Shown: positions 1-64,000 of the stretch, one piece after another
Layout of the letters: the number at the start of each line of letters is the position of its first letter
Position numbering within the stretch: position 1 is the stretch's first letter
From: Methylobacterium sp. Leaf99
Lineage (GTDB): Bacteria; Pseudomonadota; Alphaproteobacteria; Rhizobiales; Beijerinckiaceae
DNA: 64,000 nucleotides
Direction of reading: 5' to 3'
NCBI RefSeq assembly: GCF_001422375.1
Contig: NZ_LMMU01000009.1
Span: forward strand, 186,181-250,180
Notes under the pieces: generated by a model
Told to the model about the DNA's origin: nothing
Database searches by the model: none
Seen by the model: only the letters and a program-made list of their open reading frames with translations
Program-made: the position numbers and the translations under genes

Positions 1-95
1 CCGGAGGACCAGGGGGAAGTGGAGGATAGACTCACGGCTCACGTCTCCGATGTTAATGTGAACGACATTCACTTGCGGATGCGGCGGCGGGCTTT

Positions 96-144
96 CAAGG
101 GGGCGCGGCGCGCATTCGTGCAAGGGGCGCGGCGCGCATTCGTG
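96..144. repeat. Tandem direct repeat, about 25 bp x 2
   Basis: Two adjacent copies, 96-120 and 121-144, are identical except for one G in the G-run. They lie just downstream of the TetR gene end. I see no gene in bases 1-233. Bases 58-72 also hold a short inverted repeat (GTGAA, 5-nt spacer, TTCAC) that could be an operator for a gene left of the window. Confidence 0.8.
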
Positions 145-151
145 CGTCCGC

Positions 152-188
152 CCGTTCCATGGGGGGGGATGCGCCGTTCCATGGGGGG
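152..188. repeat. Direct repeat, 15 bp x 2
   Basis: The 15-mer CCGTTCCATGGGGGG occurs at 152-166 and again at 174-188. It follows directly on the repeat at 96-144, so the 3' flank of the TetR gene is built from two different short duplications. Confidence 0.75.
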
Positions 189-233
189 CGTGTGACGGCG
201 CGCCGTGCCGCGCGCGCGCCGGGCGGTCCCGGC

Positions 234-872
234 TCAGTCGCGGGCGCGCGCCGGTCCGGCGCCGTGCACCAGGGCGAGGACGCCGGCGCGCAACAGCTCG
301 TACTTGTCGGGCACGCCGGGCCCCTTCGGCAGGTGTCCGGAGGCGGCGAGCGTCGCCAGACCGTGGGACAGGGCCCAGACCTCCAGGGCGACGAAGCGTG
401 GGGCGACGCCGCCGAATCCCTCCGGAAACGTCGATTGCAGGGCGTCCACCAGGAGGTCGAACGGGCTCGGCCTGGGCCCCGCCTCGGGGTTCGGCACGGC
501 GGCCGGCAGCCCCCGCGTCTCGAAGATCGCCGCGTAGTAGCCCGGCTCCTCCTCGGCAAAGGCGAGGTAGGCCTCGCCCATGCGGGTGAAGCGCTCCAGG
601 GGCGTTCCCTTGGCCGCCAGAGACCGGGCCAGGCGCTCGGCGAGGTCGGTGAAGCCGCGCCCCGCCACCTCCTCCAGCAGGGCCTCGCGCCCCCGGAAAT
701 GGCGGTAGAGGGCGGCCGGCGTCACCCCGACGAGGCGGGCCGCGTCGACGAGGGTGAAGCCGCCGACGCCGCGCTCGGCGATGAACCGGCGCGCCGCCTC
801 GATCAGGGCCTCCTTGAGGTTGCCGTGATGGTAGCTGCGCCGGTCGTCGGGGCCTTCGCGCCAGGGTCGCAC
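234..872 (-). CDS. TetR/AcrR family transcriptional regulator
   Basis: A 212-residue one-component repressor candidate. The N-terminus carries the TetR helix-turn-helix: RSYHHGNLKEALIEAA leads into a recognition region with VTPAALYRHFRGREALL at about residues 50-66. The C-terminal half (FTRMGEAYLAFAEEEPGYYAAIFE) resembles the WHG-type ligand domain common in alphaproteobacterial TetR proteins. The start is GTG, chosen because a GAGGA stretch lies about 8 nt upstream. A perfect inverted repeat at 975-996, about 100 bp upstream of the start, is a likely autoregulatory site. The ligand and regulon cannot be read from the sequence; the left neighbour is outside the window. Confidence 0.9.
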   Translation of the reverse strand: MRPWREGPDDRRSYHHGNLKEALIEAARRFIAERGVGGFTLVDAARLVGVTPAALYRHFRGREALLEEVAGRGFTDLAERLARSLAAKGTPLERFTRMGEAYLAFAEEEPGYYAAIFETRGLPAAVPNPEAGPRPSPFDLLVDALQSTFPEGFGGVAPRFVALEVWALSHGLATLAASGHLPKGPGVPDKYELLRAGVLALVHGAGPARARD

Positions 873-974
873 GCTGTTGTCCTCATCGGGTCCGCCCCAT
901 CATGACGAGCGAGACGCCAAGCGGTTGCAGACCGGAGCCCTCCCCTAGCACGCGAACGGGATTTTTTAAGCCAT

Positions 975-996
975 CTCTGTCGATTAGTAGACAGAG
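975..996. promoter_or_regulatory. Candidate TetR operator (inverted repeat)
   Basis: CTCTGTC and GACAGAG form a perfect 7-bp inverted repeat with an 8-bp AT-rich spacer. It lies in the gap between the TetR start (872) and the end of the DUF1192 gene (1035). Size and symmetry fit a TetR dimer site. The assignment rests only on position and symmetry. Confidence 0.5.
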
Positions 997-1034
997 CGTA
1001 CGCCATCGACGCACGGGCGCAACAGGGCGCGATC

Positions 1035-1226
1035 CTAGATCCGGAAGATCGACCCCGCCGCGTCGCGGGCCGCGTTCTTGGCGTCGCGGGCGGCTTCGAG
1101 GCGGGCGATCTCGCCCTGCAGGAGGGCGATGCGCTCGGAGAGGTCCGCCACCGACAGGGTGTCGAGGGCCTCGCCGACCCTGTGGCTCGGGCTCGACCCC
1201 GAGGGGGTCTCGTCGTCATCGCGCAT
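1035..1226 (-). CDS. DUF1192 family small protein
   Basis: A 63-residue acidic protein whose core, LSVADLSERIALLQGEIARL, matches the DUF1192 pattern of a short amphipathic coiled coil followed by an Ala/Lys tail ending in SIFRI. The function of the family is not known to me. The ATG is preceded by GGAAGGAT at good spacing. It sits just downstream of deoB on the same strand with a 39-bp gap, so it may be cotranscribed. No signal peptide or membrane segment is visible. Confidence 0.8.
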   Translation of the reverse strand: MRDDDETPSGSSPSHRVGEALDTLSVADLSERIALLQGEIARLEAARDAKNAARDAAGSIFRI

Positions 1227-1265
1227 GGTCGATCCTTCCTTGAACTGTCACCATGCTGGGAACTG

Positions 1266-2483
<1,218 letters not shown>

Positions 2484-2491
2484 CGGGCGGC

Positions 2492-4120
<1,629 letters not shown>

Positions 4121-4243
4121 CGGGCGGACGTCATGGAACAAGCCGGGGCGAGAAGATCTCGGTCGGTTATAGCGCGCGCGATGGCGATGGGCGAACGGCG
4201 ATGCGCGATTGATCGCGCGCCTCCGCGCGCTACAACCCCGTGC

Positions 4244-5140
4244 GTGATCATCCTGCGCCCCGCCCTTCTCGCCGCCGTGCTCGTCCTCGCCGGCGCGGCC
4301 CCCGCCTCGGCGGCCCCGTCGGACGGGGGCGAGACCGTGGAGCAGGCCCTGTGCCGGCTCATCGAATCCTCGGCCAGGGCGCGCGCCATCCCCGTCCCGT
4401 TCCTTACCCGCCTGATCTGGCGCGAGAGCGCGTTTCGCGTGGGCGCCGTCAGTCCCGTCGGCGCGCAGGGGATCGCCCAGTTCATGCCCGGCACGGCGCG
4501 CGAGCGCGGCCTCGCCGATCCGTTCGACCCCGAGCAGGCGATCCCGCACGCGGCCCACCTGCTCTCCGATCTCAACCGTCAGTTCGGCAATCTCGGCCTC
4601 GCGGCGGCGGCCTACAATGGCGGCCCCGGCCGGGTCTCCGCGTGGCTCGCCGGCACCGGCGGCCTGCCGAGCGAGACCCGCAACTACGTCCTGGCGATCA
4701 CCGGCGCTCCGGCGGAGGATTGGCGCGCGGGCGCCGGCATCGAGATGCCGCCGGACGAGGGCGCAGCCGACAAGAAGGCCGCCGCAGCCAAGCCCGACTC
4801 CGAAAAGACCTGCCTTCAGGTGACGGCGGCCCTGCGCGTTCCGTCGCGCGGCGACCGCTTCGCCATCGGCGGAAACGAGGGACCGGCGGCGCCCTGGGGC
4901 ATCCAGCTCGCGGGCAATTTTTCCAAGGCCTTGGCCCTTCAGAGCTTCACCCGCACGCGTAAGCTCTACACAAGCGTGATCGGCGAGGTTCGGCCGATGA
5001 TCATCGGCACACGCCTGCGCAATCGCGGGACCCGAGCCTTCTACCGCATCCGTATTCCGGCCCAGAGCCGCGAGGCCGCCGATGCCCTCTGCGGCCGGAT
5101 TCGCGGCGTCGGCGGGGCCTGCCTGGTCCTGCGCACGTAA
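4244..5140 (+). CDS. Lytic transglycosylase with C-terminal SPOR-like domain
   Basis: A 298-residue secreted peptidoglycan-cleaving enzyme. From the GTG start the N-terminus is a clear signal peptide (ILRPALLAAVLVLAGAAPASAA). The SLT catalytic domain follows, with catalytic Glu in LIWRESAFR, then VGAQGIAQFMPGTA and AAAYNGGPGRV. After a Lys/Ala linker, two Cys residues bracket a C-terminal region beginning PWGIQLAGNFSKALA that resembles a SPOR fold, which binds denuded septal glycan. An ATG at 4181 is in frame upstream, but GTG 4244 puts the hydrophobic segment at the start. The gene is divergent from the ABC ATPase across a 123-bp gap. It likely acts in cell-wall turnover or division. Confidence 0.88.
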   Translation: MIILRPALLAAVLVLAGAAPASAAPSDGGETVEQALCRLIESSARARAIPVPFLTRLIWRESAFRVGAVSPVGAQGIAQFMPGTARERGLADPFDPEQAIPHAAHLLSDLNRQFGNLGLAAAAYNGGPGRVSAWLAGTGGLPSETRNYVLAITGAPAEDWRAGAGIEMPPDEGAADKKAAAAKPDSEKTCLQVTAALRVPSRGDRFAIGGNEGPAAPWGIQLAGNFSKALALQSFTRTRKLYTSVIGEVRPMIIGTRLRNRGTRAFYRIRIPAQSREAADALCGRIRGVGGACLVLRT

Positions 5141-5235
5141 GCGTGTCGATCACGATCCGGTTCGCCCGCGATTGCGCCATCAATCCGCCGTGTGCGCCCT
5201 GTCACAGGACGGTGACGCCGCCTTCAGAGAGATGC

Positions 5236-6144
5236 ATGACCCGGGTCCCCACCGTCCTTGCCAGCCTCATCGGTCTTGCCTTCCTCGCCCTCGGCGTCAC
5301 GGCGTGTTCGCCGCTCGCTCTGTTCGATGCCATCGGTCCGCGTGACGATGGCGGTCGGCTGACCCTGCGCAACGCGGCCTTCGGCCCGCATCCGCGCCAG
5401 CGCCTCGACGTGTTCACCCCCGTGGCGGCGGCCGGGGGAGCGCCCGTGCTGGTGTTCTTCTATGGCGGCTCGTGGAAGAACGGCACCAAGGAGGATTACG
5501 CCTTCGTCGGTCAGGCGCTGGCCGCCCAGGGCTTCGTGACGGTGCTGCCCGATTACCGGCTCTACCCCGAGGTCCGCTTCCCCGACTTCCTCGACGATGG
5601 CGCGGCCGCCATCGCCTGGGTCCGGGACAACATCGCCCAGTATGGCGGCGACCCGCGCCGGATCGTCCTCGCCGGCCACTCGGCCGGGGCCTACAACGCG
5701 ATGATGCTGGGGCTCGACCCGCGCTATCTGCGGCGCGCCGGCGTCGACCCGAAGGTGGTCCGCGCGGTGGCCGGCCTGTCCGGTCCCTACGACTTCCTGC
5801 CCCTCGATGCCGGTACCGCCACCGAAATCTTCGGCGAGGCCCGCGACAAGGCCGCGACCCAGCCGGTGAGCTTCGCCGGCCCGCATTCGCCCCCGGCCTA
5901 CCTCGCCACCGGCGACGCCGACACCATCGTGCGCCCGAGCAACACCCGCAGCCTCGCCGCCCGCCTGCGCGACGTCCGGGTGCCGGTGCAGGAACGGATC
6001 TATGCCGGGCTCGACCATTCCGACACCCTGCTGGCGCTCTCGGTGACCTTCCGCTCCAAGGCCCCCGCCCTGGCCGAGATGGCCGCCTTCCTGAGGCAGC
6101 ATTCCGGCGGCGAGCGTGTTCCGGCCCGGACGGTGAACCGCTGA
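5236..6144 (+). CDS. Lipoprotein alpha/beta hydrolase (carboxylesterase-like)
   Basis: A 302-residue alpha/beta hydrolase with a lipoprotein signal: MTRVPTVLASLIGLAFLALG followed by lipobox VTAC, so it should be membrane-anchored. The fold is shown by an oxyanion-type motif FYGGSWKNGTKEDY, nucleophile elbow GHSAGAYNAMM, acid region GDADTIV and catalytic His in AGLDHSDTLLAL. These place it near the BD-FAE/esterase-lipase families that cleave short acyl esters. AGAGAG just before the ATG is the ribosome site. Longer in-frame starts would bury the lipobox. The substrate is not identifiable. It converges on the xylanase gene with a 13-bp gap. Confidence 0.87.
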   Translation: MTRVPTVLASLIGLAFLALGVTACSPLALFDAIGPRDDGGRLTLRNAAFGPHPRQRLDVFTPVAAAGGAPVLVFFYGGSWKNGTKEDYAFVGQALAAQGFVTVLPDYRLYPEVRFPDFLDDGAAAIAWVRDNIAQYGGDPRRIVLAGHSAGAYNAMMLGLDPRYLRRAGVDPKVVRAVAGLSGPYDFLPLDAGTATEIFGEARDKAATQPVSFAGPHSPPAYLATGDADTIVRPSNTRSLAARLRDVRVPVQERIYAGLDHSDTLLALSVTFRSKAPALAEMAAFLRQHSGGERVPARTVNR

Positions 6145-6157
6145 GCCGAGCGCCGGT

Positions 6158-7288
6158 CTATCCCCGCCGCAACCGGTCCCGCGCCACACGGTGGTCCGGC
6201 GCGTCGGAGAACGCCCGGTGCATCGCCCGCCACAGGGGCGTGCGGGCGAAGCTCTCGTCGAGGGGCAGCGCGCGCTGAATAGACCCGTCGGCGCGGCGGC
6301 GCTGCGGGTTGGTGTTGAGCCACGAGTTGGCGTTGGTGATGTCCCAGGTCAGCACGTTGAGGGTCGCGGGCTCGTCCAGCACCACGTCGAGGAAGCGCCG
6401 CGCGAGGTCCGACACCGCCCGGTCCCGGCTCGGCAGGTCGGCGAGAAAGTCCTTGTCATTCACGTCGAATTCCGTGACCTCGATGGCGAAGCCGAGCCCC
6501 GCCACGTCGCGCAGGAAGCGGCGCAGCGTGTCCTGATCGAGGGGATGCTTGGCATAGAGGTGGCCCTGCAGGCCGAGGCGCCGGACCGGCACGCCGCGCC
6601 GGACCATCCCCTCCAGGGTCCGCAGCACCATGGCCCGGCGCGGGGCGATCCAGTCGGCGTCGAGTTCGAGGTCGTTCTCGTTCCAGACCCCGGCCGCCGC
6701 CGGATCGGCTTCGTGCAGGAGCGTGAAGGCTAGATCGACGTAGCGCGGTCCGAGGGCGGCGAGCCAGGGACTCGCCCGAAGTCCGTCGGCGCGTCCATTG
6801 TCGGGGCCGCAGATTTCGTTGACCACGTCCCAGGCCTCGATCCGCCCGCGGTAGCGCCCCGCCATGGCGCCGATCCAATCGCGCAGGAAGCCCTCGGCGT
6901 CGCGGGCGATGCGCTCGCGCGCCCAGGCGGGGATGCCCTCGTGCCAGACCAGGGTGTGTCCGCGCAGGCGCTGGCCGTTGCTCGCTGCGAACGCGGCGGT
7001 CTCGTCGGCGAAGGAGAAGTCGATGGGGCCGGGTGCCCGCCACGCATAGGCGAGCTTCATGGCGTTCTCCGGCACCAGGACCCCGCATTCACGGGCGAGC
7101 GCCCGGCCGTAGGCGGGATTCTGGCGCAGGGGCGTGATGTTCACTGCAGACCCGTAGGCGACGCCCTTCCTGGCCGCCGCCGCGTTCAGGCCATCGTCCG
7201 CCCACGAATCCCGTGGCGCGGCCGAGACGGAGCCGGTGGCCAGAGCGAGGGCGCCAATGCCAAAAACATCGCGGCGGGTCGGCGTCAT
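6158..7288 (-). CDS. Endo-1,4-beta-xylanase, glycoside hydrolase family 10
   Basis: A 376-residue secreted GH10 enzyme that cleaves internal beta-1,4-xylan bonds. It begins with a short twin-arginine-like signal (TPTRRDVFGIGALALATG). GH10 signatures are in order: ENAMKLAYAWR, GHTLVWHEGIPAW, the acid/base Glu in WDVVNEICG, and the nucleophile Glu in AIEVTEFDVNDKD, followed by LTWDITNANSWLN. Length fits a single-domain GH10 with no carbohydrate-binding module. Its ATG overlaps the thioesterase stop by 4 bp (ATGA), so the two are translationally coupled. An acetylxylan-esterase-like gene lies 3.5 kb upstream on the same strand. A xylanase suggests contact with plant polymers, which would suit a plant-associated methylotroph (inference). 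Confidence 0.93.
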   Translation of the reverse strand: MTPTRRDVFGIGALALATGSVSAAPRDSWADDGLNAAAARKGVAYGSAVNITPLRQNPAYGRALARECGVLVPENAMKLAYAWRAPGPIDFSFADETAAFAASNGQRLRGHTLVWHEGIPAWARERIARDAEGFLRDWIGAMAGRYRGRIEAWDVVNEICGPDNGRADGLRASPWLAALGPRYVDLAFTLLHEADPAAAGVWNENDLELDADWIAPRRAMVLRTLEGMVRRGVPVRRLGLQGHLYAKHPLDQDTLRRFLRDVAGLGFAIEVTEFDVNDKDFLADLPSRDRAVSDLARRFLDVVLDEPATLNVLTWDITNANSWLNTNPQRRRADGSIQRALPLDESFARTPLWRAMHRAFSDAPDHRVARDRLRRG

Positions 7289-7701
7289 GCGTCCTCCGGT
7301 GGGATCGGGCGCGGGCGCCGGTCGGGGCCGATGGCAACGAAGGTGAACAGGCCCTCGGTGACCTTCATGGTGACCTCGCCCTCGCGCTCGCGGCGCCAGA
7401 CCTCGGCCTGGATGCGCATGGAGGTACGCCCGACCTTCACGATCCAGGCGTAGATGCTGACCTCGTCGCCGACGAAGACCGGCCGGTGGAAGGTCATCGC
7501 CTCGGCCGAGATGGTGGCGCAGCGCCCGCGCGAGCGCCGGGCCGCGACGTTGCCGGCGGCGAGATCCATCTGGCCCATGAGCCAGCCGCCGAAGATGTCG
7601 CCGGCCGGGTTGGTGTCGGCCGGCATGGCGATGGTGCGGACCACCGGCGGACCCCGGTCGGTGGGCTGTCGGGTCGGATGAGGAACGCTGTCGTGGGGCA
7701 T
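7285..7701 (-). CDS. Acyl-CoA thioesterase (YciA-like hotdog fold)
   Basis: A 138-residue cytosolic thioesterase of the hotdog superfamily. The motif AMPADTNPAGDIFGGWLMGQ is the YciA/Acot hallmark, carrying the catalytic Asp and the GG turn. TFHRPVFVGDEVSIYA and VTEGLFTFVAI follow as the second half of the fold. It hydrolyses acyl-CoA to free CoA and acid; chain-length preference cannot be read. I chose the ATG at 7701, which gives the family length (about 130-140). The stop overlaps the xylanase start. A functional link between the two is not obvious and may be only operon sharing. Confidence 0.9.
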   Translation of the reverse strand: MPHDSVPHPTRQPTDRGPPVVRTIAMPADTNPAGDIFGGWLMGQMDLAAGNVAARRSRGRCATISAEAMTFHRPVFVGDEVSIYAWIVKVGRTSMRIQAEVWRREREGEVTMKVTEGLFTFVAIGPDRRPRPIPPEDA

Positions 7702-7762
7702 GGGGCTGGTCCGGTGGGGTGAAATCCGGCCCGTCGCAAGCCGCGCGCCGATGCCATCGGAC

Positions 7763-9532
7763 CTAATCCGGCAGGGCGAACACCACGAGGGCATCCCCGG
7801 TGCCGAAGCCCGAGCCCTTGGTGAAGGAAGCCCCGCCGGCCGCCACAGCGACGTATTGCCTGCCGTCGAGGGCGTAGGTGATGGGTGGCCCGCCGATGCC
7901 GGCGCCGCACTGGAAGCGCCACAGGATCGCGCCGGTCTTCGCATCGTGGGCGTCGAGGTGCCCGTCCTCCTCGCCGGAGAAGACGAGGCCGCCGGCGGTG
8001 ACCAGCGTCCCGCCGGAGAGCCGGCTTCCCGCCTTCACCGACCATTTGATGGCCCCGTCGCGGGCCAGATCGACGGCCGTGAGGGTGCTGAAGGAGGGCT
8101 CGCCCTTGGCCTCCGTGGTCTCGGTGTAGCGGATCTCCGGACGGCCGCCCGAGGCCGGCGCCGTCTTCACCACGTAGGTGGTGGCTCCGTGCCGGACCTG
8201 CGCGTAGGCCGTGGCGGCCTTGGGGTCGTAGGCGACGGGGTGCCAGGAGATGGCGCCGAGCGGCCCGGGGCTCACCACCGTGCCGGCGGCGGTCGGCGGC
8301 GCGTAGAGGTTCTTCTGCGCGACGAGGGGCGCCGAACGGGTCAGTAGCTTCCCGTCCCTCCGGTCGTGGACGTAGAGCCAGCCGGTCTTGCTCGCCTGCG
8401 CCACGGCCTTCACCGGCCCCTGCGGCGTCGCGTGGTCGAGGAGGAAGGGCGGGCTCGCCACGTCGTAGCCCCACTCGTCGTGCGGCACCTGCTGATAGTA
8501 CCAGCGCAGCTGGCCGGTGGTCACGTCGAGGGCGACGAGGCTCATGGTGTAGAGGTTGTCACCCGGCCGCGAGAGGCCGAAATTCTGCGGTGCCGGGTTG
8601 CCGGTGCCGACGTAGATGAGGCCCAGTGCCGGATCGAAGGCCGGGGTCATCCAGAGCGACCCGCCGCCGACCTTCCAGGCATCCCTGTGGGCGGGCGCGG
8701 CGGCCTTCTCGGCGGCGATGTCGCGGTGCAGGGGCACCCCGTCGGGGGTGCTGTCGACGAATCCGCCCTCCCAGCCGTCGGCCTTGGTGACGTACCAGCG
8801 CCAGCGCTCGGCCCCCGTCTTCGCGTCGTAGGCGGCGAGCCACCCGCGCCGGCCGTAACCGCCCTCGATGCCGACGACGGCGCCGCCGTCGAGGCCGCCC
8901 TTCTCGTCCTCGACATGGAGGCCGTAGCCGGCGCCGGCGACCCCGACGATGACGAGGCCGTTGGCGACGAGGGGCGGCATCTTGAAGCCCAGTCGGCTCG
9001 AACCCTGGACGGTGCCGGCCCCGAGGGTGTCGGCCAGGGCCGAGGCGGTTTCGGACTCGCCCTCCTCCGGGCGCACGGCCTCGTGGTCCCACACCACCTT
9101 GCCGGTCCGGGCGTCCAGGGCGATCACGCGCCCATCCATGGTCGCCTCGAACACCAGCCCATCGGAGACGGCGACGCCCCGGTTCGAGGGTGGCCCGAAG
9201 ATCTTTTCCGTGCGGGCCTTGTGGACGTAGGTCCAGCGGACCGCGCCGGTCTTGGCGTCCAGGGCCGCGACGTGGTTCTGCGTCGTCGAGACGTAGAGGG
9301 TGCCGTCCACCATCACGGGCTCGGCCTGGAAGTATCCGGTGACGCCGGTCTGGAAGATCCAGGCCGGGCGCAGGCGCGCCACGTTGCCGGTGTCGATGGT
9401 CGTGAGCCCCGAGAAGTGCCGATTGGTGTGGTCGCCGCCGAACATCGGCCAGTCCTCGGCCGCGCAAGGGCCGAGTCCGGCGAGGACGAGGAGGGGGCCG
9501 GCGAGCAGCCGTCGGGTGGTGCGGCGGACCAT
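7763..9532 (-). CDS. PQQ-dependent quinoprotein dehydrogenase (periplasmic)
   Basis: A 589-residue secreted beta-propeller quinoprotein. A signal peptide ending near GPCAAE precedes EDWPMFGGDHTNRHFSGL, and tryptophan-docking repeats (AALDAKTGAVRWTY, ALDARTGKVVWDH, LDVTTGQLRWYYQ) run through the protein. GTGNPAPQN and PHDEWGYDVASP are the segments around the PQQ/metal site of the alcohol dehydrogenase branch. It lacks a cytochrome c domain. The position two residues after the Asp of LDVTTG is Thr, not the second Asp typical of lanthanide (XoxF-type) enzymes, so a calcium enzyme is more likely (inference). A strong GAGGAGAACGCC leader precedes the ATG. Substrate unknown. No cytochrome or MxaI-like gene is adjacent. 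Confidence 0.88.
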   Translation of the reverse strand: MVRRTTRRLLAGPLLVLAGLGPCAAEDWPMFGGDHTNRHFSGLTTIDTGNVARLRPAWIFQTGVTGYFQAEPVMVDGTLYVSTTQNHVAALDAKTGAVRWTYVHKARTEKIFGPPSNRGVAVSDGLVFEATMDGRVIALDARTGKVVWDHEAVRPEEGESETASALADTLGAGTVQGSSRLGFKMPPLVANGLVIVGVAGAGYGLHVEDEKGGLDGGAVVGIEGGYGRRGWLAAYDAKTGAERWRWYVTKADGWEGGFVDSTPDGVPLHRDIAAEKAAAPAHRDAWKVGGGSLWMTPAFDPALGLIYVGTGNPAPQNFGLSRPGDNLYTMSLVALDVTTGQLRWYYQQVPHDEWGYDVASPPFLLDHATPQGPVKAVAQASKTGWLYVHDRRDGKLLTRSAPLVAQKNLYAPPTAAGTVVSPGPLGAISWHPVAYDPKAATAYAQVRHGATTYVVKTAPASGGRPEIRYTETTEAKGEPSFSTLTAVDLARDGAIKWSVKAGSRLSGGTLVTAGGLVFSGEEDGHLDAHDAKTGAILWRFQCGAGIGGPPITYALDGRQYVAVAAGGASFTKGSGFGTGDALVVFALPD

Positions 9533-9614
9533 GGCGTTCTCCTCGGGCCGTTTTTCTTGTTGAAGCGCGCCTCGGCAGGCGTGGCTTGCCGTTATGGATG
9601 CACCGGGTGGGCCA

Positions 9615-10805
9615 TCATCGCAATGTGCGCTGGCGTGCCCGCGCGTCGAGGACGAGGCCGAGGCCCAGCATCAGGGCGAGACCGCCGAGGTTGACCGCGA
9701 TCTGGAGCGGCCACAGCGGTTCAAAGGTGCGGTAGAGGATCCGGCCGACGAGGGCCGCCAGGCAGCCGGCCGCGAAGATCTCCAGGGAGTTCCGGCCGCA
9801 GGCGTCGAAGGGGCGGAGCCAGGGGCGGCTCGAGAGCCGCAGCACCGCCGGCGAGGCGAAGACCAGGCTCGTCAGGGCCAGGATGTGGAGAAGGCGCAGG
9901 GGGGCGACGCGGCTCTTGTCCGGCGCGGTCATGGCGAGGGGCCGCAGGTCCCAGAGGCCCCATTCCGCCCACGGCAAAGCCTGCAGCAGGGCGCCGACGA
10001 GGTAGATCAGGGCGGCGGCCGTGAGGATCGGATGCCGGGGCAGGAGCCCGCCGCGGGCCCGGACCGCGACGCTGAGGGCCGCTCCGATCACGAACAGGAA
10101 CTGCCACGCGAACGGGTTGAAGTACCAGCCGTCGTCGACGGCGGCCGCGTTGGGAAGGTTGAGTCGGTGATCGACGTTCGCGGCGAGCCAGATCAGGCCC
10201 GACACGGCGAGCGTGCCCCACGGGCTGCGCCGCAATCCGACATAGACGAGCGGGAAGAGGGCCAGCAGCAGGATATAGAGCGGCAGGATGTCGAGGTAGT
10301 TCGGCAGGGCGTTGAGCATGAGGCCGCGCAGGGCACCCGGCAGCAGGCCCATATCGAGGAGCGCCCGCACGCCGAAGCGCGGGACGAGGCCGGTGAGGTC
10401 CATCCAAACGCGCACGACGAGCAGGGTCGCCAGCAGGAGGCCCGCCTGGAACAGGTAGATCTTCAGGCAGCGCCACGCGATGCGCGCGAGGGTCGCCTTC
10501 GTGCCTGCGCGCCGGAACAAGCCGCCATAGGCCACCATCGCGGAATAGCCCGCCAGGAGCACGAAGATCTCGGCCGCGTCCGAGAACCCGAAATTGTGCA
10601 GGGTGAGCAGCGCCGGCGCGTTGCGGGGAATGTGATCGATGAAGATCGTCAGCAGGGCGAAGCCCCGGATGACGTCGATGCGGGCGTCGCGCCGGCGCGC
10701 CGGATCGGGCGGGAGAGCCGCAAGCCCCGGGTCATGGCGTGGTTGGGCGCCCGGCGTGACAGGCCCGGGGTGGGTCAGCGCATCACCGACAGGCTCGTGA
10801 GCCAC
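9615..10805 (-). CDS. opgC: OpgC-domain membrane acyltransferase
   Basis: A polytopic membrane protein (396 residues from the GTG at 10805) of the OpgC/acyltransferase-3-like group that transfers succinyl or similar groups onto periplasmic glucans. The diagnostic opening RIDVIRGFALLTIFIDHIP has the catalytic-type His after the first helix, then FGFSDAAEIFVLLAGYSA. About ten hydrophobic segments follow. No in-frame ATG precedes the first helix; GTG 10805 lies inside the end of the upstream hydrolase gene (31-bp overlap), implying coupling. No opgG or opgH is nearby, so the acceptor glucan may be made elsewhere. Confidence 0.85.
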   Translation of the reverse strand: MAHEPVGDALTHPGPVTPGAQPRHDPGLAALPPDPARRRDARIDVIRGFALLTIFIDHIPRNAPALLTLHNFGFSDAAEIFVLLAGYSAMVAYGGLFRRAGTKATLARIAWRCLKIYLFQAGLLLATLLVVRVWMDLTGLVPRFGVRALLDMGLLPGALRGLMLNALPNYLDILPLYILLLALFPLVYVGLRRSPWGTLAVSGLIWLAANVDHRLNLPNAAAVDDGWYFNPFAWQFLFVIGAALSVAVRARGGLLPRHPILTAAALIYLVGALLQALPWAEWGLWDLRPLAMTAPDKSRVAPLRLLHILALTSLVFASPAVLRLSSRPWLRPFDACGRNSLEIFAAGCLAALVGRILYRTFEPLWPLQIAVNLGGLALMLGLGLVLDARARQRTLR

Positions 10806-11719
10806 AGCCGGTAGAGGCGCGGCCACAGGGTGACCGACGCCTCGGCGTTGCCGATGCCGAAGCCGTGGCCGCCGACGGCGAAGCGATGATACTCGACCAT
10901 CACCTTGGCCCCCCGGCACGCCTCGTCGAGGATACGGCTCTGCTGGGGGGCGACCACCTGATCGTCGTCCGCCTGCACGAGGAAGATCGACGGGCAGTCC
11001 GCGCCGACATGGGTGTGCAGCGACCAAGCCGCGCTCGCCTCCGGCGTCGGCGTCTCGCCCACGAGGGACCGACGGGTGTTCGTGGTGTCGAAGGGCGGTT
11101 GCAGGCTCACGACGGGATAGATCAGGGCCGCGAAATCCGGTCGTGCCGACAACGCGTCCACGGCGTCGACGGGTGCGTAGGAGCGGAAGGCGGAGCGGGC
11201 CGCGATCATGCCGCAGAGATGCCCGCCGGCCGAGAACCCCATCACGCCGATGCGGTTCGGATCGAGGCCGAACCGGTCGGCATGGGCGCGGATCACCCGC
11301 AGGGCGCGCTGCCCATCCTGCACCGCCACGGCGGGACCGTCGGTCCAGTTCTCGCTGGGAAGCCGGTAGGTCAGGACGAACGCCGTGATGCCCTGCGCCG
11401 CGAGCCAGTAGGCCGCCGGATAGGCCTCCTTGACGAGGCTGATGCGCCTGTAGCCCCCGCCACCCGCGACCAGGACCGCCGCGCCGCTCGGCTTCTGCGG
11501 AAGGAAGACCTCGAGGGTGGGCGTGGCGATGTTCGACACCGCGCCGCCGTCGTCCTGGACGAGGGCACCGGCCGGTCCACCGCCGCCGGGCGGCTGGCCG
11601 GGCCAGAGCGTCAGCCGGGCAAGCCCTGCGGCCGCATGAGTTCTCGGAACGAAGGCTGCCGCCGCAGCGAGACCCATGATGACGGAGCGGCGACCGGGCA
11701 GGGAAAACTCGTTCGCCAC
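10775..11719 (-). CDS. Exported alpha/beta hydrolase, acetylxylan-esterase-like
   Basis: A 314-residue secreted serine esterase candidate. The GTG start is chosen because GGAGGGG lies 4 nt upstream; the leader then has a twin-arginine-like signal (LPGRRSVIMGLAAAAAFV). The catalytic triad is visible: GFSAGGHLCGM (Ser), QADDDQVVAPQQS (Asp) and AVGGHGFGIG (His), with oxyanion glycines in LVAGGGGYRRISLVKE. This pattern matches bacterial acetylxylan esterases of the BD-FAE group. With the nearby GH10 xylanase it would remove acetyl groups from xylan (inference). Its end overlaps the OpgC start region. Confidence 0.85.
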   Translation of the reverse strand: MANEFSLPGRRSVIMGLAAAAAFVPRTHAAAGLARLTLWPGQPPGGGGPAGALVQDDGGAVSNIATPTLEVFLPQKPSGAAVLVAGGGGYRRISLVKEAYPAAYWLAAQGITAFVLTYRLPSENWTDGPAVAVQDGQRALRVIRAHADRFGLDPNRIGVMGFSAGGHLCGMIAARSAFRSYAPVDAVDALSARPDFAALIYPVVSLQPPFDTTNTRRSLVGETPTPEASAAWSLHTHVGADCPSIFLVQADDDQVVAPQQSRILDEACRGAKVMVEYHRFAVGGHGFGIGNAEASVTLWPRLYRLWLTSLSVMR

Positions 11720-11804
11720 GCAGCCCCTCCGGACGCCACTTCGCAGAGGCAAAGGCGCCAGGCGAGGAATCCGTTCCATCCGCCCTGTGGACCGGGCCGA
11801 AGGA

Positions 11805-13352
11805 TCAGCGGAACGCCATCACCAGGGCGCCGACGGCGATGGCCCACAGGGCCACGGTGGACCAGATGGCGCGCCGCCGCGTGGCGCGGGCGAAGGCATC
11901 GAGGCGGTCGGCGTTGCCGGTGCCGGCCTCGTCGAGGCGCACGAGAATGCGGCGGAGGCGCTGCGCCAGGTCGGGAATGTCCGAGACCACATCGGTGATG
12001 GTGAGCGCCGCGCGTCCCACGCCTTCGATGCGCCCGAGGGGGCCGAGGTTGCGGGCGATCCAGCTCCGAACCACGGGCTCGGCCCCGGTCCACATGTCGA
12101 GCTGAGGGTCGAGGGAGCGGGCGACGCCTTCCACCACCACCATGGTCTTCTGGAGCATCACCAGTTCCGTGCGCGTGCGCATGTCGAACAGGGCGGTGAT
12201 GTCGAACAGCAGGGTCAGCACCTTGGCCATGGAGATCTCGTCGGCCTTGCGCTGGTGGATCGGCTCGCCGATGGCGCGGATGGCCTGGGCGAAATCGTCC
12301 ACGGAATGGTGCGCGGGCACGTAGCCGGCCTCGAAATGCACCTGCGCCACGCGCTTGTAGTCACGCAGGATGAAGCCGAGCAGGATCTCGGCGAGGAAAC
12401 GCCGCTCGGGGTGGCCGAGGCGGCCCATGATGCCGAAATCCACCGCCACCAGGGTGCCGGTCGGATCGACGAACAGGTTCCCCGGATGCATGTCGGCGTG
12501 GAAGAATCCATCCCGGATCGCGTGGCGCAGGAACGACTGGATCACCGCGCGCCCGAGCGCCCGCGGATCGTGCCCGGCGGCGACGATGGCGGCGCGGTCG
12601 TTGAGGCGAATGCCCTCGATCCACTCGCTCGACAGGACGTCGCGGGCGGTGAGCTCCCAGTCGGGCCGGGGCACGCGGAAATCGACGTCGTCCTTCGTGT
12701 TCTGGGCGAGCTCCGACATGGCCGCCGCCTCGAGGCGGAAATCCATCTCCATGGTGACGGAGCGGGCCAGGATCTCCACCACCTCGCGCGGGCGCAGGCG
12801 CTCGGCCTCGGGCGACAGGGCGTGGACGATGCGGGCCATGAACCGCATGACCTCGAGGTCGCGCTGGAAGCGCTCGCGCACCCCCGGCCGCATGATCTTG
12901 ACGGCGAGCACCCGCTCGGTGCCGTCGGCATCGAGAATGTGCGCCTTGTGGACCTGGGCGATGGAGGCCGCCGCGATGGGCGGGCTGAACGAGACGAACA
13001 GCGTGGACACGGGTTTGCTGAAGGCGGCCTCGACGACGCGGAGCGCCACCTCCTGCGGGAAGGGCGGCACCCGGTCCTGCAGGGTCTCGAGATCGCGCGC
13101 CGCGTTCATGCCGACGATGTCGGGCCGGGTCGCGAGGAACTGCCCGAACTTGACGTAGGACGGCCCGAGCCGGGTCAGCGCCCGCTGCAGGGGGCCGGCC
13201 CCCGGGCCGAGGCCCCGTCGTTCCAGCATCCGCCCGGCCTTCAGGGCGAGGCGGAGGTGGGGCGGCAGGTCGCGGGGGTCGATGAGCGACAGCCCACCCT
13301 CGCGGGCGAGGACGAAGCCGACATGGGCCCCGCGGAAGAGGGAGCGGAGCAT
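11805..13352 (-). CDS. ubiB: UbiB, ABC1/ADCK-like ubiquinone biosynthesis kinase-like protein
   Basis: A 515-residue atypical kinase-fold protein needed for ubiquinone synthesis. It carries LGPSYVKFGQFLATRPDIVG (the KxGQ motif region), AAASIAQVHKAH, the ATP-binding and catalytic-like segments FFHADMHPGNLFVD and VAVDFGIMGRLG, and two hydrophobic helices at the C-terminus that anchor it in the membrane. Length matches UbiB (about 510-550). It lies 73 bp downstream of ubiE on the same strand, the common ubiE-ubiB pairing. The family's exact activity (ATPase versus kinase) is debated. Confidence 0.95.
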   Translation of the reverse strand: MLRSLFRGAHVGFVLAREGGLSLIDPRDLPPHLRLALKAGRMLERRGLGPGAGPLQRALTRLGPSYVKFGQFLATRPDIVGMNAARDLETLQDRVPPFPQEVALRVVEAAFSKPVSTLFVSFSPPIAAASIAQVHKAHILDADGTERVLAVKIMRPGVRERFQRDLEVMRFMARIVHALSPEAERLRPREVVEILARSVTMEMDFRLEAAAMSELAQNTKDDVDFRVPRPDWELTARDVLSSEWIEGIRLNDRAAIVAAGHDPRALGRAVIQSFLRHAIRDGFFHADMHPGNLFVDPTGTLVAVDFGIMGRLGHPERRFLAEILLGFILRDYKRVAQVHFEAGYVPAHHSVDDFAQAIRAIGEPIHQRKADEISMAKVLTLLFDITALFDMRTRTELVMLQKTMVVVEGVARSLDPQLDMWTGAEPVVRSWIARNLGPLGRIEGVGRAALTITDVVSDIPDLAQRLRRILVRLDEAGTGNADRLDAFARATRRRAIWSTVALWAIAVGALVMAFR

Positions 13353-13425
13353 CAGGCGTGCCGCCGATCTCGGTCCCGCCTCGGCTTGTCCCGAAAACCG
13401 GATTCCCCTTGCCGGGCCAAGGCGG

Positions 13426-14199
13426 TCACGAGACCTTCCAGCCCGAATGGATCGCCACGATGCCGCCCGACAGGGGCCGGTGGCTCACATGGCGGAACCC
13501 GGCCGCCTCGATCATGCCGGCGAACCGCCCCGGACTCGGGAACTTGCGGATGGATTCCACGAGGTAGCGGTAGGATTCGGCGTCGCCTGCCACCTTCGAG
13601 CCCAGGCGCGGGATCACGTGGAACGAATAGGCGTCGTAGATCCGGTCGAGGACGGGCAGGTCGACCTTCGAGAATTCGAGGCAGAGGAAGCGCCCGCCGG
13701 GCTTGAGGACCCGGTGGGCTTCGGCCAGGGCGTGGTCGATGCGCGGCACGTTCCGGATGCCGAAGGCGATGGTGTAGGCGTCGAAGCTCTCCGACGGCAG
13801 CGGCAGGGCCTCGGCATTGGCGGTGACGAAGTCGATGCGCCCGGCGAAGCGGTTCCCCGCCCGCTCGGCGCCGACGCGCAGCATCGCCTCGTTGATGTCG
13901 AGCACCGTGACGTGCGTCGCCGGGCCGCCGGCGTCCAGGGCGCGGAAGGCGATGTCGGCGGTGCCGCCGGCCACGTCGAGGTGGTGGAACGGACGGTTCC
14001 GGGGCGGGCGCAGCATCGAGATCAGCTGCGACTTCCAGACCCGGTGCAGGCCGCCCGACATGAGGTCATTCATGAGGTCATAGCGCTTGGCCACGGAGCG
14101 GAACACGTCGTCGACGCGCGCCTGCTTCTCGCCGAGGGCGACCTGCTCGAAGCCGAAATGCGTATTCTCGTCGGGGGGGGACCGCTCGGCGTGACTCAT
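13426..14199 (-). CDS. ubiE: Ubiquinone/menaquinone C-methyltransferase UbiE
   Basis: A 257-residue SAM-dependent methyltransferase that methylates the ring carbon of the polyprenyl-benzoquinol intermediate. Motif I is [15 protein letters not shown], followed by [24 protein letters not shown] and [14 protein letters not shown], all typical of UbiE. The N-terminal [20 protein letters not shown] is the family signature. ATG 14199 is chosen over GTG 14208 because AGAGGTGAGG immediately precedes it. Divergent from mutM, with about 105 bp holding both promoters. Confidence 0.95.
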
Positions 14200-14304
14200 G
14201 AACCTCACCTCTTGGGGTGAGCGTCATAGCGAAAGCCGGGGCGAACCGCCATGTTCGCCAGCACCGCATCCCGTTTCCGCCCCGATGGTCCGTACCGGAG
14301 AGCC

Positions 14305-15204
14305 ATGCCCGAACTGCCCGAAGTCGAGACCGTCCGCCGCGGGCTCGTTCCCGCCATGGTCGGCGCCCGGTTCGCCCATGTCACCCTGCGCCGTTCCGGA
14401 CTGCGGTTTCCGTTCCCGGAGCGGTTCGCGGAACGCCTGACGGACCGGTCCGTGACGGCCCTGGAACGGCGCGCGAAGTACCTCGTGGCCGGTCTCGATT
14501 CCGGCGAGTCCCTGATCCTGCACCTCGGCATGACCGGCCGCTTCGACGTGGCGATGCCCGATGGTAGCAACCTCTCGCCGGGCGACTTCTACCTCGACGG
14601 GGCGCTCGGTACCCCGAAGCACGATCACGTGGTCATGGCCATGTCGAACGGCGCCACCGTCACCTACAACGACGCCCGCCGCTTCGGCTTCATGGACCTC
14701 GTGGCGACGGCGGAACTGGCGACCTGCCGGCACTTCGCCGCCATGGGCCTCGAGCCCCTGAGCGAGGCCCTGACGCCGGAGGCGGTGGCGCGCCTGTTCC
14801 GCCACAAGATCACGCCCCTGAAGGCGGCCCTCCTCGACCAGCGTCTCATCGCGGGTCTGGGCAACATCTACGTCTGCGAGGCGCTCCACCGGGCCGGGCT
14901 CCATCCCGGGACGCCGGCGGGACGGCTGGCCGCAGCGGATGGCGGCCCGACCCCGAAGGCGCGCCTGCTGGTCGAGGTGATCCCGCAGGTCCTCAAGGAG
15001 GCGGTGGCCGCCGGCGGCTCGACCCTGCGCGATTACGTCCACACGGATGGGAGTGCCGGCGCCTTCCAGCACGCGTTCCGAGTCTATGATCGCCTGGGCG
15101 AACCCTGCCGGACGCAGGGCTGCACCGGATGTATTGCCCGTATCGTGCAATCAGGACGTTCGACCTTCTACTGCGAGACGTGCCAGACTCCTTCGACCGA
15201 ATAG
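14305..15204 (+). CDS. mutM: Formamidopyrimidine-DNA glycosylase (Fpg/MutM)
   Basis: A 299-residue base-excision repair enzyme that removes 8-oxoguanine and formamidopyrimidines and cuts at the abasic site. The start is fixed by [14 protein letters not shown]: the mature N-terminal Pro is the Schiff-base nucleophile and Glu3 is catalytic. HLGMTGRFD and the helix-two-turn-helix segment ([19 protein letters not shown]) follow. The C-terminal zinc finger is complete, with Cys pairs in CRTQGCTGC and YCETCQ. CGGAG upstream of the ATG is the ribosome site. The family length and all key residues are intact. Confidence 0.96.
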
Positions 15205-15387
15205 GTCAGTGGACCTGAGACCCGATAAAATTTGTCGAAAAGCGGTGGAAAGGATGCGTCGAATCCTGTCCCGACACTGGGTCCGGCTCGATTGGCGGAC
15301 CCCGTTAAGGAGGGATTTGCATTCCTGGCCGATAGCTCGTGTTCGGTTCGAGCGATCGCGTACAACGCGGAAGGTTTCGGAGCACGC

Positions 15388-16812
15388 ATGTACCCCCTTC
15401 CCGCCAACGAAACGGAGCGGCTCGCCGCCCTGCGCGATCTGGCCATCCTCGATACGCCGCCCGAGATGCAGTTCGACGCCGTCTGCCGCACGGCCTGTTC
15501 CCTGTTTCGGGTTCCGATGGCAACCGTCACCCTCGTCGAGGCGGACCGGCAATGGTTCAAGGCCAAGTGCGGCTTCTCGGCCGCCGGCACGCCGCGCACG
15601 GGCTCGTTCTGCACCTACGCGATCCTGACCGACGACGTGCTCGTGGTCGAGGACACCTGGGCCGATCCACGCTTCGCCGACAGTCCCCTCGTCACCGGCG
15701 AGCCGCATGTCCGCTTCTATGCCGGGGCGCCGATCATCCTCGCCCCGGGTGTCCGCGCCGGGACCGTGTGCGTGCAGGACACCAAGGCGCGGGTCTTCTC
15801 GGCCGCGGAGCGGGCGCAGCTGGCCGACTTGGCGACGGTCGTGGCCGCACAGATGTCCCTGCACCGGACCGAGGCTCGCCTGCGCGAGAGCGAGGCGCAT
15901 TACCGGCTGCTCGCCGACAACACCTCCGACATGATCGTCCGCTCCAGCCTCGACACCCGACGCCAGTACGTTTCCCCGGCGTCGCGGACCCTCCTGGGTT
16001 ACGAGCCCGACGAACTCGTCGGGACGTTGCCCATGGACCAGATCCACCCCGACGATGCGGAGACCTTCACCCGCGTCCTCGCCGCCCTCGGCGCCGGCCG
16101 CATGGCCCGGGCGGTGACCCGGCAGCGCTACCGCCGCAAGGACGGCTCCTGGGTCTGGGTCGAAGTCACCTTCAACCTCACGCGCCACGCCGTGGACGGG
16201 CGCCCGACGGGCTACGTCGCGGCCGTCCGAGACGTCTCGGAGCGCGAGGAATCCGCGCGCCGGATCAGCCACATGGCCCGGCACGATGCCCTCACGGATC
16301 TGGCGAACCGCACCCTGTTCCGCGAGCGCCTGACCCAGCAGCTCTCCGCGATTCGCCGGGGAGCCGGTGGCTTCTCGGTGCTCTGCCTCGACCTCGACCG
16401 GTTCAAGGCGGTCAATGACGGCCTCGGCCATCAGGCCGGCGACGCCCTCCTGTGCCGGATCGCCGACCGCCTGAAGGGTCTCGTCCGGGACGAGGATACC
16501 GTGGCGCGGGTCGGTGGCGACGAATTCACCATCATCCAGTCCGGCGCGGACCGCCCCGAGGAGGGGCAGCATCTCGCCCGGCGCCTCATCGAGGCGATCC
16601 GCGAGCCCATCGACCTCGAGGGCGAGCGCGTGGTCGTCGGCGCCAGCATCGGCATCGCCCGCGCTCCCCAGGACGGCGACAGCCCCGACGCCCTGTACCG
16701 GCATGCCGATCTGGCCCTCTACCGCGCCAAGGCGGCAGGCCGGAACACGTTCCGGTTCTACGAGCCGGGCATGTGCTTCGACCGGACGGTCCGGCCCCGC
16801 GCCGCCGGGTAG
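15388..16812 (+). CDS. GAF-PAS-GGDEF diguanylate cyclase
   Basis: A 474-residue soluble signalling protein that should make cyclic di-GMP. A GAF domain occupies about residues 20-150 (FDAVCRTACSLFRVPMATVT, VRFYAGAPIILAPG), a PAS/PAC domain about 165-285 (YRLLADNTSDMIV, YRRKDGSWVWVEVTF), and the GGDEF domain about 295-460 (HDALTDLANRTLF). The active site RVGGDEF is intact and RDED five residues upstream is a conserved inhibitory I-site, so product feedback is expected. No EAL domain and no transmembrane segment. ATG 15388 with GGAG upstream is preferred over earlier in-frame starts. The sensed ligand is unknown. Confidence 0.92.
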   Translation: MYPLPANETERLAALRDLAILDTPPEMQFDAVCRTACSLFRVPMATVTLVEADRQWFKAKCGFSAAGTPRTGSFCTYAILTDDVLVVEDTWADPRFADSPLVTGEPHVRFYAGAPIILAPGVRAGTVCVQDTKARVFSAAERAQLADLATVVAAQMSLHRTEARLRESEAHYRLLADNTSDMIVRSSLDTRRQYVSPASRTLLGYEPDELVGTLPMDQIHPDDAETFTRVLAALGAGRMARAVTRQRYRRKDGSWVWVEVTFNLTRHAVDGRPTGYVAAVRDVSEREESARRISHMARHDALTDLANRTLFRERLTQQLSAIRRGAGGFSVLCLDLDRFKAVNDGLGHQAGDALLCRIADRLKGLVRDEDTVARVGGDEFTIIQSGADRPEEGQHLARRLIEAIREPIDLEGERVVVGASIGIARAPQDGDSPDALYRHADLALYRAKAAGRNTFRFYEPGMCFDRTVRPRAAG

Positions 16813-16854
16813 GGCGGGAGCCGGGTCGCGCGGGGGCCCTGCGGCTCCCGGACC

Positions 16855-17631
16855 CTACCAGCCGCGGGCATCGTCTCCCGTCGGACGCCGGCCCTGGGGC
16901 GTCAGGCGGTCGATCACCTGCGGCAGGGCCTGGGCCAGCTGCGACAGGAGATCGTCCCGCTGCAGGCCCGTCCGTTGCGCGAGTGTGTCGACGGCGTCGG
17001 GGCCGAGGGCATCGGCGAGCTGGCGAGGCTGGACCGGACGGTTCTCGCCGTGGCCGATCCAGGATCCCATCATCTCGCCGAGGCCGCCGCGCTGGAAGCG
17101 GTCGATGAGTCCGTCGAGCCCGGTCTGTCCGTCGCCGGCCTCGTGGTCGAGGCGCGCATAGGGACCGGCCCCTGGATCGCGCTCGTCCCGTCCGCCACCG
17201 CCCTCGCCCGGACCGTCGAGCATTCCGGCGAGGTCGCCGAAATCGCCGCCTTGACCCCCGCCTTGATCGCCGCGCGGCTCGTAACCCGTATCCCGGCCGC
17301 GATCCTGGCCGCGATCATCCCCTCGATTCTGGCCGCGATCTTGGCCGAAGCCACCGAGATCGCCGTCGTCACCGGTGTGATCGGGCTCGCGCCGCCCCTG
17401 GGGCTCGCTTTGCGCGCCGCCGCCCAGGAGGTCGCCGAGCCCCCCGGCGCCCTTGGACATGAGCAGCATCAGGAGTGCTTGAACGATGGGCGAGAGGTTG
17501 CCCAGGCCACCCCCCATGCCACTCCCCATGCCACCCCCCGATCCACCCCCCTGACCCCCGCCCTGCTCGTGACGTCCGCCGCCCAGGACCTGTCCGAGAA
17601 CGCCGCCGATAACCTGATCGAGGAGGCCCAT
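16855..17631 (-). CDS. yidB: YidB-family (DUF937-like) protein with Gly/Arg-rich insert
   Basis: A 258-residue protein. The N-terminus (MGLLDQVIGGVLGQVLGGG) and the C-terminal block (RQLADALGPDAVDTLAQRTG, DLLSQLAQALPQVIDRLTPQ) are the YidB/DUF937 elements. Between them lies a long low-complexity part: glycine runs at about residues 23-45 and Arg-Gly-Asp-rich repeats (GQDRGQNRGDDRGQDRGRD) at about 100-120. The family's function is uncertain. AGGAGAA precedes the ATG. The repetitive insert is much longer than in E. coli YidB (about 130 residues), and such regions tend to vary in length. Confidence 0.8.
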   Translation of the reverse strand: MGLLDQVIGGVLGQVLGGGRHEQGGGQGGGSGGGMGSGMGGGLGNLSPIVQALLMLLMSKGAGGLGDLLGGGAQSEPQGRREPDHTGDDGDLGGFGQDRGQNRGDDRGQDRGRDTGYEPRGDQGGGQGGDFGDLAGMLDGPGEGGGGRDERDPGAGPYARLDHEAGDGQTGLDGLIDRFQRGGLGEMMGSWIGHGENRPVQPRQLADALGPDAVDTLAQRTGLQRDDLLSQLAQALPQVIDRLTPQGRRPTGDDARGW

Positions 17632-17661
17632 GGTCGTTTCTCCTATGGTGCGCTGAAAGGT

Positions 17662-18018
17662 CTATCGCTGCCGGCTGCCGCCCGTGGCGGCGCGCTCATG
17701 CGCGGGCAGGTGATCGAGGGGATTGGTCGTCGTGCCGCCCGATCCGACCACCGTGGTCGAATGACCGATGGCCGCGGGCGCGGAGACCTGGCCCGTCGAC
17801 CGCCCGGCGGCGCGCGCATCCCGCGACGGCACGGTCCCGGGAGTCGGCTGGTCGTTGGGGTTGGCCGCCGACTGGGCCAAGGCGGGCTTGCCGCCGAAGG
17901 GGGTGACGAGCATGCCGAAGGCGGCCGAGACGGCGAGGCCCGCGACGAACAGGCTCGTGGCGGCGGTACCGGCGCGGGGGCGCAGGGCATGGCGCCGGCG
18001 GGCGGAGGTGGTGGTCAT
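17662..18018 (-). CDS. Hypothetical protein with N-terminal membrane/signal segment
   Basis: I do not recognise this 118-residue protein. From the ATG at 18018 it has a basic N-terminus (TTTSARRRHALRPRAG), a hydrophobic stretch of about 20 residues (TSLFVAGLAVSAAFGML) and an Ala/Pro/Thr-rich tail with no Cys. It could be a secreted or single-pass protein. It is 31 bp upstream of yidB on the same strand. The codon pattern and the signal segment support it being real, but the start is uncertain; an in-frame ATG lies 63 nt further upstream. Confidence 0.55.
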   Translation of the reverse strand: MTTTSARRRHALRPRAGTAATSLFVAGLAVSAAFGMLVTPFGGKPALAQSAANPNDQPTPGTVPSRDARAAGRSTGQVSAPAAIGHSTTVVGSGGTTTNPLDHLPAHERAATGGSRQR

Positions 18019-18132
18019 GATCAAGGCGGACTCCGGCGGGAGGGCGGGATCGGCACCGCGCGGTGCCCCATGCCCAACCAAGCCCGGGCCGGGCCGGCTG
18101 GTTCCTCCGAGCCTGTCCCGCCGGTCCGCGTT

Positions 18133-20880
18133 TCAGCCCTTCTTGCGACCGCCCCCGCCCTTGTATTTCGGTTTCTGGCCGCCGAGCCCCTGCGTCGAGC
18201 GGGCCTTGGGCCGCTCGGCCCAGGCCGGCGCGGCGTGACCGACGGGCAGCTCGCGGTCGGTGCCCGGCCCCATGTTGTCGAGGGTCGGCTTCGCGATCCG
18301 GCTCCGCTTCGCGCCGAAGCGACCGGCCTCGCGCTCGACGTCGCCCTGGCGCGCCATGGGGTCGTCGGAGACGAGGAGTTCCGTGGCCTGGAGGCGCTTG
18401 AGCTCGTCGCGCAGGCGCGCGGCTTCCTCGAAGTCGAGGTCGGCGGCGGCCGTGCGCATGCGCTTCTCGAGGTCGGCCATCACCGCCTTGAAGTTGTGGC
18501 CGATGGTGGCGGCGTTCTTGGCCAGTCCCGTATCGACCTGGACGTGGTCGCCCTCGAACACGCTGCTGAGGATGTCGGAGATGCCGCGCTTCACGCTCTG
18601 GGGCGTGATGCCGTGCTCGACGTTGTAGGCGAGCTGCTTCGTGCGACGGCGCTCGGTCTCGGCCATGGCCCGCTCCATGGAGCCGGTGATGTTGTCGGCA
18701 TAGAGGATGCAGCGCGCGTCGGCATTGCGGGCCGCGCGCCCGATGGTCTGGACCAGGGAGGTCTCGGAGCGCAGGAACCCCTCCTTGTCGGCATCGAGGA
18801 TGGCCACCAGGGCGCATTCGGGAATATCGAGCCCCTCCCGCAGCAGGTTGATGCCGATCAGCACGTCGAAGGCACCCAGTCGCAGATCGCGAATGATCTC
18901 GATGCGCTCCAGGGTGTCGATGTCCGAGTGCATGTAGCGCACGCGCACGGAATTCTCGTGCAGGTACTCGGTCAGGTCCTCGGCCATGCGCTTGGTCAGC
19001 GTCGTCACCAGCGTCCGGTAGCCGGCCTGGGCGACTTCGCGGACCTCGCCCAACAGGTCGTCCACCTGGGAGCGGGCGGGCCGGATCTCGATGACCGGAT
19101 CGACGAGGCCGGTGGGGCGGATGACCTGCTCGGCGAAGACGCCGCCGGTCTGCTCCATTTCCCACTTCGCCGGGGTCGCCGAGACGTGGATCGACTGCGG
19201 CCGCATGGCGTCCCATTCCTCGAACCGGAGCGGGCGGTTGTCGAGGCAGGACGGCAGGCGGAAGCCGTACTCGGCCAGCGTCGCCTTGCGGCGGAAGTCG
19301 CCCTTGTACATGCCGCCGATCTGCGGGACCGTGACGTGGCTCTCGTCGGTGAACACGAGGGCGTTGTCAGGCAGGTACTCGAACAGGGTCGGGGGCGGCT
19401 CGCCGGGCTTGCGGCCCGTCAGGTAGCGGGAATAATTCTCGATGCCGTTGCAGGCACCCGTGGCCTCGATCATCTCGATGTCGAAGGTGCAGCGCTGCTC
19501 GATGCGCTGGGCCTCGATGAGGCGGCCCATCTTCGTCAGCTCGTCGACCCGCAGCTTCAGCTCGGTCTTGATGCCCTTCACCGCCTGCTGGAGGGTGGGG
19601 CGCGGCGTGACGTAGTGCGAGTTGGCGTAGACCTTCACGAATTTGAGGTCGTTGATCTTCTTGCCCGTGAGCGGATCGAACTCGGTGATGGACTCGACCT
19701 CGTCGCCGAACAGGCCGATGCGCCATCCGCGATCGTCCAAGTGGGCGGGCCAGAGCTCGATGACGTCGCCGCGCACCCGGAAGGTGCCGCGGGCGAAATC
19801 GGACTGGATGCGCTTGTACTGGAGCGCCACGAGGTCGGCCACGAGCTGACGCTGCTCGATCTTCTCGTTCAGCGACACCGTGAACGACATGGCGGTGTAG
19901 GTCTCCACCGAGCCGATGCCGTAGATGCACGAGACCGAGGCGACGAGGATCACGTCGTCGCGCTCCAGGAGGGCGCGGGTGGCGGCGTGGCGCATCCGGT
20001 CGATCTGCTCGTTGATCGAGGATTCCTTCTCGATGAAGGTGTCCGAGCGCGGCACGTAGGCCTCGGGCTGGTAGTAGTCGTAGTACGAGACGAAATACTC
20101 CACCGCGTTGTCGGGGAAGAAGCTCTTGAACTCGCCGTAGAGCTGCGCCGCCAGGGTCTTGTTCGGCGCCAGGATCAGGGCCGGGCGCTGCGTCGCCTCG
20201 ATGACCTTGGCCATGGTGAAGGTCTTGCCCGAGCCGGTGACGCCGAGCAGCACCTGGTCGCGCTCGGCCTTCCTCACCCCGTCCACGAGTTCGGCGATGG
20301 CGCGGGGCTGGTCGCCCGCCGGCTCGAACTCGGACTGGAGGCGGAACGGCACGCCGCCCTCGGACTTCTTCGGCCGTTCCGGGCGGTGCGGCGCCCAGTT
20401 CTTGCCGTCCTTGAACAGGGGGTTGCCCTCGGTGAGCAGCCGCGACAGGGCATCCACCGTGGCCGAGACGCCGTCGGTGGCGAGCGAGGTGTCGCCGTCG
20501 TCGGCGAGCCCTTCCGGGGCGGGCCCGTCCTCGGGCGGGGTCAGGCCCAGGGCCTGGGCAAGGCGCGGATCGACCGCGGCCGCGTCGTGGGTGAACGCGG
20601 CCTGCGGCGCCTCGCCAAAGCCCCTCGTGGGCGCGGGTTTCGCCGCCGGCTTCTTCGGTCGTCCGGGCCGGGCCGGGGCGGGCGGCGCGACGTTCTCCAC
20701 CACCGGCAGGCGGTTTCGGTTCAGGGCCGGGCTGAGCAGGGCGGCGAGATGCTCGTCGAGGGGCTGAAGCTCGGGCTTCGACGCCTTCGGGGCTCCCTTG
20801 GGCGAGGAGCCCTTGGACGAGGAGCCCTTGGACGGGGAGCCCGTGACGGTGGAGGAGCGCGGTTTGTTCGGGGCGGCCAT
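18133..20880 (-). CDS. uvrB: Excinuclease ABC subunit UvrB with long N-terminal extension
   Basis: A 915-residue nucleotide-excision repair helicase that verifies damage with UvrA and recruits UvrC. The UvrB core begins near residue 200 ([18 protein letters not shown]): Walker [12 protein letters not shown], beta-hairpin [12 protein letters not shown], motif [19 protein letters not shown], and the C-terminal UVR motif [16 protein letters not shown]. UvrB is normally about 660-700 residues. Here about 190 extra residues rich in Pro, Ala, Lys and Ser precede the core, and a basic tail ends in [14 protein letters not shown] 20880 opens a Lys/Ser-rich leader; the true start could be slightly different. 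Confidence 0.95.
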
Positions 20881-21074
20881 GGGGACGATATGGGCCTTCC
20901 GACGGGGGCCGGGAAGGGTCTGCCTCCCCGGCGGCACCGCTCCCCGCGAGTCTCCGCGTGCCTACGAGGGCCGGACCCTGCAACTCACACATGGCTCACG
21001 CGCGTGTTCGAACGGGCCGCCGCCGAAACCGTTGACCCGGCGGCCCGCCCTCGCGGCCACGGAGCATTGAGTTC

Positions 21075-22133
21075 ATGACGGGAACGGCCCTCATCGCCGG
21101 TGCCAGCGGCATCGTCGGCAACAACCTCGCCCGCCACCTCGTCGAGACGGGCTGGGACGTCCACGGCCTCGCCCGCCGGCCCGTGGACATCGCCGGGGTG
21201 ACGCCCGTGGTCGCCGATCTCACCGACCCGGCGTCCCTGAAGGCGGCCCTCGGCGACGCACGTCCGACGCACGTGTTCATCACCACCTGGATGCGGCAGG
21301 CGACGGAGGCCGAGAATTGCCGCGTCAACGGCGCCATGGTCCGCAATCTCCTCGACGCCCTCGACCCTGCGCCCCTGGCCCACGTCGCCCTGGTGACGGG
21401 ATTGAAGCACTACCTCGGCCCGTTCGAGGCCTACGGGAAGGGCACCCTGCCCCAGACCCCGTTCCGCGAGGACCAGGACCGCCTGCCCGTCGAGAACTTT
21501 TATTACGTTCAAGAGGATGAAGTCTTCGCGGCGGCCGCGCGGCGCGGCTTCACCTGGAGCGTGCATCGGCCGCACACCATCGTCGGCTACGCGCTCGGCA
21601 ACGCCATGAACATGGGCGTGACGCTCGCGGCCTATGCCAGCCTGTGCCGGGAGTCCGGGCGGCCGTTCGCGTTCCCGGGCTCGCCCCAGCAATGGCATGG
21701 GCTCACCGACGTCACCGACGCGCGCCTGCTCGCCCGTCACCTCGCCTGGGCCTCCACCACGCCGGCCGCCGCCGATACGGCCTTCAACGTGGTCGACGGC
21801 GACGTCTTCCGCTGGTCGTGGATGTGGGGCCGCATCGCGGAGTGGTTCGGTGTCGAACCGGCACCCTATTCGGGCGAGGCCATGCCCCTGAAGCAGCAGA
21901 TGGCGGGGGCGGCGCCCCTCTGGCGCGAGCTCGCCGCCCGGCACGGGCTCGTCGAACCCGACCTCGACCGCCTCGCGTCGCCCTGGCACACGGATGCGGA
22001 TCTCGGCCGGCCCATCGAGGTCGTCACCGACATGAGTCGCAGCCGCCGCCTCGGCTTCCTCGATTACCAGCCCAGCGACGACGCGTTCCTCGACCTCTTC
22101 GCGAGACTCCGGGCCGAGCGGGTGATTCCGTAG
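21075..22133 (+). CDS. NAD(P)-dependent SDR oxidoreductase (PRISE-like)
   Basis: A 352-residue extended short-chain dehydrogenase. The Rossmann motif GASGIVGNNLARHLVETG is at the N-terminus. VTGLKHYLGPFEAYG, NFYYVQEDEVF and WSVHRPHTIVGYALGN match the progesterone 5-beta-reductase/iridoid-synthase-like (PRISE) group, which reduces enones. Bacterial members are usually of unknown substrate. GGAG lies about 10 nt before the ATG. It is divergent from uvrB across a 194-bp gap in which I see nothing else. Confidence 0.85.
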   Translation: MTGTALIAGASGIVGNNLARHLVETGWDVHGLARRPVDIAGVTPVVADLTDPASLKAALGDARPTHVFITTWMRQATEAENCRVNGAMVRNLLDALDPAPLAHVALVTGLKHYLGPFEAYGKGTLPQTPFREDQDRLPVENFYYVQEDEVFAAAARRGFTWSVHRPHTIVGYALGNAMNMGVTLAAYASLCRESGRPFAFPGSPQQWHGLTDVTDARLLARHLAWASTTPAAADTAFNVVDGDVFRWSWMWGRIAEWFGVEPAPYSGEAMPLKQQMAGAAPLWRELAARHGLVEPDLDRLASPWHTDADLGRPIEVVTDMSRSRRLGFLDYQPSDDAFLDLFARLRAERVIP

Positions 22134-22146
22134 GGGCTCGACCCTG

Positions 22147-22169
22147 CCCCCGGCTGGACAGGCCGGGGG
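22147..22169. terminator. GC hairpin after the SDR gene, no U-tract
   Basis: CCCCCGGC (22147-22154) and GCCGGGGG (22162-22169) form a perfect 8-bp stem with a 7-nt loop, 14 bp past the SDR stop. No T-run follows, so it is not a canonical intrinsic terminator but may still separate the SDR and ankyrin transcripts. Confidence 0.4.
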
Positions 22170-22212
22170 TCGAAACCCAGATCACGTCGGACACGAGACC
22201 GGACGGAGCCCG

Positions 22213-22761
22213 ATGCAGCCGCAAGACCCCGAAACACCCGAACGCCAGAAACCCGAGCTCGACGATGCGACCCTCGCCTTCGCCGGCAAGATCTTCCAGT
22301 TCGCCCGCCTGGGGCACGCCCGGGAGCTCGCGGAGCTGTTCGGCCAGGGACTGCCGGCCAACCTGCGCAACGACAAGGGCGACAGCCTGCTCATGCTCGC
22401 CGCCTATAACGGCCAGGCCGAGGCCGCGCAGGCGATCCTCGAGCATGGCGGCGACCCGGAACTCGCCAACGACCGGGGCCAGACGCCCCTGGCCGGGGCC
22501 GCCTTCAAGGGCGACCTCGCCATGGCCGAGCTGCTCCTGGCCCACGGGGCCCTCGTGGACGGCACCGGCGACGGCAGCCGCACGGCCCTGATGACGGCCG
22601 CGATGTTCGACCGCGTCGCGATCATCGACCTGCTGCTGGCCCATGGCGCCGACCCGGACCGGCGCGACGGGGCCGGCCTCACCGCTGCCGAGATGGCCCA
22701 GTCCATGGGGGCGGTCGAGGCCCCGGCCCGCCTCGCCCGGGCGCCGCGCCCGAACGCCTGA
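22213..22761 (+). CDS. Ankyrin-repeat protein
   Basis: A 182-residue cytosolic protein made of about four ankyrin repeats over residues 30-165. Diagnostic stretches are GDSLLMLAAYNGQAEAAQAI, QTPLAGAAFKGDLAMAELLL, RTALMTAAMFDRVAIIDLLL and a last GAGLTAAEMAQS. It has no signal peptide and no catalytic domain, so it probably mediates a protein-protein contact. GGAGCCCG precedes the ATG. It may be read with coaBC 75 bp downstream, but no functional link is evident. Confidence 0.88.
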   Translation: MQPQDPETPERQKPELDDATLAFAGKIFQFARLGHARELAELFGQGLPANLRNDKGDSLLMLAAYNGQAEAAQAILEHGGDPELANDRGQTPLAGAAFKGDLAMAELLLAHGALVDGTGDGSRTALMTAAMFDRVAIIDLLLAHGADPDRRDGAGLTAAEMAQSMGAVEAPARLARAPRPNA

Positions 22762-22836
22762 AGCGGCCTGCATCCGGGGCGGTTCGGGTGTATGGAGCGC
22801 GGGCGGCTCCCGACCGTCCGGCCCGATGAGTGACCC

Positions 22837-24093
22837 ATGACCCGCTCGCTTGAGAACCGCCGCATCCTCCTCGTCATCGGCGGTGGCATCGCGGCCTACA
22901 AGTCCCTCGACCTCATCCGGCGCCTGCGCGAGCGCGGGGCGCAGGTGCGCCCCCTCCTCACCCGGGGCGCGCAGGAATTCGTGACGCCCCTCGCCGCCGC
23001 GGCCCTGGCCGGCGCGCGGGCGCATACGGACCTGTTCGACCGGGCGGACGAGGCCGAGATCGGCCACATCAAGCTCGCCCGCGACGCCGACGCCATCGTG
23101 GTCGCGCCCGCCACCGCGAGCCTCATGGCGCGGATGGCCACCGGCGAGGCCTCGGATCTGGCCGCCACGGTGCTGCTCGCCACCACCCTGCCGATCCTCA
23201 TCGCGCCGGCCATGAACGTGCGGATGTGGCAGCACCCGGCCACGCGGCGCAACCTGGCGACGCTGCTGGGCGACGGTGTGCGCGTGGTGGGTCCCAACGA
23301 CGGTGCCATGGCGGAGGCCGAGTTCGGTCCCGGCCGCCTCGCCGAGCCGAACGAGATCGCCGCCGCCTTGGAGGCGATGCTGGCGGGGGGCGAGCGGCCC
23401 GGCGGCTTCGGCTTCCTCGCCGGGCGGGCGCCGGCCGGGGCCCTCGCGGGACGGCGCGTCCTCGTCACCTCGGGGCCGACCCACGAACCCATCGATCCCG
23501 TGCGCTACCTCGCCAACCGCTCGTCGGGCCGCCAGGGCCACGCCATCGCGGCGGCGGCGGCGGCGGCGGGGGCCGACGTCACCCTGGTCTCCGGCCCGGT
23601 CTCGATCCCCGATCCGGCCGGGGTCCGGATGATCCATGTGGAGACCGCCCGCGCCATGCTGGTGGCCGTGGAGGAGGCTTTGCCGGCGGACATCGCCGTG
23701 TTCACCGCCGCCGTCGGCGACTGGCGCCCGGCCGAGGTCGGCCAGAACAAGATCAAGAAGGACGGGAGCGAACCCGCGCCCCTGCGCCTCGTCGAGAACC
23801 CCGACATCCTCGCCACCGTCGCGGGCCGGTCGAGCGGGCGCCCGACCCTCGTGGTGGGCTTCGCCGCCGAGACCGACGACGTGCTCGCCAACGCCCTGAA
23901 GAAGATCGCCCGCAAGGGCTGCGACCTGCTGGTGGCCAACGACGTCTCGGCCAGCGGCGGCGTCATGGGCGGCCTCGAGAACACCGTCCACCTCGTCTCG
24001 CGCGACGGCTCCGTCGAGACCTGGCCCACCCTCGACAAGGACGAGGTCGGGCGCCGCCTCGTCGCGCGGTTCGCCGCCCTGTTGCCGGTGTGA
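22837..24093 (+). CDS. coaBC: Bifunctional phosphopantothenoylcysteine decarboxylase/synthetase
   Basis: A 418-residue coenzyme A biosynthesis enzyme. The N-terminal CoaC half (decarboxylase, FMN) has GGGIAAYKSLDLIRRL, the catalytic His77 in GHIKLARDADAIVVAPATA, and Asn in APAMNVRMW. The C-terminal CoaB half (synthetase) has VTSGPTHEPIDPVRYLANRS, VGQNKIKKDG and VANDVSAS. In E. coli Dfp, Cys158 of the ACGxxGxGR segment acts in the decarboxylase step; the matching segment here reads MAEAEFGPGRL with Glu160 (codon 23314-23316) in place of Cys. This may be a lineage variant; CoaB looks fully intact. Length is normal (about 400-420). Confidence 0.94.
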   Translation: MTRSLENRRILLVIGGGIAAYKSLDLIRRLRERGAQVRPLLTRGAQEFVTPLAAAALAGARAHTDLFDRADEAEIGHIKLARDADAIVVAPATASLMARMATGEASDLAATVLLATTLPILIAPAMNVRMWQHPATRRNLATLLGDGVRVVGPNDGAMAEAEFGPGRLAEPNEIAAALEAMLAGGERPGGFGFLAGRAPAGALAGRRVLVTSGPTHEPIDPVRYLANRSSGRQGHAIAAAAAAAGADVTLVSGPVSIPDPAGVRMIHVETARAMLVAVEEALPADIAVFTAAVGDWRPAEVGQNKIKKDGSEPAPLRLVENPDILATVAGRSSGRPTLVVGFAAETDDVLANALKKIARKGCDLLVANDVSASGGVMGGLENTVHLVSRDGSVETWPTLDKDEVGRRLVARFAALLPV

Positions 24094-24118
24094 CGCCGTC
24101 TCGCTGCCGGTGTGACGC
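24083..24118. repeat. Short direct repeat spanning the coaBC stop
   Basis: TGCCGGTGTGACGC occurs at 24083-24096 and again at 24105-24118, a 22-bp period. The first copy contains the coaBC stop codon, so the repeat duplicates the stop context. The rest of the 285-bp gap to the next gene shows no clear promoter or RNA to me. Confidence 0.6.
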
Positions 24119-24378
24119 AGTGCGGCGAAAACCGGCGGAGCCGATCCCCCATCCGGCGCGTTAAGGCTTGACTAACCCATGCTCCGGCATCATCCCGGCG
24201 TCGCCTGCGACTCCGCCCTGCGCCGGTCGTGCGGCCCCATAGGACCTGACTGACCCAATGCCCAGCGACAGTAGTCGATGGACCGTGCCGCCTTCGGCCG
24301 TCCGCGTGCGCCACACCTGATCGCTGATCGGGTTCGCCCGCGATCGGCCCCCGGTGGCCGGTCGAACGAGGTGAGCCC

Positions 24379-24690
24379 ATGACCGTCTTGAAGCTTTCTG
24401 CCTTTCCGGCCGCTTTTCGCACGAACCTCCGGCCCGCGAGCGAATTCCGCCTGCGCGTCGCCGGACGTCGGCCCGTGCGCAAGTCCCCCACCAAGTCTCT
24501 CGCTAAGTCTGCCCCGAAGAAAACGCGCGATGCCAACGTCGCCCTGATCATGGTGGTGATGATGAGCCTCGTCTTCGCGCCCGTGGTCGCCATGCACCTG
24601 TTCGCGACCTTCGGGCCGGTCGACCTCGGCGTGCGGAAGCCCGCCGCCGAAGTCGTGTCGCGGTCCGTGCCCGCCCTGCCCCCGGGCTGA
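24379..24690 (+). CDS. Small basic single-pass membrane protein, hypothetical
   Basis: A 103-residue protein I do not recognise. It has a basic N-terminal half (Arg/Lys-rich, with KSPTKSLAKSAPKKTR at about residues 36-51), one hydrophobic helix (ALIMVVMMSLVFAPVVAMHL, about 54-73) and a short tail. This topology suggests an inner-membrane protein with a basic cytoplasmic head. AGGTGAG upstream of the ATG is a good ribosome site. It stands alone between coaBC and the convergent GST gene. Confidence 0.6.
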   Translation: MTVLKLSAFPAAFRTNLRPASEFRLRVAGRRPVRKSPTKSLAKSAPKKTRDANVALIMVVMMSLVFAPVVAMHLFATFGPVDLGVRKPAAEVVSRSVPALPPG

Positions 24691-24823
24691 GTCAGGCGCA
24701 CGGAGTTCCTGTCAAACCGGAGCGCCCCGACCGAGCCTTGGCCCGGGACCGACCCTGGCGCGGGGCGTCCGCTGCGGGGGGCACGGAGGTCGCTCGCCGC
24801 GGTCCCGACGGGTCGATGGGGGC

Positions 24824-25477
24824 TCAGGCTTGGGCCGGCTCCACCTCCTGTGAAGCCGCGTGCTCGGCCGACAGGGCGGCATCCGCCGCCGCAACCTTGA
24901 CGGCGGCGGGGCGGCCGTTGACCCGGTCGATGTAGGCCCGGATCGCCGGTTCCTCGGGCACGAGCTTGAAGCTCGTGGTCCAGCCGAGCGCCGTGCCCCA
25001 CAGGACATCGACGGCGGTGAAGCGCTCGCCGAGGAGATACGGGTCCTTGTCCAGGGCGCCCAGCAGGGTCGCCATCACCGTATCGAAATCGCCGTAGGCC
25101 GACATGGCGCGCGGGCCGGCCTCGCGCTGGAGGGCCCTGTCGATGACCGCCGGCTCGAAGCTCGACCCGTAATACACCATCCAGCGGAGGTACGGACCGC
25201 GCAACGGATCGTCGAGGGCCGGGGTCAGGCCCGCCCCGGGGAACAGGTCGGCGAGGTAGAGGTAGATCGCCGCCTGCTCGGTCACGACGGCGTCGCCGTG
25301 GGTGAGCGCCGGCACCTTCCCCATGGGGTTGATGGCGCGGTAGGCCGCCTCGCGATGCTCGCCGGCCTTCATGTTCAGCACCTGCAGCCGGTGCGGCGCG
25401 CCGAGTTCCTCCAGGAGAATCCGCACCCCCGTCGAGCGGGTGTTGGGCGAATGGTAGAGCGTGATCTCGGATGCCAA
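24824..25477 (-). CDS. Glutathione S-transferase family protein
   Basis: A 217-residue cytosolic GST. The N-terminal thioredoxin-like domain has ITLYHSPNTRSTGVRILLEE (with the Ser/Asn of beta-class-like active sites), the cis-Pro motif NPMGKVPALTHGD and TEQAAIYLYLADLFP. The all-helical C-terminal domain follows, with YLLGERFTAVDVLWGTALGW (N-capping box). The start appears to be TTG at 25477, giving M-ASEITLYH. It converges on the small membrane-protein gene to its left. The electrophile it detoxifies is unknown. Confidence 0.9.
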   Translation of the reverse strand: MASEITLYHSPNTRSTGVRILLEELGAPHRLQVLNMKAGEHREAAYRAINPMGKVPALTHGDAVVTEQAAIYLYLADLFPGAGLTPALDDPLRGPYLRWMVYYGSSFEPAVIDRALQREAGPRAMSAYGDFDTVMATLLGALDKDPYLLGERFTAVDVLWGTALGWTTSFKLVPEEPAIRAYIDRVNGRPAAVKVAAADAALSAEHAASQEVEPAQA

Positions 25478-25546
25478 GCGGAATGCCTTTCGCGAATCGT
25501 CGGCCGCAGGGTCTGCGCCTGAAGCGGCAGCGTCAATCGGAGCGTT

Positions 25547-26536
25547 TCATTCGCGGCGCGCCGCGACGGCCTGGGCCAGGAGGCACAGGATCTCGAACGC
25601 CAGGGTGGCGCCGGCCAGCGCCGTGATGCCGGATGGGTCGAGGGGCGGGGCGACCTCGACGAGATCGGCCCCGACGAGGTCGAGGCCGGCCAGGGCCCGC
25701 ACGAGGAACAGGGCCTCCCGGCTCGTGAACCCGCCCATCTCCGGGGTGCCGGTGCCGGGGGCGTAGGCCGGATCGAGGGCGTCGATGTCGAAGCTGAGAT
25801 AGGCCGGCCCGGCGCCGAGGACGGCGTGGGCCTCGGCTGCCACCTCGGGCAGGCCCCGCACCATGACCTCCTCCATGGGGACGATCCGCACGCCCCGGGC
25901 CCGCGCCCAGTCGAGTTCGTCGGCGGCGTCGACGCTGCCGCGCAGGCCGATCTGAACCGTGCGCCTCGGGTCGAGGACGCCGTCCTCGATGGCCCGGCGG
26001 AACGGCGTGCCGTGGGTGAGCCGGCTGCCGTCGTACTGGCCGTCGTCGGTGTCGCTGTGGGCGTCGATATGGACGAGGCCCAGCGGTCTGTCGCGGCCGA
26101 GCGCGCGCAGGACCGGATAGGTCACGAAATGGTCGCCGCCGACGGACAGGGGCACGATGCCGGCGGCGGCGAGGGGGGCGTAGAAGGCTTCGATCCGCGC
26201 GGCGGTGGCGGCGACGTCGATGGGATTGACGCAGACGTCGCCGAGGTCGGCACAGGCCGCGAGATCGTAGGGCGCGATACCCGTGCTGGCGTTCAGCGTG
26301 CGCGTGCCCGTGGAGGCCTCGCGCACGCCGCGCGGTCCGAGGCGCGCGCCCGGCCGGTTGGTGGTGGCCCCGTCGAACGGGATGCCGACGAGACCGATAT
26401 CGATCCGGCCCGGGGCCTCGGCGGGATCGAGGATGGGAAGGCGCATGAAACTCGCGACGCCTGAGAAGCGCGGGCTTTCCATGCCGGATGGCGGGCGATG
26501 GCGCGCGATCCGCGCCGCATCCGGTTCCCTCGGCAT
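25547..26536 (-). CDS. speB: Agmatinase/ureohydrolase family protein
   Basis: A 329-residue Mn-dependent ureohydrolase. The three metal motifs are present: GGDHFVTYP, HIDAHSDTDDG and SFDIDALDPAYAPGTGTPE. The overall pattern (VGIPFDGATTNRPGARLGPR) matches the agmatinase branch, which turns agmatine into putrescine and urea; guanidinobutyrase or related amidinases are possible. ATG 26536 is chosen because GGAAGGGGGAACG directly precedes it. It faces away from rpsT. Confidence 0.87.
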   Translation of the reverse strand: MPREPDAARIARHRPPSGMESPRFSGVASFMRLPILDPAEAPGRIDIGLVGIPFDGATTNRPGARLGPRGVREASTGTRTLNASTGIAPYDLAACADLGDVCVNPIDVAATAARIEAFYAPLAAAGIVPLSVGGDHFVTYPVLRALGRDRPLGLVHIDAHSDTDDGQYDGSRLTHGTPFRRAIEDGVLDPRRTVQIGLRGSVDAADELDWARARGVRIVPMEEVMVRGLPEVAAEAHAVLGAGPAYLSFDIDALDPAYAPGTGTPEMGGFTSREALFLVRALAGLDLVGADLVEVAPPLDPSGITALAGATLAFEILCLLAQAVAARRE

Positions 26537-26640
26537 CGTTCCCCCTTCCCGCGTTCCGAACCGGATCATCGCGTGCGGGTGGGGCATCGATCAAGCGAGG
26601 GAGATTGGCGAGGCGAAGCGACACGGCGATGACGCTCGCG

Positions 26641-26669
26641 TTGACGGATCGGCGGTGCGTGGCTATAGA
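26641..26669 (+). promoter_or_regulatory. Sigma-70-type promoter for rpsT
   Basis: TTGACG (26641-26646), a 17-bp spacer and TATAGA (26664-26669) give a near-consensus housekeeping promoter about 130 bp upstream of the rpsT ATG. Nothing else in the 265-bp speB-rpsT gap matches as well. Confidence 0.6.
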
Positions 26670-26801
26670 GCGCGGATTGCCGACGGTCGCGGTCATCCCT
26701 GCCCGTCGGCTTCGCCATTGCCCGAACAACCTGCACGCGATCGTACGACACTCCGGCCCGCGGGCCCGTCGGGATCGCCTCAAACGTGATGAGGATGCCC
26801 C

Positions 26802-27068
26802 ATGGCCAACACCGTGTCGGCCAAGAAAATGACCCGCAAGATCGCGAAGCGGACCGCTGTGAACCGCTCGCGCCGCAGCCGTATGCGCACCTTCGTCCGC
26901 AAGGTCGAAGAGGCCATTGCCGGCGGCGACCAGACCAGCGCGCTGACCGCCCTGCGGGAAGCCGAGCCCGAGATCATGCGGGCCGCCCAGCACGGCATCG
27001 TGCACAAGAACAACGCGTCCCGGAAGGTCTCGCGCCTCGCGGCTCGGGTCAAGGCGCTCGCCGCCTAA
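26802..27068 (+). CDS. rpsT: 30S ribosomal protein S20
   Basis: An 88-residue basic protein that binds 16S rRNA in the small subunit body. The sequence [20 protein letters not shown], then [18 protein letters not shown] and [20 protein letters not shown], is the S20 pattern end to end. GAGGATGCCCC precedes the ATG. It has its own strong promoter upstream and a perfect terminator 24 bp downstream, so it is probably monocistronic. rpsT next to dnaA is common in alphaproteobacteria. Confidence 0.97.
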
Positions 27069-27092
27069 GCCTTCCTTCTTCAGGACCCATTG

Positions 27093-27128
27093 CGAAGAAA
27101 GCCCGGCAGCGATGCCGGGCTTTCTTCG
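27093..27128 (+). terminator. Intrinsic terminator after rpsT
   Basis: A perfect 15-bp stem (27093-27107 pairing with 27114-27128) with a 6-nt loop, the right arm containing TTTCTT. The A/T-rich arms give a U-rich tail on the + strand and a matching one on the opposite strand, so it may stop transcription both ways and shield the dnaA control region. Confidence 0.85.
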
Positions 27129-27149
27129 TTTTCGGCCGTCGCTCGACCG

Positions 27150-27177
27150 CCCGCGCTCGTCCACCCGCGCTCGTCCA
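27150..27177. repeat. 14-bp tandem repeat x 2
   Basis: CCCGCGCTCGTCCA at 27150-27163 is followed at once by an identical copy at 27164-27177, in the non-coding gap between the rpsT terminator and dnaA. Confidence 0.7.
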
Positions 27178-27240
27178 CCTGAGCCCGCCTGCTCCGGATC
27201 GCCGTCCCTTCCGCGGACTCGGTCGCGGCGGCGGAGGCCA

Positions 27241-27621
27241 TGGCTCGTTAACCCTGATGGCAAATCTCCCGAGTTGAAGAGTCTTAACGCCAAGTGTAGC
27301 TTAACGATCGCTTGAGAAGACACGACAAAAGCCGTGCATCCTCGAGTCGAGGGCGAATCATGCACAAGGTCGGTCTGCTCGTTCGACTCGTCGTGCCAAA
27401 CCCTCGTCCCGATACGTGCTTCTTTCGCTATCCCCGTTAGTCCCGTTGTTAGGAGAACCGTAGCTTATTGTTGATAGGCTGGTTTCATCGGCAAAAGGCG
27501 CCCCGGATGCATTGACTCCGGCGCGAAGATCTGGGCTCCGCGAATGGCTCGCGGGGCGCGACGTCAGTCAAGTGTGCGTACGTACCGGTGGCGGCTCTCC
27601 GTCCTCGGCGCGAGGAGAGCG
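27241..27621. promoter_or_regulatory. dnaA upstream control region, possible origin area, rich in GANTC
   Basis: This gene-free stretch is visibly more AT-rich than its surroundings. It holds five GANTC sites, the CcrM methylation target of alphaproteobacteria: 27279-27283, 27344-27348, 27355-27359, 27385-27389 and 27514-27518. Two weak DnaA-box-like sequences, TCATGCACA (27358-27366) and the reverse-strand TGTTGATAG (27469-27477), each match 7 of 9 bases of TTATCCACA or its complement. In Caulobacter, GANTC methylation controls dnaA transcription. No strong DnaA-box cluster is visible, so calling it oriC would go too far. Confidence 0.5.
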
Positions 27622-29133
27622 ATGATGCATGTCGACGGTAGCGTGTCCGGCAACGCCGAGACGGGCATGAGCGGCGTGAGCGGCACCGATCCGGTGGCCG
27701 CCTGGGCTCGAGTGAAACGCCGCCTGCGGGCGGAACTGGGAGAGGATGTGTTCGCGAGCTGGTTCGCCCGGCTCGAATTGCTGGAGGTCTCCGGCGCGAC
27801 GGCGCGCCTCACGGTGCCCACCCGCTTCCTCAAGAGCTGGATCGAATCCCACTACATCGACCGCGTCCTCAACACCTTCCGCAGCGAGGTCGAGGACGTC
27901 TCCCGCATCGACGTGTCGGTGCGTGGTCCCGCCGCCGCCCGCCCCGCCGCCACCGCGAGCGCGGCCCAGAAGCCCGCCATGGCGCCGAGCCCCCTCGCCC
28001 GTCTCCAGGCCGCCGGCTCCGGGATGCAGGCACCGAGCGACTCCGAGTCCGACGCCCCCGTCTCGGCCCGCGCCGAGGGTGGCTCCGGCGATCTCAACGG
28101 CGCGCCCCTCGACAACCGCCTCACCTTCACGAGCTTCGTCGTCGGCCGCTCCAACGCCCTTGCCCACGCGGCCGGCGAGCGTGTCGCCCGCCACGACGGC
28201 CAGGGCGCGCTTTACAACCCGCTCTACCTCCATGCCGGGGTCGGCCTCGGCAAGACCCACCTGCTCCACGCCATCGGCCACGCCGCCCGCGATTCCGGCC
28301 GCCGGGTGATCTACCTCACCGCCGACCGCTTCATGTACGGCTTCGTCAACGCCCTGAAGACCCAGAACGCCCTGGCCTTCAAGGAGCGCCTGCGCGCCAT
28401 CGACCTCCTCATCCTCGACGACGTGCAGTTCATCCAGGGCAAGTCGATCCAGGCCGAGTTCGGCCACACCATCAACGCCCTCATCGATGCCGGCCGCCAG
28501 GTCGTCGTCGCCTCCGATCGGCCGCCCACCGAGCTCGAAGCCCTTGAGGAGCGCGTCCGCTCGCGCCTCGCCGGCGGCCTCGTGGTCGAGATCGGCACCC
28601 TCGACGAGCAGCTGCGCACCTCGATCCTGTCGGCGCGCCTGGCCGCCGTCCAGGTCTCGCATCCGAGCTTCGAGGTCTCGCCGACGGTGGCGACCTACGT
28701 CGCCCGCGCCATCACGGCCAACGGCCGCGACCTCGAAGGCGCCGTGAACCGGCTCCTGGCCCACGCCACCCTCACGGGGGCGGCGGTGACCATGGAGACC
28801 GCCGAGGCCGCGATCCGGGATCTGGTGAAGAACCGCGAGCCCAAGCGCATCAAAATCGAGGACATCCAGAAGCTGGTGGCCTCGCGCTACAACGTCTCGC
28901 GCTCGGACATCCTGTCCGAGCGGCGCACGGCCGCCGTGGTCAAGCCGCGCCAGATCGCCATGTACCTGTCGAAGGTGCTGACCCTGCGCTCCCTGCCCGA
29001 GATCGGCCGGCGCTTCGGCGGCCGCGACCACACCACGGTGCTCCACGCCGTGCGCAAGATCGACAAGCTCATCGGCGAGGACAACGTCCTGAACGACGAG
29101 GTCGAGCTCCTGAAGCGCATGCTGCAGGATTGA
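27622..29133 (+). CDS. dnaA: Chromosomal replication initiator DnaA
   Basis: A 503-residue AAA+ initiator that binds DnaA boxes and melts oriC. Domain I ([20 protein letters not shown]) is followed by a Pro/Ala-rich linker. The AAA+ core has Walker [11 protein letters not shown] (about residues 207-216), Walker [11 protein letters not shown], sensor [13 protein letters not shown] and the arginine box SRLAGGL. Domain IV carries the DNA-binding signature [15 protein letters not shown]. Two ATGs (27622 and 27625) follow AGGAG; the second has the better spacing, the first is annotated. A strong hairpin just after the stop separates it from dnaN. Confidence 0.97.
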
Positions 29134-29139
29134 GCCCCG

Positions 29140-29172
29140 GGCCGGGACACGCACGCGTGCGGTGTCCCGGCC
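29140..29172. terminator. Long GC hairpin between dnaA and dnaN
   Basis: A perfect 11-bp stem (29140-29150 with 29162-29172) encloses a palindromic GCACGCGTGC. It begins a few bases after the dnaA stop. No T-run follows. It may be a Rho-assisted terminator, an attenuator or a transcript-stabilising structure. The rest of the 189-bp gap shows nothing I can name. Confidence 0.5.
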
Positions 29173-29322
29173 GGATCAACCCCGGGATAGGCCGCCTCTC
29201 GCACTTGCGTTCGCGGACCGCCTTCGCCAAGTTGCTCGGCCAGCGAAGCTGCTCGGCCACGATGCCCGGCGCCGCGCGGGGCCGGCTTCCGCGACGTTCT
29301 CCTGCGACCACGAGTTTTTGCG

Positions 29323-30444
29323 ATGAGAGTCACTGTCGAGCGCGCGGCCCTCCTTCGTTCGCTCGGCCACGTGCACCGCGTGGTCGAGCGCCGCAACACG
29401 ATCCCGATCCTGTCCAACGTGCTCCTGCGCGCCGGCCCGTCGGGCCTGGAGCTGCGTGCCACCGATCTCGACATCGAGGTGACGGAGACGATCCCGGCCG
29501 ACGTGGCGGATGCCGGGGCCACCACGGTGCCCGCGCACGTCATCTACGACATCGTGCGCAAGCTGCCCGACGGCGCCCAGGTCTCCCTCGAGACCAGCGG
29601 CGAGACCGGTCAGATGACCATCCGCTCGGGCCGCTCGCGCTTCTCGCTGGGCGCCCTGCCGGAGGGCGATTTCCCCGATCTCGCCGCCGGCGAGCTGCCG
29701 AACCGCTTCACCCTGGCGGCCGCCGACCTCAAGCGCCTCATCGAGAAGACCCAGTTCGCCATCTCCACGGAGGAGACGCGCTACTACCTCAACGGCATCT
29801 ACCTCCACACCACCGAGTCCGAGGGCTCTCTGAAGATGCGCGCCGTGGCCACCGACGGCCATCGCCTCGCCCGCGTCGAGATCGAGGCGCCCGACGGCAG
29901 CCGCGACATGCCGGGCATCATCGTGCCCCGCAAGGCAGTCGCCGAGATCATCAAGCTCGTGGAGGACGGCGGCGAGGGCGTCGAGATCGACCTGTCCTCG
30001 GCCAAGATCCGCTTCAAGTTCGCCAGCGGCGTGGTGCTGATCTCCAAGCTCATCGACGGCACCTTCCCGGACTACCAGCGGGTCATCCCCTCCGGGAACG
30101 ACAAGTTCCTCACGGTCCAGCGCGACCAGTTCGCCCGCGCCGTGGACCGCGTCTCGACCATCTCGTCCGAGCGCGGCCGCGCGGTGAAGCTCGCCGTGCA
30201 GGAGGGGCGCCTCGCCCTCTCGGTGAACAACCCGGATTCCGGCAGCGCCACCGAGGAACTCGACGTCGACTACGACGCCGCCGCCCTCGATATCGGCTTC
30301 AACGCCCGCTACCTCCTCGACATCACCGGGCAGCTCGAGGGCGACACCGCCCTGTTCAAGCTCGCCGACCCGGGCTCCCCGACGCTGATCCAGGACCGCG
30401 AGGGCGCGCCCGCGCTCTACGTGCTGATGCCGATGCGGGTGTGA
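29323..30444 (+). CDS. dnaN: DNA polymerase III subunit beta (sliding clamp)
   Basis: A 373-residue ring clamp that tethers polymerase III to DNA. Three similar clamp domains can be followed: MRVTVERAALLRSLGHVHRV with NTIPILSNVLL, then FTLAAADLKRLIEKTQFAIS with TDGHRLARVE, then FLTVQRDQFARAVDRVSTIS and the C-terminal YVLMPMRV that closes the ring and helps form the partner-binding pocket. Length is typical (about 370). Its stop overlaps the recF GTG start by 4 bp. Confidence 0.97.
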   Translation: MRVTVERAALLRSLGHVHRVVERRNTIPILSNVLLRAGPSGLELRATDLDIEVTETIPADVADAGATTVPAHVIYDIVRKLPDGAQVSLETSGETGQMTIRSGRSRFSLGALPEGDFPDLAAGELPNRFTLAAADLKRLIEKTQFAISTEETRYYLNGIYLHTTESEGSLKMRAVATDGHRLARVEIEAPDGSRDMPGIIVPRKAVAEIIKLVEDGGEGVEIDLSSAKIRFKFASGVVLISKLIDGTFPDYQRVIPSGNDKFLTVQRDQFARAVDRVSTISSERGRAVKLAVQEGRLALSVNNPDSGSATEELDVDYDAAALDIGFNARYLLDITGQLEGDTALFKLADPGSPTLIQDREGAPALYVLMPMRV

Positions 30445-31634
30445 TCGCGACCGTTTCGTCCAATCCCATTGAGACCGCGTGCGAGGAGACTTCAGCGGGC
30501 CGGGGCCTTCGCCTCACCCGCCTGATCTGCCGCGACTTCCGCAACCACGCCGACCTCGACCTCGCCGTCGGCCGGCGCTTCGTGGCGCTGGTCGGCGAGA
30601 ACGGGGCTGGGAAGACCAACCTGCTGGAAGCCGTGTCCCTGTTCTCGCCGGGGCGGGGCCTGCGCCGCGCCGATCTCGCCGGCATGGCCCGCACCGGCGG
30701 CCCCGGCGGCTTCGCCGTGTCCATGACCCTCGCGGCGGGCGAGGGCGAGCACCGGGTCGGCACCGGCTACGAGCCGCCGGGCTTCGACGGACGCGCCTCG
30801 CGCCTGTGCCGGATCGACGGCGCCACCGCGCCCTCCCCCGTCGCCTTCTGCGAGTTCCTGCGCGTGGTCTGGCTCACCCCCGACCTCGACGGCCTGTTCC
30901 GGGGGCCGGCCGGCGACCGCCGCCGCTTCCTCGACCGTCTCGTGCTGGCGGTGGACGCCACCCACGGGGCCCGCGTCAACGCCCTGGAGCGGGCGCTTCG
31001 CTCCCGCAACCGTCTCCTGGAAGAGCGTCCCAACGACGGGCAGTGGCTGGATGCCATCGAGCGCGAGGTCGCCGAACTCGGGGTCGCCGTGGCGCTCGCC
31101 CGCCGCGAGACCACGGAGCGCCTCGACCGGCTCATCGCCGCGGGGCGCGACGACGCCCAGCCCTTCCCCTGGGCGGCCCTGCGCCTCGAAGGCGACCTCG
31201 ACGACCTCGTCGCCGTCTGGCCGGCCCTCGAAGCCGAGGACCGCTTCCGCATGGCCCTGCGCCAGGGCCGCGCCCGCGACCGCGCCGCCGGGCGTACCCT
31301 GAGCGGGCCCCAGACCAGCGACCTCGTGGTGCGCCACGGCCCCAAGGACGTGCCCGCCGCCACCGCCTCCACGGGGGAGCAGAAGGCCTTGCTCATCGGC
31401 CTCGTGCTGGCCCATGCCCGCCTCGTCCAGGCCATGTGCGGGATCGCCCCCCTCGTCCTCCTCGACGAGGTCGCCGCCCACCTCGACCCGCGCCGCCGCA
31501 CCGGCCTGTTCGACGCCCTGGAAGCCCTGTCGGGTCAGGTCTGGATGACCGGCGCCGACCCGGCCCTGTTCACGGAACTGGACGGCCGCGCCGATCTGGT
31601 GAGGATCGTCGACGGGCGCGTCGCCGCGCCTTGA
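30441..31634 (+). CDS. recF: DNA replication and repair protein RecF
   Basis: A 397-residue SMC-like ATPase that with RecO and RecR loads RecA at gaps. Walker A is VGENGAGKTNLLEAVSLFSP, the ABC-type signature is in TASTGEQKALLIGLVLAHA, and Walker B is PLVLLDEVAAHLD. LRLTRLICRDFRNHADLDL is the usual RecF opening. The start is GTG at 30441, overlapping the dnaN stop (GTGA), which indicates translational coupling. gyrB, often next, is absent here; a LysE-type exporter follows after 13 bp. Confidence 0.95.
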   Translation: MIATVSSNPIETACEETSAGRGLRLTRLICRDFRNHADLDLAVGRRFVALVGENGAGKTNLLEAVSLFSPGRGLRRADLAGMARTGGPGGFAVSMTLAAGEGEHRVGTGYEPPGFDGRASRLCRIDGATAPSPVAFCEFLRVVWLTPDLDGLFRGPAGDRRRFLDRLVLAVDATHGARVNALERALRSRNRLLEERPNDGQWLDAIEREVAELGVAVALARRETTERLDRLIAAGRDDAQPFPWAALRLEGDLDDLVAVWPALEAEDRFRMALRQGRARDRAAGRTLSGPQTSDLVVRHGPKDVPAATASTGEQKALLIGLVLAHARLVQAMCGIAPLVLLDEVAAHLDPRRRTGLFDALEALSGQVWMTGADPALFTELDGRADLVRIVDGRVAAP

Positions 31635-31647
31635 GGCGCCGTGGGCC

Positions 31648-32259
31648 ATGTCGATCGCGAATCTCATCCTGTTTGCCGGCGTCTACGCCGTCGCGGTGGC
31701 ATCCCCGGGGCCCGGCATCGCCGCCCTGGTGGCGCGGGTCCTGGCGCGCGGGACGGGCGGCATCGGGGCCTTCATCGCCGGCTTCGTCGTGGGCGACCTC
31801 GTCTGGTTCGGCGTGGCGGCGGCCGGGATGGCCCTCCTCGCACAGTCCCTGACCGTGGCGTTCGTTGCCCTGAAGTACGCCGGTGCCGTCTATCTCGCGG
31901 CCCTCGCCTGGAAAGCCTGGACCGCGCCCGTGGAGCCCGTCGAGACCCCACGCGTGGACGCGGACGGCCGGGTACGCCCGTTCCTCGGCGGCCTCGTCCT
32001 CACCCTCGGCAACCCGAAGGTGATCCTGTTCTTCCTCGCGCTCCTGCCGGGTGTGGTCGATCTCGAGCACCTGACCTTCCTCGGCTTCGCCGGGATCGGC
32101 GCCACGATCGTGGTCGTCCTCGGTACCGTCCTGGCGGCCTATGCCGCGGCGGCGGCCCGCGCCCGGCGGGTCTTCACCTCGGTTCGCGCGCGGCGGGCGA
32201 TCAATCGCGGCGCCGGGACGGTGATGGCGGGCGCGGCGGTCGCCATCGCCACGCGGTGA
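31648..32259 (+). CDS. LysE/RhtB family amino-acid exporter
   Basis: A 203-residue inner-membrane protein with about six hydrophobic segments. The N-terminal ANLILFAGVYAVAVASPGPG and GFVVGDLVWFGVAAAGMALL, plus LGGLVLTLGNPKVILFFLAL in the middle, are the LysE/RhtB signatures. Members export amino acids or homoserine lactones; the substrate here is unknown. It lies 13 bp after recF and may be read from the dnaA-recF transcript. It converges on vapC with a 3-bp gap. Confidence 0.9.
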   Translation: MSIANLILFAGVYAVAVASPGPGIAALVARVLARGTGGIGAFIAGFVVGDLVWFGVAAAGMALLAQSLTVAFVALKYAGAVYLAALAWKAWTAPVEPVETPRVDADGRVRPFLGGLVLTLGNPKVILFFLALLPGVVDLEHLTFLGFAGIGATIVVVLGTVLAAYAAAAARARRVFTSVRARRAINRGAGTVMAGAAVAIATR

Positions 32260-32262
32260 GCC

Positions 32263-32667
32263 TCACGCGAGGGCGGACGGAATGTCGGTCCGGGAAAAAT
32301 CGTTGCCGACGAACAGAAGCGGAACGCTTTGCGTCCGGGCGCAAGCATAGGAAAAGCAATCGCCGAGGTTGAGTTGCGCCGGGTGGCCCTGGCCCTTGCC
32401 GTATCGCGCATAGGCGGAGATCGCTTCACGCGTTTCCGGCTCTGCCAGGGGTACGAGGGCGACGGCAGCTTGCCGCAGGAAGGCCGCGACCACTTCGTGC
32501 GCGACTGGGATCGGAACTCTATCGATACGATGCAGGGCGAGCACGGCTTCGAGCACCGAGAGACCGGATGTTGATAAGTGCGGCGCGGTCTCCATCCGTT
32601 CGATCAGCAGCCCGGAGCCTGCTTCCCGCGTCAGGATCGCGACGATGGCGGACGCATCGAGGAACAT
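32263..32667 (-). CDS. vapC: VapC-type PIN-domain ribonuclease toxin
   Basis: A 134-residue PIN-domain toxin. The acidic metal-binding residues are visible: Asp4 in MFLDASAIVAIL, Glu in SGLSVLEAVLAL, Asp in LNLGDCFSYA and Asp in LLFVGNDFSRTDI. The order and spacing match VapC enzymes that cleave RNA when freed from their antitoxin. Its ATG overlaps the vapB stop by 1 nt (TGATG), the usual coupling. Nothing suggests inactivation. Confidence 0.92.
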   Translation of the reverse strand: MFLDASAIVAILTREAGSGLLIERMETAPHLSTSGLSVLEAVLALHRIDRVPIPVAHEVVAAFLRQAAVALVPLAEPETREAISAYARYGKGQGHPAQLNLGDCFSYACARTQSVPLLFVGNDFSRTDIPSALA

Positions 32668-32906
32668 CAGGATTCCTCGTACAAGCCGTCGTAGAAGGCC
32701 TTGTCCGCCTTGAGGCCGGTCCTGGGATAGGCCTCCAAGGCATCCTGGATCGGTCGCAACCGCTCGCGCAGCGAGGGCTTGCCCTCCAGCCGCTCGACTT
32801 CGTGCGCCAGCGCGATCCGCACCGCCTCGGTCTTGCTGACCTTGGCCAGGGCCGCCACCTTCTCCGCGAGGCGATTGACCTCCTCGCTTCGGATGTTCAG
32901 AGGCAT
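32667..32906 (-). CDS. vapB: VapB-type antitoxin (PSK-family transcription factor)
   Basis: A 79-residue antitoxin. The N-terminal half (MPLNIRSEEVNRLAEKVAAL, then KTEAVRIALAHEVERL) is a ribbon-helix-helix-like DNA-binding unit of the PSK/Rv0623-type VapB group. The C-terminal tail (ALEAYPRTGLKADKAFYDGLYEE) would wrap VapC and block its active site. It is expected to repress its own operon, and an inverted repeat lies just upstream at 32920-32949. Divergent from recQ. Confidence 0.9.
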   Translation of the reverse strand: MPLNIRSEEVNRLAEKVAALAKVSKTEAVRIALAHEVERLEGKPSLRERLRPIQDALEAYPRTGLKADKAFYDGLYEES

Positions 32907-32919
32907 TAGGATCGTTCCT

Positions 32920-32949
32920 GTGTAGACAGTCGAAGCGTAGTGCCTACAC
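32920..32949. promoter_or_regulatory. Candidate VapB operator between vapB and recQ
   Basis: GTGTAG (32920-32925) and CTACAC (32944-32949) form an inverted repeat with an 18-nt spacer, in the 90-bp divergent gap and only 14 bp from the vapB start. Symmetric arms spaced this way fit an antitoxin dimer-of-dimers. It could also affect recQ. Confidence 0.45.
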
Positions 32950-32996
32950 GGCGGCCCTTCAAGCCGACCCCCGAAATCACCACCTCAAGGTTTGCG

Positions 32997-34850
32997 ATGA
33001 CCAGCCGTCTCGACGAGGCCCGCGCCGCGTTGAAAACGACCTTCGGCTACGACGATTTCCGCCCGGGCCAGGACGAGGTCATCGGTGCGGTCCTCGACGG
33101 CACCGACGTGTTCGCCGTGATGCCCACGGGTTCGGGCAAATCGATGACCTACCAGCTGCCCGCCCTGGTGGAATCGTCCCTGACCGTGGTGGTGTCGCCC
33201 TTGATCGCCCTGATGCACGATCAGGTGCAGCAGATGCTCGGCTTCGGCGTCGCGGCCGCCACCCTCAATTCCTCCGTGCCCGAGGCGACCTCGCGCGAAA
33301 CCTGGCGCCGGATCCGCTCCGGGGACCTTCGCCTCCTGTTCGTCTCGCCCGAGCGGCTGATGATGGAGGGGTTGATGGACGCCCTGCGCGGCGTCGGCGT
33401 CCGGCGGCTCGCCGTCGACGAGGCCCATTGCGTCTCGCAATGGGGCCACGACTTCCGGCCCGAGTACCGCGACCTCTCGCGCGCCCGCGAGGCCCTGGGC
33501 AACGTCCAGACCGTGGCGCTGACGGCCACCGCCGACAAGGCGACGCGGGCCGACATCACCGAGCGGCTGTTCCCGGCGGGCCGGGAGCTCAAGGCCTTCG
33601 TCCATTCCTTCGACCGGCCGAACATCCGCCTGACCTTCGTGCCGAAGGACAACCCGACCCGGCAAATCGAGCGCTTCCTCAAGCACCGCCGCTCCGAGAG
33701 CGGGATCATCTACTGCTCCTCGCGAAAACGCACGGAGCAGCTCGCCGAGAGCCTCGCCAAGGACGGGTTCAACGCCCTGCCGTATCACGCCGGCCTCGAC
33801 CAGGGCACGCGCATGAAGAACCAGGACACCTTCCTGCAGGAGGACGGGGTGGTGATGACCGCGACCGTGGCCTTCGGCATGGGCATCAACAAGCCCGACG
33901 TCCGCTTCGTCTGCCACGCCGACATGCCCTCCAACGTCGAGGGCTACTACCAGGAGATCGGCCGCGCCGGCCGCGATGGCCTGCCGGCGGACACCCTCAC
34001 CATCTACGGCCTCGACGACATGTCGCTCCGCCGCCGCCAGATCGACGAGAAGGAGGTGCCGGACGAGCGCCGCCGCGTCGAGCGGCGCAAGCTCGAGGCG
34101 ATGATCGCGCTGTGCGAGGGCGCCACCTGCCGCCGCCAGTCCCTGCTCGGCTACTTCGGCGAAGCCAGCGAACCGTGTGGGCGCTGCGACCTGTGCCGCT
34201 CGGGCGTCTCCCTCGTCGACGCCACGGTGCCGGCGCAGAAGCTGCTCTCGGCCATCGTCCGCACCGGGCAGCGCTTCGGGGCGGCCTATGTCTGCGACGT
34301 GGTCCACGGCAAGGAATCCGACCCGATCCGCCGCAACGGCCACGCTGCCCTCAAGACCTTCGGCGTCGGCGCCGACAAGCCCATCGCCGCCTGGCGCGCC
34401 ATGCTGCGCCAGCTCTTCGCCGCCGGCGCCGTCTCCGAGAACGGCGACGGCTTCGGCGGGCTCTCGCTCACCGACAAGGGCGAGGCGATCCTGTTCGGCC
34501 GCGAGACCATCCAGATGCGGCCGGACCCCGAGCCGAAGGTCGCCGAGCCGCGCGACCGCAAGCGTGCGGCCTCCCGCGACGATGCCAGCCTCGACCTCGA
34601 TCCGGCGACGGAGGCCCTGTTCCAGCACCTGCGCGGCCTGCGCGCCACCATCGCCCGGGCCGAGGGCATCGCCGCCTTCATGGTGTTTCCCGACCGCACC
34701 CTCATCGAGATGGCCCGCTCGAAACCCGTCGATCTCTACGCCCTGCGCACGGTCCACGGCGTCGGCGAGCGCAAGCGCGAAGCCTACGGCGCGCGCTTCG
34801 TCGAGGCCATCGCTGAGTTCCTGTCGCACGCGCCGGCCGGATCGGCGTGA
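32997..34850 (+). CDS. recQ: ATP-dependent DNA helicase RecQ
   Basis: A 617-residue 3'-5' helicase of recombinational repair. Helicase motifs run in order: [15 protein letters not shown], Walker [12 protein letters not shown] (GSGKS at 45-49), DEAH-type [26 protein letters not shown] and [12 protein letters not shown]. The zinc-binding part of the RQC domain has [20 protein letters not shown] plus DLC. A winged helix and a C-terminal HRDC domain ([31 protein letters not shown]) complete the classic RecQ layout. ATG 32997 with AAGG upstream is preferred to a GTG at 32940. Confidence 0.95.
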
Positions 34851-34856
34851 TGCGGT

Positions 34857-36191
34857 TTGGCACTCGTCGGACGGGATGCGCATCGTGTAGGGACGGGCGC
34901 TGTCGCCCATCGCGCCCGGCGCGAATCACTCACATCCACGCATGACCGGACGGACCGACCCATCCCTCAGGACGCCCCTTCAGCCGAGACACGGCCGCGC
35001 GAGACCTTCCGGCGCCAAGTCTTCTACATGCCGGGGTTCGACCCGCGCGCGCCCGAGACCTACTGGGGCCTGTTCCGCCGCGAGAGCCGCCTGACCGCGA
35101 CCCGGCGCGCCATGGCGATCACGGTCGGCGATCCCGACCGCTCGCCCGACGGCCTTCGCCTCGACTGGCGCGTGGAGGCGGACGGGGCGCAGACCCGCTA
35201 CACCCTCCTGCGCTGGGACGACATCGTCGCCGCCCGCTTCCCCCGCGGGAACGCGCGGCGGCTCCTCGCCGTGCCGGCCCTGTGGTGGCGGCTGTGGCGG
35301 TCGGGCTACCTCCGGCGCTTCCGCCGCGAGGCCAGGCGCTTTTCCCGGGTGATCATCGGCGTCCACCTCATCTACCTCGCGCTCGTCGGCCTCAGCGTCC
35401 TGGGTGCCATCGGCCTCGTCGGCCTGCTTCCCTTGCCGGCGGGGCATTGGACCGACCTCGCCGTGCCGGTCCTCGCCTACGCGATCCTGGCCGGGCTCAT
35501 GGGGGCGACGCGCGGAAAACCGTTCTACGTCGCCCACCTCGTCGACGACACCGCCTTCACCCACGACCATGCCGGCGGGACCGATGCGCGGATGCAGGCC
35601 CGCCTCGACGCCTTCGCGGACCTGATCCGGGCGGCGGACGGCCGGGCCGGCGAGATCGTGGTCATCGGCCATTCCTCGTCGAGCTTCCTCGGAATCGAAG
35701 CCCTCGACCGGGTGCTGACCCGCGATCCCGAATTCGGCCGGCGCGGCACCCCGGTCTCGTTCGTCAGCATTGGCAGCGTGATCCCCTGGATCACCCTCGA
35801 TCCCCGCGCCGTCGCCGTGCGCGCGGCCCTCGCCCGCGTCGCCGCCTGCGACGCCATCGGCTGGCTCGACGTCCGGGCGAAATGGGACTGGCTCTCCATC
35901 CACCGGCGCAATCCCCTGAGCGCGTCGCGGGTCCCGGCGCCGGCGGCGCACCGGCCGGTGGAGATCCAGGTCCGCATCGAGGATCTCATCGAGAAGCGCA
36001 TCCTCAAGCGGCGCAAGTGGAACCTGTTCCGCATGCACTTCCAGCTGCTCATGTCGAGCCGCGACCCGCACGCCTTCGACTACGTCGCCTTCGTCGCCGG
36101 GCCCGAGCCGGTCCACGCCGCGATCCGGCGCTGGCGCGACGGGGCGGAACATCCCAGGGCCCGTGTGACGGCGGAATCCGCCGTTCCGTAG
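34857..36191 (+). CDS. Membrane-associated alpha/beta-hydrolase-like protein, uncertain start
   Basis: A protein of up to 444 residues that I can place only broadly. A conserved-looking opening (RRQVFYMPGFDPRAPETYWG) is followed by a charged region, two adjacent hydrophobic helices (about residues 165-215, VIIGVHLIYLALVGLSVLG and DLAVPVLAYAILAGLMGAT), and a lipase-like elbow EIVVIGHSSSSFLGIEAL. No clear Asp/His partners are assigned. The start is unclear: TTG 34857 is the longest reading, ATG 35029 would cut into the conserved opening, and an ATG at 34942 is out of frame. The position 6 bp after recQ suggests cotranscription. Confidence 0.65.
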   Translation: MALVGRDAHRVGTGAVAHRARRESLTSTHDRTDRPIPQDAPSAETRPRETFRRQVFYMPGFDPRAPETYWGLFRRESRLTATRRAMAITVGDPDRSPDGLRLDWRVEADGAQTRYTLLRWDDIVAARFPRGNARRLLAVPALWWRLWRSGYLRRFRREARRFSRVIIGVHLIYLALVGLSVLGAIGLVGLLPLPAGHWTDLAVPVLAYAILAGLMGATRGKPFYVAHLVDDTAFTHDHAGGTDARMQARLDAFADLIRAADGRAGEIVVIGHSSSSFLGIEALDRVLTRDPEFGRRGTPVSFVSIGSVIPWITLDPRAVAVRAALARVAACDAIGWLDVRAKWDWLSIHRRNPLSASRVPAPAAHRPVEIQVRIEDLIEKRILKRRKWNLFRMHFQLLMSSRDPHAFDYVAFVAGPEPVHAAIRRWRDGAEHPRARVTAESAVP

Positions 36192-36316
36192 CCCGTACGG
36201 AACGGTCGCGGGACGATCGCGTGTTGCCAGGGCGCGCCCTAACCCTCTAGAGCCGTCTCGACCGAGACGGACGCGCAGGTCAGATGACTTTGCAGGATCG
36301 TGTCGAGAGGGTTCGC

Positions 36317-38542
<2,226 letters not shown>

Positions 38543-38588
38543 AGGCCCGTCCCCGCCCGATCCCGAACACTCACGAGGAACTCACCCC

Positions 38589-38825
38589 ATGCCCATGGAC
38601 GCGCGCGAGATCGAGGCGATGATCCGGGAGGCCCTGCCCGACGCCCGGATCGAGATCAAGGATCTGGCCGGCGACGGCGACCACTACGCCGCCACCGTCC
38701 TGTCCGCCGCCTTCAAGGGCAAGACCCGGGTGGCCCAGCACCAGATGGTCTACGGCGCGCTCCAGGGGCGCATGGGGGGCGTGCTCCACGCCCTTGCGCT
38801 CACCACGGGCGTCCCGCAGGATTGA
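38589..38825 (+). CDS. bolA: BolA family protein
   Basis: A 78-residue BolA-fold protein. AREIEAMIREALPDARIEIK, GDGDHYAATVLSAAFKGK and VAQHQMVYGALQGRMGGVLH are the family elements, including the conserved His in KTRVAQHQ that can join in [2Fe-2S] binding with a monothiol glutaredoxin. GAGGAA precedes the ATG. In alphaproteobacteria bolA is usually followed closely by grxD; here two DUF29 genes lie between them. The 3' end of this gene (38781-38820) has a degenerate copy at 39381-39420. Confidence 0.93.
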   Translation: MPMDAREIEAMIREALPDARIEIKDLAGDGDHYAATVLSAAFKGKTRVAQHQMVYGALQGRMGGVLHALALTTGVPQD

Positions 38826-38850
38826 GGGCATCGACTCCCGGGGCGACCCC

Positions 38851-39357
38851 ATGGATCAACCCAGCCTTTACGACGACGACATCGTGATTTGGGCGGAGCG
38901 GCAAGCCGCAGCCGTTCGCGACCTCGCGCGCCGGCCCGACCTGTCCAACATGCTCGATTGGGAGAACGTCGCCGAGGAGATCGAGAGTGTGGGCCGGTCG
39001 CAGATCAGCGCAGTGGAGCAGAAGCTGCTTCTCGTGCTCATTCACGTCCTGAAGTACATGTCGGCGCCGCGTGCCCAATCCACGCGGTCATGGCGTTCGG
39101 AGGTGGTGGCTTTCCATGCCGCAGCCCGGAAGGCCTACACGCCGGCGATGCGGCAGCGGATCGACTGGGCCTGGATGTGGGATGCGGCGCGGACCCAGGC
39201 CGATATCTCCCTGCGGATCTACGATGACCGGCTTGTCTCCGGTTTACCGGAACACATGCCGTTCACACCCGACGAGTTGGTCGCCCCGACCTTCACCATG
39301 GATTGGGCGCTCGAGCGATTGGCGCAGATCCTCGACACGCCCAAGGATACGCATTAG
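38851..39357 (+). CDS. DUF29 family protein, copy 1
   Basis: A 168-residue DUF29 protein. The opening MDQPSLYDDDIVIWAERQ, RPDLSNMLDWENVAEEIES and VGRSQISAVEQKL are hallmarks of the family, which is expanded in cyanobacteria and some alphaproteobacteria. Its biochemical role is unknown. It is predicted to be soluble and helical. It starts 25 bp after bolA and is a tandem paralogue of the gene at 39448; the first 56 residues are 48/56 identical but the rest has diverged strongly. Confidence 0.88.
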   Translation: MDQPSLYDDDIVIWAERQAAAVRDLARRPDLSNMLDWENVAEEIESVGRSQISAVEQKLLLVLIHVLKYMSAPRAQSTRSWRSEVVAFHAAARKAYTPAMRQRIDWAWMWDAARTQADISLRIYDDRLVSGLPEHMPFTPDELVAPTFTMDWALERLAQILDTPKDTH

Positions 39358-39380
39358 GCCGATCGACGACGTGTCCTGGC

Positions 39381-39420
39381 GCCCTCCACGCCCTTGCACT
39401 CACGGCGGGCGTCCCTCAGA
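39381..39420 (+). pseudogene. Degenerate duplicate of the bolA 3' end
   Basis: This 40-bp stretch between the DUF29 genes matches bolA 38781-38820 at 33 of 40 positions, exactly 600 bp downstream. In the corresponding frame it reads LHALALTAGVPQ, against bolA's LHALALTTGVPQ, then runs on without bolA's stop. There is no start or upstream bolA sequence, so it is a remnant carried along when the bolA-tail plus DUF29 unit was duplicated. Confidence 0.8.
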
Positions 39421-39447
39421 AACGAGAGACCTCACGGGGCGGACCGC

Positions 39448-39957
39448 ATGGACCAGCCGAGCCTCTACGACGACGACATCGTGACCTGGGCCGAGCAGCA
39501 GGCCTCGACCCTTCGCGAACTCGCGCGCCGGCCGGACCTCTCCAACATCCTCGATTGGGAGAACGTCGCCGAGGAGATCGAGAGCGTGGGGCGTTCGCAG
39601 ATCGGTGCCGTGGAGAGCCTGCTGGCGCAGACTCTGGCGCATTTGCTCAAACGCTTGTCCGCGCCCGATACCCTGTCGGTCGAGCATTGGCGCAAGGAAG
39701 CCGGCACCTTCCAGGTCGCCGCGTTCACCCGCTACGAGCGGTCGATGCGCCAACGGCTGGATTGGGACAAGATCTGGGCCGTGGCTCAATCACAGGCGAA
39801 ACTGGGCCTGACCACCTATGGCGACACTCTGCTTCCCCACCTGCCGGCACGATGCCCCCTGGGGCCGGACGACCTTCTCGTCGCGCCGTTCGATCTGGAT
39901 GCCGCCCTCCGGGCCATTGCGGACGCGACGGCCTTGAAATCGACGAATCAATCCTGA
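39448..39957 (+). CDS. DUF29 family protein, copy 2
   Basis: A 169-residue DUF29 paralogue of the gene at 38851. The N-terminus (MDQPSLYDDDIVTWAEQQ, then LDWENVAEEIESVGRSQIGA) is nearly the same as copy 1, while residues after about 57 differ over most positions (for example LLKRLSAPDTLSVEHWRKEA here versus VLKYMSAPRAQSTRSWRSEV). Function unknown. It lies between the bolA remnant and grxD, in the same direction, and probably shares their transcript. Confidence 0.88.
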   Translation: MDQPSLYDDDIVTWAEQQASTLRELARRPDLSNILDWENVAEEIESVGRSQIGAVESLLAQTLAHLLKRLSAPDTLSVEHWRKEAGTFQVAAFTRYERSMRQRLDWDKIWAVAQSQAKLGLTTYGDTLLPHLPARCPLGPDDLLVAPFDLDAALRAIADATALKSTNQS

Positions 39958-40001
39958 CCTCAACGGTGACGCACGCCGTTCCAAACCAGACGAGGATTTC
40001 C

Positions 40002-40346
40002 ATGACCGACGCCAACACCGCCATCCAGACCGAGATCGAATCCCAGGACGTCGTCGTGTTCATGAAGGGCACGCCGCAATTTCCCATGTGCGGCTTCTCG
40101 GGTCAGGTCGTGCAGATCCTCAACTACCTCGAAGTGCCGTTCAAGGGCGTGAACGTCCTCGACGACATGGCGATCCGCGACGGCATCAAGGCGTTTTCGA
40201 ACTGGCCGACGATCCCGCAGATCTACGTGAAGGGCGAGTTCGTCGGCGGCTGCGACATCACCCGCGAGATGTTCCAGTCGGGCGAGCTGCAGCAGTTCCT
40301 GTCCGAGAAGGGCATCCCGGTGAAGGCCGCGGCCCCGGCCGCCTGA
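40002..40346 (+). CDS. grxD: Monothiol glutaredoxin (Grx4/Grx5 type)
   Basis: A 114-residue monothiol glutaredoxin. The active site is CGFS in MKGTPQFPMCGFSGQVVQIL, followed by FSNWPTIPQIYVKGEFVGGC, which positions glutathione, and the GGCD turn. Such proteins carry a [2Fe-2S] cluster with glutathione and pair with BolA in iron-sulfur delivery or iron sensing. GAGG precedes the ATG. bolA is 1.2 kb upstream, separated by the DUF29 pair. A good terminator follows. Confidence 0.95.
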   Translation: MTDANTAIQTEIESQDVVVFMKGTPQFPMCGFSGQVVQILNYLEVPFKGVNVLDDMAIRDGIKAFSNWPTIPQIYVKGEFVGGCDITREMFQSGELQQFLSEKGIPVKAAAPAA

Positions 40347-40373
40347 CACGACCCGCCGGATCGCGAACGGAAG

Positions 40374-40396
40374 AGGGCGCCGCGGGCGCCCTTTTT
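40374..40396 (+). terminator. Intrinsic terminator after grxD
   Basis: AGGGCGCC (40374-40381) pairs perfectly with GGCGCCCT (40385-40392) around a 3-nt loop and runs into a five-T tract (40392-40396). It marks the end of a likely purL/bolA-DUF29-grxD transcript. Confidence 0.85.
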
Positions 40397-40463
40397 CGTG
40401 CCGCGCAACGGCTGGCCGCTTCGGCCGTTGGTGAGACGGCACCGGGGTGCCGGAGCGGTTCCG

Positions 40464-41369
40464 ATGCATGATGCGATCATCGTCGGCGGCGGACCCGCCG
40501 GCCTCAACGCCGCGCTCATCCTCGGGCGCTGCCGCCGTTCGGTCCTCCTCATCGACGCCGGGGAGCCCCGCAACGCCGCGACGCCCCGGACCTGGGGCCT
40601 GTTCACCCGCGACGGCACGGCGCCCGCCGACCTGCGGGCCCAGGCCAGGGCCGATCTCGACCGCTATCCGTCGGTGGAATGCCGCACCGCCGAGGTGACG
40701 CGGGCCGACCGCGACGGCGACGCCTTCGCGGTGGTCCTCGCCGACGGCGCCACCGCGCGGGGACGCCGGCTGATCCTCGCCACGGGGCTGCGCCAGGACC
40801 TGCCCGCCGTCGCGGGCTTCGATACCTACTGGGGACGCGGCGTCCACACCTGTCCGTACTGCGACGGCTACGAGAGCCGCGACCGGCCCCTCGTCGCCTA
40901 CGGCCATGGCCATGCCGGGGCGGCGCTCGCCCTCGAACTCACCGTCTGGAGCCGCGACGTCACCCTCTGCACCGACGACCGGGCCGACACCCTGTCGGAG
41001 CCCGACCGGGCCCGCCTCGCCCGCAACGGCATCGCCGTGGCGGACGGCGCCGTGGTCCGCCTGACGGGGGATGGGACCGCGGCGGAGCGCCTGGTCTTCG
41101 CGGACGGGACGGGCCTTCCCTGCCGGGCGCTCTTCCTCACCCCCGGGGGATGCCGCCCGTCGCCCCTCATCGCGCAGCTCGGCTGCGACCTGTCCCCGAA
41201 GGGCATCGTGCCGACGGGGGAGTACGAGGCCACCAACGTGCCCGGCCTCTACGTCGCCGGCGACGCCTCGCGGCGGGTCCAGTTCGCCGTAGTCGCGGCG
41301 GCCGAAGGGGCGATGGCCGCCTTCGCCATCAACACCGAGCTGCTGAAGGCCGAGTTGGCCCGGCCCTGA
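40464..41369 (+). CDS. Thioredoxin-reductase-like FAD-dependent oxidoreductase
   Basis: A 301-residue flavoprotein of the thioredoxin-reductase fold. The FAD motif is DAIIVGGGPAGLNAALILGR, the redox-active disulfide is in GVHTCPYCDGYES, and the second FAD segment is NVPGLYVAGDASRRVQFAVV. The usual NADPH motif GxGxxA is altered to GHGHAGAALALEL, so nucleotide preference is uncertain. It resembles the stand-alone TrxR-like oxidoreductases often found beside regulators or anti-sigma systems. ATG 40464 with GGAG upstream. It follows the grxD terminator and likely has its own promoter. Confidence 0.88.
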   Translation: MHDAIIVGGGPAGLNAALILGRCRRSVLLIDAGEPRNAATPRTWGLFTRDGTAPADLRAQARADLDRYPSVECRTAEVTRADRDGDAFAVVLADGATARGRRLILATGLRQDLPAVAGFDTYWGRGVHTCPYCDGYESRDRPLVAYGHGHAGAALALELTVWSRDVTLCTDDRADTLSEPDRARLARNGIAVADGAVVRLTGDGTAAERLVFADGTGLPCRALFLTPGGCRPSPLIAQLGCDLSPKGIVPTGEYEATNVPGLYVAGDASRRVQFAVVAAAEGAMAAFAINTELLKAELARP

Positions 41370-41680
41370 GAGCCGGTCCGGCCCGGTGCGACGACGGGGG
41401 GCCGGATCGTTCCGACCGAATCAGGCGACTTTTGGGCATCACGGTGGCGCGGTCACGGGGGCGGACCGTGCGTTTCCGTTGCCCGCGGGGCGCGTTTCTC
41501 AAGGAAACGATGTATTCAGGTGCGCCGCAGCACGGGAAATAGCGTCGAAACTACGCAGTCGTAAATTAAGCATCAATTATGGCGTGCGCCCGGAACTTTT
41601 TCGCGTTATCCCCGGTTTCTGCCAATGACCGGGTCGCGGCTCCCCATGGAGTCCTTAACGGCGCCGGGTCGGTGAACGCC
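41370..41680. other. Gene-free gap, 311 bp
   Basis: I see no gene, RNA or repeat here. The middle (about 41550-41600) is AT-rich for this genome (TCGTAAATTAAGCATCAATT) and could hold the promoter of the small gene at 41681. Confidence 0.4.
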
Positions 41681-41896
41681 ATGCCAGTGTTCGAAGCCAA
41701 GAATCTCGATGCGGAGTTCGAGGGCCACGCCTTCCTCGCCGCCATCCTGCACCCCTCGCAGGAGGCCCGGACCCGCGCCCTGACGCATGGCCGCAACCGT
41801 GCCGTCCGCGCCTCGATGATGGCCGATCCGATGACCATCGAGCCGCATTACCCCATGCGGCCGGCCGAGGCGGAGATCGAGGCCCAGGCGACCTGA
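41681..41896 (+). CDS. Small hypothetical protein
   Basis: A 71-residue protein I do not recognise (MPVFEAKNLDAEFEGHAFLA, tail EPHYPMRPAEAEIEAQAT). It is soluble with a mixed charge pattern and several Met and His residues. ATG 41681 has GGTGA upstream; a longer in-frame reading from 41579 lacks a good site. It is followed by a good terminator at 41956-41988, which supports it being an expressed unit. Confidence 0.55.
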   Translation: MPVFEAKNLDAEFEGHAFLAAILHPSQEARTRALTHGRNRAVRASMMADPMTIEPHYPMRPAEAEIEAQAT

Positions 41897-41955
41897 ATTC
41901 GCTGCGGAGTCGTTTTCGTCCCTCGCAAACGCCCCGGTTTTCCGTTGTCGCGTTG

Positions 41956-41988
41956 AAGCCGTCCTCCCATGATGGGAAGGCGGCTTTT
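41956..41988 (+). terminator. Intrinsic terminator
   Basis: A hairpin with arms AAGCCG..TCCCAT (41956-41970) and ATGGGA..CGGCTT (41972-41986), with a short mismatch, runs into TTTT. It would end the small gene at 41681 and faces the end of the leftward gene at 42024. Confidence 0.75.
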
Positions 41989-42023
41989 CGCATGCGCGGA
42001 CGTGTCAACCGGATCGTGGCGGC

Positions 42024-42875
42024 CTACCAGGTCTGGGCGGTGATGACGCCCTGCCGGGTCACGACGGCCCAGGACCGACCCCGGCGCTCGATGGTCTCGA
42101 TGCGGCCGACACCCGGAACCATATCGCCGATCCCGACCTCGACGAGGCGGCGCTTGCGGTCCTCCAGGACAGCGATCCCGTCATAGACCTCGCGAACGGC
42201 CCAGTTGTCGCTGGCGGGGGGCTTTGGCGCGGCGTGGGCCTTGTCGGTGATCGCCCCGGTCTCCGTTGGCTCCACCGCCTTGTCCGGCACCGCCTTGGCG
42301 GCGACGGGGGCCGGTGCGGGAACGGCGGCGCGCTTCTCGACCTGTGCCGTCAGGGCCGTGAGGCGTGCGGCGTGATCCTTCTCATTCTGTTCGACGCGCT
42401 CGCTCAGCGCCGCGAGCTTGGCGGCGAGCGCCTGTTCCGACCGGCCGACACGCTCCATCACGGCGGTGCCGCGGGTGCGGACCTCGCCGCGCACCGCCTC
42501 CGTGCCGTCCTGCACCTGCGCCAGGCCCTTGCCGAGCTGGGCCAGGGCCGTGGCGATCCGGTCCGTCTCGGCCCGGGCGGTGCCGAGCTGATGCTGGAGC
42601 TGCGCCATGGCGGTGGCGGCGCGGTCCTCGCCCGTGGTACCGAGGCGGGTCGCGCCGGCGCCGAGGCCGGCGCCGACGAGGAGCGCCGCGCCGACGAGGC
42701 CGGCGAGACGCGGATCGACGCGGCGCATCCACGGGGTGGGGGTGGCCACGGCCGCGACGACGGGGTTCGGCGCCGCCTTCGTGGCAGACTTCATGGCGGG
42801 CTTGGCCCCCGTCACCGCCTGCTTCAGCAGCGCTTCCGGCGAGGTGTCCGCCGCCGTCCCGACCGTGCCCGTCAT
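42024..42875 (-). CDS. Single-pass membrane protein with periplasmic coiled coil, hypothetical
   Basis: A 283-residue protein of unknown function. After a basic N-terminal region there is one transmembrane helix (RLAGLVGAALLVGAGLGAGA, about residues 57-76), then a coiled coil of heptad Ala/Leu/Glu/Arg character (about 80-190). A conserved-looking C-terminal block (NWAVREVYDGIAVLEDRKRR, GIGDMVPGVGRIETIERRG) follows; similar blocks occur in hypothetical proteins of Bradyrhizobium and relatives (recollection, not a search). ATG 42875 has GGGAAG upstream; an earlier ATG at 42917 is possible. It could be an envelope scaffold. Confidence 0.72.
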   Translation of the reverse strand: MTGTVGTAADTSPEALLKQAVTGAKPAMKSATKAAPNPVVAAVATPTPWMRRVDPRLAGLVGAALLVGAGLGAGATRLGTTGEDRAATAMAQLQHQLGTARAETDRIATALAQLGKGLAQVQDGTEAVRGEVRTRGTAVMERVGRSEQALAAKLAALSERVEQNEKDHAARLTALTAQVEKRAAVPAPAPVAAKAVPDKAVEPTETGAITDKAHAAPKPPASDNWAVREVYDGIAVLEDRKRRLVEVGIGDMVPGVGRIETIERRGRSWAVVTRQGVITAQTW

Positions 42876-42992
42876 GACCGATGCTTCCCGAATGATCAGG
42901 AAGCATTGGTTAAGCATGCTTGTTTACCAAAGCGTTACCATGGTGGGCGGCCGCTTGTGTCGGCAGCGGCCGCCTGGGCCGCCGGCCCCCGC

Positions 42993-45080
42993 TCAGGCCG
43001 CCAGCCCCCGCTGGCGCAGGAGCGGCTCGATGCTCGGCAGCCGCCCCCGGAAGGCCGTGTAGGCCTCGCCCGGATCGCGCAGGTTGCCGGCGCCGTAGAC
43101 GAACTTGCGCAGGCGCGCCGCCGTCTCGGGGTGGAAGATGTCGCCGGCCTCGCGGAACGCGTCGAAGGCGTCGGCGTCGAGGACCTCCGACCACAGGTAG
43201 CTGTAGTAGCCGGCGGCGTAGCCTTCCCCGGAGAAGATGTGGGCGAAGTGCGGCGAACGGTGCCGCATGGAGATCTCCGCCGGCATGGCGATGCGGGCGA
43301 GGGCGTCGGCCTCGAACGCCTGGACGTCGAGGCCGTCCTCGCCGGCGCTCGACAGGTGCAGGGTCATGTCGACGATGGCCGAGGAGGTGTACTCGATGGT
43401 GGCGAAGCCCTGGTTGAAGGTGCGGGCCGCGAGCAGACGCTTCAACAGGTCCTCCGGCATCGGCTCGCCCGTGCGGTAATGGCGGGCGTGCCGGCGCAGG
43501 ACCTCCGGCTGCTCGAGCCAGTGCTCGTAGAGCTGCGAGGGCAGCTCGACGAAGTCGCGGGCCACGGCGGTGCCGGACAGGAGCGGATAGGTCACGTCCG
43601 ACAGGAGGCCGTGCAGGGCGTGGCCGAACTCGTGGAACAGGGTGCGGGCGTCGTCGAACGACAGCAGAGTCGCCTCGCCGTCCGGCGCTTTGGCGAAGTT
43701 CATCACGTTGACGATGACCGGCGTGACGACACCGTTGAGGCGTTCCTGCGAGCGGAAGGCGCTCATCCAGGCGCCGCTGCGCTTCGAGGCGCGGGCGAAG
43801 TAATCGCCGAGGAAGACGCCGACCTCGGCGCCGTCGGCGTCGTGGACGGCCCAGGCCCGCACGTCGGGGTGGTAGCGCGGCACGTCGGCGAGTTCCTCGA
43901 ACCGCAGGCCGAACAGGCGGGTCGCCGTGTCGAAGGCGGCGGCGATGACGCCGTCGAGCGACAGGTACGGCTTGATCTCGCCCTCGTCGAGGTCGTGCTC
44001 GGCCCGGCGCAGCTTCTCCGCGTAGTGGCGCCAATCGTGCCGGGCGAGGGCGAACTCGTGCCCCTCGGTTCGGACGATGGCCTGGAGCCGGTCGCGCTCG
44101 GCCGCCGCCTGGTGGTGGGCCGGGGTCCAGACGTTGCGCAGCAGGGCCATGGCGTTGTCGGGGGTGCCCGCCATGGTGTCGGAGAGCTTGAGGTGGGCGA
44201 AGCTGTCGAAGCCGAGCAGGCGCGCCCGCTCGGCGCGCAGGGCCACGGTCTCGGCGATGAGGCCGCGGTTGTCGGTCTCGCCGCCGTTCTCGCCGCGCTT
44301 CGACCAGGCGGCGTAGGCGCGCTCGCGCAGGTCCCGCCGGGTGGAGAACACCAGGAACGGCTCGATCAGCGAGCGCGACAGGGTGATGACGTGGCCGTGC
44401 TGGCCGCCCCGCTCCTTGGCGGCGGCGGCGGCGGCGGCGCGCAGGAACGGCGGCAGGCCGGCGAGATCCTCTTCCGCGTCGAGGGGCAGGGCGAAGGCGC
44501 CCTCGTCGGCCAGAAGATTCTGGCTGAAGCTGGTGCCGAGTTCGGCGAGCCGCCCGGCGATCTCGGCCATGCGGGCCTTGGCCTCGGGGGGAAGATCGGC
44601 GCCCGACAGGCGGAAGCGCGTGCGGTAGCGCTCGAGCACCCGGCGTTCCTCCGGCCCGAGGGCTTCGGCCTCGGCATCCACGGCCGAGATGCGGGCCCAC
44701 AGGTCGGGGTCGAGATAGATGGCGCTGCCGTGGCGGGCGAGGACGGGCGAGATCGAGCGCTCCACCGCCTGGAGCTCGGGGTTGGTGTGGCTGCCGCTGA
44801 GGTTGAAGAACACGCCCGCGACCCGGTCGAGGGCGAGGCCGGCCCGCTCCAGGGCGCCCACGGTGTTGTGGAAGTCCGGGGCCGCCGGGTTTTTCGCGAT
44901 GGCGGCGATCTCGGCCTTGTGCGCGGCGAGGGTCGCCTCGAAGGCCGGCAGGTAATGGGCGGGTTCGATGCGCTCGAACGGCGGCAGGCCGTGGGGCGTC
45001 GCCCAGGCGTGCTCCGCGAACGGCCCGATCGACGCGCCGGTGGGGCTGGAGGCGGGAGCGGGGGTGGTGCCGACGGTCAT
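42993..45080 (-). CDS. M3 family oligopeptidase / peptidyl-dipeptidase
   Basis: A 695-residue zinc metallopeptidase of family M3 (Dcp/OpdA type) that degrades short peptides in the cytoplasm or periplasm. The zinc motif is ARTLFHEFGHALHGLLSDV with the third ligand Glu in ARDFVELPSQLYEHW. AEGYAAGY-like substrate elements appear as GEGYAAGYYSYLWSEVLDAD. No signal peptide is seen, so a cytosolic location is likely. ATG 45080 is preferred because AGGA lies 5 nt before it; ATG 45086 is also in frame. Confidence 0.92.
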   Translation of the reverse strand: MTVGTTPAPASSPTGASIGPFAEHAWATPHGLPPFERIEPAHYLPAFEATLAAHKAEIAAIAKNPAAPDFHNTVGALERAGLALDRVAGVFFNLSGSHTNPELQAVERSISPVLARHGSAIYLDPDLWARISAVDAEAEALGPEERRVLERYRTRFRLSGADLPPEAKARMAEIAGRLAELGTSFSQNLLADEGAFALPLDAEEDLAGLPPFLRAAAAAAAKERGGQHGHVITLSRSLIEPFLVFSTRRDLRERAYAAWSKRGENGGETDNRGLIAETVALRAERARLLGFDSFAHLKLSDTMAGTPDNAMALLRNVWTPAHHQAAAERDRLQAIVRTEGHEFALARHDWRHYAEKLRRAEHDLDEGEIKPYLSLDGVIAAAFDTATRLFGLRFEELADVPRYHPDVRAWAVHDADGAEVGVFLGDYFARASKRSGAWMSAFRSQERLNGVVTPVIVNVMNFAKAPDGEATLLSFDDARTLFHEFGHALHGLLSDVTYPLLSGTAVARDFVELPSQLYEHWLEQPEVLRRHARHYRTGEPMPEDLLKRLLAARTFNQGFATIEYTSSAIVDMTLHLSSAGEDGLDVQAFEADALARIAMPAEISMRHRSPHFAHIFSGEGYAAGYYSYLWSEVLDADAFDAFREAGDIFHPETAARLRKFVYGAGNLRDPGEAYTAFRGRLPSIEPLLRQRGLAA

Positions 45081-45248
45081 GGTCATCCTGAGTTCGCGGA
45101 TCGTGTCCCAGCCGCAAGGTAAGCACCGCTCCGCCCCGGTGCAAAGGCCGTGCCCGACCTTTGCGCCACGGCTGTTGCCCCTTCGCCCTTGCTGCGCGCC
45201 CCGGAACCGCGATGCTCCGCGCGACCCCAGGCAGAAAACGGAACCCGG

Positions 45249-46142
45249 ATGCCCCCGCGCTCACTCAACGCCGCATCCCGGCGACTCCATCGCGGGATCG
45301 TCGTCTCCGCCCTGTTCGTCCCCCTGCTCGGGGCCGGGCTCGCGGCGCAGGACAGCGCGGTCCCGGTACCGCCGCCGCTGCCGCCGGCTCGGCCCGCGGA
45401 CCTCGGGGCCGCCCCCGCCCCTCCGGCCGGTCCGACCCTCGACGCGCCGCGTCCGCCCGAGCGGCCGCCGGAGCTGTCCGCGCCGGCGGCGAAACCGGCC
45501 GACACCAAGCCCGAGGAGCAAGCGGCCGAGGCGACGCCCCTGCCCCCGGCCCGGCCGCCCGAACTCTCCGGCGAGGCCGCCCTCGCCCTGACGGTGGCGG
45601 CGGCCGACGACACCGCCTGCCGGCAGCGCCTGGAGCGCCTCGGCGCCCGGTTCGAACCCCAGCCGGCCCTCGCGGACGGCCAGTGCGGCGCGGCCCGCCC
45701 CCTCAAGATCACGTCGCTTTCCGGCGACCTCGCCCTGACGCCCCCCGCCCTCCTGGTCTGCAGGGCCGCCGAGGCCCTGGCGCGCTGGGCCACGGAGGCG
45801 CAGGTGCTGGCCGAGCGCGACCTGTCGCAGCCGCTCAAGGGCCTCAGCCTCGGCACCACCTACGTCTGCCGGGGCCAGAACCACGATCCCGATGCCAAGC
45901 TGAGCGAGCACGCCTTCGCCAACGGCATCGACGTGATGGGATTCACCTTCGCGAACCGGCCGGCCATCGCCGTGGCGCCCCTGCCCGAGGGGACGCCGGA
46001 AGCAGCCTTCCTCGCCCATGCCCGCGCCAGGGCCTGCGGGGTCTTCCGCACGGTGCTCGGGCCCGGCACGGATGCGGCGCACGCCAACCACTTCCACCTC
46101 GACGAGCGCGAGCGTCCCGCCGGCCACCGCCTCTGCCAATAA
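45249..46142 (+). CDS. Extensin-like domain protein, secreted
   Basis: A 297-residue exported protein. A signal-like segment (GIVVSALFVPLLGAGLAAQ) is followed by a Pro/Ala-rich linker (about residues 35-110) and an extensin-like C-terminal domain: CRQRLERLGARFEPQP, KITSLSGDLALTPPALLVCR, LSEHAFANGIDVMGF, and HANHFHLDERERPAGHRLCQ at the end. This domain is common in alphaproteobacteria and is thought to act on or bind the wall; catalytic activity is not proven. ATG 45249 places the hydrophobic segment near the N-terminus. An L,D-transpeptidase follows 84 bp downstream. Confidence 0.88.
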   Translation: MPPRSLNAASRRLHRGIVVSALFVPLLGAGLAAQDSAVPVPPPLPPARPADLGAAPAPPAGPTLDAPRPPERPPELSAPAAKPADTKPEEQAAEATPLPPARPPELSGEAALALTVAAADDTACRQRLERLGARFEPQPALADGQCGAARPLKITSLSGDLALTPPALLVCRAAEALARWATEAQVLAERDLSQPLKGLSLGTTYVCRGQNHDPDAKLSEHAFANGIDVMGFTFANRPAIAVAPLPEGTPEAAFLAHARARACGVFRTVLGPGTDAAHANHFHLDERERPAGHRLCQ

Positions 46143-46226
46143 TTTTCAAGGCGCGGAACGGCTTAGTCTCCGCCGAGCTTGTTTCCTGTCGAGTGGGCGG
46201 CGGCGCCCCGGCCAGGATGCGTGACC

Positions 46227-47498
46227 ATGCTTGGATTGTTGAAGGTGGGCGGCGTGTCCGCGCTGGCCTGGACCTGCCTCGTCGGCGGTGCCCAGGCGGC
46301 GCCCGAGAAGGCGGTCCCCGAGAAGGAAACCCCCGGCAAGGAAACCCCCGCCAAGGCGGACGCGGCGCGCCCAGCCGAAGCGCCCGCCCTCACCCGGGAC
46401 GCCATCGAGGCCGCCACGTTCGTGGATGGCGCGAAGCCGAAGGGCGACGACGGACAGGCCGGCGCGAAGAAGGGTGGCAAGGGGAAGGCCGACGACAAGC
46501 GGCCCGACCCCCTCCTCGTGAAGGTGCAGGTGCTTCTCGACCGGGCGCAGTTCTCGCCCGGCGCCATCGATGGACGCGACGGCGAGAACCTGCGCGGCGC
46601 CCTCTCGGCCTTCGCCGTCGCCAACGGCCTGCCGGCCGCGACGCGCATGAACGCGAAGCTGTTCGAGACCCTGAAGGCCACGAGCACCGAGCCGGTGGCG
46701 GCCGAGTACACCCTGACCGAGGCCGACGTCGCCGGGCCCTACGTCCCGGAAATCCCCGCGAAGATGGAGAAGCAGGCCGATCTGGAGGCCCTGTCCTACA
46801 CCGATGCACGCGAGATGCTGGCCGAGCGCTTCCACATGACGCCGGCGCTTCTCACCGCCCTCAACCCCGACAAGCCCCTCGACAAGGCCGGCACGGTGAT
46901 CACCGTGCCGGCGGTGCCGGCCCTGGAGACGGGCAAGCCGAAACCCGAGGACAAGGCGGGCAAGAGCGACAAAGGGGGCAGGACCGGCAAAGCAGCCAAG
47001 GAGGACAAGGAGGACAAGGCAGCCAAGGAGGACAAGGCAGCCAAGGAGGACAAGGCGAGCGGGGACGACAAGCCGGCCAAGGACGTCGCCCGCATCACCG
47101 TCGACAAGGCGACCCGCCACGTGCGGGCCTTCGACGAGGCCGGCAAGCTCCTGGCGTTCTACCCCGCCTCCATCGGCAGCGCGGAGAAGCCCGCCCCCTC
47201 GCGCAAGACCAAGGTCAAGGGCGTCGCCTTCGCGCCGACCTACACCTACAACCCGAAATATGCGTTCAAGGGCGTGAAGACGAAGGAGAAGTTCACGATT
47301 CCCCCCGGCCCCAACAACCCCGTGGGCGTGGTGTGGATCGACCTCGCGATCCCCTCCTACGGTATCCACGGCACGCCGGAGCCCGAGAAGGTCGGCAAGA
47401 CCGAGTCGCACGGCTGCATCCGCCTGACGAACTGGGACGCGCGCAGTCTCGCCCTGCGGGTGGCGCCCGGCACCGAGGTCACGTTCGTGGACGACTGA
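46227..47498 (+). CDS. L,D-transpeptidase (YkuD domain) with peptidoglycan-binding-like region
   Basis: A 423-residue exported cell-wall enzyme that makes 3-3 crosslinks or attaches proteins to peptidoglycan. A signal peptide (MLGLLKVGGVSALAWTCLVG) precedes a PG-binding-like segment (VQVLLDRAQFSPGAIDGRDG), a LysM-like stretch, a Lys/Asp/Ala repeat linker (about residues 250-290) and the YkuD domain. The domain has YGIHGTPEPEKVG and the catalytic Cys in ESHGCIRLTNWD. ATG 46227 sits 9 nt after AGGA; GTG 46221 is in frame. The end overlaps the convergent permease gene by 20 bp. Confidence 0.92.
   Translation: MLGLLKVGGVSALAWTCLVGGAQAAPEKAVPEKETPGKETPAKADAARPAEAPALTRDAIEAATFVDGAKPKGDDGQAGAKKGGKGKADDKRPDPLLVKVQVLLDRAQFSPGAIDGRDGENLRGALSAFAVANGLPAATRMNAKLFETLKATSTEPVAAEYTLTEADVAGPYVPEIPAKMEKQADLEALSYTDAREMLAERFHMTPALLTALNPDKPLDKAGTVITVPAVPALETGKPKPEDKAGKSDKGGRTGKAAKEDKEDKAAKEDKAAKEDKASGDDKPAKDVARITVDKATRHVRAFDEAGKLLAFYPASIGSAEKPAPSRKTKVKGVAFAPTYTYNPKYAFKGVKTKEKFTIPPGPNNPVGVVWIDLAIPSYGIHGTPEPEKVGKTESHGCIRLTNWDARSLALRVAPGTEVTFVDD
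46992..47054 (+). repeat. 18-bp coding tandem repeat in the L,D-transpeptidase linker
   Basis: GCAGCCAAGGAGGACAAG occurs three times (46992-47009, 47019-47036, 47037-47054), with a 9-bp half-unit between copies 1 and 2. It encodes AAKEDK repeats. Perfect in-frame repeats like this tend to change copy number, altering linker length without breaking the protein. Confidence 0.85.
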
Positions 47499-48213
47499 TC
47501 CGGGCCAGCGCCGCCAGCCCCAGCATGGCGGCGTCGCCGAGGAAGGCCAGGGCGGCGGTGGCGCAGGCGCCCTGGAGCATCGGCACGGTGTTCTGGTTCT
47601 GGAGCCCGGCGACGATGGGCGTGCCGAGCGTGGCGGCGCCGGCCAGGGCCCCGACCGCCGCCGTGGCGATGGACAGCACCAGGGCGGTGCGCAGGGTCTC
47701 GACGATCCCGGGCGCGGCCAGGGGCAGTTCGACGGACAGCAGGATCTGCCGGCGGGTCAGGCCCATGGCCTCGGCGGCCTCGCGTGCCTCGCGCGACACC
47801 GTCTCCAGGGCGCCGACCGTGCCGCGCAGGACCGGCATCACCCCGTAGGCGACCAGCGCCAGGAGGGTCGGCGGACCGCCGAAGCCCAGCACCGGCAGGG
47901 CGAGGGCCACCACCACCACGGGCGGCACCGCCTGGGCGGCGGCGGCGACGCCGTCGATGGCCGGGCGCAGGGCGGCCGCCCCGCGCCGGGTCGCCACGAT
48001 GCCGAGGCCGATCCCGAGGCCCGCCACCAGGGCGAGGCCGGTGCCGGCGAGGACGAGGTGCTGCAGGGCGAGGGCGAGGAGACGCTCCGCGTCGAGGGCT
48101 CGGCGCGGTGCCTCGCCGAGGATTTTTGCGATCCGGGTTGCGACCGCCGGATGGCTCAAGGCCGCCAGGGCGAGGCCGGTGGCGGCGACGGTGACGATGG
48201 GGCGGAGGCTCAT
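47479..48213 (-). CDS. Osmoprotectant-type ABC transporter permease (OpuC/ProW-like)
   Basis: A 244-residue inner-membrane permease. The core VFATRRGA..AIDGVAAAAQAVPPVVV, LGFGGPPTLLALVAYGVMPV and the EAA-loop-like EAREAAEAMGLTRRQILLSV are typical of quaternary-amine importers. LGTPIVAGLQNQNTVPMLQG near the end is also characteristic. Its ATG overlaps the stop of the longer permease upstream by 4 bp. No ATP-binding gene is adjacent on either side. Confidence 0.9.
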   Translation of the reverse strand: MSLRPIVTVAATGLALAALSHPAVATRIAKILGEAPRRALDAERLLALALQHLVLAGTGLALVAGLGIGLGIVATRRGAAALRPAIDGVAAAAQAVPPVVVVALALPVLGFGGPPTLLALVAYGVMPVLRGTVGALETVSREAREAAEAMGLTRRQILLSVELPLAAPGIVETLRTALVLSIATAAVGALAGAATLGTPIVAGLQNQNTVPMLQGACATAALAFLGDAAMLGLAALARISRPRT

Positions 48214-49391
48214 GCCGGCAGTCCCGCGCGCATCCCATCCTCCACGGCGCTCAAGGTCCGCTCGGCCACGAGCGAGAGGGCGACCACCGGCACGGCGCCG
48301 AGCAGGATGAGGTCGGGGGCGAACTGCGCCATGCCGTCGAAGACGATGCGGCCGAGGCCGCCGGCCCCCACGAGGGCGCCGAGGGTGGCGAGCCCGATGC
48401 CCTGGACGGCGGCGACCCGCAGGGCCCCGACGAGGAGCGGCGCCCCGAGGGGCAGGCGCAGGCGGGCGAGGATCTGAGCGTCCGTGAGGCCCATGGCTCT
48501 GGCCGCGTCGAGGCTGGCGGGGTCGGGCGCGCGGAGCGCCGCCGCCAGCCCCCGCCACAGGGGCAGGAGCAGGTAGGCGGCGACGCCCACCATGGCGGGG
48601 GCCGGCCCCAGGGCCGAGAGACCGAGGTCGCGCAACGGGGGCACGGCCCGCAGCAGCCCGCCGGTGAGGGCGACGAGGCCGCCCAGGAGCGCCACCGCCG
48701 GCACCACCTGCACCCCGCCGATGGCGATCCCGACCGCGTCCTGGCCGCGCCGCCACAGGGACAGCAGGATCACCGCGGGGACGGCCAGTCCGAGGGCGCC
48801 GCCGGCGAGCACGAGGTGCTCGACGAAGGCCGCGTGCACGGCCTCGCGCCGGGCGGCGTACTCGACGGCGAGGGACAGGGCATCGAACAGGCCCGCCCGT
48901 CCGGCCGCGACGAGGCCGACGAGGCCGAGCCCCACCACGACGAGGCCGAGGCCCGGCTGGCGGCAGCGCCGGACGGCGAGGCCGAGGGCGGCGCCGAGCA
49001 GGGCGGCGGCGAGCCACGCCCCGGCCCCGAGGCCGGCCCGCGCCGCCGGCGGCTGGTCCGCCATCCGCAGGGCGGCGCCGTGGCCGAGCCCCCCGGCGAA
49101 GAGGCCGGCGGCGGCGACGGCGAGCGCCAGGGCGGCGGCTCCGGCCCGTCGGCCCGGGGAAACGGCGAGGAGGCCGGCGGCGAGGGCGGAGAGCGCGAGG
49201 ATCGCCGGCAGGACCGGGCCGAGGGCGGACCCGCCGCTCACCGGCACGCCGGGGACGAGGCGGTTGGCGGCCAGGGTCAGCACGGGCCCGTGGATCAGGG
49301 CCGCGGCGAGGGCCGCCAGCCAGGCGAGGGCCGTCAGCCAGGCGAAACTCACGGCCGCCGTCGGGCCTCGCCCTCCCGTATCGGTCCGCAT
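48210..49391 (-). CDS. Osmoprotectant ABC permease with extra N-terminal membrane domain
   Basis: A 393-residue permease, much longer than the usual 210-250. The C-terminal half is a normal OpuC-type permease (VGIAIGGVQVVPAVALLGGL, the loop SLDAARAMGLTDAQILARLR, GAGGLGRIVFDGMAQFAPDL). The N-terminal 180 residues add several hydrophobic helices (for example AWLTALAWLAALAAALIHG and GLGLVVVGLGLVGLVAAGRA) of no known function. The gene sits 26 bp after the solute-binding gene and overlaps the second permease. A glycine betaine, choline or similar substrate is likely. Confidence 0.88.
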   Translation of the reverse strand: MRTDTGGRGPTAAVSFAWLTALAWLAALAAALIHGPVLTLAANRLVPGVPVSGGSALGPVLPAILALSALAAGLLAVSPGRRAGAAALALAVAAAGLFAGGLGHGAALRMADQPPAARAGLGAGAWLAAALLGAALGLAVRRCRQPGLGLVVVGLGLVGLVAAGRAGLFDALSLAVEYAARREAVHAAFVEHLVLAGGALGLAVPAVILLSLWRRGQDAVGIAIGGVQVVPAVALLGGLVALTGGLLRAVPPLRDLGLSALGPAPAMVGVAAYLLLPLWRGLAAALRAPDPASLDAARAMGLTDAQILARLRLPLGAPLLVGALRVAAVQGIGLATLGALVGAGGLGRIVFDGMAQFAPDLILLGAVPVVALSLVAERTLSAVEDGMRAGLPA

Positions 49392-49417
49392 GCCTTCGCC
49401 CTCCGCCGCCGGGGCCG

Positions 49418-50368
49418 TCACAGGAGCCCGCGCTCGGTCAGGTAGGCGCGGGCCACGGTCCCGGCCACGGCGCCCTCCACGGTGATGCGGGCGTTGAGGG
49501 CCCGCAGGGTCGCGGCGTCGAGGCCGGCGAAGATGCGGGCCAGCGCCGGCCGGATCTCGGGATGGCGCGTCAGAACCTCGGCCCGAATCACCGGCGCGAC
49601 CTCGTAGACGATCTGCGCGCCCTTCGGGTCGGCCATCACCACGAGGTCGAGGGCGTCGAGGGCCCCGTCGGTGCCGTAGACCATGCCGGCGTTGACGCCG
49701 CTGATGCCCTGCGCCGCCGCCCGCGCCGTCACCGCCGTGTCGCCGCCCGGCAGGCTGATGATCCGGTCGAGGGGCAGCCGGAAGCCGTAGGCCGCCTCGA
49801 AGGACGGCAGGGCGGCGGGGCTCTCGACGAATTCCGTCGAGGCGGCGAGGCGGATCTGCCCCCGCCCCACCGCGCCGGCGAAATCCGCCATGGTGGCGAG
49901 GTGTTCGCGGCGCGCCAGAGCGCCGTTGACGGCGATGAGCCAGGTGTTGTTGGCCGGCGCCCGATCGAGCCAGACAAGGCCGCGGGCGGCGTCCGCGCGG
50001 GCGATGGCGTGGAACGCGCCGTCCGATGTCTTCCAGGCCGGGTCCGTGACCGTATCGGTGAAAAAGGCGCCGTTGCCGGTGTATTCGGGGTAGAGATCGA
50101 CGGCGCCCGACAGGAGCGCGTCGCGCACGATGAGGGTCGGCCCGAGGCCGAGCTTGCGCACCACCCCGAGCCCCAGGGCCTCCAGGGCGAGGGCGATCAT
50201 CGCCCCCGTCAGGGCGCCCTCCGTATCGCTCTTCGAGGCGACCACCAGGGGCACGGCCGCCGAGGCGGGAGGGGGACCGGCGAGGCAGGATGCGGCGAGG
50301 CCGCCGAGGATGCCGCGCCGGGTTCGGGACGGGATTCGCGCTGCGGGTCGCCCTGCGGATTCGCGCAT
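49418..50368 (-). CDS. Osmoprotectant ABC transporter substrate-binding protein (OpuAC-like)
   Basis: A 316-residue periplasmic binding protein. A twin-arginine-like leader (RTRRGILGGLAASCLAG) precedes VASKSDTEGALTGAMIALAL, the aromatic DLYPEYTGNGAFF motif, and NTWLIAVNG and GGDTAVTARAAAQGISGV, all OpuAC/OsmX features. It would hand a quaternary amine (betaine, choline, carnitine or proline betaine) to the permeases downstream. ATG 50368 is taken over a GTG 12 nt upstream. A cytoplasmic ATPase partner is not encoded in this window. Confidence 0.9.
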   Translation of the reverse strand: MRESAGRPAARIPSRTRRGILGGLAASCLAGPPPASAAVPLVVASKSDTEGALTGAMIALALEALGLGVVRKLGLGPTLIVRDALLSGAVDLYPEYTGNGAFFTDTVTDPAWKTSDGAFHAIARADAARGLVWLDRAPANNTWLIAVNGALARREHLATMADFAGAVGRGQIRLAASTEFVESPAALPSFEAAYGFRLPLDRIISLPGGDTAVTARAAAQGISGVNAGMVYGTDGALDALDLVVMADPKGAQIVYEVAPVIRAEVLTRHPEIRPALARIFAGLDAATLRALNARITVEGAVAGTVARAYLTERGLL

Positions 50369-50530
50369 CAGTTTTCCCACGGGCCGCGATGCGCGCGCGC
50401 GCGGACCGCCGCCCGCGGCACGGGAGACGCAAATGTATCACTTCGTAACATCAACGCCCCGTCGGTGGCATCCGGAGGCAGCGAAGCGCTTGACACGCTC
50501 GACGGAACGGGCGACGGCTCGCTCAGTCCC

Positions 50531-50550
50531 GGAACGGTTCCAGCCGTTCC
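50531..50550. promoter_or_regulatory. Inverted repeat in the divergent gap before the receiver gene
   Basis: GGAACGG (50531-50537) and CCGTTCC (50544-50550) are a perfect 7-bp inverted repeat with a 6-nt spacer. It lies in the 311-bp gap between the binding-protein gene (leftward) and the receiver gene (rightward). It may be an operator; nothing else in the gap stands out to me. Confidence 0.4.
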
Positions 50551-50679
50551 GATATCTCGGCAAGGTTGTCGTGCGCACGGCCAAGGGTGGTCTCCACCTG
50601 CACCGAGGTCGATCTCAAGACTCGCCTTTGTAAACGGCGTTCCCGAACCCGGAACGGATCGAAGGGAAGAAGCCCCGGC

Positions 50680-51069
50680 GTGAGTGCTCAAGTGAACGAA
50701 GACCTTCTGAATGGGGCTCGCGTGCTTGTCGTCGAGGACGAGGCGGCGATCTCGATGCTTCTCGAAGACATGCTGCTCGATTTCGGTTGCACGGTGGTCG
50801 GGCCCGCAGCCCGCCTCTCGACTGCCCTCGAAATGGCGCAGGCCGAGAATTTCGAGGTGGCCATCCTCGACGTCAACGTCGCGGGCGAGCCGATCTATCC
50901 GGTGGCCGAGGCCATCGTGAAGCGCAACCTGCCCATCGTGTTCTCCACGGGGTACGGCGGCGCCGGCATCCGCGAGCCGTTCCGCGATCGCCCGGTGGTG
51001 CAGAAGCCGTTCAGCCAGGCCGATCTCAAGCGCACGCTGCTGGCCGCCGTCGCCGCCGCGCGGGCCTGA
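50680..51069 (+). CDS. Single-domain response regulator receiver
   Basis: A 129-residue CheY-like receiver with no output domain. Acidic pocket residues are in LVVEDEAAISML (Asp20/Glu21), the phosphoacceptor is Asp64 in VAILDVNVAG, the switch Ser/Thr is in FSTGYG (about 89-90), and the conserved Lys109 is in VVQKPFS. It likely acts by protein contact as a phosphate sink or adaptor. The start is GTG at 50680 with AGGGAAG upstream; GTG 50692 is possible. No histidine kinase is adjacent. Confidence 0.88.
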   Translation: MSAQVNEDLLNGARVLVVEDEAAISMLLEDMLLDFGCTVVGPAARLSTALEMAQAENFEVAILDVNVAGEPIYPVAEAIVKRNLPIVFSTGYGGAGIREPFRDRPVVQKPFSQADLKRTLLAAVAAARA

Positions 51070-51072
51070 TTC

Positions 51073-51468
51073 TCACTGCCCGTCCAGGGGAAACGCGTCG
51101 GCCACGTGGGCCGGCCAGCGCCCCGGGGCGACCAGCACCGCATCCGCCCGCAGGGTGAGCCCGGCGCAGGCCGGATGGGCCGTGATCCAGGCCCGGACCG
51201 CCCGCGAGAACCGGGCGCGCTTGCGCCCGTCGATGGCCGCGAGGGCCGTCGCCAGGGTGGCCCGCGCCTTCACCTCGACGAAGGCGACCGTGCGCCCGCG
51301 CCGCATCACCAGGTCGATCTCGCCGCCGGCGGCGCCGTAGCGCCGGGCCAGGGGCCAGTACCCCTTCAGCATCAGCGCCACGAGCGCCCGCGTCTCGCCC
51401 GACAGGCCGCGCCCGTGGGTGGCGTGCCGCCGGGCGGCGTCCTTCGGGGGACGCTCAGGCGTCGTCAT
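51073..51468 (-). CDS. yraN: YraN family (UPF0102) nuclease-fold protein
   Basis: A 131-residue protein of the YraN family, which has a PD-(D/E)XK nuclease fold. The key motif is [16 protein letters not shown] followed by [12 protein letters not shown]. The function in bacteria is not settled; Holliday-junction resolvase-like activity has been suggested. It overlaps the end of rsmI by 14 bp, the usual rsmI-yraN pairing. Intact by motif. Confidence 0.92.
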
Positions 51469-52420
51469 CGGTCCGCCGGGCAAGCGCCAGGGCGCGGGCA
51501 TAGACCACCCGGCGCGGCTGGCCGGTCTCGTCGGCCACCAGGGCGGCGGCGTCCTTGATGGAGTGTCGGGCGAGCGCCGCGTTCAGGGCCGCGTCGAGGC
51601 CCGCATCGGTCTCGGCCGCGTCGGGCGCGTCGGAGCCGGTGCCGATGATCACCACGATCTCGCCCCTCGGCGCCCCCTCCTCCGCGAAGGTCTCGGCGAG
51701 CCAGCCCAAAGTGCCGCGCCGGATGGTCTCGTAGAGCTTGGTCAATTCGCGGGCCACCGCCGCCGGGCGATTTGCGCCCAGGACCTCGGCCGCATCGACG
51801 AGCATCTCGGGCAGGCGGTGGGGCGATTCGAACAGCACCAGGGTGCCGGGGACCTGGGCCAGCGCTTCCAGGCGGTTGCGCCGCGCGCCCGCCTTCTGCG
51901 GTAGGAAGCCCTCGAAGAAGAACCGGTCGGTGGGCAGGCCGGCGGCGACGATGGCGGTCATCACCGCCGAGGGGCCGGGGATCGGCGTGATCCGGATGCC
52001 GGCCTCGATGGCCGCCTGGACGAGCTTGAAGCCGGGGTCCGACACCAGGGGCGTGCCGGCATCCGAGACCAGGGCCAGGGCCTCGCCGGCCTGCATCCGG
52101 GCGATCATCCGCTCGCGCACGGCGGCGTTGGAATGCTCGTGATAGGCGACCAGGGGCGTGGTGATCCCGTAATGCATCAGCAGGGTGCGGGTGACGCGGG
52201 TGTCCTCGGCCAGCACCGTGTCGGCCGCCGCCAGGGTGGCCAGGGTCCGGAACGACACGTCCTTGAGGTTGCCGATGGGGGTCGCCACCACGTGCAGGCC
52301 CGGATCGAGGGGCTCGGCCTCCGCCGCCAGACCGAAGGCCGTGAAGGTGGAGACGGGCTTGAGGCCCGCCACGGGGGCGTCCCGGCGCGGTCGGCCGGGC
52401 TTGTCGCTGCGCTGTGTCAT
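51455..52420 (-). CDS. rsmI: 16S rRNA (cytidine-1402 2'-O)-methyltransferase RsmI
   Basis: A 321-residue SAM-dependent methyltransferase that modifies C1402 in the ribosomal P site. [51 protein letters not shown] and [19 protein letters not shown] are the family motifs. ATG 52420 gives the family size; a longer in-frame reading upstream lacks family character. It is divergent from the LpoA-like lipoprotein across a 116-bp gap. Confidence 0.95.
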
Positions 52421-52536
52421 GGGGCGACCATGCCATGCCGGCCCCCCGGTGCGGAATGTCCGCGTCCACCGGCACGCACATTTACTTTTCCGGGCCACAC
52501 TCCCAACCTGGACTTTCGGCGACAGGGGGGCTCGCG

Positions 52537-53781
52537 ATGGCGCGCGCGACGGGGCGACTCACGGGGCTGGTCGGCATGGGCGCCGTCGCCCTGACCCTGG
52601 CCGGCTGCATCGGCGGCCCGGATGGCGGTCCGCGCTCGGGCCGCCGGGCACCGCCCGTGGTGGCCGAGGCGCCTCCGGCCGACGGCCTGCCGCCGGGCGA
52701 GACCGGCGTTCCGGGGCCGGCCTCGCCCGGCACCCGGATCGGCACCGGCTCCGTCAAGGTCGCCCTGGTGGTGCCGCTGACCGGCCCGGGCGCGACGGTG
52801 GGGGCGGCACTCCGCAACGCCGCCGAGCTCGCCATGGAGGATTTCCAGAAGCCAGACCTCCAGATCCTGGTGAAGGACGACCGCGGCACGCCCGACGGCG
52901 CCCGCGAGGCGGCGCAGGCGGCCCTGGCCGATGGGGCCGAACTGGTGCTGGGGCCGCTCTTCGCCGCCAACGTCCAGGCGGCCGCCGGGCCGACGCGGGC
53001 GGCGGGCAAGCCCGTCATCGCCTTCTCCACGGATGCGGCGGTGGCGGCGCGCGGCGTCTACCTCCTCAGCTTCCTGCCCCAGGCGGAGGTCGACCGCATC
53101 GTCGACGAGGCCGTGGCCAAGGGCCGGCGCTCCTTCGCGGCCCTGATCCCGGAGAACAGCTACGGCAACGCCGTCGAGGCGCAGTTCCGCGAGGCGGTGG
53201 CGCGAAAGGGCGCCCGCCTCGTCGGCATCGAGCGCTACGCAGCCGGCAATCCCGGCCCGGCGGTGGGGCGGCTCTCCGGCCTGATCACGGGTGGCGGCGC
53301 CCAGGCCGATGCCCTGTTCCTGCCCGACACGCCCGACGGCTTGGCCGCCCTCGATCCGGTGCTCGCCAAGGCCGGGTTCTCGCCGACCCGGGTCCGGCCG
53401 CTGGGCACCGCCGTGTGGAACGATCCCCGCGCCTTCGCCCTGCCCTCCCTCCAGGGCGGCTGGTTCGCGGCCCCCGACGCGGCGGGTTTTTCGAACTTCT
53501 CCCAGCGCTATCAGGCGCGCTTCGGTGCGGTGCCGCCGCGCGTGGCGACGCTCGCCTACGACGCCGTGTCGCTCACGGCGGCGCTCAGCCGGCAGTTCGG
53601 CTCGCAGCGCTTCGCCGACACCACGCTCACCAACCCGTCGGGCTTCTCCGGCGTCGACGGCACCTTCCGGTTCCGCCCCGACGGCCCGAGCGACCGGACC
53701 CTCGCCGTCTACGAGGTCCGCAGCGGCGCCCCGGCGGTGGTCAGCCCGGCGCCTCGGGTTCTCGGTCCTTCCGGCACCTAG
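52537..53781 (+). CDS. LpoA-like penicillin-binding-protein activator lipoprotein
   Basis: A 414-residue outer-membrane-type lipoprotein. The signal ends in the lipobox LAGC (VGMGAVALTLAGCIGGPDGG). The rest is a periplasmic-binding-protein fold related to the LpoA/YraM N-terminal domain: VALVVPLTGPGATVGAALRN, ELVLGPLFAANVQAAAGPTR, IPENSYGNAVEAQFRE. LpoA stimulates class A PBPs in gamma-proteobacteria; the role in alphaproteobacteria is less clear. The neighbours rsmI and yraN match the yraL-yraM-yraN context. GGGGGG precedes ATG 52537. Confidence 0.85.
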   Translation: MARATGRLTGLVGMGAVALTLAGCIGGPDGGPRSGRRAPPVVAEAPPADGLPPGETGVPGPASPGTRIGTGSVKVALVVPLTGPGATVGAALRNAAELAMEDFQKPDLQILVKDDRGTPDGAREAAQAALADGAELVLGPLFAANVQAAAGPTRAAGKPVIAFSTDAAVAARGVYLLSFLPQAEVDRIVDEAVAKGRRSFAALIPENSYGNAVEAQFREAVARKGARLVGIERYAAGNPGPAVGRLSGLITGGGAQADALFLPDTPDGLAALDPVLAKAGFSPTRVRPLGTAVWNDPRAFALPSLQGGWFAAPDAAGFSNFSQRYQARFGAVPPRVATLAYDAVSLTAALSRQFGSQRFADTTLTNPSGFSGVDGTFRFRPDGPSDRTLAVYEVRSGAPAVVSPAPRVLGPSGT

Positions 53782-53782
53782 G

Positions 53783-54961
53783 TCACGCGGCCAGCGCCGC
53801 CACGACGGAATTGAGCACCGGCGCCCCGCGCGGGGTCGCGGCGATGCGGCCGTCGGTGCGTCGGGCGAGGAGGCCGTCGGCGACGAGGCCGTCGACGCGG
53901 GCGGCGTCGAGGGCGCGGCCCTTGAGCGCCGCGTAGCGGGCCGGGTCGATGCCCTCCGCGAGGCGCAGGCCCATCATCAGGAATTCGTCGCCCTGGTCGG
54001 CCGCCGACAGGATCTCCGTCTCAACGATGCCGTGGCCGTCGCGCTCGACCTGCGCGAGCCACGCCTCCGGCGCCCGCTCGGTGACGGTGCCGAGGCGCCC
54101 GTCCGGCGCCACGAGGCGGCCATGGGCGCCGGGGCCGATGCCCGCATACTCGCCGTAGCGCCAGTACAGCAGGTTGTGGCGCGACTGCGCGCCGGGGCGG
54201 GCGTGGTTGGAGATCTCGTAGGAGGACAATCCGGCCCGGTCGCAGACCTCCTGGGTCACGTCGTAGAGGGCGCGGGCATGGTCGTCGTCCGGCGGCACGA
54301 GCCGGCCGGCGGCGGCGAGGCCGAAGAACGGCGTGCCGGGCTCGATGGTGAGCTGGTAGAGCGACAGGTGCTCGGCCGCCCGGGCGATGGCCTCCCCGAG
54401 TTCGGCGCGCCAGGCCGCGACGCCCTGGTCCGGCCGGGCGTAGATGAGGTCGAACGAGTACCGCTCGAAATGGGTGGCCGCCACCGCCACCGCCGCCATG
54501 GCTTCCCGCGCCGTGTGCATCCGGCCGAGGGCCTTGAGGGAAGCGTCGTCCATGGCCTGGACGCCGAGGGACACCCGGTTGACCCCCGCCGCCCGGTAGC
54601 CGCGAAACCGCTCGGCCTCGACGCTGGTCGGATTGGCCTCGAGGGTGATCTCGACGTCGGGCGCCGTGGCCCAGGCGCCCGCTATGGCGTCGAGCAGTCC
54701 CGCCACGGTGGCGGGGCGCATGAGGGAGGGCGTGCCGCCGCCGAGGAACACGCTGGAGACCGTGCGGCCCGGTGTCCGCGCGGCCATGTGGGCGATCTCG
54801 GCCCGGAAGGCGGCGAGGTAGCGGCCCTCGTCCACGGGCGCGTGGCGCACGTGGCTGTTGAAGTCGCAATACGGGCACTTCGCGGCGCAGAAGGGCCAAT
54901 GGACGTAGACCCCGAAGCCCGCGTCGCGGGTCGGATGGTCCGGGCCTGTCGGTTCGGTCAT
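53783..54961 (-). CDS. hemW: Radical SAM heme chaperone HemW
   Basis: A 392-residue radical SAM protein of the HemW family, thought to insert heme into respiratory enzymes rather than oxidise coproporphyrinogen. The cluster motif CAAKCPYC with preceding YVHWPF is intact, followed by SSVFLGGGTPSLM, SLGVQAMDDASLKALGR and SFDLIYARPDQ, then LTIEPGTPF. ATG 54961 is chosen as it starts just before the conserved core. Its stop lies 1 bp from the end of the convergent LpoA-like gene. Confidence 0.93.
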   Translation of the reverse strand: MTEPTGPDHPTRDAGFGVYVHWPFCAAKCPYCDFNSHVRHAPVDEGRYLAAFRAEIAHMAARTPGRTVSSVFLGGGTPSLMRPATVAGLLDAIAGAWATAPDVEITLEANPTSVEAERFRGYRAAGVNRVSLGVQAMDDASLKALGRMHTAREAMAAVAVAATHFERYSFDLIYARPDQGVAAWRAELGEAIARAAEHLSLYQLTIEPGTPFFGLAAAGRLVPPDDDHARALYDVTQEVCDRAGLSSYEISNHARPGAQSRHNLLYWRYGEYAGIGPGAHGRLVAPDGRLGTVTERAPEAWLAQVERDGHGIVETEILSAADQGDEFLMMGLRLAEGIDPARYAALKGRALDAARVDGLVADGLLARRTDGRIAATPRGAPVLNSVVAALAA

Positions 54962-55245
54962 GGCCGCGATGTGCGCGCGCGCGGGGCGTTTGGCAATCCC
55001 GGCCGCGCCGTCGCCGTGGCGTCCGCCTGTGTCGAACTGAGCCATCGCGGGCTCTTTTTCTGTGCGAAGACGATGATGCGCTTCAGGCAAGATTAACCAA
55101 GTCCATGCTTACTCACAGACACTTACGGTAAATCGTTCCCTCCACGGTGATCCCCGATCCGTCGTCAGGCCCGCGCGGTGCGTCCGCGCGGACAGGGCTC
55201 GGGCAGGGCTGCCCGAACGGGACCTGCGTAACGAGTCGAGTCCCC

Positions 55246-56379
55246 ATGACCTATGTCGCGCTCCGCTCGCGCCGCTCCCCTCGGCAGGAAACCCGCCGCC
55301 GCCGCAACCGCGTGCTGCTGGCCGCCTCGGTGGGGGCCCTCGGCCTCGTCGGCGCCGGGCTGACGGGCTGGGGCGAGACCACCCCGCCGCCCGTGAGCGT
55401 CGCGGTCGCACCCGAGGCGGCGCCGGCGCGCGGGCTCCCCGCCGATTACGCCTGGATGCTCGATCCCACGCCCGCCCTCGGCAGCGCCCTCGCCTCCGTG
55501 CCCCTGGCATCGGGCTTCCAGCGGGCCGACGCGGCGCCTGCCGTGGAGTCCCGGATCGCCGCCGCCGAACCACCGCCCGCGACCGTCATGCCGGCGGCTC
55601 AAACCGCCGCAGTCGCCCGGATCGCCGCGGCGCAGCCGCGCCCGCAGCAACCCGCCGCCGCTCTTCCGCGCGCCGAGCAGGTCGCCGTCTCGATCCCCTT
55701 GCCCATCCCCCTGCCGGTGCCGCGGCCGCCGGAGTTCCGGCGCGCGCCCGTCGCCGTCACCGCGCGGCTCACCCGGCGTCCGGCCCTGCCCTCGACCCAG
55801 AGCGTGTTCCGGGCGGCGGGCGTCGAGGAACCGTCCCTGTTCGACCGCATCTTCGGCGACGCCCCGGCCCCCACGGCCTACGCGTCCGTGGACGGCGCCT
55901 CGGAGGCGATCCCGTCGCGCCAGCGCCTCGTTCCCGCCCCGACCCTGGGTGTCGGCATTGCGGTCTACGACATCACCGCCGGGCGGGTGACCCTGCCCAA
56001 CGGCGAGGTGCTGGAGGCGCATTCGGGCCTCGGGCCGAGCCAGGACAATCCGCGCAACGTCCACCTCACCATGCGGGGCGCGACGCCGCCCGGCACCTAC
56101 GACCTGCGCGAGCGCGAGGCCCTGTTCCACGGGGTGCGGGCGATCCGCCTCAACCCCGTGGGCGGCCCCGGCGCGATCCACGGCCGCGTCGGCCTCCTCG
56201 CCCACACCTACATGCTGGGACCGAGCGGCGCCTCCAACGGCTGCGTGGTGTTTCGCGATTACAACCGCTTCCTGCAGGCGTATCTCCGCGGCGAGGTCCA
56301 GCGCCTCGTGGTGGTGGCCGGCAACGGCCAGGACGGACCGCCCTCGGGCGGGCGCCGCTACGGCCTGGCGAGCCGGTAG
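55246..56379 (+). CDS. DUF2778 / Tlde1-like L,D-transpeptidase-family protein
   Basis: A 377-residue protein with a membrane or signal anchor (RVLLAASVGALGLVGAGLTG, about residues 18-37), a long Ala/Pro-rich linker (to about 250) and a C-terminal DUF2778 domain. Domain motifs are VYDITAGRVTLPNGEVLEAH, VHLTMRGATPPGTYDLRERE, GLLAHTYMLGPSGASNGCVV and RLVVVAGNG; His and Cys of HTYML/SNGC are the likely catalytic pair. DUF2778 is related to Tlde1 peptidoglycan enzymes of type VI secretion, but no secretion genes are here, so a housekeeping wall role is more likely (inference). It lies between hemW and rdgB in the opposite direction. Confidence 0.8.
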   Translation: MTYVALRSRRSPRQETRRRRNRVLLAASVGALGLVGAGLTGWGETTPPPVSVAVAPEAAPARGLPADYAWMLDPTPALGSALASVPLASGFQRADAAPAVESRIAAAEPPPATVMPAAQTAAVARIAAAQPRPQQPAAALPRAEQVAVSIPLPIPLPVPRPPEFRRAPVAVTARLTRRPALPSTQSVFRAAGVEEPSLFDRIFGDAPAPTAYASVDGASEAIPSRQRLVPAPTLGVGIAVYDITAGRVTLPNGEVLEAHSGLGPSQDNPRNVHLTMRGATPPGTYDLREREALFHGVRAIRLNPVGGPGAIHGRVGLLAHTYMLGPSGASNGCVVFRDYNRFLQAYLRGEVQRLVVVAGNGQDGPPSGGRRYGLASR

Positions 56380-56395
56380 GGAGGCTGCCGCCGCC

Positions 56396-57031
56396 TCAGC
56401 CCGGCCGCCGCAGGCAGGCCTGGGCCAGGAGCACGAAGGCGCGGGCCCGGTGCGAGAGGGCGTCGCCCGTGGCCCAGTCGACGCCGTGTTTTTCTTCCGA
56501 AGAGATCTCCCCGAAGGTGCGGTCGTGGCCGTCGGGCAGGAACAGCGGGTCGTAGCCGAACCCGCTGGTGCCGCGCGGCGGCACGATCTGGCCGAACACC
56601 CGGCCCTCGAAGGTCTCGGTGTGGCCGTCGGGCCAGGCGATGACGAGGGCGGAGACGAAGTGCGCCCGGCGGGTGGTGTCGCCGCGCTTCTCCATCTCGG
56701 CCGCGACCCGGGCCATGGCCCCGCCGAAATCCTTGGATTCCCCGGCCCAGCGCGCCGAGAACAGGCCGGGCGCGCCGTCGAGGGCGTTCACGCACAGGCC
56801 CGAATCGTCGGCGAAGGCCGGCAGACCCGAGGCGGCGGCGGCCGCGTTCGCCTTGATGGCGGCGTTCTCCGAGAACATCGTGCCGGTCTCGTCGGGCTCG
56901 GGCAGGCCGAGTTCCCCGGCCGAGATTGCCTCGACCCCGAACGGGCCCAGCAATTCCCGCATCTCCACGAGCTTGCCGGCATTGTGGGTCGCGATGACGA
57001 TCCGGCCCGAGAGGATGCGGTGCTGGCTCAT
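56396..57031 (-). CDS. rdgB: RdgB/HAM1 non-canonical purine NTP pyrophosphatase
   Basis: A 211-residue house-cleaning enzyme that hydrolyses XTP, ITP and dITP to monophosphates. Family motifs: [54 protein letters not shown] and [14 protein letters not shown]. The ATG overlaps the rph stop by 4 bp (ATGA), so rph and rdgB are coupled, the common arrangement beside hrcA in alphaproteobacteria. Nothing unusual. Confidence 0.96.
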
Positions 57032-57771
57032 GCGGAGACCTTCTTGTCGGGGGCCGGCTGCGCCAGCGCCTGTTTCTGGAGGGCGACGAGGCGCTCGGTG
57101 CCGCCCTTGGCGAGACGCAGGAGGGCGAGGAGCTCCTCCTCCGAGAACGGCTTGCCCTCGGCGGTGCCCTGGACCTCGACGAGGCCGCCGGACCCGGTGA
57201 TCACGAAGTTGGCGTCGGTCTCGGCGCCCGAATCCTCGGCGTAGTCGAGGTCGAGCACGGGCACGCCCTTGACGATGCCGCAGGACACCGCCGCCACGTG
57301 CTCGCGCAGGGGGTCGACGGAGATGATCGAGCGGGCGCGCATCCAGGAAAAGCAATCGTGCAGGGCCACCCAGGCGCCCGTGATGGCGGCCGTGCGGGTG
57401 CCGCCATCGGCCTGGATCACGTCGCAATCGACGGTGATCTGGCGCTCGCCCATGGCCGGCAGGTTGGTGACGGCCCGCAGGGATCGGCCGATGAGGCGCT
57501 GGATCTCCTGGGTCCGGCCCGAGGGCTTGCCGGAATTCACCTCCCGCCGCGTGCGCTCGTGGGTGGCGCGGGGCAGCATGGAATACTCGGCCGTGATCCA
57601 GCCCTTGCCAGAGCCGCGCAGCCACGGCGGGCCGCGTTCCTCCAGGGAGGCCGTGCACAGCACCCTGGTCTCGCCGAAGGTGACGAGGCAGGAGCCTTCG
57701 GCGTAGCGGGCGACGGCGCGCTCGAGGGTGACGGTGCGCAATTCGTCGTTGGCGCGCTTCGAGGGCCGCAT
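57028..57771 (-). CDS. rph: Ribonuclease PH
   Basis: A 247-residue phosphorolytic 3'-5' exoribonuclease for tRNA 3' ends. Motifs: [80 protein letters not shown] and [19 protein letters not shown]. Length is typical (about 240). It starts the rph-rdgB operon and is separated from the histidine-rich gene by a terminator at 57845-57868. Confidence 0.97.
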
Positions 57772-57844
57772 CGCCGCTCTCCCGGTTGAGTGTCAGGACG
57801 CGGCTCTTAGGCGCCGGGGCTGTGTCCGGCAACGCCCCCAACGG

Positions 57845-57868
57845 AAAAGGGCGCCCCATGGGGCGCCC
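57845..57868 (-). terminator. Intrinsic terminator of the histidine-rich gene
   Basis: On the minus strand a perfect 9-bp stem (57860-57868 with 57849-57857) is followed by TTTT (complement of 57845-57848), 15 bp past the gene at 57883. It isolates the histidine-rich gene from rph. Confidence 0.8.
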
Positions 57869-57882
57869 CTCGCGAAAACGTC

Positions 57883-58200
57883 TTAGTAGAAGTGGCGGCG
57901 GCCGTAGCCGTGGTGGTGGCCGCGGTGATGACCGAAGTGACGGCCGTAATGGCGACCCCGGTGGTGGCCGAAATGATGGCCGAAGTGGCGGCGGTGGCCG
58001 AAATGACGGTGGTGATGATGGTGGCGGCGCCCATAGCCGTACTGGACCTGCGTGAGGCCGGCGGCCGGGCCGGCGACCTCGGTGGAGACCATGGCGGGGG
58101 CCGCCTGGGCGCCCTGGGGGGCGGCGACGAACAGGGCGCCGATCATCGCCAGCACGATGGCCAGCGACCGGAGGGGGCCGGAACGGGAGGTGTTTCGCAT
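57883..58200 (-). CDS. Small secreted histidine-rich protein
   Basis: A 105-residue exported protein I do not recognise as a named family. A clear signal peptide ([20 protein letters not shown], then AQAA) precedes a short spacer and a C-terminal half of about 50 residues holding 20 His, with Gly, Arg, Phe and Tyr: motifs [13 protein letters not shown] and [13 protein letters not shown]. Such tails bind Ni, Zn or Cu and could serve as a metal buffer (inference). GGAGATACAC precedes the ATG. The gene is flanked by its own terminator and is divergent from hrcA, so it is a separate unit. Confidence 0.8.
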
Positions 58201-58428
58201 GTGTATCTCCTGACGTGGCACCGCCGCGCCGGCCTCGGGCAAGGCCGGACGGGTGAGCGGTATGGAACGCACCATGCGCCGGGACGGCTTCATCGGGCAG
58301 CGATTTTTATTTTCGCGGGTCCCGCCGCGTCCGCGGATTAAACCCGGCCCGTCCGCCGGGGCCGCGTCCCGACGGCGCCTTGTGGAAAGGCCCCCGGCCG
58401 GACACAATCGGGGCCCAGGGAAACCATC

Positions 58429-59526
58429 GTGACCGAGCCCGCCCGCCCCTTCTCCTCGCCCCAGCAGATGCAGGTCCTCGCCGCGCTCAACGAGCGCGCC
58501 CGCGAGATCTTCCGGCAGATCGTGGAAAGCTACCTCACCACCGGCGAGCCGATGGGATCGCGCAACCTCGCGCGCATCCTGCCCATGGCCCTGTCGCCGG
58601 CCTCCATCCGCAACGTGATGGCCGACCTCGAGCATTCCGGGCTGATCTACGCGCCGCACGCCTCCGCCGGCCGGCTGCCGACGGAGCAGGGCCTGCGCTT
58701 CTTCGTCGACGCCATGCTCGAACTCGGCGATGTCGGCCGGGACGAGCAGGCGCGGATCGAGGCGCAGATGCGGGCGGCGGCCTCCGGCCACACCTTCGAG
58801 AGCGCGCTCGCCGAGGCCTCGACCCTGCTGTCGGGCATCTCGCGCGGGGCCGGCGTGGTACTGACCACGAAGACCAACGTGCACCTCAAGCACATCGAAT
58901 TCGTGCGCCTCGACCCCGCCCGGGCCCTGGTGGTCCTCGTCTCCGACGACGGCTCGGTGGAGAACCGCCTCCTCGACCTGCCGCCCGGTCTGCCGGCGAG
59001 CGCCCTGCAGGAGGCCTCGAACTACCTCAACGCCCGCCTCCAGGGCCGCACCCTCGGTACCCTGCGGGCCGAGATCGAATCCGGCCGCCAGGCGATGAAG
59101 CGGGAGCTCGACGTCATCACCGAGCGCCTCGTCGATGCCGGGCTCGCCGTTTCCGTGGGACCGTCCGACGCCCGCCAGCTCATCGTGCGCGGCCAGGCCA
59201 ACCTCCTCGACGACCTGCGCGCCGTCGAGGACCTGGAGCGCATCCGCCTGCTGTTCAACGACCTCGAGACCCAGAAGGACGTCATCGAGCTCCTGTCCCG
59301 GGCCGAGGGCGGCGAGGGGGTGCGCATCTTCATCGGCTCGGAGAACAAGCTGTTTTCGCTCTCCGGCTCCTCGATGATCGCCGCACCGTTTCGCGACGGG
59401 GCGCAGAAGATCGTCGGGGTGGTGGGCGTCATCGGGCCGACCCGGCTCAACTACGCGCGGATCGTGCCCATGGTGGACTACACCGCCCGTGTGGTCTCGG
59501 GTCTGCTCGACCGCAGCAAGCGCTAG
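58429..59526 (+). CDS. hrcA: Heat-inducible transcription repressor HrcA
   Basis: A 365-residue repressor of heat-shock operons that binds the CIRCE element and is helped by GroE. Winged-helix DNA-binding region: [40 protein letters not shown] and [19 protein letters not shown]. The C-terminal GAF-like domain ([56 protein letters not shown]) is intact. The start is GTG at 58429. No CIRCE element lies in its own upstream gap. grpE, which often follows hrcA, is not here. Confidence 0.96.
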
Positions 59527-59584
59527 AACGAAGGAAGGGCGCCGCCTCGCGGCCGCGCCCTCCTCGCTTGCTCGACGGTGCGGT

Positions 59585-60490
59585 TCAGCCCCGGATCACG
59601 TCCACGATCTCGTAGGTGTCGGGATCGACGATGACGATGTCGTCGTCGACGAGCACGTAGCGGTAATCCTCGTATTCCGGTGCGATGCGGACGATGTCCG
59701 GCGGCAGGTCGTAGAGGGTGTAGCTGCGGGCGATGGCCGTGCCGACGCTGAGCGCGAAGGCGCCGGCGGCGAGACGCGGGATGCCGCGGCGGATCACGCT
59801 CTGGCGGAACTCCGTGCGCTGCGGCGCGCCGAGGCGGCCATAGGCGCCCCGGACCGCGCCCCGATCGCCGCGCCCGCCCCGATCACCCCGTGCGCCGCGA
59901 TCGCCCCTGTCGTCGCGATCCGCCCGTCCGTCCCGGCTTCCGCGCCCGTCGCGGTCGCCGCGATCGGCCTTGCCATCCCGGTCGCCCTTGTTGTCCCGGT
60001 CGGCCTTGCCATCCCGATCCGCTTTTCCGTCGCGGTCTGCCTTGCCGTCCCGATCCGGTTTGCCGTCCCGGTCGCCCCGGCCGGCCTTGCCGTCGCGGTC
60101 GGTCGGACCGTCCCGGTCCGCCCGGCCCTCGCCCTGCCCGGCGCGGCCCTCGGCGCCCGGACCGGCCCGGCCCTCGTCCGCGCCCCGGCCCGCACCGCCG
60201 GCCGGGCCGCCGCGCTCGGCGGCTCCGCCGGCCGCACCCGCGCCGCCCGCGGCCGGGCCGCCCCGTTCGGCGCCGGCCGCTCCGGCTCCGCCGCCAGCTG
60301 CGCCCGGGCCGGCCGCACCGCCGCGTCCGCCACCGCCGCCGGCACCACCGCCGCCGCCGGCCCCCATTCCGGCACCGCCGCCGCCAGCGCCACCCGCCGC
60401 GCCGCCTCCGGGGCCGCCTTGGCCGAAGGCCGCCGTCGCGCCGATGATCAGGGCCGCGGCCGCGACCGTGCTACGAAAGAGCTTGCTCAT
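59585..60490 (-). CDS. Glycine-rich secreted protein with C-terminal DUF1236
   Basis: A 301-residue exported protein. Signal peptide: FRSTVAAAALIIGATAAFG. Residues about 25-110 are glycine/alanine-rich, about 110-205 are Asp-Arg-Gly-rich with hexad repeats of the type DRDGKA, and the C-terminus (YTLYDLPPDIVRIAPEYEDY, then VLVDDDIVIVDPDTYEIVDV) is a DUF1236 domain. Family members are periplasmic or outer-membrane-associated proteins of unknown role. The DRDGKx repeats resemble calcium-binding DxDG loops but are probably just low complexity. It converges on hrcA. Confidence 0.78.
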   Translation of the reverse strand: MSKLFRSTVAAAALIIGATAAFGQGGPGGGAAGGAGGGGAGMGAGGGGGAGGGGGRGGAAGPGAAGGGAGAAGAERGGPAAGGAGAAGGAAERGGPAGGAGRGADEGRAGPGAEGRAGQGEGRADRDGPTDRDGKAGRGDRDGKPDRDGKADRDGKADRDGKADRDNKGDRDGKADRGDRDGRGSRDGRADRDDRGDRGARGDRGGRGDRGAVRGAYGRLGAPQRTEFRQSVIRRGIPRLAAGAFALSVGTAIARSYTLYDLPPDIVRIAPEYEDYRYVLVDDDIVIVDPDTYEIVDVIRG

Positions 60491-60815
60491 GGTGTTCCGT
60501 TTCCCGACCCGTTGATCGACGGCGCCGTCCGGCGCCGATGCGCAGCCGCAACGAGGACGCCCGAGAAACCGTTCCGAATTTCTTCGGTCCGACGGGTGCG
60601 AGACCTTCCGTTCGCGCTCGCCTGATCCAACGAAAGCTTGAGCGCATATCCGCCACGGCCGCGATGTGGGCGCTCATGGAGCGGCCGGTCCGCCGGAGCC
60701 CTTGTGAATTTTTCGCCGATGCTTAACGTCGCCGCAAAGCGTGCCCCGGGCGGGGCCATGCTCAAAAAATAATGAGCCAATCCAACAACATCCCAAACAA
60801 AACAGGGGGACGCGC
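60491..60815. other. Gene-free gap, 325 bp, AT-rich near the MFS gene
   Basis: Divergent control region for the DUF1236 gene (leftward) and the MFS gene (rightward). The last 60 bp are unusually AT-rich for this genome (CTCAAAAAATAATGAGCC, then an A-rich leader before AGGGGG). CTCA..TGAG makes a short inverted repeat around 60761-60777. No promoter is convincing enough to mark. Confidence 0.4.
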
Positions 60816-62174
60816 ATGTCGGACAGTGCTGGAGTCATGTCGCCGAGGCTCGACGAGGCGGCGGACAATCGCCGACGGATCAAGGCCATCGTCGCGTCGT
60901 CGTCGGGCAACCTCGTCGAGTGGTTCGACTTCTACTGCTACGCCTTCTTCGCCCTGTACTTCGCGCCGGTGTTCTTCCCCGAGGGCGACGACACGAGCCA
61001 GCTCCTGAAATCGGCGGCCGTCTTCGCGGTGGGCTTCTTCATGCGGCCCATCGGCGGCTGGCTGTTCGGGCGTCTCGCCGACCGGCTCGGCCGCAAGAAA
61101 TCGATGATGATCTCGGTGCTGATGATGTGCGCCGGCTCGCTCATGATCGCCGTGCTGCCGACCTATGCCAGCGTCGGCCACCTCGCCCCGGCCCTGCTGC
61201 TCCTCGCCCGGATGATCCAGGGCCTGTCGGTGGGCGGCGAGTACGGCACCAGCGCCACCTACATGAGCGAGATCGCCATCAAGGGCCGGCGCGGGTTCTT
61301 CGCCTCGTTCCAGTACGTCACCCTCATCGGCGGCCAGCTCCTCGCCTCCCTGGTGCTCATCGTCCTGCAGGGCTTCCTTACGGCCCAGCAGCTCACCGCC
61401 TGGGGCTGGCGCATCCCGTTCGTGATCGGGGCGCTCGCCGCCGTGGTCGCCCTGTACCTGCGCTCGTCGCTCACCGAGACCGCCACCCAGGCGGACATGA
61501 ACTCCAAGGAATCCGGCACCTTCGCGGCCCTGTTCAAGCACTGGCGCGCGTTCTGCGTGGTGCTGGCCTACACGGCCGGCGGCTCTTTGAGCTTCTACAC
61601 CTTCACCACCTACATGCCGAAGTACCTGTTCAACACGGCGCATATCGACAAGATCACCGCCTCGCAGATCTCCACGGCGGCGCTGCTGGTCTACATGATC
61701 ATCCAGCCGTTCTTCGGCTGGCTGTCGGACAAGATCGGCCGCAAGGCCAACATGCTGCTCTACAGCGGGCTGGGCACCCTCATGGTGGTCCCGCTCATGA
61801 CCACCATCGGCAGCACCACCAACCCGATCCTGTCCTTCGGCCTCATCATGATCGGCCTGACCGTGATCAGCTTCTACACGGGCATCTCCGGCATCGTGAA
61901 GGCGGAGCTGTTCCCGACCCAGGTGCGGGCGCTGGGCGTCGGCCTGTCCTACGCGGTTGCCAACTCCCTGTTCGGCGGCACCGCCGAGGCCGTGGCCCTC
62001 TACCTGAAGCAGATCGGCTCGGAGAGCACGTTCTTCTGGTACGTCACCGTGATGCTGGGCATCGCCTTCGTCGCCTCGCTGATCATGCCGAACCCCAAGC
62101 GCCACGGCTATCTCGACGGCGACGGCACCGTCGAGGAGGCGCTGGGGGCGAAGGCGCGCGTCGTCCACGCCTGA
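60816..62174 (+). CDS. MFS transporter, metabolite:H+ symporter (MHS) family
   Basis: A 452-residue inner-membrane permease with about 12 helices. [60 protein letters not shown] and [20 protein letters not shown] are hallmarks of the MHS family, whose members (KgtP, ProP, ShiA) import alpha-ketoglutarate, proline/betaine, citrate or shikimate. The closest pattern to my eye is the alpha-ketoglutarate permease group. ATG 60816 is 6 nt after AGGGGG. It converges on the ClC gene (16-bp gap). Confidence 0.9.
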
Positions 62175-62190
62175 TCCGTGGGGCGACGGG

Positions 62191-63975
62191 TCAGGCCGTC
62201 TCGCCCAGCATCGCCCGACGCTGCCGGTCGAGTTCCTCGGCATAGCGCTTGAGGGTGTGGCTCTCCGTCAGGAGGCCCACCACCCGGCGGGTGTCGAGGC
62301 CGTCGACGACGGCCAGCGCCTCGCCCTCCGTGCGGTCGAAGGCGGCGGCCGCCGCCTTGGCGTTCATCCCCGGCGTCAGGACGTCGCCCGCGTGGCGCAG
62401 GAGGCCGGCGAGGCTGGGCGCGGCGCCCTCCGCGGCGCGGGCGGCGGCGTGGGCTTCGGGCACGCGGACGATGCCGGCGTAGCGCCCCGCCCCGTCCACC
62501 ACCACGATCCGCGACGGCGATCCGAGGGGATGGCCGGCGAGGAACGCGTCGAGGCCGGTGTCGAGGGGCACCGTGGCCACCTCGCGCCGCATCAGGGTCT
62601 CCACGGTGAGGGTCCGGATCCAGCCGACATCGTGGGCGCTGCGGATGCTCTCGCCGCGCAGGTGGAAGCGCCAGGTGGCGAAGGAGTAGCCGAAGGTCTT
62701 CCGCACGGTGAGCGAGGAGGCGATCACCGCGGCGAGGACGAGGCCGGTGATGGGAAAGCTTCCCGTGAGCTCCAGGGCCAGGAAGGTCATGGTCAGCGGT
62801 CCGCCGATGACGGAGACGGCGAGCGCACTCATGCCGATCACCGCGTAGGCGAGCGGGGTGGGCGCGAACGCGGTGAGCCCCGGCATCGACCCCGAAAAGA
62901 CCTCGCCGGCCAGCGCCCCGAGGAACAGGGAGGCGAAGAACAGCCCGCCGCGAAACCCCGAACCGATGGAGATGGCCGAGGCCGTCGCCTTGGCGGCGAA
63001 CAGCAGGGCGAGGGCCCCGAGTCCCATGCCGGTCCCGGGGTTGTCGAGATGGAGGTGCAGCGCCCCGTGGCCGCCCGAGAGCACCTGCGGCGAGGTCGCC
63101 AGCGCCAGGGCGCCGACGCACAGGCCGCCGAGGGCGGGGGCCACCGGGGCGGGCAGCCGGCTCGCGCGGATTCCGGCCTCCACCAGGGTGACGCCGCGCA
63201 TGATGAGGATGCCGAGGCCGGCGCAGATGAGGCCGAGGCCGAGCACCGGCAGGGTGTCGGCCCCGGTGATCGCCGTGGTCGTGAGGGCGTCGAGGCCCTC
63301 GACGGTGACGAGGGCGGGCTGGTTCATCAGGGCACGGGCGACGACGCTGCCGCACAGCGCCGCCACCACCACGGGCGTCAGGGTGGCGATGGAATACGTG
63401 CCGATGATGAGCTCGAAGGCGTAGAACGCCCCCGTGAGCGGCGCCCCGAAGGCGGCCGCGATGGCGGCGGCGGCCCCGCAGCCCACCAAGGTGCGCTGGT
63501 CGCTCCGCCGCAGCTCGAACGACAGTCCCAGGCGCGAGGCGAGGCCGGCGCAGAGCTGGGTGTAGCCGGCCTCGAGACCGACGGAGGCGCCGCACCCGTT
63601 CGAGATCACGTTCTGGAGGGCGACGAGTCCCGAGCCGCGCACGGACATCCGTCCCCCGTGCAGGGCGTTGGCCTCGATGGGGTCGATGACCGCCTGCGGG
63701 CGCCGTCCACGCCGCCGGGCGAGGGCGAGGACGCCCAGCAGCACGCCGCCCGCCGCCGGGGCGAGGAGCAGGGTGAGGGCCGGCAGGTCGTGGCTGGCGC
63801 TGAGGCGGGCGCCGTGTGGCAGGCCGTAGAGCCCTTCGCGCAGGGCCTGCGTCACCCAGGCCATGGCCGCCACCAGGACGCCCGCGCCGCAGCCGGCGAG
63901 GCCCGCCAGGGCGACGAGGCCGATCTCGCCGCCGCGCACCAGGGCGCGGGCCCGCGCCGGAGCCTGGGCGAACAC
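62191..63975 (-). CDS. ClC-type chloride channel/transporter with C-terminal CBS domains
   Basis: A protein of 594 residues or more with a ClC core of many hydrophobic segments (about residues 15-430) and two CBS domains (about 455-580: LMRREVATVPLDTGLDAFLA and GEALAVVDGLDTRRVVGLL). The gating glutamate survives as Glu135 in GCGASVGLEAGYTQ, but the usual filter motifs are altered: GREGP reads GLEAG, GSGIP is replaced around RRPQAVID, and GxFxP reads GGLFFAS. Transport selectivity is therefore uncertain. The GTG at 63975 is the first in-frame start seen; the reading frame stays open to the window edge, so the true N-terminus may lie outside. Confidence 0.85.
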   Translation of the reverse strand: MFAQAPARARALVRGGEIGLVALAGLAGCGAGVLVAAMAWVTQALREGLYGLPHGARLSASHDLPALTLLLAPAAGGVLLGVLALARRRGRRPQAVIDPIEANALHGGRMSVRGSGLVALQNVISNGCGASVGLEAGYTQLCAGLASRLGLSFELRRSDQRTLVGCGAAAAIAAAFGAPLTGAFYAFELIIGTYSIATLTPVVVAALCGSVVARALMNQPALVTVEGLDALTTTAITGADTLPVLGLGLICAGLGILIMRGVTLVEAGIRASRLPAPVAPALGGLCVGALALATSPQVLSGGHGALHLHLDNPGTGMGLGALALLFAAKATASAISIGSGFRGGLFFASLFLGALAGEVFSGSMPGLTAFAPTPLAYAVIGMSALAVSVIGGPLTMTFLALELTGSFPITGLVLAAVIASSLTVRKTFGYSFATWRFHLRGESIRSAHDVGWIRTLTVETLMRREVATVPLDTGLDAFLAGHPLGSPSRIVVVDGAGRYAGIVRVPEAHAAARAAEGAAPSLAGLLRHAGDVLTPGMNAKAAAAAFDRTEGEALAVVDGLDTRRVVGLLTESHTLKRYAEELDRQRRAMLGETA

Positions 63976-64000
63976 GCGGGTGAGGAGGGGGCGGGGCGCG

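Follow-up and report, generated by a model that had tools for sequence, protein, structure and literature searches.

A ClC protein of Methylobacterium sp. Leaf99 belongs to an alphaproteobacterial clade that keeps the gating glutamate and exchanges canonical selectivity-filter residues

It is still debated which side chains are required for a ClC protein to select anions and to couple them 2:1 to protons. In E. coli ClcA (CLC-ec1), a 2:1 Cl−/H+ exchanger of 473 residues that lacks CBS domains, the gating glutamate (Gluex, E148), Phe190 and Phe357 are described as central to coupling, with the aromatic slide being needed for Gluex movement in exchangers and its two phenylalanines also contributing to CLC-0 channel gating (PMC7274781). 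One study of ClcA followed the outer gate between helices N and F through the residue pairs 356-149, 357-148, and 358-147 (PMC4769167), and another report links weaker central anion binding to lower coupling (PMC12248016). CLC-F proteins carry the signatures GNNLI or GMGLI, GREGT or GREGV, and GEVTP (PMC11139923; PMC5100911). The initial annotation of the gene analysed here took GSGIP to be a motif of standard ClC proteins, a premise that is too broad because E. coli ClcB is without it.

We analysed a 64,000-nucleotide stretch of DNA from Methylobacterium sp. Leaf99 (the window), which lies on contig 9 of a genome of 4.65 Mb. The open reading frame at 62191-63975 (− strand) exists as annotated, and its assignment to a ClC protein was borne out by a Pfam Voltage_CLC score of 191 bits (cut-off 24.8), which places it in the ClC superfamily, and by the predicted fold described below. 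The frame runs beyond the window edge, and the likely start is an ATG just outside the window, 10 codons 5′ of the GTG chosen initially, which gives a protein of 604 residues beginning MNAPRPLLTRVF... (residue numbers refer to this protein, in which residue 135 of the initial annotation is E145). Longer upstream extensions are unlikely starts because they would cross a divergent tRNA-His gene outside the window. An adjoining MFS transporter gene (60741-62174, + strand) is convergent with the ClC gene, which is therefore probably transcribed alone. Between hrcA and the MFS gene lies a gene for a DUF1236 protein (59585-60490, − strand) with long Gly-rich and DGKADRDGK-type repeats. An artefact or frameshift was ruled out, as there was no internal stop among the matches listed and pN/pS was 0.17-0.35 against four relatives; the coding sequence appears to be under purifying selection. 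The closest named relative among the matches listed is a Methylobacterium sp. J-090 protein at 94%. Features are collected in the table.

Table. Coordinates of the ClC gene and of the features of its product in the window
Feature	Position	Strand	Basis
ClC coding sequence, 604 aa; first two codons (Met, Asn) just outside the window	62191..64000	-	Voltage_CLC 191 bits
ClC membrane domain, residues 17-454 (approximate)	62644..63957	-	AlphaFold2 model; alignment to 1ots
First CBS domain (approximate)	62434..62616	-	Pfam CBS 19.9 bits, below cut-off 24; model
Second CBS domain (approximate)	62209..62412	-	Model strands/helices only; 3org alignment to model residue 583
DPIEANAL, residues 108-115, at and after the GSGIP site	63661..63684	-	MAFFT, HHalign
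GLEAG, residues 143-147, replacing GREGP; E145 = ClcA Glu148 (gating), L144 = Arg147	63565..63579	-	
F186 = ClcA Phe190, aromatic slide	63448..63450	-	143/143 members
E198-L199 = ClcA Glu202-Glu203; inner proton Glu203 replaced by Leu	63409..63414	-	
GFRGGLFFAS, residues 350-359, helix N start; R352 = ClcA Pro353, F356 = Phe357, A358 = Pro359	62929..62958	-	
FGYSFATW, residues 438-445, helix R start; A443 = ClcA Tyr445	62671..62694	-	

The best NCBIfam matches of the protein were ClcB-like models, which it matched at 207.3 bits (PRK01862, cut-off 482) and 113.2 bits (PRK01610, cut-off 425); with both scores under the curated cut-offs, it is outside these ClcB equivalogs. An AlphaFold2 model built from 52 sequences had a mean pLDDT of 85, and its membrane part aligned with E. 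coli ClcA (1ots) at Z 42.5 over 403 residues with an rmsd of 2.9, tied with a cyanobacterial ClC (Z 42.9) and CLC-F (Z 42.6). The predicted structure, with Z about 42 to several ClC structures, is a ClC fold. The gating glutamate of helix F and the phenylalanine of helix N that mark the superfamily are E145 and F356, and both occur in the protein and in all 143 distinct members of its clade.

The initial claim of two CBS domains was upheld only in part, by the C-terminus of the model, which forms two strand/helix CBS-like units, and by a CBS match at E ≤ 0.01 in 34 of the 36 sequences of a clade alignment, the Leaf99 protein among them, but Pfam recognized the first domain only, and below its cut-off. 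Structural alignment to 3org spanned 498 residues (model residues 19-583). Between helix R and the first CBS domain, residues 448-461 (62623-62664, − strand; HLRGESIRSAHDVG) are strongly conserved in the clade; this stretch is also the one of lowest confidence in the model, with block means of 47 and 42.

None of five canonical features of a ClcA-type exchanger (GSGIP, GREGP, GGxFxP, Tyr445, and Glu203) is intact in the Leaf99 protein, which differs from ClcA at Ser107, Glu113, Lys131, Arg147, Pro150, Glu203, Pro353, Pro359, and Tyr445. The initial annotation had correctly reported GLEAG in place of GREGP with the gating glutamate kept, and a third motif GGLFFAS, which lies within GFRGGLFFAS. 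It had missed larger changes: ClcA position 353 carries an invariant Arg, and Arg147, Tyr445, Lys131, Glu113, and Glu203 are replaced. Canonical motifs hidden elsewhere in the protein were ruled out by MAFFT and HHalign, and HHalign of a clade profile against a canonical profile paired the same stretches for motifs 2 and 3; a structure-based alignment had been proposed as the check, but on this point the structural comparison contributes end points only. From these filter changes, we infer that anion selectivity or coupling may be altered.

Register was least certain at motif 1, where MAFFT and HHalign placed the protein differently against ClcA. We took this register by way of ClcB-like sequences (GHGVPEVM, EGVADVIEA, QGVADVIEAN, QAVIDPIEAN), and the HHalign match to a ClcB-like profile had no gap at motif 1. 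Because HHalign to the ClcA-type profile did not reach helix R, the Tyr445 site was assigned from MAFFT, the ClcB-like match, and the end point of the structural alignment: the 1ots match ends at model residue 452 and chain residue 456, and the same offset puts A443 (model residue 441) at Tyr445, the range being known from its end points.

The phylogenetic placement and the comparison with the CLC-F and ClcB-type branches that the initial annotation had proposed put the protein in one clade on the ClcB wing of the tree, apart from CLC-F. With five motif stretches removed, 35 sequences with a GLEA-type motif fell on one side of a branch with an ultrafast bootstrap value of 99 and an SH-aLRT value of 98, in a tree from which 14 of 93 sequences (long branches and near copies) had been left out. 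The neighbouring group consists of 21 ClcB-like sequences with GREGP (99/98); CLC-F (four sequences, 100/100) and ClcA-like sequences fall elsewhere. A FastTree of 171 sequences with motif columns removed likewise separated those with Arg353 from the rest at a single branch (97). The ClcB wing as a whole comprises 72 sequences, E. coli ClcB included, with SH-aLRT values of 92 in a quick tree and 93 with motif columns removed and again 14 of 93 sequences left out, both under 95, and E. coli ClcB forms a long branch in it. Of these 72, 39 belong to the clade (counting by its Arg353 one sequence with SSFRGG, L113) and 33 do not.

This wing separates older changes from those specific to the clade. 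The initial annotation was right that GSGIP is lost, but the loss is not specific: GSGIP is intact in 0 of 72 ClcB-wing sequences, E. coli ClcB among them, so its loss predates the clade; outside the clade, the GxGVP form survives in eight sequences and Ser at the Ser107 column in four. Likewise, none of the 33 other wing sequences has Glu at position 203 or 113, and Pro150 is also missing in E. coli ClcB (Ala) and in L204 (Ser). Specific to the clade within the wing are a hydrophobic residue at 147 (Arg in 29 and Gln in four of the others), Arg353, loss of Pro359 (present in 33 of 33 others), Ala, Ser, or Thr at 445 (Phe, Tyr, or Ile in the others), and a hydrophobic residue at 131, where Lys is kept in nine and lost in 24 of the 33. 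A neighbouring ClcB-like clade (L201, L202, L215, L216, and L218) has GQYGP or GRYGP, with Tyr for the gating glutamate; by its sequences, it is possibly a group of glutamate-free ClCs.

Conservation was counted over 143 distinct sequences defined by Arg352 (ClcA position 353), so that Arg352 itself is no finding within this set; they come from 187 of 222 proteins that were aligned (BLAST ≥160 bits to the Leaf99 protein), with weaker matches, four GQYGP sequences, and several ClcB-like sequences left out. The patterns DP[IV]EANAL and TWR[FL]HLRG[EQ] served to find 80 clade loci, so part of the invariance among them follows from the search itself; the same sites are invariant in the 63 members that were retrieved by homology of the whole protein. 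In ClcA numbering, Glu148 (E145), Phe190 (F186), Glu202 (E198), Phe357 (F356), and glycines 354 and 355 (G353 and G354) are kept in 143/143, as are D108, E111, and N113 of DPIEANAL, a stretch that was itself part of the patterns behind the 80 loci. The Ser107 column holds Arg or Lys in 118/143 and Ser in 7/143, with Gln in the Leaf99 protein, and Pro110 is Val or Ile in 134/143. Elsewhere, Glu113 is replaced by Ile or Val; Lys131 by Val, Leu, Ile, or Phe; Arg147 by Leu, Met, Phe, or Val; Pro150 by Gly, Ala, or Ser; Glu203 by Leu or Ile (one Thr, one Val); Ala358 by Phe (138/143); Pro359 by Ala, Ser, or Cys; and Tyr445 by Ala, Ser, or Thr. Arg147 is missing from every one of the 143 Arg353 sequences and present in all 21 ClcB-like sequences of this alignment that are without Arg353, which also keep Pro150 and Pro359 (21/21 each).

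The clade is widespread in alphaproteobacteria. In the order, there were at least 56 full-length matches (at least 426 bits, 44-100% identity) and three more at 37-39%, in at least 59 of 297 genomes, and all 50 of those 59 matches that were read, the Leaf99 protein included, had altered motifs. Recurrence in 49 other sequences from the order, together with the pN/pS of 0.17-0.35, argues that the altered motifs are not due to chance. Within the genus, a match at E ≤ 1e-80 was present in 98 of 99 genomes; in one of the 98, G595, the gene is divided into two adjoining pieces (G595:C1:3958468-3960263), and G598 is the genome without a match at 1e-80. Broken genes were seen as well in G253, where a second copy in two pieces (G253:C1:2044686-2046411) accompanies a whole one, and in G581, which has pieces only or a second, broken copy. 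A sample of the phylum gave at least 34 of 299 genomes among the matches listed, one of them outside the class; the motifs of these matches were read in the alignments described above. Scanning of genome contigs confirmed at least 450 relatives among 596 stretches; the 80 loci were taken from these and include Methylobacterium, Rhizobium, Agrobacterium, Brucella/Ochrobactrum, Bosea, Xanthobacter, Acetobacteraceae, and others. The source genome itself has two Voltage_CLC matches, the altered ClC and a canonical one with GSGIP, GREGP, GGLFAP, and Glu203. A Rhizobium rhizogenes genome (G303) holds eight. In the literature searched, which was mainly open-access, we found no published description or functional study of the clade.

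From the predicted fold, clade membership, and conserved residues, we infer for substrate and coupling a reading that we hold tentatively, at somewhat less than even confidence: the Leaf99 protein, which belongs to a separate clade of the ClcB wing, would be an inner-membrane anion transporter that is gated by Gluex, regulated by its CBS domains, and coupled at 2:1 Cl−/H+ only loosely or not at all. The anion path would lie, as in other ClCs, between the N-termini of helices D, F, N, and R, and E145 would block or open it on proton uptake, swinging on the aromatic slide F186/F356. A protonating, moving gate is expected because the equivalents of E148, Phe190, and Phe357 are invariant in the clade. 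The central anion site should be weak and coupling loose or absent, since Ser107, Tyr445, and the inner proton glutamates Glu113 and Glu203 are gone. The CBS tail would then tune either an exchanger that leaks or an anion pore that protons open. At the outer gate, the three ClcA pairs correspond here to Leu-Ala (356-149), Phe-Glu (357-148), and Phe-Leu (358-147), with Arg at 353, and Arg352 on the facing helix N may stand in for the positive charge of Arg147. The exchange of Arg147 for Arg353 is a single event on the tree. Four of the five GQYGP/GRYGP sequences (L201, L215, L216, and L218), none of them among the 21 ClcB-like sequences of the conservation count, have Gln147 without Arg353, so such compensation is not obligatory. 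Further points against this reading are that Tyr440, which precedes the Tyr445 site by three residues and is Tyr in 136/143 members, could serve as inner gate, that seven members have Ser at the Ser107 column, that Pro150 and Lys131 are lost elsewhere on the wing too, and that the motif 1 register against ClcA depends on the aligner.

We rank this loosely coupled, Gluex-gated transporter ahead of two other accounts of function. The first, which we consider possible but on balance unlikely, is an ordinary, strictly coupled Cl−/H+ exchanger for acid or chloride stress, in which the exchanged side chains make no difference to function: the anion sites would be formed by backbone amides of helices F and N, and water wires would extend to Gluex with no need of the inner glutamates. 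Retention of the anion-site glycines and Phe would fit it, as would a report that chloride selectivity may rest on backbone amides, which set selectivity in CLC channels (PMC9726985), and a report that proton coupling in some ClCs needs no titratable residue at Glu203 or Glu113 (PMC7253180); because other ClCs couple protons in this way, loss of these two glutamates alone does not make a channel. E. coli ClcB, also without GSGIP and Glu203, is reported to aid acid survival together with ClcA (PMC10394335). However, Tyr445, Arg147, and Pro359 have been lost together and the new state is nearly fixed, which seems to exceed drift.

That the filter was rebuilt and then nearly frozen could also point to a specialised transporter of another anion (nitrate, bicarbonate, a small organic anion, or similar), with a new site formed by the outer-gate Phe and Leu and by basic residues near the Ser107 site, an account that we judge clearly less probable than an ordinary exchanger. 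The Arg or Lys of most members at the Ser107 column would suit it, but the Leaf99 protein has Gln there and the motif 1 register is uncertain. Voltage_CLC searches of 12 genomes are similarly divided: in 10, a clade member stands beside a ClC of another type, but in Rhizobium johnstonii 3841 the clade member is the only match and Bosea lathyri has two clade ClCs and no other type, so that the clade may do a general chloride job there. Neighbours gave no clue to substrate, as no gene was conserved across lineages at the 80 loci and contexts varied by lineage. The many filter side chains lost might instead suggest a transport-dead ClC turned sensor or scaffold, but the gate Glu, the aromatic slide, and the helix-capping glycines are invariant, and we regard this as very improbable.

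The resemblance in fold to CLC-F raises the question of a fluoride exporter, a reading to which we give almost no credence. GNNLI, GREGT, and GEVTP are all missing from the Leaf99 protein, and the CLC-F sequences have Lys at 353 with Arg147 kept. The four in the tree come from genomes of relatives, where each lies a few hundred bases behind a fluoride riboswitch, and form their separate clade. No Rfam family, fluoride riboswitch included, reached its gathering score in the window, and in the source genome no fluoride riboswitch exceeded the cut-off among 150 of 708 candidates that were scored. A sub-threshold match was seen in that genome outside the window (G000:C9:144647-144728, + strand; 23.8 bits, cut-off 34).

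Two Rhizobium genomes carry a run of three elements: a fluoride riboswitch, a CLC-F gene (GNNLI, GREGT, GEVTP), and a gene for an OlsC-like hydroxylase (G301:C9:419470-422451, L159/L165; G303:C59:246334-249316, L222/L166). SycA of Rhizobium tropici was considered as a studied member of our clade and rejected by analogy with these two related genomes, in which the ClC beside the OlsC-like gene is CLC-F. The R. tropici sycA-olsC cluster is tied in print to symbiosis and acid tolerance, and one review states that CLC-F may carry the annotation sycA; by the same analogy, the cluster is probably a fluoride-exporter locus.

A broader proposal, which we advance as speculative and unlikely, is that this alphaproteobacterial clade rebuilt the anion path and kept only the gate: the pore Arg would have shifted from helix F to helix N, the central Ser and Tyr would be gone, the outer gate would be a Leu/Phe pair, and the product would be a non-chloride anion transporter or a proton-opened anion channel. 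If true, it would show which parts of the ClC filter are dispensable. The clade offers sequences that naturally combine the exchange of Arg147, Pro359, and Tyr445, now in a nearly fixed new state, with the older losses of GSGIP, Glu113, and Glu203 and an intact gate, and it bears on whether backbone amides and Gluex alone suffice. For these common alphaproteobacterial genes, annotation as a chloride channel is unproven.

Among described ClCs, CLC-ck2 is the Citreicella protein of Phillips et al. (2012). It is cited as an exchanger without titratable residues at Glu203 and E113 (PMC7253180), and its dimer is given as about 89 kDa (PMC8633789), or about 44.5 kDa per subunit, so that, compared by description only, it is probably without a CBS tail. 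CLC-F shares with the Leaf99 protein the fold and the gating Glu on helix F but differs in signature motifs, in its separate clade, and in its riboswitch, and some genomes with a clade member carry CLC-F too. ClcA shares the fold, E148, F190, F357, E202, and glycines 354 and 355, but nine sites differ. E. coli ClcB belongs to the same wing, is likewise without GSGIP and Glu203, and keeps Gluex; in contrast to the Leaf99 protein, however, it retains Arg147 (GREGA), Pro359 (GGVFTP), and Tyr445, is without Arg353, and, at 418 residues, is too short for the CBS-like tail that the Leaf99 protein has.
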